33,204 nt of DNA from Candidatus Coatesiibacteriota bacterium (GTDB taxonomy: Bacteria; RBG-13-66-14; B26-G2; WVWN01; G020348885): contig CP070755.1 in the NCBI GenBank assembly GCA_020348885.1, positions 101,481 to 134,684 on the forward strand, written 5' to 3'. Shown here piece after piece: positions 1 to 33,204 of the stretch (positions are counted from its first letter, which is position 1; every line of letters begins with the position of its first letter). Made by a program: the position numbers and the translations under genes. The notes below the pieces were generated by a model. That model did not search any database, was not told the origin of the DNA, and was given only the letters and a program-made list of their open reading frames with translations.

Positions 1-1
1 G

Positions 2-2446
2 GCCATATCGCCCGATGGAAAGACAGTCGCGTACGTCAAAAACGGCGAGCTCGTAGTTCAGGAATTGGAAAATCCCCTCTCCGAAGTCGCGAACCTATGG
101 AAGTTCGCCGAAGACTTCACCGGCGGGCAACTCGACAAGCTTACGGCCAACGAATTCCTCGTCACGTCCAAGTCCTATCCCAACGTCGTGGACGCGTATT
201 ACCAGTATATGCATGACGTTGAGGGGCCCTTCTTCATCACGTCCGACTCGGTCCTCTACCTACTCTACCTGTACTACGACTACTTACTCCGGTCCGTAGA
301 GGCCGAAAAACTGATACCTCTGGTCAAGGATTTTTGCGCCGCCGGCGTATCGGAGAGCCAGGCGGCTTACGATTCGGCGCCGGCCGACGCTAAACCGTAC
401 CTTGAATTCGCCCGCGACTATTGGCTTGTGGCGTACGGCCTAATAAACCCGGCGGTCCAGGCGACCGTGGTACCCGACGCGGTTAGAACCGAGTGGGACA
501 ACATCGCGGCGGAATCCGGCTCGCCGGTACTCGCGCCGGGTATGGACTACACCCAGTTCAAGGTCCGGGGCCACTATACCACGAGCGAAGAGCTCTCCGA
601 TTACTTCAGGACCGTTATGTGGTTTTCCCAAGCTTCGCTGCCGATGAACCCGCCGGGCAAGCAAGACCCGTTCGTCGCCGAAGCGATGGACCTGCCGTCG
701 AAGAACGACGAGTTCGTGATACGGGCATTGGTCCTCTCGCGGTTGTTGACCGGCGCGATGAAGGACGATATGGATGCTTTCTTCGACTCTATCGGGCTCT
801 TCGTCGGCGCGCCCGAGTCGGTGGACTACAGGCAGCTAGGCGCGATTATCGACGACGTTTACGGGGGCAATCCGTCTTACGGCGAGTTGTGCGACGAAGG
901 TAAATTACCCGAAGTCTATTCGGCCGTGGCAGAACTCCCGCCGCCGAAGATAGTACCCCAGGCCGGTTATACCTTCGCGGTCCTACCCCAGGTCTTCACG
1001 CCGGACGCGTACATACTGCAGAAGCTGGTATTCCCGGAAGTGGGGACACTCGACGACCCGCGCGGTTTACCGAAGGGCCTGGACCTCTTCGCGGTCCTAG
1101 GGGAGGACCGGGCGTACGAGATATTAACCGACGTCTATAACGCTGAAGATTACGCCAATTATAATGACGCTTTCGCGGCGATATCGGAAGAGGTACGGAA
1201 ATACGGCGACGACTTCTGGAAGGAAACCCTGACGTACCGTTGGGTGGACCTGCTTGAGTCCCTGACGGGCGAAAGGGGGGCTGATTACCCGGAGTTTATG
1301 CGAAAAACCGCGTGGCGTGACAAGAGCCTGATGACGGCTCTCGCAAGTTGGGCGACGATGCGGCACGCAAACATCCTGTATGCAAAGGGGACAGGCGCGT
1401 ACGGCTCCGGCGGCGGCCCGCCGGAATGGCCGGTCGAGCCCAAACCCAAAGGCTACGTCGAGCCGAACGACCGGTTCTACGCCAAGATGGTGGATTTAGT
1501 CAAGGAAAGCAAGTCGCAGCTCACGGCGCGGGCACTTTGGCCCGAACTCGTCGAGGGTCGCGACTGGGATAAAGATGAAACATATAGCTACGAGGATAAG
1601 ATGATACGGATACTCGAGCGTCTGGACGAGATCTCAGCCAAAGAGCTGGCCGGCGAACCTCTCTCCGACGACGATTACGACTTCATTAACAGCTACGGCT
1701 ACCCCCTCTGGGAACTCGCGTCGGTGTACCAGTGTGCCACCGGAAGCGAGTTACCCGAACACGCTTACGGCGACGCGTCGGTCGGCGGTAACATCACGAA
1801 CTACGAAGGCGCCCTCGTCGCCGACGTGGCCTTCTTCGTCCCTCTAAGCGGCGATACCCTCTACTTACACGAAGCCCTGGGGCGTGCGCTGGAGATATAC
1901 TGCGTCCACCCCGTCGAATCGCGGCTCCAGTTGTCCCGGGGCGGCGTACTTTCCTACTATGAGTTCGTCGAAGAAGGACAACGCCTGAACGACGACGATT
2001 GGAAGGGACGGCTCGTCGGCCCCGCCGCCGGCGAAGATTGGTCCCTGTTCAGCGAAGTGGAGGACTGGGAGGAAGAAAAGCGACTTCGGGAGGAATATCA
2101 GGCCGAACTCGAACGCAACTTTGCCGAGAGCGACGCGCCGAAGATGCCTGAGTGGACCGGATCCTTCTACGCGCCGGCCGTCTTCACGGTCACAGTACCG
2201 GCCCGACGAATCTGGGACGGTCCGTTTAAGGAATGGGGCGGTGAAGAACCCGAGCCCGCCGGTACCATCCACGAAGGCGACCGGGTCCGCTGGCTCGGGC
2301 AGGAATCCTGGGGCGGCTCGAAAAACCAACCGGACGCCCGGTTCCGCTGGCTGTTGGTGGAGTTGGAAGACGGGAGGCGCGTCTGGTGCGCCCAGTTCGG
2401 CTACGTGGGCGAGCCGGTACCGATGAAGGAGGTTTATCTAAGGTAA
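2..2446 (+). CDS. PD40-DUF3160 fusion protein, 5' end outside window
   Basis: The frame is open to the window edge, so the true start lies upstream; 814 residues are visible before a TAA stop. The first visible residues (AISPDGKTVAYVKNGELVV) match one blade of a TolB/WD40-like (PD40) beta-propeller, so the missing N-terminus is probably a propeller. The next roughly 650 residues match the DUF3160 family as I recall it, beginning around DAYYQYMHDVEGPFFITSDS and rich in Tyr and Trp. The last 60 residues (around RVRWLGQESWGG to RRVWCAQFGYVGE) look like a small SH3-like barrel. The biochemical role of DUF3160 is unknown; a secreted or envelope role is inference from the propeller. A TTG at position 65 could be mistaken for the start but would cut through the propeller blade. 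The downstream hairpin at 2542-2565 lies between this gene and the convergent lipoprotein gene. Confidence 0.85.
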   Translation, partial: AISPDGKTVAYVKNGELVVQELENPLSEVANLWKFAEDFTGGQLDKLTANEFLVTSKSYPNVVDAYYQYMHDVEGPFFITSDSVLYLLYLYYDYLLRSVEAEKLIPLVKDFCAAGVSESQAAYDSAPADAKPYLEFARDYWLVAYGLINPAVQATVVPDAVRTEWDNIAAESGSPVLAPGMDYTQFKVRGHYTTSEELSDYFRTVMWFSQASLPMNPPGKQDPFVAEAMDLPSKNDEFVIRALVLSRLLTGAMKDDMDAFFDSIGLFVGAPESVDYRQLGAIIDDVYGGNPSYGELCDEGKLPEVYSAVAELPPPKIVPQAGYTFAVLPQVFTPDAYILQKLVFPEVGTLDDPRGLPKGLDLFAVLGEDRAYEILTDVYNAEDYANYNDAFAAISEEVRKYGDDFWKETLTYRWVDLLESLTGERGADYPEFMRKTAWRDKSLMTALASWATMRHANILYAKGTGAYGSGGGPPEWPVEPKPKGYVEPNDRFYAKMVDLVKESKSQLTARALWPELVEGRDWDKDETYSYEDKMIRILERLDEISAKELAGEPLSDDDYDFINSYGYPLWELASVYQCATGSELPEHAYGDASVGGNITNYEGALVADVAFFVPLSGDTLYLHEALGRALEIYCVHPVESRLQLSRGGVLSYYEFVEEGQRLNDDDWKGRLVGPAAGEDWSLFSEVEDWEEEKRLREEYQAELERNFAESDAPKMPEWTGSFYAPAVFTVTVPARRIWDGPFKEWGGEEPEPAGTIHEGDRVRWLGQESWGGSKNQPDARFRWLLVELEDGRRVWCAQFGYVGEPVPMKEVYLR

Positions 2447-2530
2447 GCGGTACTGGCGGTTTCAATAAGCAGTATACAACAGGCGAAGGCCCGAAGCGTA
2501 ACCTTCGAACCGCGAGCCCCAATGAAGCCG

Positions 2531-2565
2531 AGTATAAAAAACGGGCGGCGATATAACGCCGCCCG
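2531..2565 (-). terminator. Rho-independent terminator of the lipoprotein gene
   Basis: A perfect 9-bp GC-rich stem (CGGGCGGCG/CGCCGCCCG, 2542-2550 with 2557-2565) has a 6-nt loop. Read on the minus strand it is followed by a T-run (GTTTTTTATACT). It lies just past the 3' end of the minus-strand lipoprotein gene and also past the convergent DUF3160 gene, but the plus-strand tail is poor in T. Confidence 0.75.
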
Positions 2566-2582
2566 AACTCTTTCCGTATAAC

Positions 2583-2611
2583 CCTACCCTAACTTCTCGC
2601 CGCACTCGGAG
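2583..2611 (-). repeat. Vestigial copy of the 3' end of the SPFH/zinc-ribbon gene
   Basis: Positions 2583-2609 match 3562-3588 at 26 of 27 bases. Read on the minus strand, both encode ECGEKLG followed by TAG, which is the C-terminus of the SPFH/zinc-ribbon protein. This copy has no coding frame attached and sits just beyond the stop of the lipoprotein gene, so that gene is flanked by direct copies of its neighbour's 3' end. Confidence 0.8.
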
Positions 2612-2618
2612 ACGTTTT

Positions 2619-3509
2619 TTAACGTAAGTCGCCGGTATACGGAGCGTCGAAAAGCCAAATACCATAAGGTTCGCTTATAGTAACCGCTATGTACTTACCG
2701 TTAGGTGACCAGTCCGGTTGACCCCATAAAGCATCGTGATCCCCGGTATTAACCTTTATTTTATCGCCACCCGCTAAAGGCATTGCGAATATATTATCGT
2801 ATTCCGAACCGGCCGGGACCCTAAATGCTACCCACGATGAATCGGGCGATAAAGTAGGATCCCGAGCAGGTTTAGACCCTTCGATTTCTTCAGGGGTTCC
2901 ACCAGTTGCAGGTACCATATATAGAGCATTACCACTCGAAAATATTATATTCTTACCGTCGCGAGTCCAGACCGGTTCGTGACCGCCGCATAAAAAAGTG
3001 GGTTCACCTCCCGTGGAAGGTATAATATAAATTTCGAATAAGCCGACACTATATACTATCTTCTCTCCATCTGGCGACCACGAAGGTATCAGGTCGCCTA
3101 AATAAGAATCTTCGAAAACCGCCGTAGGTTCGCCGCCCTCGGATGATATTATATAAAGACCGCCGTAACAAATTGAACCATCGTATCCGCTGTACGCTAT
3201 TTTCGCACCATCAGGCGACCAATCCGGGTATCCCTTTGTTAAATTGTCTTTTCGCAGTAATTTCGGTTCCACGCCTAATATAGGTATTGTATATAAATCA
3301 TCGTATATGTAAGCGATTTCGGTACCGTCTGGCGAAAAATCAGGGTGCCGGCCTCCACCACCGGGGATTAACCAAGGAGTCTCGGGTACAGTATCACTAT
3401 TGCTATCGTCTGTAATACCTCCGTTACACGACAATATAAATATAACGGCTGTTATTATTGAAACGGTTATTAGGACCTCTAGTCTACTTATAAAACTCAA
3501 CTCCAACAC
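2619..3509 (-). CDS. PD40 (TolB-like) beta-propeller lipoprotein
   Basis: The N-terminus has a hydrophobic stretch at residues 12-27 ending in ILSC, a plausible lipobox with Cys28 as the lipidated residue. A short Asp/Ser-rich linker follows. The body has about six PD40 repeats of the form P-x-W/F-S-P-D-G-x-x-I-A-Y, at residues 56-67, 95-106, 142-153, 179-190, 218-229 and 265-276, as expected for a six-bladed TolB-like propeller. It is probably anchored on the outer side of a membrane; its ligand is unknown. The start is uncertain: the GTG at 3509 has no clear Shine-Dalgarno sequence and a TTG lies four codons in. Base composition is clearly AT-richer than the neighbours (3241-3300 is about one third GC), and the gene is flanked by copies of the neighbouring gene's 3' end, suggesting late arrival. 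Confidence 0.85.
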   Translation of the reverse strand: MLELSFISRLEVLITVSIITAVIFILSCNGGITDDSNSDTVPETPWLIPGGGGRHPDFSPDGTEIAYIYDDLYTIPILGVEPKLLRKDNLTKGYPDWSPDGAKIAYSGYDGSICYGGLYIISSEGGEPTAVFEDSYLGDLIPSWSPDGEKIVYSVGLFEIYIIPSTGGEPTFLCGGHEPVWTRDGKNIIFSSGNALYMVPATGGTPEEIEGSKPARDPTLSPDSSWVAFRVPAGSEYDNIFAMPLAGGDKIKVNTGDHDALWGQPDWSPNGKYIAVTISEPYGIWLFDAPYTGDLR

Positions 3510-3519
3510 GAGACGGCGA

Positions 3520-3543
3520 ACGCCGGGATGTAAAACCCGGCGT
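3520..3543 (-). terminator. Intergenic hairpin after the SPFH gene
   Basis: An 8-bp stem (ACGCCGGG/CCCGGCGT, 3520-3527 with 3536-3543) with an 8-nt loop lies between the SPFH gene and the lipoprotein gene on the minus strand. No T-run follows, so it may be a weak or Rho-assisted terminator, or an mRNA 3'-end stabiliser. Confidence 0.4.
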
Positions 3544-3561
3544 CCAATAAACTACAATATA

Positions 3562-3590
3562 CCTACCCCAACTTCTCGCCGCACTCGGGG
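3562..3590 (-). repeat. 3' end of SPFH gene, parent copy of the 2583-2611 repeat
   Basis: This is the in-gene partner of the duplicated segment and encodes the last residues (ECGEKLG, TAG) of the SPFH/zinc-ribbon protein. It matches 2583-2609 with one mismatch over 27 bases. Confidence 0.8.
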
Positions 3591-4669
3591 CAGAACTTGT
3601 CGTCCGCGTCCACGGCGCTTTCGCACTTGGGGCAGTGCCCTGCGACGGGTATCTCTTTGCCGCAGGACGAGCAGAACTTGGCCGTCGGCGGGTTGTCGGC
3701 GCTGCAAGCCGGACACGCGATAATCGTCGAGTCCGGCAGCCCGATATTATGCCCGCACCCCGGGCAGAAGTTAGACCCGGTCGGCATAGGCTTACCGCAC
3801 TCGGGGCACGGCTCCGTCGTCGTCGAACGCTCGGCGCCGCCGACCATACCCATCATCTGCATTCCCATTCCGAGTCCCGCGCCGATACCGAGGCCCTCGC
3901 CCATACCGCCGCCTTCCTGCTCGGCGGCCTTTTCCATCGCTTTAGCGGCCTTGAACTGATAGTACTGGTTCATGTTCCCGACGGCGCCCATACCGGTACG
4001 CTCGTCGATAACCGCCTGGACCTCGGGGGGTACGCTTATGGCGTTCACGACGAGGTCAACGACGTCTATTCCGTACTTATTGAAATCGTCGGTAACCCGG
4101 GATTTGAGTGCCGCGGCTATCTCGTCGTAGAGCCGGGCCAGGTCGAGGATAGACTCCATCACCTCGCCCAATATGTCGGCCAGGCGGGCGGTTACTAGAT
4201 TACGCAGGAAACTCTCGATGTCGGTAGTCTCGAAGCGACCTTCCATCCCGACCACTTTATTGACGAAGAGGATAGCGTCGTTCACTTTAATCGAGAAGAT
4301 GCCGAACGACCGGAGCCGGACCATCGCGAGTTCTTTGTCGCGGAACAATATCGGCTCGGGCGTTCCCCACTTCATATCCCGGAACGGCCGCATGTTGACG
4401 AAGTAGACCTCGGTCTTGAAGGGGCTTCCGTCGGTTACGTACTTGCCGAGAAGGTCCGTCAAAAGCGGGATGTTGCCGGTGGTCAGGGTGTGACGCCCTG
4501 GGCCGATCGCGTCGTACGACTTGCCATCCCTAAAGAAAACGGCCTCCTGGTTCTCCCGGACGATGAGTTGAGACCCGAGCTTTATCTCGCCGGAACCGAC
4601 GGCCGGAAACCTGCTGACTATGGTTTCGGCGCCTTCGTCGATAGATTCGATTACGTCGAATACCGCCAT
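3563..4669 (-). CDS. SPFH/Band-7 protein with three C-terminal zinc ribbons (YdjI-like)
   Basis: The 368-residue protein has an SPFH (stomatin/prohibitin-like) core at about residues 25-235, then a Gly/Met-rich linker (253-278). Three zinc ribbons of CxxC-x10-CxxC form follow: C288/C291/C302/C305, C319/C322/C333/C336 and C346/C349/C360/C363. This is the architecture of the virion-core-like SPFH family that includes Bacillus YdjI. YdjI works with PspA-type proteins in envelope-stress responses, probably as an oligomeric membrane scaffold. There is no transmembrane helix, so membrane contact would be through the SPFH fold or partners. The ATG follows directly on the TAA of the coiled-coil gene upstream, and a GGAG sits just before that stop, so the two are very likely co-transcribed and translationally coupled. 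The exact role here is inference. Confidence 0.88.
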   Translation of the reverse strand: MAVFDVIESIDEGAETIVSRFPAVGSGEIKLGSQLIVRENQEAVFFRDGKSYDAIGPGRHTLTTGNIPLLTDLLGKYVTDGSPFKTEVYFVNMRPFRDMKWGTPEPILFRDKELAMVRLRSFGIFSIKVNDAILFVNKVVGMEGRFETTDIESFLRNLVTARLADILGEVMESILDLARLYDEIAAALKSRVTDDFNKYGIDVVDLVVNAISVPPEVQAVIDERTGMGAVGNMNQYYQFKAAKAMEKAAEQEGGGMGEGLGIGAGLGMGMQMMGMVGGAERSTTTEPCPECGKPMPTGSNFCPGCGHNIGLPDSTIIACPACSADNPPTAKFCSSCGKEIPVAGHCPKCESAVDADDKFCPECGEKLG

Positions 4670-5194
4670 TTACTCCACCCCCGATATCACGTCTTTGCGT
4701 TTGTCCAACTTGGTTTCGAAGTCCTTGAGTACCGACCTCAACTCTTTCAGCTTTGCCGATACGTCGCCGCCGGAGTCGTATGCGCCCCGGAGTTCGTCCA
4801 CCTTTGCGGCGATGCCGGCGACGTCGCCGGTTAAAGCCTCGTCGTGCTCATATAACCGGTCGAGGGCTTCCTCGTCCACGCGGACTGTGTCGAAGAACCC
4901 GGCGTATCCGTAGCTCGCGAACCGCAGCCGGTCAACCAGGTTCTCGAAGACCAGGTCCACGCGGTCCACGTCGTCCAGGAGTTCCAGCATCTTCGCGTTG
5001 GTCATCTCGGATCTTAGTTCGCCGAGGCGACCTTTCTCCAACTCCAGCCGGTCGGCCAGATGCTCGCGGAGGAGTTTGTCGGCTTCGCGCCTAGTCTCCT
5101 TTTCCACGTAGCCGGAGTACCCGGGGATAAGCTCCATAAGCTTGTTTATAATACCCCGGCGTTCGCCGGCTACCTTATCCCGATAATCTTCCAT
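4670..5194 (-). CDS. Conserved coiled-coil protein paired with the SPFH protein
   Basis: The 174-residue protein is highly charged and mostly helical, with no signal peptide or membrane segment. Residues 24-50 (starting PGYSGYVEKETRREADK) resemble an N-terminal motif that I recall in uncharacterised proteins encoded beside SPFH/zinc-ribbon genes. Residues 120-172 look like a coiled coil. No enzymatic motif is visible. A sequence like AGGAGTAGGAA precedes the ATG. The gene is first in an operon with the abutting SPFH gene and has a near-consensus promoter, which suggests the two proteins act together, perhaps with this one as an assembly or adaptor partner. It is not long enough to be PspA itself. 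Function unknown. Confidence 0.78.
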   Translation of the reverse strand: MEDYRDKVAGERRGIINKLMELIPGYSGYVEKETRREADKLLREHLADRLELEKGRLGELRSEMTNAKMLELLDDVDRVDLVFENLVDRLRFASYGYAGFFDTVRVDEEALDRLYEHDEALTGDVAGIAAKVDELRGAYDSGGDVSAKLKELRSVLKDFETKLDKRKDVISGVE

Positions 5195-5235
5195 TTCCTA
5201 CTCCTGTCGTTGTCCTTCGGAAGAAACGCAGGCGG

Positions 5236-5264
5236 ATTATATGAGACGACGCCGCCGCGGTCAA
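5236..5264 (-). promoter_or_regulatory. Sigma70-type promoter of the coiled-coil/SPFH operon
   Basis: On the minus strand, a -35 TTGACC (5264-5259) and a perfect -10 TATAAT (5241-5236) are separated by exactly 17 bp. Transcription would start near 5229, giving a leader of about 35 nt before the ATG at 5194. Confidence 0.8.
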
Positions 5265-5325
5265 GGGAATTCGTACGATTATCTCGTTAAACCTAGTCTG
5301 ACGGACCCCCTAAACACCTCAGTAA

Positions 5326-5354
5326 TTGACTAACGTACTCGTATTTGCTATTAT
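5326..5354 (+). promoter_or_regulatory. Sigma70-type promoter of thrS
   Basis: A -35 TTGACT (5326-5331) and a -10 TATTAT (5349-5354) are separated by exactly 17 bp. The predicted start near 5361 leaves a leader of under 20 nt, enough for a ribosome site (AAAGGTG) but too short for a T-box or a tRNA-like thrS operator. Confidence 0.78.
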
Positions 5355-5378
5355 ACCCCCATCTTAAAAAGGTGCGTA

Positions 5379-7307
5379 ATGAAAGCAACCGAGGTTATAA
5401 AAATAATGGTAGTGGGAAAAGGCGAAGTCGACGTCAAACCCGGCGACGCCCTCGCCGACGTCGCGGACGCCGCTGGCCTCGACGACGTACTAATCGCGTC
5501 CACCGACGGACGACTCGTCGACCTGAGTACACCGGCCAAGGACGTAAGCGAAGTCGAATTCCTGACGTACGAGGACGCCGGCGCGCGGGACGCGTTTCTG
5601 CACAGCGCGTCGCACGTGATGGCCCACGCTTTGACGGAGCTATACCCGGGTATAAAATTGACTATCGGCCCGGCTATAACCAACGGCTTCTACTACGACT
5701 TCGACCCGGCAGAACCGATAAGCGAATCGGACTTACCGTCCGTCGAAGCGAAAATGGCAGAACTCGTCGAAGCGAATTTACCGATCGAACGCCGGGAAAT
5801 ATCGAAAGACGAAGCGCATAAACTATTCGCCGAAAACGAATACAAGCTCGAGCTTATAGACGAAATCGAAGGCGATACCGTTTCTATATATACCCAGAGC
5901 GACTTCGTGGACCTTTGCGAAGGTCCCCACGTCCCGTCAACGGGCGTCATAACCAACTTCAAGCTGACGGCCGTCGCCGGCGCGTACTGGCGGGGCAGCG
6001 AAAATTACCCGATGTTGGTTCGAATCTACGGTACCGCGTACCGAACCGAAGACGAATTACAGGCTCATCACGTTCAGATCGAGGAGGCGAAACGACGCGA
6101 CCACAGGCGCCTCGCTAAGGACCTGGACCTCTTCAGTCTCGGCGAGGACATCGGCGCCGGCCTCGTTTACTGGCATCCGAAAGGCGCGTTCATCAGGCAC
6201 CAGCTCGAGGAGTTCTGGAAGGAAGAACACCGGAAACGTGGATACGAGCTTGTATATACGCCCCACATAGGCGCCGGAAAGCTCTACGAAAAATCCGGAC
6301 ATTTCCAATACTATCTGGATAATATGTACGTATTCGACGTCGAAGGCACGAAGTACGTACTGAAACCGATGAACTGCCCGATGCACGTCGCGATATATAC
6401 GAACTCGCTACACAGCTACCGGGAATTGCCGATAAGATATGCCGAACTCGGGACCGTGTACAGGCGGGAACGCTCGGGAACACTTCACGGGCTGCTTCGG
6501 GTCAGGGGGTTTACCCAAGACGACGCGCATATATTCTGCCGGCCGGATCAACTGGTAGACGAGTTAGTGGGTTGCGTCGACTTCGCTATATTCCTGTTGA
6601 ATACACTTGGGTTCGAAGAGTACAGAATAGACCTTTCGGCGCGGGACCCTGAACACCCGGAGGATTACGCGGGGACGCCCGAGGAGTGGGAAACCGCCGA
6701 AAAAGCACTCGCCGAAGCGCTCGAGCGGATGAACCTGGAGTATGTGTACCAGCCGGGCGAAGCCGTCTTCTACGGCCCGAAAATAGACTTCCAGATATTC
6801 GACGCGCTGGGGCGAAAATGGCAGGGGCCAACGATACAATTCGATTTTAACCTTCCGACGAGGTTCGACGTAAAGTATACGGGATCCGACGGCGCGGAAC
6901 ATCTGTGTTATTTAATCCACAGAGCGTTATACGGTTCGCTGGAGCGGTTCTTCGGTATGCTAACCGAACATTACGCGGGGCTGTTCCCGCTCTGGCTCGC
7001 GCCGGTACAGCTTCGGATACTACCCGTAACCGACGACTTCGCCGAATACGCGAGCGAAGCGGCCGGACGAATACGCGCAGAAGGTCTACGGGTCGAGTTG
7101 GACGGCGCAAGCGAAAAGCTGGGCGCGCGTATACGGAAAGGCGAACTGGAGAAAATCCCATACCTCGCGGTCGTGGGCGAGAAGGAGAAAGGCAACGCGA
7201 CCGTATCCCTACGGAGACACGGCGGAACCGATTTGGGAGAGATGACCGTGGAAGCGGCCGCAGCTTACTTAAAGAACGAAGCCGAGTCTAAGACTACCAA
7301 CCCATAA
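5379..7307 (+). CDS. thrS: Threonyl-tRNA synthetase
   Basis: Charges tRNA-Thr with threonine in the cytoplasm. The 642-residue protein has the full family layout. A TGS domain covers residues 1-65. The editing domain has H79-x3-H83, C180 and H184. The class II catalytic core has motif 2 (YRRERSGTLHG, 361-371) and motif 3 (HRALYGSLERFFG, from 514). The zinc ligands C333, H384 and H514 are all present. An anticodon-binding domain forms the last 100 residues. AAAGGTG precedes the ATG at a normal distance. In many bacteria thrS is followed directly by infC-rpmI-rplT; here a 1,094-residue protein gene and 220 bp of non-coding DNA come between. No terminator is obvious after the stop. Confidence 0.98.
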   Translation: MKATEVIKIMVVGKGEVDVKPGDALADVADAAGLDDVLIASTDGRLVDLSTPAKDVSEVEFLTYEDAGARDAFLHSASHVMAHALTELYPGIKLTIGPAITNGFYYDFDPAEPISESDLPSVEAKMAELVEANLPIERREISKDEAHKLFAENEYKLELIDEIEGDTVSIYTQSDFVDLCEGPHVPSTGVITNFKLTAVAGAYWRGSENYPMLVRIYGTAYRTEDELQAHHVQIEEAKRRDHRRLAKDLDLFSLGEDIGAGLVYWHPKGAFIRHQLEEFWKEEHRKRGYELVYTPHIGAGKLYEKSGHFQYYLDNMYVFDVEGTKYVLKPMNCPMHVAIYTNSLHSYRELPIRYAELGTVYRRERSGTLHGLLRVRGFTQDDAHIFCRPDQLVDELVGCVDFAIFLLNTLGFEEYRIDLSARDPEHPEDYAGTPEEWETAEKALAEALERMNLEYVYQPGEAVFYGPKIDFQIFDALGRKWQGPTIQFDFNLPTRFDVKYTGSDGAEHLCYLIHRALYGSLERFFGMLTEHYAGLFPLWLAPVQLRILPVTDDFAEYASEAAGRIRAEGLRVELDGASEKLGARIRKGELEKIPYLAVVGEKEKGNATVSLRRHGGTDLGEMTVEAAAAYLKNEAESKTTNP

Positions 7308-7527
7308 TACGGAGTCTATATAAACTGCGTAGAATAGAGAACGGAAGCAACGTAGTCGCTCGACGGAAACGAGGTCTTTACCACCGGTTGAATCCGATTC
7401 CGATACGGACGAATCCGCTTGTCGAATAATACCTTTTTAAATATCTCAAGGGGTAAGGAAACACCGAACTCAATAAAAAGCGTAGCGAGCTACGCGCTAC
7501 CGCGTAAAATAAACGTATTCGCTTTAA

Positions 7528-10500
7528 ATGGAATGTAAGGTTTGCGATAAGGTCGTTGTTGACGGTGCGAATTATTGCCCCTACTGCGGTACGGCTCTCG
7601 ACGGGACGCAGGCGGCGATACGTTCGATTACTTTCGCTCACCTTGAATTTCGGCCGAGTGGAATCTTATCTTCCCCAAAAACAGGTGGAGAGTTATCCGC
7701 CGCGTTAAGAAACGCGGGAAAAATCTGCAAACGTTACGGCGCCACAGTAGAAAACGAAAACAGAAACGCCATTACTATCGCTTTCAGAGATAACCCGATA
7801 GGGCAACTATCGGCCGAATTGGCGGCGGCCGCGGCGCTTGAGATTAAAGACTACCACAGTAAACAAACGGCGTTGGCGCGGGAAAAAACGCGTTTATCAG
7901 TATCCATCGGAATAGACTGTGCGGGAACCGGGACAGCGGAAACGGCCGCTGGAATATCGGCGGAAACCCCGCCGGTCGAAAACGCTCGCCGTTTATCGGC
8001 TAAAGCGCCGGCGAACGCCGTACTAATTAGCGGCGACGTTGCGGGGCAAATCGAACAGGCTTTCGTAGCGAAACCTCTTGGTTTCTATAAACTAAGAACG
8101 CACTCGGTTCCGCAGCGTCTATTCGAACTAGTTGACGCAAAACTATCCGAACCCGCCGTATTTGACGGCACGTTCGGAAAAACCGTATTCGGCCGGAACG
8201 ACGAAAAAAACCGCCTTAACCTGTTCCTGAGCGAAGCGAAAAACGCCCAACCTCCGTCCCTTGCGATTATCTACGGTGATTCCGGCTCGGGCAAAACGGA
8301 ACTCCTTAAACATACAGCGGCAAACGCGTTAAACGACGGCTGGCGGGTCGTTTTCGCCCACGGGCAAGAAGTGACCCGTTTCGCGCCGTATTATATATGG
8401 CGTGGGGTTTGTCGCAAACTCCTTTCAACTTACGAAGGTCTGATTATCGCTGACGAATACGCATTGTCGGCGATAGACGGAGACAAAGGGGAATACGCGG
8501 CCGCATTCTTTACGCTGCAAGAGACTTGTTCGACGATAGATGAATACCTGCTCGACGTCATGGGATGTTGCGTTTCGGACGTACCGACGTTAATCGCGAT
8601 AGATGACCTAGATATGGCCGATTACGCGTCGTTACGATTTTTAAACAACTTACTCGAAGCAGTTTTGGTACCCGCTTTCGCAATTATCGCAACGTCCCGG
8701 AAACGAATCGGTTCCGTCCGACGTACTCAGCGGGAAGTCGAACTCGGCGAACTCAAAGACGACGCGGCCGTAGGCGTAATTAAACAGTTCGTCGAAAAAA
8801 CGGGTGTCGACCGTACGACGGTGGCGAACCTGTACGAACGGTGCGGCGGTAACCTTTTAATACTCGAATGGTTAACACGTCATTCCGTTTTTAAACCCGG
8901 CGAAATCCACGGAACCGTGCCAGTCTACCCGCCTTTCAGTATCCCCGAACTAACGGAGGATCGTATTGAATCGCTCGACACGGGGAACCTGGATTTATTG
9001 GAGTTCTTATACAATGTAGGGGAACCAGTTCCGATTCCGGACCTGGGTCCAGTTTTGGGAGATTTCCCCGATACCGATAACGGCCGGTTCAACGACAGGA
9101 TAAGATGGTTAACGGAATTGAACCTTGCTACGGTCTATAGCGATTCTTTCGGCGAGTACCTTGGATTACGAGGTTATTGTCGGGATTCGCTGAACGCGCG
9201 AGAAATCGATCATGACCCGTCCAGGGCGGATAGAGTAATCCGTTTCCTGGAAGAAGATAAAAACGGTAACGATGTCTTAATAGGCCACTGCCTTTTAAGA
9301 TACGGCGAACAAGGTGGCGCGCTTGAACGTTTTATAAACGCCGGCGAACGGGCCCGATCACTGGGAGATGAACTGGACGCTCAGAGTTTATTCTCGGTAG
9401 CCGTCGTAATCGCCGAATCAGACGGTTTCGACGGACCGTCCGAGAAAGCATTATCGGCCTACGTAAAACGCGCCGACGTACTACGCGAACTCGGGTTGGC
9501 CGTCAGCTTACTAACAGACCTTAGAACCGCCGTTGAACGCTATGGCGAATACGTGTATCCTAGATTACGCTTAGACTTCGCGGAAGCGTTGGCCAATTCG
9601 GGGATGTTCGACGAATCGCTCATAAACGCTTTAAAGGCCGTCGAAACTCTCGAAGCGGACGAAGAACCGGAACTCCGGCTAAAAGGTTTCGGGTTAACGG
9701 GCGATATTTATTTTAAAACCGGCCGACTAACCGAAACGGTCAACGCATTCGGAAAAGCTTTACGGTTGGAACCGACGGCCGAGAAGAAAAGCGCGTTACT
9801 CCTAAAAACCGGCCTCGCTAAAACGATGGACTGCCGCATAAACGACGGGGAAATCGACTTCCGGGAGTCTTTAGAAGCGTCGCAAGACAACTGGGCCGCC
9901 GGGATTTCGCTGGCCGTGTTACTTGCCGACAAAGGCCGGTTTCTCGAAGCGTATTCAGCGGCAGTAACCGCGCTGTCGAAAACGACGGAAGCGTACGCCC
10001 GTGGTTTCAGACCGGGCGAAATTGAAGAGTTATCGATAGCGTTATTACTATTATCACCGTTAGTTTTCTCGACGGACGTAACGGAAAAAGTTTCTTACGT
10101 TATTGGCCGTGCTGATATCGAGGAATTCAAGGTCGCGTCCGACTACGTCTCCGCCGTACGGGCATATATTTCGGGTGACTCGGACGAATTCGATGAAGCG
10201 TTAGCTAAAATAGAAACCTCCGGCGACGGCCTTTTCGGCGGGGTTATTTCGGGCGCTAAATCCCTATTAAGCGCCGACTTCAATCTCCACTATAACCGCG
10301 ATTTTTCGTCGGCGGACTTTAAAGCTAAAAACGCGTTAAAAGCCTTCGAAAAGGTGAATTTCCCATATTACGCCGCCGAATGTAGATTGTTGTTGGCCGA
10401 AACGGCGACCGCGCGCGGGGATCTATTAACGGCCCGGAATGAGCTCGATAACATTACAATCCGAAAGAAGAGACGCGTTTCGTATCCATATTTAGCGGAT

Positions 10501-10812
10501 TATAATAGGGTTTTCGGGGAATTACTCTCTCTCGAAGGAGAAACGGACAAGAGCCTTCGTTTTATAAACTCGGCCGCCGTTCTTTACAAATCGCACGGGA
10601 TGGTTTTCCAAGAAGCGCTATGCTACTTAGCGTTAGCGAATTCCGCCGGCTCGGACAAAGCCGCGGAGTATTATTCGAAAGCGGCGTGGCTCTTCGAAAA
10701 CAGCGGGGCCGGTTGCTGGGTCGGAAAACGCGGTGCGACGAAACCCGAAAAGAACCTTCGCGAAGGAACCCGTGGGCTCACGCGAACGACGGTGGTACAG
10801 CCTAACCCGTAA
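7528..10812 (+). CDS. Zinc ribbon/pseudo-cyclase/AAA ATPase/TPR signalling protein
   Basis: A 1,094-residue multidomain protein. A zinc ribbon (C3, C6, C17, C20) is followed at residues 30-205 by a class III nucleotide-cyclase-like domain. This is recognisable from TRLSVSIGID (121-130), the segment around ENARRLSAKAPANAVLIS (151-168) and the final YKLRTHSVPQRLFELVDA stretch. The metal-binding aspartates appear to be lost: FAHL (36-39) stands where FxDL is usual, and no clear second Asp motif follows. An AAA/STAND-type ATPase has Walker A GDSGSGKT (250-257) and Walker B LIAIDDLD (355-362). About 500 residues of TPR-like helical repeats follow. Such cyclase-AAA-TPR proteins are large signalling scaffolds; target unknown. 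A stop codon abuts the ATG upstream and no Shine-Dalgarno sequence is seen. The last 35 residues are basic and unlike TPR. GC is slightly below neighbouring genes. Upstream, 7308-7527 holds only a short hairpin (7480-7495). Confidence 0.85.
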   Translation: MECKVCDKVVVDGANYCPYCGTALDGTQAAIRSITFAHLEFRPSGILSSPKTGGELSAALRNAGKICKRYGATVENENRNAITIAFRDNPIGQLSAELAAAAALEIKDYHSKQTALAREKTRLSVSIGIDCAGTGTAETAAGISAETPPVENARRLSAKAPANAVLISGDVAGQIEQAFVAKPLGFYKLRTHSVPQRLFELVDAKLSEPAVFDGTFGKTVFGRNDEKNRLNLFLSEAKNAQPPSLAIIYGDSGSGKTELLKHTAANALNDGWRVVFAHGQEVTRFAPYYIWRGVCRKLLSTYEGLIIADEYALSAIDGDKGEYAAAFFTLQETCSTIDEYLLDVMGCCVSDVPTLIAIDDLDMADYASLRFLNNLLEAVLVPAFAIIATSRKRIGSVRRTQREVELGELKDDAAVGVIKQFVEKTGVDRTTVANLYERCGGNLLILEWLTRHSVFKPGEIHGTVPVYPPFSIPELTEDRIESLDTGNLDLLEFLYNVGEPVPIPDLGPVLGDFPDTDNGRFNDRIRWLTELNLATVYSDSFGEYLGLRGYCRDSLNAREIDHDPSRADRVIRFLEEDKNGNDVLIGHCLLRYGEQGGALERFINAGERARSLGDELDAQSLFSVAVVIAESDGFDGPSEKALSAYVKRADVLRELGLAVSLLTDLRTAVERYGEYVYPRLRLDFAEALANSGMFDESLINALKAVETLEADEEPELRLKGFGLTGDIYFKTGRLTETVNAFGKALRLEPTAEKKSALLLKTGLAKTMDCRINDGEIDFRESLEASQDNWAAGISLAVLLADKGRFLEAYSAAVTALSKTTEAYARGFRPGEIEELSIALLLLSPLVFSTDVTEKVSYVIGRADIEEFKVASDYVSAVRAYISGDSDEFDEALAKIETSGDGLFGGVISGAKSLLSADFNLHYNRDFSSADFKAKNALKAFEKVNFPYYAAECRLLLAETATARGDLLTARNELDNITIRKKRRVSYPYLADYNRVFGELLSLEGETDKSLRFINSAAVLYKSHGMVFQEALCYLALANSAGSDKAAEYYSKAAWLFENSGAGCWVGKRGATKPEKNLREGTRGLTRTTVVQPNP

Positions 10813-10842
10813 CGACCCGACACGATTAGTAGAAAAAAATAC

Positions 10843-10871
10843 TTTACAAACACGGAATAGTATGGTATTTT
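10843..10871 (+). promoter_or_regulatory. Extended -10 promoter of the infC operon
   Basis: A -35 TTTACA (10843-10848), a 17-bp spacer and a -10 TATTTT (10866-10871), preceded directly by TGG (extended -10). The leader to infC would be about 30 nt, too short for the long L20-binding leader known in some Firmicutes. Confidence 0.72.
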
Positions 10872-10895
10872 ACCGGCCAATTTTAACGATCGTCT

Positions 10896-10912
10896 GGAGG
10901 TGAAGTAAAATA
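10896..10912 (+). promoter_or_regulatory. Strong ribosome site followed by an ATA start codon (infC)
   Basis: GGAGGTGA (10896-10903) is a near-perfect Shine-Dalgarno sequence, and six bases later the infC frame reads ATA (10910-10912). The frame has a TGA stop at 10901-10903, leaving only AGT, AAA and ATA before the conserved N-terminus, so ATA is the only plausible start. Confidence 0.85.
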
Positions 10913-11506
10913 GCCCAACGTAGAACCAGGGTCAATAAAGCGATCCGGGTACCAGAAGTCCGTTTAATCGACGAAGAGGGAAACCAAGTCGGGGTCGTCC
11001 CAACCAGCGAAGCCCTTGCTATTGCCCAAGGTAAAGGGTTGGACCTCGTCGAAGTAGCACCGAAAAACCGCCCCCCCGTGTGCAGAGTAATGGATTATGG
11101 GAAGTACCTCTACCAACAAAACAAACGGCAACGGGAGTCCAAGAAGACTCATACCGCGAAAAAAATCAAAGAGTTAAGAATCCGGGCGAAGATAGAGAAG
11201 CACGACCTAGATTTCAAAATAAGACACATAAAGGCCTTTCTAAATAAGAAGTTCAAAGTTAAAATTACGGTGGTTTATAGGGGGCGCGAGATTACGCATT
11301 CCGAGATAGGCCAAGAACTTATATCTAAAGTTATCGCCGCGTTGGGGGACGACGCGATAGTAGAATCCGCTCCCAAAATGGAAGGGCGGGCCCTCATAGC
11401 GGTTCTCGCGCCGGCGGCGAAAAAAACGAAAGAAAAACCTGCGGAAACCGTAATGGCCGAGCTTACGGCCGACACACCGGCTACGGGAGACGAGCCGGAG
11501 GATTAG
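10910..11506 (+). CDS. infC: Translation initiation factor IF-3
   Basis: Binds the 30S subunit, blocks premature 50S joining and checks the start codon. The 198-residue product has the N-terminal domain ([18 protein letters not shown], then GLDLVEVAP and [12 protein letters not shown]), a lysine-rich linker helix ([12 protein letters not shown]), and the C-terminal domain ([16 protein letters not shown] to [10 protein letters not shown]). An acidic tail of about 25 residues follows. The start is ATA at 10910 behind GGAGGTGA. Starting at the first conventional codon (TTG at 11039) would delete most of the N-terminal domain. IF-3 discriminates against non-canonical starts, so a rare start codon on its own mRNA gives negative feedback, as known for AUU in E. 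coli. The TAG stop is 2 nt before the rpmI ATG, implying coupling. Confidence 0.95.
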
Positions 11507-11508
11507 GT

Positions 11509-11718
11509 ATGCCAAAGATGAAGACCAACAAAGCGGCTGCAAAACGTTTCAAGCGAACGGCTCGCGGCCGTATAAAAAGGTATAGAGCCTATAAAGGCCA
11601 CCTTATGGCCAAAAAATCGCCCAAACGGAGGCGGAAACTACGTAAAGCGACTCACCTTCATCCGAGAGACAAAAAAGAACTCATGACCCTGATGCCGTAC
11701 ATCCGGCGCAAGAAATAG
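11509..11718 (+). CDS. rpmI: 50S ribosomal protein bL35
   Basis: A 69-residue basic protein with the family signature [15 protein letters not shown] and a C-terminal MPYIRRKK. It is an assembly component of the large subunit. Its ribosome site (GGAGGATTAGGT) lies over the end of infC, only 2 nt downstream of the infC stop. Order infC-rpmI-rplT is the conserved bacterial arrangement. Confidence 0.98.
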
Positions 11719-11735
11719 TACGCGAGAGGGATACG

Positions 11736-12098
11736 ATGCCGAGAACCAGAAAATCACCGGCCAGGCGAAAAAGGCATAAAAAGATATTGAAGCGCGCTAA
11801 AGGCTTCCGCGGCGGGCGGCGCCGGCTTATCACGACGGCCACCGACGCCGTTCACAAAGCGTACCAACACCAGTACGAAGACCGCCGGAGGAGGAAACGC
11901 GACTTCAGAAAACTTTGGATTCAAAGAATAAACGCTGCAGCACGGGCCCACGGGCTCCCGTACGCCGGGTTCATACACGGCCTTGCGAAGGCTAACGTGG
12001 AATTAGAGCGGAAAATACTCGCCGAACTCGCCGTAAAGGAACGCGCCTCGTTTAAAACCCTCGTCGAAATAGCAAAGGAAAACTTGAACGGTTTCTAA
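11736..12098 (+). CDS. rplT: 50S ribosomal protein bL20
   Basis: A 120-residue protein with the characteristic basic N-terminal extension (ARRKRHKKILKRAKGFRGGRR), then the globular part with LWIQRINAAARAHGLPYAGFIHGL. It binds 23S rRNA and is needed early in 50S assembly. In other bacteria L20 represses this operon by binding mRNA; no L20-binding leader could be recognised here. GAGAGGGA precedes the ATG. Confidence 0.98.
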   Translation: MPRTRKSPARRKRHKKILKRAKGFRGGRRRLITTATDAVHKAYQHQYEDRRRRKRDFRKLWIQRINAAARAHGLPYAGFIHGLAKANVELERKILAELAVKERASFKTLVEIAKENLNGF

Positions 12099-12113
12099 CG
12101 TTATCGGAGCGCG

Positions 12114-13133
12114 ATGAACGACAAAACGAGAATCGATAAACCGATAATCTTGATAACAATGGGCGATCCAGCCGGCATAGGCCCCGAGATTATCGTTAAA
12201 GCTTTACCGAATATAAACGACGATTATTGTCCCGTGGTAATCGGCGACCGCAACGCGTTAACGTCCGCAGCGGGGAAATCCGGCTTCGATATCAACGGCG
12301 TGAACGTTGTCAAACGGGCCGAAAAAGCGAATTTCTCGGCCGATAAAGTAAACTTCGTTCCCGTTTCCGTTGCCGGGTTGGGTACGCTGGTGCCGGGTAA
12401 ACACAACAAGAAAACGGGGAAAGCTTCGATTGCGTATCTCGAAACCGCCGTAAACGCGATTCTAATGAACGAAGCGGATGCGCTGGTCACGGGACCGCTC
12501 TCGAAAAAGGCGATAAACGAAGCCGGCTTCTACTACAACGGGCACACCGACTTTTTCGCCGAAAGGACGAACACATCCAAATACGCGATGTGCTTTTATA
12601 CAGATAATCTGAAAGTCGCTCTGGTATCCGACCATATACCGGTCAGGAAAATCCATACCAGAATCAAGCTGGCACGGGTACTACGAACGATATATCTACT
12701 CGACGAGTTCATACGAAACCTGGAAGGCGTACGACCGAAATTGGCCGTACTGGGTTTGAACCCACACGCGGGCGAATCCGGACTCATCGGCGCCGAAGAG
12801 CTAAACGAAATAATACCGGCTATCAACACGGCGAACGAACGCGGTTTAAACGTAGCAGGCCCGCTGACCCCAGAAATCGGTTTCAGGGAAACCATAGCCG
12901 GCGAATACGACGGGGTCGTTGCCATGTACCACGACCAGGGAATAATACCGTTTAAACTCATCGCGCCGTACGATTCGGTGAACGTTACGCTGGGGCTTCC
13001 GTTCGTACGGACGTCCGTCGGCCACGGCACGGGCTACGACATCGCAGGCGACGGTACGGCAAAAGAAAACAGCCTTATCAAAGCCATAAAGTTAGCCGGA
13101 GACCTGGTACGTCCCGGTCGAAAACCACTATAA
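12114..13133 (+). CDS. pdxA: 4-hydroxythreonine-4-phosphate dehydrogenase
   Basis: Oxidises 4-phosphohydroxy-L-threonine with NAD in the DXP-dependent route to pyridoxal phosphate. The 339-residue length is typical. Family motifs are clear: MGDPAGIGPEI near the N-terminus, VTGPLSKKAI (125-134), GHTDFFAE with H144, NPHAGE with H218, MYHDQG with H273 (the metal-binding histidines), and TSVGHGTGYDIAG near the end. It lies 15 nt after rplT with a GGAG ribosome site, so it ends the infC operon ahead of the terminator at 13176. The rest of the B6 pathway is not in the window. Confidence 0.96.
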   Translation: MNDKTRIDKPIILITMGDPAGIGPEIIVKALPNINDDYCPVVIGDRNALTSAAGKSGFDINGVNVVKRAEKANFSADKVNFVPVSVAGLGTLVPGKHNKKTGKASIAYLETAVNAILMNEADALVTGPLSKKAINEAGFYYNGHTDFFAERTNTSKYAMCFYTDNLKVALVSDHIPVRKIHTRIKLARVLRTIYLLDEFIRNLEGVRPKLAVLGLNPHAGESGLIGAEELNEIIPAINTANERGLNVAGPLTPEIGFRETIAGEYDGVVAMYHDQGIIPFKLIAPYDSVNVTLGLPFVRTSVGHGTGYDIAGDGTAKENSLIKAIKLAGDLVRPGRKPL

Positions 13134-13175
13134 TCTACGCGACCGTTCCATAGTACGTTTAACAAACCGCGCCAG

Positions 13176-13206
13176 CGGGGCTATTTAGCCCCGTTATTTA
13201 TTTTTT
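13176..13206 (+). terminator. Rho-independent terminator after pdxA
   Basis: A 7-bp stem CGGGGCT/AGCCCCG (13176-13182 with 13187-13193) with a 4-nt loop is followed by TTATTTATTTTTT. This is a classical intrinsic terminator closing the infC-pdxA transcription unit. Confidence 0.9.
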
Positions 13207-13216
13207 CGCTATTGAC

Positions 13217-13245
13217 TTGCAATTCTGACAAAAACCGTATATAAT
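13217..13245 (+). promoter_or_regulatory. Sigma70-type promoter of the kinase/HNR operon
   Basis: A -35 TTGCAA (13217-13222) and a perfect -10 TATAAT (13240-13245) are 17 bp apart. A better -35 match, TTGACT, starts 5 bp earlier (13212) but would give a 22-bp spacer. Confidence 0.7.
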
Positions 13246-13288
13246 CTATGACAGAGGATGGCGACCCCGCGCCGCTTCTTATGACTGC

Positions 13289-14011
13289 ATGGAAAAAACG
13301 ACGATAAACCCTGAAACACCGGCGAAAGCGAACGACGATAACGAAACGGCTCGCTTATACGCTCTTATGAACATGCTAGCCCACGAAATCCGCAATCCGC
13401 TCAACGCGCTCGTTATGAATCTGAAACTTCTAGGCGACCGGGTTACCGACGATAAAGGGCGGAAGATACTACACGCCGCTACGGTTCAAGCTGACCGTAC
13501 GAACGAAATCCTCAACGATTTCCTGCGGTTCGCGCGTCCCAGGAAACCCGACCCGTCCAGCTTCAACGTTCTCGAAACCCTGGAAAACATCAGGACCTTC
13601 GTTGCGCCCAGGTTAAAGCAGGAAGGAATAAAGCTCGAAATAAACACGGGCGGCGAACCGCCGGAATTATTCACAGACAGCGATATGCTGGCGCAGATAC
13701 TGCTTAACCTTATCCTGAACTCGATAGACGCTGCGCCGAAAGGTAAAATCCGCATAGACGTCGAGAAAGACGCAGGGATCACTAAGATTATCGTTCGCGA
13801 CGACGGGCCCGGTTTCATCGAACCGGGCCGGGCGCTCGAGCCGTTCTACTCGACCAAAGACGATGGAGTCGGTTTGGGGCTGGCTACCGTTGGTTCGCTC
13901 GTTTCAGCGCTGGGCGGCACGGTAAAGGTCGGTAACGCCCCCGGAAACGGCGCCCTCGTCGAACTGGAAGTCCCCGATTTCAACGAAACAAAAGCAAAGG
14001 ATAGCAGGTAA
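13289..14011 (+). CDS. Soluble sensor histidine kinase without a sensor domain
   Basis: A 240-residue kinase consisting of a HisKA dimerisation domain with the phospho-accepting H32 in LAHEIRNPLNAL, then a HATPase domain. The ATPase has the N box (LLNLILNSIDAA, N140 and N144), the G1 box (DDGPGF, 171-176), a short F-box region (EPFYSTK) and the G2 box (GVGLGLATVGSLVSALGG). There is no transmembrane helix and only about 20 polar residues before HisKA, so any input must come through a partner or from a cytoplasmic cue. The H-box style recalls NtrB/AtoS-type kinases. No response regulator is encoded nearby; the next gene, 15 nt downstream, encodes a repeat protein without a receiver domain. The ATG lacks a strong ribosome site. 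An 8-codon leader frame at 13258 is probably chance. Confidence 0.93.
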   Translation: MEKTTINPETPAKANDDNETARLYALMNMLAHEIRNPLNALVMNLKLLGDRVTDDKGRKILHAATVQADRTNEILNDFLRFARPRKPDPSSFNVLETLENIRTFVAPRLKQEGIKLEINTGGEPPELFTDSDMLAQILLNLILNSIDAAPKGKIRIDVEKDAGITKIIVRDDGPGFIEPGRALEPFYSTKDDGVGLGLATVGSLVSALGGTVKVGNAPGNGALVELEVPDFNETKAKDSR

Positions 14012-14026
14012 TACAAGGAGGTTTAA

Positions 14027-14833
14027 ATGCCGCGTAAAAAAACCAAATGGAGCGACGAAAAGATAGTCGAAGAGATAAAAAAGCTCCACGAGGCCGGCGA
14101 AGCTTTAACGGTTAAAAATACGGCCAAGAACCACTCGGCCCTGTACAGCGCAGCTCTCCGTTACTTCCATAGCTGGGCCGACGCCGTCGAGGCGGCCGGT
14201 ATAGATTACGACGCCATCAGGCGGGCCAGCCGACGGGAAGCGATACGCAAGATAACCAAGTGGAACAAAGAACGGGTTCTCGAAGAGATTTTAAAGATCC
14301 CGAAAGCGGATCTCTGGTTCGTTTACAAAAACAACATCGCCCTCCACTCGGCGGCCCGCCGCGAGTTCGGGAGTTGGAAGAAAGCGGTCGAAGCCGCTGG
14401 TTACGACTACGAGGAAATCAACGAGCTCGCCGACACCAAGTACACAAGTTGGACCAAGGAAAAGATAATCAGGATGATCCGGGAATTATCGCCCGAACAA
14501 CTCAGCTACCGTAACATGACCAAGGAACACTTATTGCTATATTCGGCCGCCTATCGTAAGTTCGGGAATTGGGCCAACGCTCTTCGGGTCGCCGGAATAG
14601 ACGAAATGGTAATAACCAAGTGCTTCAAAAACCGGAAATGGACGTCCGAAAAGATCCTGAAGGAAATCCGGGAACGTTACCGTCGGGGCGAAAAACTCTC
14701 CAGCGGTTACATGCAAAAGCATCACCCGAGCCTTTTCAGCGCCGCATATCGCCGGTTCGGAAGCTGGGGCGAAGCTGTTGACGCAGCCGGGTTGGATTAC
14801 CGTACGATAATCCGGAACAAAGCTCATACGTAA
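14027..14833 (+). CDS. Four-repeat HNR (homing endonuclease-associated repeat) protein
   Basis: The 268-residue protein is almost entirely four copies of a 50-residue unit, at residues 8-60, 79-127, 142-192 and 205-257. Each starts W-(S/N/T)-x-E-(K/R)-(I/V) and ends L-(Y/H/F)-S-A-A-x-R-x-F-(G/H)-(S/N)-W-x-x-A-(V/L)-x-x-A-G. Paired tryptophans recur at W8/W50, W79/W117, W142/W182 and W205/W247. This matches the homing-endonuclease-associated repeat family as I know it, thought to be helical DNA-binding modules. No nuclease domain (HNH, LAGLIDADG or GIY-YIG) is present. The protein is very basic, which suits nucleic-acid binding. AAGGAGG lies before the ATG, 15 nt after the kinase gene, so the two form an operon. 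A transcription-factor or nucleoid role is inference. Confidence 0.85.
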   Translation: MPRKKTKWSDEKIVEEIKKLHEAGEALTVKNTAKNHSALYSAALRYFHSWADAVEAAGIDYDAIRRASRREAIRKITKWNKERVLEEILKIPKADLWFVYKNNIALHSAARREFGSWKKAVEAAGYDYEEINELADTKYTSWTKEKIIRMIRELSPEQLSYRNMTKEHLLLYSAAYRKFGNWANALRVAGIDEMVITKCFKNRKWTSEKILKEIRERYRRGEKLSSGYMQKHHPSLFSAAYRRFGSWGEAVDAAGLDYRTIIRNKAHT

Positions 14834-14854
14834 GATTAGTACGCTGGGTAAAAC

Positions 14855-14878
14855 AGCGGCTCCCACGGGGGAGCCGCT
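14855..14878. terminator. Bidirectional terminator hairpin between convergent genes
   Basis: A perfect 10-bp stem AGCGGCTCCC/GGGAGCCGCT (14855-14864 with 14869-14878) has a 4-nt loop. On the minus strand it is followed by GTTTTA; on the plus strand by CTATCTAT. It sits between the HNR gene (+) and ftsZ (-). A second, weaker hairpin of 7 bp lies at 14918-14939, nearer ftsZ. Confidence 0.75.
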
Positions 14879-14968
14879 CTATCTATACGCGCGCCTACCG
14901 CAACGTCAAAGCCCGCCGCGCCGAATTCCTACTCGGCGCTATATCATATCGTCATAGTCCGATCCCGG

Positions 14969-16108
14969 TTAACTGGGCTTCGCCCTTTGCCGGATAAACG
15001 TCGGAATCTCAATGTTGTTCTCGAACATCGACTCGAGATCCTTAACCATCGCTTCGTCGCCAAAACCGCCCAAATCGCCCAACTCCGGCGGCGTCGCCGG
15101 CATTATCGCCGTATCGTCGGTAACGGCCGCTAAATCCTCGAGCGGTAAGGCGTTGTCGAAGCCGGTGGCTATTACGGTAACCCTTACCTCGTCCACGATG
15201 TTCTCGTCCGTTACGGCGCCAAAGATTACGTTGGCTTCCTCGTCGGCGACCTCCTGGATGACGTTCGCCACGTCCTCATACTCGTGGATGCCCAGGTCCG
15301 GCCCGCCGGTAACGTTGACCAGGATACCGCGCGCGCCCCGGATATTTACGCCTTCAAGTAGCGGGCTGGCGATGACCTCTTCGGCCGCCTTGGACGCCCG
15401 GTCCTCACCGTTTCCGGCACCGGTACCCATTATAGCGCTTCCACCGGCCTCGGCCATAACGGTCCGCACGTCGGCGAAGTCGACGTTTATCAAACCCGGT
15501 ACCGTTATCAGATCCGATATGCCGCGAACGGCCCGCACCAACACGTCGTCGGCCATCCTGAAGGCCTCGATCATCGATGTTCCCCGCTCGCATATCTTTA
15601 AAAGCCGTTCGTTCGGGATAACGATAAGGGTGTCCACTTTCCCGACCAAATCGGCCAAACCGTCTTCGGCTTGATCCATACGCCTTCGGCCCTCGAAACC
15701 GAACGGTTTCGTTACCACGGCGACGGTCAACGCGTTAATCTCCCGCAATATGTCGGCGACTACGGGCGCGCCTCCGGTACCCGTACCACCTCCTAGGCCG
15801 CAAGTAATGAAGACCATATCGGCGCCGTCCAGCGACCGTTCGAGCGAGTCCCGGTCCTCCTCAGCGGCCCGGCGCCCGATTTCCGGGTTTGCACCGGCCC
15901 CTAGCCCCTTCGTTAACTGGCTGCCGATTTGTACCTTCTGGAGTGCTTTCGACCGCCGCAAGTCCTGGGCGTCCGTATTGGCCACAATGAACTCGACACC
16001 TCTCAGCTTCGTCTCTATCATTCTGTTCACGGCGTTTCCGCCGCCGCCGCCTATTCCGATAACTATTATCGTGGCGGACTTATCGTATTCAGGCGCGAAC
16101 TCCAACAT
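14969..16108 (-). CDS. ftsZ: Cell division GTPase FtsZ
   Basis: Polymerises with GTP into the division ring at midcell. The 379-residue protein has the N-terminal nucleotide fold ([14 protein letters not shown]), the tubulin signature GGGTGTG (106-112), the T7 synergy loop NVDFADVR (208-215) that completes GTP hydrolysis in the next subunit, and a linker. It ends in the conserved C-terminal peptide [14 protein letters not shown], which binds FtsA and other partners. GGAGG directly follows the ftsA stop and serves this ATG, 12 nt later. It is the last gene of the dcw cluster on this strand. Confidence 0.98.
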
Positions 16109-16120
16109 TACGGAACCTCC

Positions 16121-17356
16121 TTATATAATCTGTTCAATCCACTTTTTCATCTGTTCGAGTATCTTCTTGAACAATACCGAATCTTCCTCCGGGCCTTCGC
16201 TGAACCTCCCGGTCCCAGGCATACCGTACATTATCAACCCGACGGCCGTCGAATATATCGGGTCCTCCACCGCGTCGGCGAGTCCTCCCACCTCAAGCGG
16301 ATAACCGACCCGCGACGGCACCCCCAGTACCTTCTCCGCCAGGTCGGGTAACCCTTGTATCTTGGATGCACCACCTGTGAAAACGACACCAGCCGGCAGC
16401 ATCTCGAACGGCACCGCCTGGTTTATCTGAAGCTTCACGAGGTTGATTATCTCCTCCATCCTCGGTTGCACTATCTCGGTGATTTTACGCCGATTGATGA
16501 GACGGGACTTGCGGCCGCCGACGTCCTCGACTTCGACCAGGTCGTCGTCTTCGACCAGTTCGGCCAGCGCGACCGCGTACTCCCGTTTTACGTGCTCGGC
16601 TTCTTGCTTCGGCGTCCGCAGGCCGATAGCCAGGTCCTGCGTAACGTTGTTACCGCCGACTGCAAGAACGGCAGTGTGCCTTACGGCGCCGTCCTGATAC
16701 ACGGCTATGTCGGTAGTACCGCCGCCCATATCCACCAGTGCGACGCCCAACTCCATCTCGTCGTCGGTCAGTACGGCGCGGGCCGACGCGAGGGGTTCAA
16801 GGATTATCTGGTTTACTTTCAACCGGGCCTTATGTACCGCTTTCAGCAGGTTCTGGGCCGCCATTACGGCGCCGGTGATAATATGTACGTCGGCCTCCAA
16901 CCTCGTTCCGATCATACCCCTGGGGTCGCGAACGCCGTGCTGGTCGTCCACGGTAAACTCCTTGGGTAATACGTGTAGGACTTCCCGGTCCACCGGTAGC
17001 GCTAGCGCCTTCGCCTGCTCGATCGCCCGCTCTATGTCACGTTCGGTTATCTCGTGGTCGGTCCTAGCGACCGCTACCAGGCCGCGGCTGTTCATACTCT
17101 TGATATGTCCGCCCGCTATGCCCACGTTGGCGGCTTCAACTTCCACGCCGGCCATCAGTTCCGCCTCGGACACGGCCTCGGTAATCGCCGCGACTGTAGC
17201 ACCTATGTCGTTAACGACGCCACGTTTCACGCCCAGCGACGGCGCTATCCCCGAACCGAGAATTTCAGGCACGCCGCCGTTGGTTCTTGCGGTTACGCAG
17301 CATACCTTGGTGGTCCCGATATCTAACCCGGTCGTTATCTTAGCCTTCTCCGCCAT
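16121..17356 (-). CDS. ftsA: Cell division protein FtsA
   Basis: Actin-like ATPase that tethers FtsZ filaments to the membrane. Visible features are the phosphate-1 motif GLDIGTTKVCC near the N-terminus, the SHS2/1C insertion, the phosphate-2 motif DMGGGTTDIAVYQ, and a C-terminal amphipathic helix (FKKILEQMKKWIEQII) that is the membrane anchor. I chose the ATG at 17356, preceded by GGTGGTGAT, which gives 411 residues. An in-frame extension to 17392 adds 12 residues with no homology and lies inside ftsQ. With the chosen start the gene overlaps the end of ftsQ by 17 nt. The TAA stop runs directly into the GGAGG of ftsZ. Confidence 0.97.
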   Translation of the reverse strand: MAEKAKITTGLDIGTTKVCCVTARTNGGVPEILGSGIAPSLGVKRGVVNDIGATVAAITEAVSEAELMAGVEVEAANVGIAGGHIKSMNSRGLVAVARTDHEITERDIERAIEQAKALALPVDREVLHVLPKEFTVDDQHGVRDPRGMIGTRLEADVHIITGAVMAAQNLLKAVHKARLKVNQIILEPLASARAVLTDDEMELGVALVDMGGGTTDIAVYQDGAVRHTAVLAVGGNNVTQDLAIGLRTPKQEAEHVKREYAVALAELVEDDDLVEVEDVGGRKSRLINRRKITEIVQPRMEEIINLVKLQINQAVPFEMLPAGVVFTGGASKIQGLPDLAEKVLGVPSRVGYPLEVGGLADAVEDPIYSTAVGLIMYGMPGTGRFSEGPEEDSVLFKKILEQMKKWIEQII

Positions 17357-18230
17357 CCGTATCACCACCGTCGGCGGGCGCCCCCGCCGCAACCGATTCC
17401 CGTACTATGATATCGCCGTCAAAACGGGCATCTATCGTATTTATGAACCGTCCTCCGGGCTCCAGTATCCGGTATACGCGCCACACCCGTTCCGCCGCCC
17501 GGGCGTCGAACCCCGGCCCGTAAACCACCTTCGTATTACCGCCAGCAACGGCAAACCAACCCTCGTCGGCCCGGACGTAATCGACTTCGGTGTACAACCC
17601 GGGCGCCGCCCGCAAAGCGACCAGTACGTCCAAAGCATTTCCCAACTCACGTCCTGTAATCCGCGTTCCGACGACGTCGCCGTCGCCCGGTTTTACGGCG
17701 AGCCCGCATATTAAAGGAAGATCCTCGTATTCGGACGCGAGCTCTCCCGTTATCACTCCATCGCCTGCGATTTTATAAAGCTTGTCGTCCACGATTATCG
17801 AACCAACCGCCCGGCGTTCTTCGATTTCGATTACGACCTTATCCGGGAACCGGCGCCCCACCGACGCGTTGAGTACCCTCGAGTCGTTCCGGAGCGCCCT
17901 CCCGGCACCGCCCAGGTCCAACGAGAATATCCCGGCGCCCGCCTCAATACCTGTCAATTCGACGGCTTCCTCGTCGGTCATATACGCGTTCCCGGTTACC
18001 TCGAAGTGGCGGACGCTCACCGATTTCGAATTCAACGCGCCGACAAACACGAAAACCGCCGTCGCGACCGCCAAAGCACCCGCCGCCGAAGCTATAACCG
18101 CACGGCCCTTCCGGTTGACAACCGGTACGCCGTCGCGCTCCTGGCGCGCGCGCCCGTCCACGGCTAACCGCCCGGGTCTAAACGCGTCCGCTTTCAACCG
18201 CCTCGTCTCCCAGGTAATTGAACGGGCCAA
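17340..18230 (-). CDS. ftsQ: Cell division protein FtsQ/DivIB
   Basis: A bitopic divisome protein linking the cytoplasmic ring to wall synthases through FtsL/FtsB. After a basic cytoplasmic tail there is one membrane helix (about residues 44-66, AVIASAAGALAVATAVFVFV). Then comes a POTRA domain (VRHFEVTGNAYMTDEEAVELTG onward) and the FtsQ beta domain (FPDKVVIEIEERRAVG), ending in an Asp/Gly-rich tail. The start is uncertain: the longest frame begins with TTG at 18230, overlapping murB by 53 nt, but TTG at 18197 (behind GGGAG) and GTG at 18161 are also possible and still keep the membrane helix. Position between murB and ftsA is the usual one. Confidence 0.9.
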   Translation of the reverse strand: MARSITWETRRLKADAFRPGRLAVDGRARQERDGVPVVNRKGRAVIASAAGALAVATAVFVFVGALNSKSVSVRHFEVTGNAYMTDEEAVELTGIEAGAGIFSLDLGGAGRALRNDSRVLNASVGRRFPDKVVIEIEERRAVGSIIVDDKLYKIAGDGVITGELASEYEDLPLICGLAVKPGDGDVVGTRITGRELGNALDVLVALRAAPGLYTEVDYVRADEGWFAVAGGNTKVVYGPGFDARAAERVWRVYRILEPGGRFINTIDARFDGDIIVRESVAAGAPADGGDTDGGEG

Positions 18231-19104
18231 TTAACTCGACTTCGTACTCCAACTCAACGGCGAACCGCTCGGCGACCGCCCGCCGGACGTACTCCGCGAG
18301 AGTATAGACCTCGTCGGCGCGGGCGCCCCCGTCGTTTACTATAAAGTTCGCGTGCACGTCCGACACTACCGCCCCGCCGCACCGCACGCCTTTCAGGCCG
18401 GCGTCGTCAACCAGCTTACCGGCGGGTTCGCCGTCGGGCGGGTTCTTGAAGAACGAACCGGCCGACGCCGCGCCGACGGGCTGTGTCTTTTTCCGCCTAT
18501 CGGCGTATTCGCGAATAAGTCCGCGTATCGTTTCCCGGTCGCCCGAAAGCAAGCCCAGCTCGACCTCGGTAATTACGTACGGCTTTTCTACGCCGAAGTC
18601 TGCCGCCCGGTAACTCCACGACACGACGTCCGGCGCGACCGTAACCGTTTCACCGTTCATCAGCGTTATCTCCGCCGTCTTAACGAACTCCCATATCTCC
18701 GAACCGAACGCGCCGGCGTTGACGACCAACGCCCCGCCGACGGTTCCGGGAACCCCGACGGCCCACTCGAGGCCGGAAAGCCCGGCCTCAGTCGCAGCTC
18801 CCACGAGAGCCGGAAGCCGGTGCCCGGCCCCTACCTTCAGAGAACCGCTCGACGTGTTCGACTCTTTTTTTAGCCCGTTGACCATCTTCAATACGGGGGC
18901 GTTCACACCCGCGTCACCAATAAGTACGTTACTGCCGGCACCTATCACGATTATCTCGTTTAACGCCCTCAAAACGCGCTTGACGTCCTCCGCCCCCGAC
19001 GGTTCCAGCAGCAACGGCGCCGGACCACCGACCCCCATCGTCGTATGTTCCGCGAGTAGTACGTCCTCGGTCACCTTGCCGGAGAAGCCCGGAACCGTTT
19101 TCAT
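18178..19104 (-). CDS. murB: UDP-N-acetylenolpyruvoylglucosamine reductase MurB
   Basis: Flavoenzyme that reduces UDP-GlcNAc-enolpyruvate to UDP-MurNAc with NADPH. The 308-residue form (ATG at 19104) has the FAD motif GAGSNVL (55-61), GVPGTVGGALVVNAGAFG (118-134), the catalytic serine S217 in AGSFFKNP, and the C-terminal glutamate in LEYEVELIG (E288). The segment WSYRAADF fits the shorter type II enzymes. I prefer the ATG at 19104, behind AAGGTAG and 4 nt past the murC stop, over the TTG at 19125 that would extend into murC. It follows murC as in many bacteria. Confidence 0.96.
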   Translation of the reverse strand: MKTVPGFSGKVTEDVLLAEHTTMGVGGPAPLLLEPSGAEDVKRVLRALNEIIVIGAGSNVLIGDAGVNAPVLKMVNGLKKESNTSSGSLKVGAGHRLPALVGAATEAGLSGLEWAVGVPGTVGGALVVNAGAFGSEIWEFVKTAEITLMNGETVTVAPDVVSWSYRAADFGVEKPYVITEVELGLLSGDRETIRGLIREYADRRKKTQPVGAASAGSFFKNPPDGEPAGKLVDDAGLKGVRCGGAVVSDVHANFIVNDGGARADEVYTLAEYVRRAVAERFAVELEYEVELIGPFNYLGDEAVESGRV

Positions 19105-19108
19105 TACG

Positions 19109-20494
19109 CTACCTTTTACCTTCAAGCCGTTCTACTACTTCAGCCGCTATCTTCCATACGTCCCCGGCGCCCAGGTGCACCAGTACGTCCCCGGATTCGG
19201 CCGTCGCCGCCACCCGGGCCGCGACCTCGCCCTTCTCGGCGATGTACTCCACGGCCTTATGCCCGCGGCGCTTCATATCGTCCGCAATCGCTTCGGCGGC
19301 AACACCCTCGATTTCCGACTCACCCGCCGCGTATATCGACGTTATTATTATCGCGTCCGTATCCATTAGCGATGGCCCGAAGTTCTCGAGTTGGTCCATA
19401 GTCCTCGTGTACCTGTGGGGTTGGAACACGGTTACGAACCGCCGGCCCGGGTACGCCACTCTCAATGCCGCCAGGGCGGTCGCCAACTCCTTCGGGTGGT
19501 GGGCATAGTCGTGGATTACGATTATGTCGCCGACCCGCCCTATCTCCTGGAACCGCATCTCGACACCGGCGAACGCGTCGAGAGCATCACGTATCGCGTC
19601 GGCGCCAACGCCCAATAATATCGCCATCGCCGCGGCGGCCCCGGCTCCGAAAGCGCTGTACTTCCCGGGCAGGTTTATGGTAAAACTACCGTGTGTCTCG
19701 TTTTTAATCGCTAAATTAAAGGACGTTTTCAATCCTTCGTAAGTAATGTCGCTAATTACGACGTCCGCGCCGGGTTCAGTTCCGTACGTATAATACGGTC
19801 GCTGAATCTCCGGGATTATCTCCCGGACCCCGGAATCGTCGGCGCAGACCAGAGCCAAGCCGTAAAAAGGGACCTTATCCACGAACTCGGCGAAGGCGCG
19901 CTTAACCGCGTCGAAGTCGCCGTAATAGTCCAGGTGGTCTTCATCCACGTTCGTCAGTATCACGTATATGGGCGAAAGCCGCAGGAACGACCCGTCGCTT
20001 TCGTCGGCTTCGGCGACAAGGTACTCGCCGTCGCCGAGTTTCGCGTTAACCCCGGCGCTGTTCAAACGCCCGCCGATAACGTACGTCGGGTCCAACCCGC
20101 CGGCGGCCATTAATTCCGCAAGAATCGACGTTAAAGTCGTTTTACCGTGGGTGCCGCATACGGCGATGCCTTTCTTCATCCGCATCAATTCGGCCAGCAT
20201 TTCAGCCCGGCGAATAATCGGCAGCCCCAGCTTCCGGGCGGCGACCAACTCCGGGTTGTCGTCGGGTATGGCCGACGACTTGACGACGACTTCGGCGTCA
20301 CCCACGTTTCCCGGGCCGTGGCCGTACGATATAGGGACCCCCAACTTCTCGAGCCTTTCGGTGGCTTCGCCCAGGGCCAGGTCCGAACCGGTTACCGTAA
20401 ACCCAAGATTTACAAGGATTTCTGCGATCCCGCACATCCCCGCGCCGCCGATGCCTATCATATGGATTCGCGTTATAGGTCCAAAGATTCTCAT
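19109..20494 (-). CDS. murC: UDP-N-acetylmuramate--L-alanine ligase MurC
   Basis: Adds L-alanine to UDP-MurNAc using ATP in the cytoplasm. The 461-residue protein has the Rossmann-like N-terminus (MIGIGGAGMCGIAEI), the ATP loop CGTHGKTT (113-120), the Mur ligase central domain (EADESDGSF, TNVDEDHLDYYGD), and the C-terminal domain with DYAHHP and FQPHRYTRT. The start ATG shares its last bases with the TGA stop of murG (ATGA), indicating translational coupling. Confidence 0.98.
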   Translation of the reverse strand: MRIFGPITRIHMIGIGGAGMCGIAEILVNLGFTVTGSDLALGEATERLEKLGVPISYGHGPGNVGDAEVVVKSSAIPDDNPELVAARKLGLPIIRRAEMLAELMRMKKGIAVCGTHGKTTLTSILAELMAAGGLDPTYVIGGRLNSAGVNAKLGDGEYLVAEADESDGSFLRLSPIYVILTNVDEDHLDYYGDFDAVKRAFAEFVDKVPFYGLALVCADDSGVREIIPEIQRPYYTYGTEPGADVVISDITYEGLKTSFNLAIKNETHGSFTINLPGKYSAFGAGAAAAMAILLGVGADAIRDALDAFAGVEMRFQEIGRVGDIIVIHDYAHHPKELATALAALRVAYPGRRFVTVFQPHRYTRTMDQLENFGPSLMDTDAIIITSIYAAGESEIEGVAAEAIADDMKRRGHKAVEYIAEKGEVAARVAATAESGDVLVHLGAGDVWKIAAEVVERLEGKR

Positions 20495-21594
20495 TCGTCC
20501 TTCACCAGCGACAAAGCCACCCGGGCGGCGCGTTTCGCGGCTTCCGGGCGACCCAACTCCCGGGCGGCCCGGGCCATCACGTCCAACTCGTCGCGTTCGT
20601 GGAAGTAGTAGTTAACGAGGGCCGCCAGCTTCGTCCCGTCCATGTCGCCGTCGTCCACGACGACCGCAGCCCCCTCCTGTTCGACGTAAACGGCGTTCCG
20701 CTCCTGGTGCCCGTGGGCCGCGTACGGGTACGGCACCAAAACCATCGGACGACCGAAAGCCAGTACCTCGCTCACGCCGCCGCCGGCCCGGCAAACCACC
20801 AAGTCCGCCGCGGCGTAACAATCGTAAATGTTATCGAAGTACTCCCCCACCAATAGCCTGTCTTTCCACCCGGGCGGCGCTTTAACTTCGGCGCTTCCGC
20901 CGGTTTGCACTATCATCTGCGCGTCCAGGTTGTTGAGAAGCGATAAACTCCCCTGCGCGGCCCGCGTAAGGGTGAGCGCGCCCTGGCTTCCACCGAAGAC
21001 GAAGACGGTGAACCGGTCCGGGGCAAGGCCGAGCCGGTCCCGCGCTTCCTTTTCCGACGGTCTTCCTTCGGGAACCCGAATCGGGTTCCCGGTAACGACG
21101 GTCTTTATACGTCCGCCGAGCCAGCTTTCCGACGGTTTGAACGTGAGACACGCGACGTCCGCGAAGCGACTCAGTATCCGATTCGTAACGCCCGGTATGA
21201 TGTTCTGTTCCAGTATCACCGCCGGTTTACGGCGGAGCCTGGCGGCCATCACGACCGGCGCGCTGCCGTAACCGCCGGTCCCGATGACGAGGTTCGCCTT
21301 GGACTTCTTCAGGAGCCTCCTCGCGCGTAGAACGGCCGCGACCAGCCGGAACGGTAAAAGCAGGTTCTTCGGGTGAAGGCTCCGCTCCAACCTGGGCGTG
21401 CGCAACACCTTGTATTCGTATGGCCGGCCCGCGAGGACGCGCCTCTCGACGTCCCGCCCGGTCCCGACGAAGGTAATCTCCGCATCGGGCCGTTCAACCT
21501 GCAACGCCTCGGCGACGGCGATGCCCGGGTACAGGTGCCCTCCCGTCCCGCCGCCGGCGATAACCACGGTTATATGTCCAGCCCTACCCGTCAC
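20491..21594 (-). CDS. murG: UDP-GlcNAc:lipid I GlcNAc transferase MurG
   Basis: Peripheral membrane glycosyltransferase (GT-B fold) that turns lipid I into lipid II. The 367-residue protein has the N-terminal glycine loop GGGTGGHLYPGIAVAEAL (from residue 14), a middle GTGGYGSAPVVMAA, LEQNIIPGVTNR, and the C-terminal donor-binding region with FGGSQGAL and CRAGGGVSEVLAFGRPMVLVPYPYAAHGHQERNA. It starts with GTG overlapping the TGA of ftsW by 4 nt. Confidence 0.98.
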   Translation of the reverse strand: MTGRAGHITVVIAGGGTGGHLYPGIAVAEALQVERPDAEITFVGTGRDVERRVLAGRPYEYKVLRTPRLERSLHPKNLLLPFRLVAAVLRARRLLKKSKANLVIGTGGYGSAPVVMAARLRRKPAVILEQNIIPGVTNRILSRFADVACLTFKPSESWLGGRIKTVVTGNPIRVPEGRPSEKEARDRLGLAPDRFTVFVFGGSQGALTLTRAAQGSLSLLNNLDAQMIVQTGGSAEVKAPPGWKDRLLVGEYFDNIYDCYAAADLVVCRAGGGVSEVLAFGRPMVLVPYPYAAHGHQERNAVYVEQEGAAVVVDDGDMDGTKLAALVNYYFHERDELDVMARAARELGRPEAAKRAARVALSLVKDE

Positions 21595-22802
21595 CGGAAG
21601 TCCTTCATACGTATATCGTAATCGTCTTCGTACGCGACTGCGGACGCCGGCTCGTAAACCGGTTCGACCTCGGGCGCCGACCAGACCGTCTCGTCATTAA
21701 ATACGGTATAATCCGCCGCCGCAGGCGATTTTCTCGCGACGTTCACCAGTATCCCGACGCAAGCCATACTTATAACGAGGGACGCGCCGCCGTAAGAAAT
21801 AAACGGTAGGGGAATACCTGTCGTCGGTAGAAGTCCGAGGCATACGCCCACGTTGACAGCGGCTTGCGCGCAGACGACAGTCGAAACCCCGACGGCGAGG
21901 TAACACCCGAACCTGTCCCGCGCCCGCGCGGCAATTTTAACGCCGGCCGTAAACAGCACCGCGAACGCGACGACGACGGCCGCCGCGCCAATGAACCCGA
22001 GTTCCTCGCCGAGAATCGCGTAAACGAAGTCGGTATGGGGCTGCGGTAAGTAAAACAGTTTCTGGGTGCTGGCGCCCAATCCTTTACCGAACAAACCGCC
22101 AGAACCCAGCGCGATTAACGACTGGATTATCTGATACCCTTTCCCGCGGGCGTGGCGCCACGGGTCCAGAAAGCCCTCGAGCCGGGAAACCCTATAGTGG
22201 GTCGTCAGAATTACAACGACGAACGCCGGCACCGCAGCGGCGGCGAACGCCAATATATGCTTCACCCTTAAACCGGCCGCGAATAACACGACGAACGCGC
22301 AAACGGTTATCAGAACCGCCATGCCGAAGTCCGGTTCCAGTACGACCAGCGTAAACACCCCGCCGGTAATCGAGGCCGGAACTATGACATCCCGGGGATT
22401 CTCCTTCAAGTCCCTGTCCGCAAGATATGACGCCAGGAAGACGACAAGCGCGAACTTGGCCACCTCCGACGGTTGGACGAAGAAGCCGCCCACCGGGAGC
22501 CACCGCCGCACGGGCGCGGCCTCGCTACCGACGCCAACGAACAGTACGAGGACGAGCATTACGCCGGCTACGGCCATCATACCGGGCGCGGCGCGCCCGA
22601 GCCACTTGTAATCCACCGAGGCGAAAACGGTGAACGCGCCGATTCCGAACGCGGCGTTTATAAGATGACGTTTAATGAACAGGAAACTGTCGCCGTACTT
22701 GAAGTACGCCAACGCCGCGCTGGACGACATAACCATCATTACGCCGAGTACCAACAGGAACCCGGCCGCGACGATAACCGCGGTTATAAGACGGTTGTTC
22801 AC
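21591..22802 (-). CDS. ftsW: Septal peptidoglycan glycosyltransferase FtsW (SEDS)
   Basis: A 403-residue polytopic membrane protein with about ten predicted helices. It polymerises glycan chains from lipid II at the septum together with the FtsI transpeptidase. SEDS motifs are present: RRWLPVGGFFVQPSEVAKF, LEPDFG, YQIIQSLIALGSGGLFGKGLG, LPQPHTDFVYAILGEELGFIG and LPTTGIPLPFISYGG. The C-terminal 40 residues form an acidic cytoplasmic tail. Its GTG start overlaps the TGA of murD by 4 nt. Position in the cluster favours FtsW over RodA. Confidence 0.97.
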   Translation of the reverse strand: MNNRLITAVIVAAGFLLVLGVMMVMSSSAALAYFKYGDSFLFIKRHLINAAFGIGAFTVFASVDYKWLGRAAPGMMAVAGVMLVLVLFVGVGSEAAPVRRWLPVGGFFVQPSEVAKFALVVFLASYLADRDLKENPRDVIVPASITGGVFTLVVLEPDFGMAVLITVCAFVVLFAAGLRVKHILAFAAAAVPAFVVVILTTHYRVSRLEGFLDPWRHARGKGYQIIQSLIALGSGGLFGKGLGASTQKLFYLPQPHTDFVYAILGEELGFIGAAAVVVAFAVLFTAGVKIAARARDRFGCYLAVGVSTVVCAQAAVNVGVCLGLLPTTGIPLPFISYGGASLVISMACVGILVNVARKSPAAADYTVFNDETVWSAPEVEPVYEPASAVAYEDDYDIRMKDFR

Positions 22803-24181
22803 TTCTTCGTCCCCCGCAGTTTAAGAACGGCTTGCCGGAAGTCGTCGCCCCGTTCCTCGAAACCGGCGTACTGGTCCCAACTCGTACACGCCGGGCAGAG
22901 TAACACGGTATCGCCCGACTTCGCCAGCGTCGCGGCGGCACGTACGGCTTCCGGCACCGTCGCGGCCGTTTCTACCATAACAACACCCTTTAACGCTTCC
23001 TCCAACTCGCCGGCGGCTTCGCCGTAGACGACGACGGCGCGGCAGTGACGACCGACCACCTCGGCCATCGGTTCGAAACTCCCGCCCTTATGTTTTCCCC
23101 CGGCGATAAGCACTATCGGCTCGCTAAACGATTGTATTCCCGTAACCGCGCTCGCGACGTTGGTTGCCTTCGAATCGTTGACGTACTTTACCCCCGCTAC
23201 TATCGCTATCTCCTCGAGCCTGTGGGGGAGCCCCCGGAACGCCCGGAGCGCGGCGGCGACGTCGCCGGGCGACAATTCCATCGCGAGCGCGGCGCACGAC
23301 GCCGCCATCGCGTTGAGAAGATTATGGGCCCCCGGCAACTTTATATCCCTTATGTTAACCAGACGTCCTTCGGTCCCGAATATCCTATAAACTAGTCTGT
23401 TATCCTCGTTCCATACGCCCTCGGTTTCGGCCGCGTCGGGGCCGAAGAAAAGCTGTCGTCCTCTAACCCGATAACGGCCCTTGTAAACCTCCGGGTCAAC
23501 CGAGCTGAGTACGGCCCAATCATCGTCGGCCAGATTCTCGAACAAGCGCCACTTCCGGGCGAAGTACTCTTCCACAGAACCGTGGTGGTCGAGATGGTCG
23601 GCGGAAAGGTTCAGCAACACGGCCACGCGCGGGTGGAACTCGACTATGTCCTCCAGTTGAAAGCTGGAAACCTCCAGGACGACCGTCGTATTCGGATTAA
23701 CGTACGGGAGCACGTCCGACAGGGCCCGGCCCACGTTCCCCGCCACCACCGCGTCGGCGCCGGCCGCGTCGAACATCCGCCCGATTAACTCGACGGTCGT
23801 GGACTTGCCGTTGGAACCCGTTACGGCGATAATTCTGTCCGTCGGCAGAGCCCGATACGACAGTTCCAACTCGCCAATAACCTCGACTCCGGCGGCAACG
23901 GCCGCCTCCAGAACCGGGACGTCCCAAGGCACCCCGGGACTGCGTACGATTAAATCTATCCCCTCCAGGAGTTCCGGTCCCTGTTCGCCGAAAGCCGTCT
24001 CGGCACCGATATCGTCGGCCAGCTTCACCGCATCGGGGAGTTCTTCGGCGGACTTAACGTCGCTCAGGACTATCCGGTCAGCGTACGGGTACAGCGCCTG
24101 GGCGGTGCCTAAACCCGAACGGGCGGCCCCGATTATCAACACCCGGCTACCCTCGAACTGGTTTAATCCCTCGCCCGCCAT
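22799..24181 (-). CDS. murD: UDP-N-acetylmuramoyl-L-alanine--D-glutamate ligase MurD
   Basis: Adds D-glutamate to UDP-MurNAc-L-Ala with ATP. With ATG at 24181 the product is 460 residues, the normal size. Visible are the N-terminal Rossmann fold (VLIIGAARSGLGTA), the ATP loop TGSNGKSTT (121-129), NLSADHLDHHGS, the middle motif GAHNLLNAMAA and the C-terminal DSKATN. AAGGTAGG lies just upstream, over the mraY stop. The frame stays open upstream to 24547, but that extension lies inside mraY and has no homology. Confidence 0.97.
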   Translation of the reverse strand: MAGEGLNQFEGSRVLIIGAARSGLGTAQALYPYADRIVLSDVKSAEELPDAVKLADDIGAETAFGEQGPELLEGIDLIVRSPGVPWDVPVLEAAVAAGVEVIGELELSYRALPTDRIIAVTGSNGKSTTVELIGRMFDAAGADAVVAGNVGRALSDVLPYVNPNTTVVLEVSSFQLEDIVEFHPRVAVLLNLSADHLDHHGSVEEYFARKWRLFENLADDDWAVLSSVDPEVYKGRYRVRGRQLFFGPDAAETEGVWNEDNRLVYRIFGTEGRLVNIRDIKLPGAHNLLNAMAASCAALAMELSPGDVAAALRAFRGLPHRLEEIAIVAGVKYVNDSKATNVASAVTGIQSFSEPIVLIAGGKHKGGSFEPMAEVVGRHCRAVVVYGEAAGELEEALKGVVMVETAATVPEAVRAAATLAKSGDTVLLCPACTSWDQYAGFEERGDDFRQAVLKLRGTKK

Positions 24182-24186
24182 CGTAC

Positions 24187-25275
24187 CTACCTTATCTTCA
24201 ACGTCGAAAGCCCCAGCAGAGCGAATATCGCCGCGACTATCCAGAACCGGACGACTATCTTCGGTTCCCTCATCCCAGCGAGCTCGTAGTGATGATGTAT
24301 CGGGGCCATCCGAAAGACCCTCTTCCCTCCGGTCGCCTTGAAGTACAGAACCTGGATTATCACCGACAAAGACTCGATAACGAAGACGCCGCCGACGATA
24401 ACCAGAAGAAGTTCCTGCTTTATCATCACCGCGACGGTGCCGATACCGCCGCCGAGGGCCAGAGACCCGGTGTCGCCCATAAATATCTGGGCCGGGTACG
24501 AGTTGTACCAGAGGAAACCGAGGGTCGCACCAATTACCGCCAGGCAATAAACGGTCAATTCGCCGGCCCGGGACACGAACATTAGTTGCAGGTACTCGGA
24601 AAAGTTAACGTGCCCGACGACGTACGTCATTACCGCGAACGCCAGCGCCGCGAACGCCGTCGCGCCGGCGGCCAGACCGTCCAGCCCGTCGGTCAGGTTT
24701 ATCGCGTTGGTCGAACCGACTATTACCACCATCACAAAGGGGATATAAAATACTCCTATGTTTACGGCCAACTCCTTGAAGAACGGGAAAGCGACCACGG
24801 GCGTCATCCCGTTTTCCAACGGGAAAAAGTAAACTAACGCGCCTATGGCGAACGCCAGGGCGAACTGCCCGATGAACTTATAGCGGGCTAACAGCCCAAG
24901 CTCTTTCTTTTTAACCACCTTCAAATAATCGTCCCAGAAACCCATTAACCCGAGCGCCAGCGTAACCCCGGCGACTATTAGCACGTATTCGTTGGTCAGG
25001 TCGGCCCATAGCAGCGTCGGTATCAACGTCGCCGCCAGGATGAGGAGCCCGCCCATAGTAGGCGTTCCCGCTTTCTCCCGGTGTCGCTCCGGCACGTCCT
25101 CGCGGATTATCTCGGCAATGGTCTTCCGTTTCAGCACGTTGATAAGCCAGGGGCCGATAACCAACCCTATAAGGAACGCGGTTACCGCGGCGCCGATGGC
25201 GCGGAAAGTGATGTAGCGGAAAAGGTTAAACACTATGAAGTACTCGCTCAACGGATATAAAAGGTGATACAGCAT
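24187..25275 (-). CDS. mraY: Phospho-MurNAc-pentapeptide translocase MraY
   Basis: Integral membrane enzyme that transfers phospho-MurNAc-pentapeptide to undecaprenyl phosphate, making lipid I. The 362-residue protein has about ten membrane helices and the diagnostic motifs GTPTMGG, MGFWDDYLK (paired aspartates), NAINLTDGLDGLAAG, FMGDTGSLALGG and APIHHHYE. It lies 20 nt after murF and 5 nt before murD. Confidence 0.98.
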   Translation of the reverse strand: MLYHLLYPLSEYFIVFNLFRYITFRAIGAAVTAFLIGLVIGPWLINVLKRKTIAEIIREDVPERHREKAGTPTMGGLLILAATLIPTLLWADLTNEYVLIVAGVTLALGLMGFWDDYLKVVKKKELGLLARYKFIGQFALAFAIGALVYFFPLENGMTPVVAFPFFKELAVNIGVFYIPFVMVVIVGSTNAINLTDGLDGLAAGATAFAALAFAVMTYVVGHVNFSEYLQLMFVSRAGELTVYCLAVIGATLGFLWYNSYPAQIFMGDTGSLALGGGIGTVAVMIKQELLLVIVGGVFVIESLSVIIQVLYFKATGGKRVFRMAPIHHHYELAGMREPKIVVRFWIVAAIFALLGLSTLKIR

Positions 25276-25296
25276 AGCGCCTCCGCTTCGGCTTTT

Positions 25297-26661
25297 CTAC
25301 GCGTCAAGGCCCAACTCCCGGGCCACCAACTCCATCCGTACGCCCCTACTCGCTTTAAGAAGAACGGTATCGCCTTCCTTAAGGAACGCGTCCAGGAACG
25401 CCCCCGTCTCCCCGTGTGTTTCGAAGGCGTAAGTTGTATCAGGTTCGAAACCGGCTTCGCGGGCCCCTTCGATAATTAACGCCCCGCCGGCGCCCAACCC
25501 CACGATAACGTCGATGCCATGTTCCAACGCGCGTTTACCCAAACGGCGATGTTCCTCGTCGGATATTTCCCCCATCTCCAACATCTCGCCCAGCACGGCC
25601 ACGGTACGGCGGCCCGAAGCCGCTTCGGCAAGCATATCCAGCGCTTCGGCGGCGGCCCGCGGCGACGAGTTGTAGCAATCAAGAACGTAAGTTACGCCGC
25701 CACGCTCGACGACCTCGGTTCGCATTTCGCCCGTTGGTACGGTACGGATTGCGTCCGCCGTCGTTTCGGCTTCTACGCCGAGCACTCCGGCGACCGCGGC
25801 GGCGGCCAAAGCGTTATAAACGTTGAAGCGGCCCGGTATGGGTAACTCGATCGGCGTCTCGCCGTTTAAAACGAAGAAAGACCCGGCGAAGCCCCTCGGT
25901 TCATAACGTGCCGCGAAGACATCGGCATCCCCCGAGAAACCGTACGAGACGGTCCGTACGCCATCCGGCCCGAGTTCCGGAACCCTGGCAAGCATCCCGT
26001 CGTCGGCGTTCCATATAACCGTCCCGTCGCTTTTTACGTACTCGAGTAGTTTCAGCTTCTCCTCCGCCACCGCTTCCACGCTCTTAAAGAACTCGATGTG
26101 GGTCGGCGCGACGCAAGTAAAGACGGCGACGCTCGGTGCAGCAACGGGCCCGAGTAATTCCATATCGCCTGGCGCACTGACGCCCAACTCCACGACGAGA
26201 ACCTCATCGTCGTTTTCCAGCGCAAGTATCGATAACGGAAGGCCGACCTCGGTATTGTAGTTCCCGGGGCTCGCGCAAACGTTATACGCCTGCGAGAGAA
26301 CGTGAGCGACGAAGTCCTTGGTCGTCGTCTTCCCGCAACTACCCGTTACGGCCACTACAGGGCCGGTAAAACGCGCCCTGCGCTCCGCGGCGAGGGCGAG
26401 GAACGCGGCGAGCGGGTCGTCCACCGTCACGAGCGGCACATCGACTTCGACTGGACGTGAGACCATAGCGGCCGCTGCCCCCGCTTCGGCGGCGGCGCCG
26501 GCGAAGTCGTGTCCGTCGACTCGTCCGCCCGGCAACGCCACGAACATATCGCCCGGCCGAACCGCCCGGGAGTCCACGGCGAAACCGCTTACCGCCGCGC
26601 TAGCGTCGCCGTCAACCCGGCCGTGTACGACCTCCGCGATGTATTTCAACGTGTAAACCAT
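25297..26661 (-). CDS. murF: UDP-MurNAc-tripeptide--D-Ala-D-Ala ligase MurF
   Basis: Adds D-Ala-D-Ala to the UDP-MurNAc-tripeptide, completing the cytoplasmic precursor. The 454-residue protein has the N-terminal substrate domain with VDSRAVRPGDMFVALPG (29-45), the ATP loop TGSCGKTTTKD (106-116), a middle motif NYNTEVGLPLSI, the C-terminal YNSSPRAAAEAL, and AVLGEMLEMG. This set fits MurF rather than MurE: there is no meso-diaminopimelate or lysine selectivity motif, and it has the MurF N-terminal pattern. It starts 4 nt after the ftsI stop. MurE, which normally comes between ftsI and murF, is absent here. Confidence 0.95.
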   Translation of the reverse strand: MVYTLKYIAEVVHGRVDGDASAAVSGFAVDSRAVRPGDMFVALPGGRVDGHDFAGAAAEAGAAAAMVSRPVEVDVPLVTVDDPLAAFLALAAERRARFTGPVVAVTGSCGKTTTKDFVAHVLSQAYNVCASPGNYNTEVGLPLSILALENDDEVLVVELGVSAPGDMELLGPVAAPSVAVFTCVAPTHIEFFKSVEAVAEEKLKLLEYVKSDGTVIWNADDGMLARVPELGPDGVRTVSYGFSGDADVFAARYEPRGFAGSFFVLNGETPIELPIPGRFNVYNALAAAAVAGVLGVEAETTADAIRTVPTGEMRTEVVERGGVTYVLDCYNSSPRAAAEALDMLAEAASGRRTVAVLGEMLEMGEISDEEHRRLGKRALEHGIDVIVGLGAGGALIIEGAREAGFEPDTTYAFETHGETGAFLDAFLKEGDTVLLKASRGVRMELVARELGLDA

Positions 26662-26665
26662 CGGA

Positions 26666-28786
26666 CTATCCGGCCGCGTCCGTTTCGCCAGTTTCTTCGT
26701 CGCTTTCCGAAAGAGCCGGTACTACCGGTTCCAGGTAACCCAACTCCAATGTGACTTCGCCCTTTATCGGACGGCCCGGCGCGGGACTCTGCGCTATGAC
26801 GTCGCCGCCTTCGCCGGAGATGGTAACGGCCGCGCCAGTCGGGGCGAGAAGCCGCATCGCATCTCGGAACGACTTCCCCTCGACGTCCGGCATTACCCCC
26901 AGCTCGCCCGAAAGCCGCAACTCCACCACGGAACACGGCCCCGTACCATTTATATACATATCGCTTACGGAACCGCCGGCGTCGGTTAACCGAACGCCGA
27001 AACCCCTCCCCGCTATCTCCGTAATCGCTTCTGACGGATCGGCGCCGTCGAACTTCGGTATTCTCGTCTCCCACTTCGTAGGCGGGGGTTCGTTGTATGT
27101 CGGCGTCCCGGTAGGCGGAACCTTGAGCGACGGGAGTATGTCCTCGGCTATCCTCGCGAAAACGGGCGCCGCGACCTTACCGCCGAAGAACTCACCCCTC
27201 GGCCTGAAAATGACCACGACTATAACGACCTCCGGTTTATCGACCGGGACGATTCCGACGAAGGACGCGTTATAAACGCCTTTAAGGTAACCGCGGCCGT
27301 CGGCGCGGCCCACCTGGGAAGTCCCCGTTTTACCGGCGACGCGGTAACCTTCGACGACGGCCAACTCACCGCCGCCTCGAACGACGGTCTGCTCCATCAT
27401 CAAGCGCACCTTACGGGCGACCTCGGGCGAAAGTACTTCGCGTTCGACCGTCGGCTCGAAACGATAAGCTTCGGCCCCCGTATCGTCCAGAACGGAACGA
27501 ACCAACATCGGCCGCATTAAACGACCGCCGTTTGCCAGCACGGAGACGGCCAAAGCCATCTGGAGGGGCGTAATCCCGAAACCCTGCCCAAAGGACGCGT
27601 ACGCGCGGCCGACGGGGTATTTCACCCGCTCGTAATCTAGAAGACCGCGACTTTCACCGGGTAAATTTATCCCCGTCGGCGCCCCGAAACCGAAGAGTTC
27701 CAGGTACTCAAACGTCCGCAAACTACCCAAGCAATTCGAAATCTTCACGATACCGATGTTACTTGAGTAAGCGATTATGTCCTCGACCGAAAGCGCCGCG
27801 TCCAACGGCCGTAAATCGGTTATCGTATAACCGGATATCGTTATCTTTTTACTTACGTCGAACTCGTCGCCGACCCGGACGACGCCCTCCTCGAGCGCCG
27901 CCGCGGCGATGAACGGCTTTATCGTCGAACCGGGTTCGTATAGATACGATACCGCGTTGTTTCGCCAGTGCTCGGGCTTGTACTCGTTATACCTGTTCGG
28001 ATCGTAGTTGGGATAAGACGCCATCGCAAGTACCTCGCCGGTGGCGGGACGCATTATTACAACGGCGCCGGCAGCCGCCCGGTGCTTCTCGACCGCGCGG
28101 GCGAGTTCTCGTTCCGCCACGTGCTGGCACCATTTATCGATAGTCAGAACGCACGAAAGCCCGTGGAGCGGCGGGACATACGTTTCGGTCAACACGGGTA
28201 GTTGGCGACCGACTGCGTCGCCGACGCCCTCGGAAACTCCCGGTAACCCCTCGAGGTACTGGTTAAGCCCGCGTTCGGCACCGGCGAGAGAACCGTCACG
28301 GCGCCCGACGTACCCGAGGACGTGGCACGCCAGTTCCTCCTCAGGATAAACCCGAAGCGTTCCCGGTTCCGCAAAGACGCCGGCGAGCCGAAGCTCCATT
28401 ATCCGCTCGCCGACCTCCGGCGTTAGTTCCCGCCCTAGCCATTCACTCTTACGGTTCGATTCGAATTTCGCCAAAACCTTCGACGGTTCGACACCTAGTA
28501 TCTCAGCGACCTTTTCGGCGTTCTCCTTTTTATTCCTAACCAATCCGGGAATACAATAAACCGAGACCACGTCCTCGTTCACTGCCAGGGGGTGGCCGTT
28601 CCGGTCGTAAATCACGCCCCGGACCGCCGGGATGCGTTCCCGGTCCATCGACTGCTCCCGGGCCAACTCGGCGTAGAAGTGGTTCTCGATCACCTGTAGC
28701 CAGAACAGACGTCCGACGGCCGCGGCGAAGAAGACCGTTAAAGCGGCGTAGATTACGAACAAACGTATTTTTCGTCCCGCGGCCAA
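26666..28786 (-). CDS. ftsI: Septal penicillin-binding protein FtsI with PASTA-like C-terminus
   Basis: Class B transpeptidase that crosslinks septal peptidoglycan. The 706-residue protein has an N-terminal membrane anchor (residues 9-31), a pedestal domain (RGVIYDRNGHPLA, 57-69), and the transpeptidase domain with S287-T-I-K290, S341-S-N343 and K486-T-G488. A Pro/Thr-rich linker (555-572) leads to a PASTA domain at about 630-684 and a more degenerate PASTA-like unit at 576-626, so the layout resembles SpoVD/Pbp2x-type proteins. It starts with TTG at 28786 behind AAGGAG, which overlaps the ftsL stop. Confidence 0.95.
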   Translation of the reverse strand: MAAGRKIRLFVIYAALTVFFAAAVGRLFWLQVIENHFYAELAREQSMDRERIPAVRGVIYDRNGHPLAVNEDVVSVYCIPGLVRNKKENAEKVAEILGVEPSKVLAKFESNRKSEWLGRELTPEVGERIMELRLAGVFAEPGTLRVYPEEELACHVLGYVGRRDGSLAGAERGLNQYLEGLPGVSEGVGDAVGRQLPVLTETYVPPLHGLSCVLTIDKWCQHVAERELARAVEKHRAAAGAVVIMRPATGEVLAMASYPNYDPNRYNEYKPEHWRNNAVSYLYEPGSTIKPFIAAAALEEGVVRVGDEFDVSKKITISGYTITDLRPLDAALSVEDIIAYSSNIGIVKISNCLGSLRTFEYLELFGFGAPTGINLPGESRGLLDYERVKYPVGRAYASFGQGFGITPLQMALAVSVLANGGRLMRPMLVRSVLDDTGAEAYRFEPTVEREVLSPEVARKVRLMMEQTVVRGGGELAVVEGYRVAGKTGTSQVGRADGRGYLKGVYNASFVGIVPVDKPEVVIVVVIFRPRGEFFGGKVAAPVFARIAEDILPSLKVPPTGTPTYNEPPPTKWETRIPKFDGADPSEAITEIAGRGFGVRLTDAGGSVSDMYINGTGPCSVVELRLSGELGVMPDVEGKSFRDAMRLLAPTGAAVTISGEGGDVIAQSPAPGRPIKGEVTLELGYLEPVVPALSESDEETGETDAAG

Positions 28787-28793
28787 AGGTTGG

Positions 28794-29114
28794 CTACTCC
28801 TTGATAATGATTATCTCGCCCTTCTCCGGCGGGCGCATACCGAGTTTCTCCCTGGCGGTTTTCCCGACCTGTTCCAATGACCGGCGTCGATAAAGCTCCG
28901 TCTTAAGCGACGTGGTTTCCTTCTCCAGTTCGGCGAGAAAACGGCGGTTACGCTCCACCTTATAGTTAACCTCGAGCAACGTAACGTACTGCCACAGGTA
29001 AAGTACCGCAAGGGCCGCAACGCCTACGGCTATTACTACCGCGCGGCGGAACCGCCCGTTCCGTTTTGTAGAACCGGTGTCCCTCTCGTTATACCGACGC
29101 CGAAATATACCCAT
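28794..29114 (-). CDS. ftsL: Cell division protein FtsL
   Basis: A 106-residue bitopic protein with a basic cytoplasmic tail (RRRYNERDTGSTKRNGRFRR), one membrane helix (about residues 24-42) and a coiled coil (43-85), ending in a KLGMRPPEKGEIIII segment typical of FtsL/DivIC. It joins FtsQ/FtsB to the FtsW-FtsI synthase. Its small size and place between rsmH and ftsI support FtsL. The TAG of rsmH and a GGAG ribosome site overlap just before the ATG. Confidence 0.93.
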   Translation of the reverse strand: MGIFRRRYNERDTGSTKRNGRFRRAVVIAVGVAALAVLYLWQYVTLLEVNYKVERNRRFLAELEKETTSLKTELYRRRSLEQVGKTAREKLGMRPPEKGEIIIIKE

Positions 29115-29119
29115 CGCTC

Positions 29120-30043
29120 CTATAACCTCTCGGCGGCTCTCAATCGCGCCGACCGGGCGGCGGGATTCACTGATATTTCCTCTCTCGACGGTTTAATCAC
29201 CCGTTTTTGGACGAGTTCCAATAACCCCTCGTCGACGGCCCGTCGGAAACGTTCCTTCGCGATACGGTCCTCCAGAGAGTGATAGCTGATGATAAAAATA
29301 CGGCCGCCCGGCGCGAGCAAGTCCACGGCCGCGGGGAGGCCGGTTTCCAACGCGCCCAATTCGTCGTTCACGTAGATACGAAGCGCCTGGAAGACCCTGG
29401 TCGCGGGGTGGCGCCGGCCCACTCCCGGCGCGACCCCCGCCAATATCTCTACGAGGTCGCTCGTGGTTGCTATAGGTACGGTCCGTCGGGCTTTCGTTAT
29501 GGCGCTCGCTATCGCCTTCGCCGAACGTTCCTCGCCGAAGCGGTAAAAAACATCGGCGAGCTCGTCCTCGAGGAGCGTGTTGACGACCGTCGCCGCAGTA
29601 ACGCCGGCGGACGTGTCGGCGCGCATGTCCAACGGGCCGTCGACGGTAAACGAAAAGCCCCTAGCCGGGTCGGCGATCTGGTCGGCGGAAAGCCCCAGAT
29701 CCAACAATACGTTGGCGGCCCGTCCTCGGTAATCGGCGAGAAGCTCCGCCGAGTCGGCGAAGTTACCGTAAACGTAGCGGACTCGGTCGCCGAACCCGGC
29801 CAAAACCGACCGCGCACGGTCCAACGCTTTTCTATCTCGGTCTAGACCAATATAAGCGTTATCGGCAGGTAAAACACGTAGGAAAGCCCGGGCGTGCCCG
29901 CCGCCGTTAAGGGTCAAATCAACGAAAACCGCGCCCGGGCGCGTTACGAGCATATCGACTATTTCGTCCACCAGTACCGGTACGTGACGGGAAACAAAGT
30001 CCCCCTCGCGTTCGGCGTTCGTAGCTGCGGCCGGCGCGTACAT
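29120..30043 (-). CDS. rsmH: 16S rRNA (cytosine-1402 N4)-methyltransferase RsmH
   Basis: SAM-dependent methyltransferase (MraW) that modifies C1402 in the ribosomal P site. The 307-residue protein has SRHVPVLVDEIVDML, the SAM loop DLTLNGGGHARAFL, LLDLGLSADQI, the small inserted helical domain, and ISYHSLEDRIAKERFR, then VNPAARSARLRAAERL at the end. The ATG at 30043 is preceded by a strong GAGGAGG. It is the second gene of the cluster, after mraZ. Confidence 0.97.
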   Translation of the reverse strand: MYAPAAATNAEREGDFVSRHVPVLVDEIVDMLVTRPGAVFVDLTLNGGGHARAFLRVLPADNAYIGLDRDRKALDRARSVLAGFGDRVRYVYGNFADSAELLADYRGRAANVLLDLGLSADQIADPARGFSFTVDGPLDMRADTSAGVTAATVVNTLLEDELADVFYRFGEERSAKAIASAITKARRTVPIATTSDLVEILAGVAPGVGRRHPATRVFQALRIYVNDELGALETGLPAAVDLLAPGGRIFIISYHSLEDRIAKERFRRAVDEGLLELVQKRVIKPSREEISVNPAARSARLRAAERL

Positions 30044-30067
30044 AGGCCTCCTCGGGCCGTATTATGG

Positions 30068-30571
30068 TTAAAACCTTATATCGAAGTCCTCGACCACTTC
30101 CTCGAACCGGTCGAGGGTAAGGCGCTCGTACTCTTCCCAAATCTCGGCGGCCCATATCTCCAAGCGGTTGTAAACACCGGCGATTACTACCTCCGAGTCC
30201 AGGCGGGCGTATCGACGCAGGTTCGGCGGTATCGTTATACGCCCCTGTTTATCGGGCTTACACGTTACCGCGTTGGAAAAGATAGCGCGCGTGAACGACC
30301 GGGCTCGTGCTTCCATAACCGAAAGGTTATTAATCTGCCGTTCGACGACCTCGCGCCAGTACTCGTACGGGAAGGCGAACAGGGCGTTATCGAAACCGAC
30401 GGTGAGTTGGAAGCTGTCTATATCGTCGGCGGCGACGACGCCTCGGCGGAACGGCGCGGGAATCGCGACCCGTCCTTTCTCGTCCAACGAGTACCGGAAC
30501 TGGCCGTTGAAGCCGTAATTCCGGGAATTTCCGGCAACGTCCGAACCGCTGTTTTCGGTTTCGTCGGTCAT
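30068..30571 (-). CDS. mraZ: Transcriptional regulator MraZ
   Basis: DNA-binding protein of the SpoVT/AbrB fold that forms rings and represses the dcw promoter. The 167-residue product has the two swapped repeats DEKGRVAIPAPFR and DKQGRITIPPNLR. It has an N-terminal polar extension of about 20 residues compared with common forms. The ATG is at 30571, with only a weak ribosome site. Three TGTGGG repeats upstream are the expected binding site, so autoregulation of the whole cluster is likely. Confidence 0.96.
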   Translation of the reverse strand: MTDETENSGSDVAGNSRNYGFNGQFRYSLDEKGRVAIPAPFRRGVVAADDIDSFQLTVGFDNALFAFPYEYWREVVERQINNLSVMEARARSFTRAIFSNAVTCKPDKQGRITIPPNLRRYARLDSEVVIAGVYNRLEIWAAEIWEEYERLTLDRFEEVVEDFDIRF

Positions 30572-30604
30572 ATATAAACGTTCACGCGCGTCTAACTAGA
30601 GCTA

Positions 30605-30630
30605 CCCACAATTACCCACAATTCCCCACA
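30605..30630 (-). promoter_or_regulatory. MraZ operator: three direct repeats
   Basis: On the minus strand TGTGGG occurs three times at exact 10-bp spacing (30630-30625, 30620-30615, 30610-30605). This fits the known MraZ-binding pattern of three TGGG-type repeats spaced one helical turn apart. The repeats lie at the transcription start of the promoter just upstream, a position suited to repression. Confidence 0.88.
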
Positions 30631-30635
30631 CGGTC

Positions 30636-30664
30636 ATTTTCGCAAATCCCTTCTAGGCTGTCAA
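30636..30664 (-). promoter_or_regulatory. Promoter of the dcw cluster (PmraZ)
   Basis: On the minus strand a perfect -35 TTGACA (30664-30659) and a -10 GAAAAT (30641-30636), 17 bp apart. TGC directly before the -10 acts as an extended -10 element. The start would be near 30629, at the edge of the MraZ repeats. Confidence 0.75.
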
Positions 30665-30777
30665 GGAAAAAATACGAAAAAAAGCACTTCGGTTTTATGC
30701 ATAACATATTCGTATATATGGTATATTAGATTGCCTCACGGGCGATAAACGATTTCGGCGTCTACGGCATTTCTACG

Positions 30778-30806
30778 TTGCAACCATCCTCCGAATTTGT
30801 TATAAA
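30778..30806 (+). promoter_or_regulatory. Promoter of the acyl-CoA dehydrogenase/etf operon
   Basis: A -35 TTGCAA (30778-30783) and a -10 TATAAA (30801-30806) are 17 bp apart. The start near 30813 leaves a leader of about 110 nt before the ATG at 30926. Confidence 0.65.
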
Positions 30807-30816
30807 TAGCGAAAAC

Positions 30817-30876
30817 TTTCACAAACTCTGGCGGGGGTGAAACGCAGCCTCCGAGTTATCAATCGGAAACGCTCGG
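30817..30876 (+). other. Structured 5' leader of the acyl-CoA dehydrogenase mRNA
   Basis: Two hairpins are possible: TTTCAC/GTGAAA (30817-30822 with 30837-30842, 14-nt loop) and CCGAG/CTCGG (30851-30855 with 30872-30876). A G-run precedes the first closing arm. No known riboswitch core could be matched, so a regulatory role is only suggested by leader length and pairing. Confidence 0.35.
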
Positions 30877-30925
30877 AAAATTTACGCGGATTATCGAAAC
30901 ACCTTATTTATGAGAGGATTATGAT

Positions 30926-32071
30926 ATGTCCTGTTTCCTGGACGATTAGGTTCTAGCGCTCCAGCGCGAGGTTCGCAAGTTCGCCGCTAAAGAGTTTGCG
31001 CCCCGGGCCGCCGAGTTGGACCGTACCGGCGAATTCCCTCGCGAGAACGTTGCGAAACTCGGCGAGATGGGCCTTCTCGGGATGGTCATCGGCGAGGAAT
31101 ACGGCGGCGCCGAATTCGGCGCCGTCGCCTTGGCCGTCGCAATCGAAGAAGTCAGCTATGCGTGTTCCTCCACCGGTTTAATCATGTCGGTTAACAACTC
31201 GCTGATGGGATTGCCTATCTACCTTTACGGAAACGACCACTTGAAGGATACGTATCTCAGGCGGCTCATTACCGGCGAGATTATAGGCGCCTTCGCCCTG
31301 ACCGAACCCGGCGCGGGGAGCGACGCCGTAAGCATCGCTACCACCGCCGTCCGCGACGGCGACGAATACGTACTCAATGGAACCAAACGTTTCATCTCTA
31401 ACGCCGAAGTGGCCCAGGTCTTTCTCGTTTTCGCCGTTACCGACAAAGAAAAACGAGCGAAGGTCATTACAGCCTTCATCGTCGACCGCGATACCCCCGG
31501 TTTCGAGGTCGGAAAACACGAGGAAATGATGGGCGTGCGGGCCACAGGTACCTGCGAACTGAGTTTCGAGGACTGCCGCGTACCGGTCGAACACGTTTTA
31601 GGCGACGTAGACCAAGGCTTCATTCTGGGTATGAAGCTACTCGACAACAGCCGCATCGGCATAGGCGCCCAGTCGGTCGGTATCGCCCAACATGCTCTCG
31701 ATTTAGCAGTTCAATACTCGAAAGAACGGAAGCAGTTCGGTAAACCCATCTGCGAGTTCGAGATGGTCCAGGATATGCTCGCAACGTGCGCGGCGAAAGT
31801 GGCGGCGGCAAGACATCTGGTTTTGCATGCCGCGTACCTGAAGGACGAGGGTACGAAGAAAATTACGCGGGAAGCGGCGATGGCCAAGTACTACGCATCC
31901 GAGATCGCAAACGACGTAACCCACGCGTGCCTACAAATCCACGGCGGCTACGGCTACTCGAAGGAATACGATATCGAACGGCTTTATCGCGACGCGAAAG
32001 TTCTCGAAATATACGAGGGTACGACCCAAATTCAGAAGATAGTAATCGCGAGGAGCCTGTTGGAAGAATAG
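30926..32071 (+). CDS. Acyl-CoA dehydrogenase, interrupted by an in-frame TAG at codon 8
   Basis: FAD enzyme that makes the first double bond in acyl-CoA and passes electrons to EtfAB. From ATG 30926 (behind AGAGGA, 7 nt away) the frame spans 381 codons, the usual family size, but codon 8 (30947-30949) is TAG. Family-like sequence resumes at once (VLALQREVRKFAAKEFAPRAAELDRTGEFP), so the N-terminal helix straddles the stop. Family members often have Glu-Gln there, so CAG to TAG is the simplest change. The rest is intact: FALTEPGAGSDA, GTKRFISNAEV, the FAD segment RKQFGKPICEFEMVQ, and the catalytic-base region LEIYEGTTQIQ near the C-terminus. The next usable start is TTG at 31016, with no ribosome site, giving 351 residues and losing the first helix. 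It could be a true nonsense mutation, read through, or a sequence error. Confidence 0.85.
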
Positions 32072-32086
32072 ATAGGAAGGTAAACG

Positions 32087-32857
32087 ATGAGAATCCTCCT
32101 CTGCGTAAAACAGACCTTCGACACCGAAGCGAAAATCAAGCCGACCGCCGACGGCAAGTCCGTCGAAAGGGAGGGCATAACCCTTGTGCTCAACCCGTAC
32201 GATGAGTACGCCGTCGAGGAAGCGCTCCGGATAAAGGAGCGGCTCGGCGATGTAGAGACGGTCGCGCTGACCGTCGGGCCGCCGTCGGCACTCGAGGCCA
32301 TCCACTCTTGCTACGCGATGGGCGTGGACGAAGGCGCCCACGTCGTCGGCGACGATCTTATCAGTTTGGACCCGTACGTAACCGCCGAACTGCTGGCGGC
32401 GGCGATCGCAAAGCTCGGTGACTTCGAAATCACCTTCTGCGGCCGAAGCGCCGTAGACGACGAGGCCCAAGCCGTACCAGCGTATCTTGCTGAAAAATTG
32501 GGACTTCCGATAATTACATCGGTAACGAAGCTGGACATCGACGGCGGCGGAGGTTTCGTTACGGCGATCCGTGACGTCGAAGGCGGCAAGGAAACCCTCA
32601 AGGTCCCGTTCCCGGTCGCCCTTACGGCGCAGAAGGGGCTTAACGAACCGCGTTATCCGTCGATACTCGGGATCCGGAAAGCGAAGAAACGGGACGCGCA
32701 AACGTTTACGCCCGCAGAACTGGACGTCGATTTGGCGCCGAAAGCGATTACGACGAACGTGGAACTCCCTTCGAAACGGGAGGCCGGGCGGATAATCGAA
32801 GGCGACGCCGCCGAAGCGGCAAAGGAACTAGCGGAGATAATCTCCGGGGACCTATAG
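32087..32857 (+). CDS. etfB: Electron transfer flavoprotein beta subunit
   Basis: The 256-residue protein has the EtfB N-terminus MRILLCVKQTFDTEAKI, NPYDEYAVEEALRIKE, the AMGVDEGAHV region, CGRSAVDDEAQAVPAYLAEKLGLPIITSV and the recognition-loop segment LNEPRYPSILGIRKAKK. With EtfA it carries electrons from acyl-CoA dehydrogenases to the quinone pool or another acceptor. It lies 15 nt after the dehydrogenase, with an AGGAAGG ribosome site, so the genes form one operon. Confidence 0.96.
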   Translation: MRILLCVKQTFDTEAKIKPTADGKSVEREGITLVLNPYDEYAVEEALRIKERLGDVETVALTVGPPSALEAIHSCYAMGVDEGAHVVGDDLISLDPYVTAELLAAAIAKLGDFEITFCGRSAVDDEAQAVPAYLAEKLGLPIITSVTKLDIDGGGGFVTAIRDVEGGKETLKVPFPVALTAQKGLNEPRYPSILGIRKAKKRDAQTFTPAELDVDLAPKAITTNVELPSKREAGRIIEGDAAEAAKELAEIISGDL

Positions 32858-32866
32858 GGAGTATAA

Positions 32867-33204
32867 ATGGCCAAAGAACTATGGGTCGTTTGCGAGGTTA
32901 AAGACGGGCGGGTTAAACGGACGGCGTTCGAAATAATCGGGAAGCTGGACGAACTTCGTGGCGGCGATTACGAAGTCTCGGCAGTAGTTCTCGGCTCGGA
33001 CGGCGAAGCCACGGCCGAACTGAACGGTTATCCGGTCAATACGGTCTATTCTGTCGAAGCGCCGGCCCTCGAGAACTACACGACCCTCGGTTATACGAAA
33101 GCGCTAACCGACCTGATAAACGAGAAGAAACCGTACGCCGTACGTTTCGGCGCGTCTATTCAGGGACGGGACCTGAGCGCCCGGACGGCGGCGCGGCTGG
33201 GCGT
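32867..33204 (+). CDS. etfA: Electron transfer flavoprotein alpha subunit, 3' end outside window
   Basis: Only the first 112 residues are present. They form the N-terminal EtfA domain (MAKELWVVCEVKDGRVKRTAFEII, AVVLGSDG, INEKKPYAVRFGASIQGRDLSARTAARLG), which contacts EtfB. The FAD-binding C-terminal domain lies beyond the window. GGGAG precedes the ATG, 9 nt after the etfB stop. Confidence 0.93.
   Translation, partial: MAKELWVVCEVKDGRVKRTAFEIIGKLDELRGGDYEVSAVVLGSDGEATAELNGYPVNTVYSVEAPALENYTTLGYTKALTDLINEKKPYAVRFGASIQGRDLSARTAARLG

Follow-up and report, generated by a model that had tools for sequence, protein, structure and literature searches.

An in-frame TAG at codon 8 of a Coatesiibacteriota acyl-CoA dehydrogenase gene is probably a wrong base in the assembly consensus

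Acyl-CoA dehydrogenases (ACADs) are recognized by a set of three domains (PF02771, PF02770 and PF00441), and the nearest solved relatives of the protein considered here are clostridial-type acyl-CoA and butyryl-CoA dehydrogenases and the mammalian short-chain ACAD. The gene that we describe, from a Candidatus Coatesiibacteriota bacterium, has the full domain set in common with this family and is followed directly by etfB and etfA; its sole departure from the family is a TAG at codon 8. A TAG within an otherwise open frame is shared with amber recoding, whether by a pyrrolysine system or by a suppressor tRNA, and the spurious stops of draft and metagenome assemblies are likewise isolated and lie in genes that are otherwise intact. 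Truncation of predicted proteins has served to reveal assembly error in metagenomes, in that instance for indels (PMC6785717). All known bacterial code reassignments involve UGA, and false recoding calls have arisen from in-frame stops in pseudogenes or contaminant contigs (PMC8629427). A search of the literature for an in-frame TAG in an acyl-CoA dehydrogenase found no match.

The window, by which we mean the whole stretch of 33,204 nucleotides that was analysed (contig CP070755.1, positions 101,481 to 134,684), has its end set by a 100-N scaffold gap inside etfA. The ACAD gene occupies positions 30926-32071 of the plus strand. A Shine-Dalgarno-like AGAGGA at 30913-30918 stands 7 nt ahead of the ATG at 30926-30928, which opens a frame that passes through the internal TAG (30947-30949) and closes with a TAG of its own at 32069-32071, giving 380 residues plus the internal TAG, or 381 codons with that TAG counted; the initial annotation had placed all of these features correctly. 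The N-terminal (PF02771), middle (PF02770) and C-terminal (PF00441) domains are each far above the Pfam cut-off, acyl-CoA and butyryl-CoA dehydrogenases of solved structure match with E values down to 3e-113, and an IYEGT motif is present near the C-terminus and aligns with the solved relatives. We take this motif to mark the region of the catalytic Glu in short-chain ACADs. Downstream on the same strand, etfB (32087-32857) carries an ETF family match (PF01012, genome 133642-134199). The earlier description of etfB and etfA as intact and co-directional holds for etfB, which is whole, and for the start of etfA (32867-33204), but etfA is cut off there by the 100-N gap, whose first base follows position 33204 directly. 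What heads this ACAD-etfB-etfA operon is an ordinary acyl-CoA dehydrogenase, with its N-terminal domain interrupted, in the assembly as given, by the TAG at codon 8.

The N-terminus that the TAG interrupts is real, because the coding signal and PF02771 both cross the segment concerned, and the segment is kept in 118 homologues. When the TAG is read as X, PF02771 scores 120.0 bits with a match from residue 11, and this score falls by 28.6 bits for a protein begun at the TTG at 31016-31018, the first in-frame start codon past the TAG. On a hexamer model trained on this same genome, codons 1-7 score +4.3 and codons 9-30 score +13.8; the two remaining frames of the strand give -8 and -10 for the first stretch and -24 and -36 for the second. 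The alignment, which drew its 118 ACAD homologues from related genomes and GTDB species at identities of about 53% or less, has positions 9-30 occupied without a gap in every member. The stretch between the TAG and the TTG (30950-31015, plus strand), which encodes the first helix of the N-terminal domain, is thus both family-like and coding, as had been suspected from the letters alone. In the column of the TAG itself the homologues carry Glu (55), Asp (50) or Gln (3). Because this column is one of Glu or Asp, the lost codon was most likely GAG and not CAG, so that a GAG-to-TAG change would replace the CAG-to-TAG change guessed at first. Frame repair by a single indel upstream was also considered and, by eye, rejected; since a gain or loss of one base near the TAG yields another stop or a non-family frame, a substitution is the simpler cause.

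The use of TAG elsewhere in the genome bears directly on whether it could be decoded as sense. A 0.46 Mb sample contained 326 called genes, of which 172 end in TAA, 98 in TAG and 56 in TGA; TAG is a routine stop here, closing about 30% of genes, this ACAD included. Rfam finds 45 tRNAs in the genome, and among these ARAGORN reads no CTA, TTA or TCA anticodon. The initial annotation had pointed to pylS or an amber-suppressor tRNA as things to look for, and neither was found: the PylS model meets ThrRS alone, a cross-match at 25.5 bits vs a cut-off of 178. The PylC-like_N domain is likewise absent from the genome. We reject a pyrrolysine system on the lack of PylS, of a PylC-like domain and of a CTA tRNA among the 45, with a slight reserve for a tRNA lying in a scaffold gap, and TAG-specific recoding because TAA is hit equally. 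Genome-wide recoding of TAG, already judged unlikely in the initial annotation, fails in the same way, TAG being neither rare as a terminator nor the one stop found in frame. The locus differs from amber recoding in each of these respects.

About half of the genome, taken as stretches that add up to 1.26 Mb, was scanned for stops with same-frame coding sequence on both sides or directly after, and candidates were re-tested with the stop read as X; TGA sites were left out of the error count. About ten isolated in-frame TAG or TAA stops lie in otherwise intact conserved genes in this 1.26 Mb, the ACAD counted, a number that is approximate because candidates were picked partly by eye. Strong homology or a domain spans the stops in lepA (one TAG), argF (one TAG and one TAA), cysS (one TAG), an NtrC-type (sigma-54) regulator (TAA), a calcineurin-like metallophosphoesterase (TAA) and a radical SAM protein (TAA). 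Two further TAA stops, one in an ABC ATPase gene and one in that of an M16 peptidase, sit in homologous sequence but not clearly within the best-matching Pfam stretch. At conserved columns, the expected residue is one base away from the stop: Glu in the ACAD, lepA and argF (at the TAA), and Tyr or Gln in the NtrC-type regulator. The cysS column holds Lys or Ser in solved relatives. Whole-family searches found cysS and lepA as single full-length copies in this genome, along with two further carbamoyltransferase matches, both below the argF cut-off.

Other genomes provide a measure of how unusual these stops are. Among 15 genomes searched, the cysS stop occurs in this one alone, the lepA model meets a stop in this genome and one fragmentary MAG, and the argF model meets stops in this genome (two) and one other MAG; in whole-family searches the cysS, lepA and argF stops are seen in no other genome of the same order. 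The same scan over 0.4 Mb of each of two related genomes, G005 and G004, turned up a single comparable TAG/TAA case, a nucleotidyltransferase in G005. The excess in our genome (about 10 in 1.26 Mb vs 1 in 0.8 Mb; conditional binomial about 0.04) is suggestive, modest in numbers and not overwhelming.

The assembly, a single contig of 2.6 Mb, is a scaffold: 87 runs of N, most of them exactly 100 long, interrupt the 1.26 Mb sampled. The estimated completeness of the genome is 90%. No clustering of stops near scaffold gaps was seen. Only one convincing frameshift was recognized by eye in 0.86 Mb, in an antiporter-like gene at L172:16607 (plus strand) where the coding signal switches frame, and for this reason the presumed errors are mainly substitutions. 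Unlike the spurious-stop cases known from assemblies, substitutions here outnumber indels. Because Glu codons dominate, we considered a G-to-T signature of oxidation or a lost mismatch repair, and set this aside, as the cysS stop does not require it. The genome does have MutM, and in all 15 genomes searched MutY fails to exceed its cut-off, so that no repair-related feature sets this one apart.

In-frame TGA codons form a separate group. A second Lgt-like gene (PF01790; L174:8192, plus strand, genome about 1868192) has a TGA in the stretch GRIG-x-QLAGDGDYG, and one TGA is likewise present in its counterpart in three other genomes of the order. An assembly error was set aside for this site, because the TGA recurs in those three genomes and relatives carry tRNA-Sec; selenocysteine is likelier, and the Lgt-like protein may possibly contain it. 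A literature search joining 'selenoprotein' with the Lgt name found no paper. A SelD-like gene (L263:8178, minus strand; TGA in the N-terminal stretch TCAG-x-ASKV) and a short membrane protein gene (L175:16686, plus strand; TGA at the Cys-like position of CAGSS-x-GVSGNPYVS) probably encode selenoproteins. The relative G004 has a TGA in an Rdx-family (SelW-like) domain at L237:10847. Two genes of similar sequence (L161:4428, minus strand; L167:18688, plus strand), both of them lacking a Pfam match, have a TGA at the same place, (F/Y)CG-x-stop before RxQELV. tRNA-Sec is above the cut-off in 11 of 13 genomes that share an order, class or phylum with this one, in which it was not found, gaps being a possible reason.

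Two genes show unusual starts. In infC (window 10890-11506, plus strand), an apparent non-AUG start (ATA) follows GGAGGTGA, and the ORF as listed, from TTG 11039, is too short. An rplU-like frame (L159:10502, minus strand, genome about 144001) begins without ATG, GTG or TTG; its start seems to be ATT or ATA (reading MYAVV) unless the start base is another consensus error. Separately, the minus strand at window 30602-30629 bears three TGGG-type repeats about 10 bp apart, upstream of an mraZ-like ORF (30571 to 30068), and these appear to resemble the MraZ binding boxes of the division and cell-wall cluster.

Taken with the locus itself, these observations lead us to propose that the codon-8 TAG is most likely due to one incorrect consensus base in a gapped draft assembly, and that the codon in the organism would read Glu (GAG). 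A consensus error is favoured because isolated TAG and TAA stops recur in housekeeping genes, the sole full-length cysS included, and this genome-wide scatter is what lifts the sequencing or assembly error, which the initial annotation had listed among its options, above the others. One such cause would account for the whole set of TAG and TAA stops, which we infer to be absent from the living cell. Some observations do not sit easily with a consensus error: the two stops of argF are compatible with a real pseudogene too, the rarity of frameshifts is not that of the usual indel-rich long-read error, the stops are not clustered at scaffold gaps, and their excess is modest, with candidates chosen partly by eye. 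The main rival is a genuine nonsense mutation, which would make the gene a young pseudogene copy or the base a strain variant caught in the consensus. One substitution is enough for this, the genome has four further ACAD genes and another etfB-etfA pair (genome 213601-214942), which would lower the cost of loss, and the related G005 has its one comparable stop in 0.4 Mb. The remainder of the ACAD is undecayed and its operon intact, however, and cysS is normally essential; with no second full-length copy, its stop is not a tolerated null mutation, and real inactivation therefore leaves the set as a whole unexplained. We consider a nonsense mutation unlikely, though well ahead of the readings that follow.

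Natural readthrough or suppression of the TAG in the organism, by which codon 8 would receive Glu or some other residue, draws on the presence of four TAG sites (ACAD, lepA, cysS, argF) within otherwise intact genes and on the bases after the TAG, which are GTTCT in both the ACAD (window 30947) and argF (L170:19082). A suppressor tRNA could sit in an assembly gap, as the missing tRNA-Sec, found in most relatives searched, illustrates. Yet GTTCT does not follow the TAG of lepA or of cysS, in-frame TAA is no rarer than TAG, and neither the 45 tRNAs nor the searches for PylS and a PylC-like domain offer a decoder for a codon that terminates 98 of 326 genes, the ACAD itself among them. We regard readthrough at this site as highly improbable. 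It is just as hard to credit the broader version, in which some UAG, and perhaps UAA, is read as sense in housekeeping genes by a gap-hidden suppressor or a near-cognate tRNA. Decoding is a poor explanation for the set because TAG and TAA are both affected and both are normal stops; if readthrough did occur, cysS, lepA and argF would contain leaky UAG and UAA codons in a bacterium for which both are also normal stops, which would be very surprising. Re-initiation at TTG 31016, as the initial annotation had allowed, is in frame and would yield a shorter enzyme of 351 residues that keeps the catalytic domains. Between the TAG and this TTG there is no in-frame start codon (ATG, GTG, TTG, CTG or ATN), but no Shine-Dalgarno-like sequence lies 5' of the TTG either, the product would be without the first helix of its N-terminal domain, and codons 9-30, which score as coding, belong to a segment that none of the 118 homologues lacks, so that no relative starting at the TTG was found among them. 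A start at this TTG has very little to recommend it.

Most likely, then, the codon-8 TAG is not a new kind of decoding. If the base is indeed wrong, the gene would be a reason for caution, in that a lone in-frame stop should be weighed against the assembly-wide load of stops before recoding is proposed.
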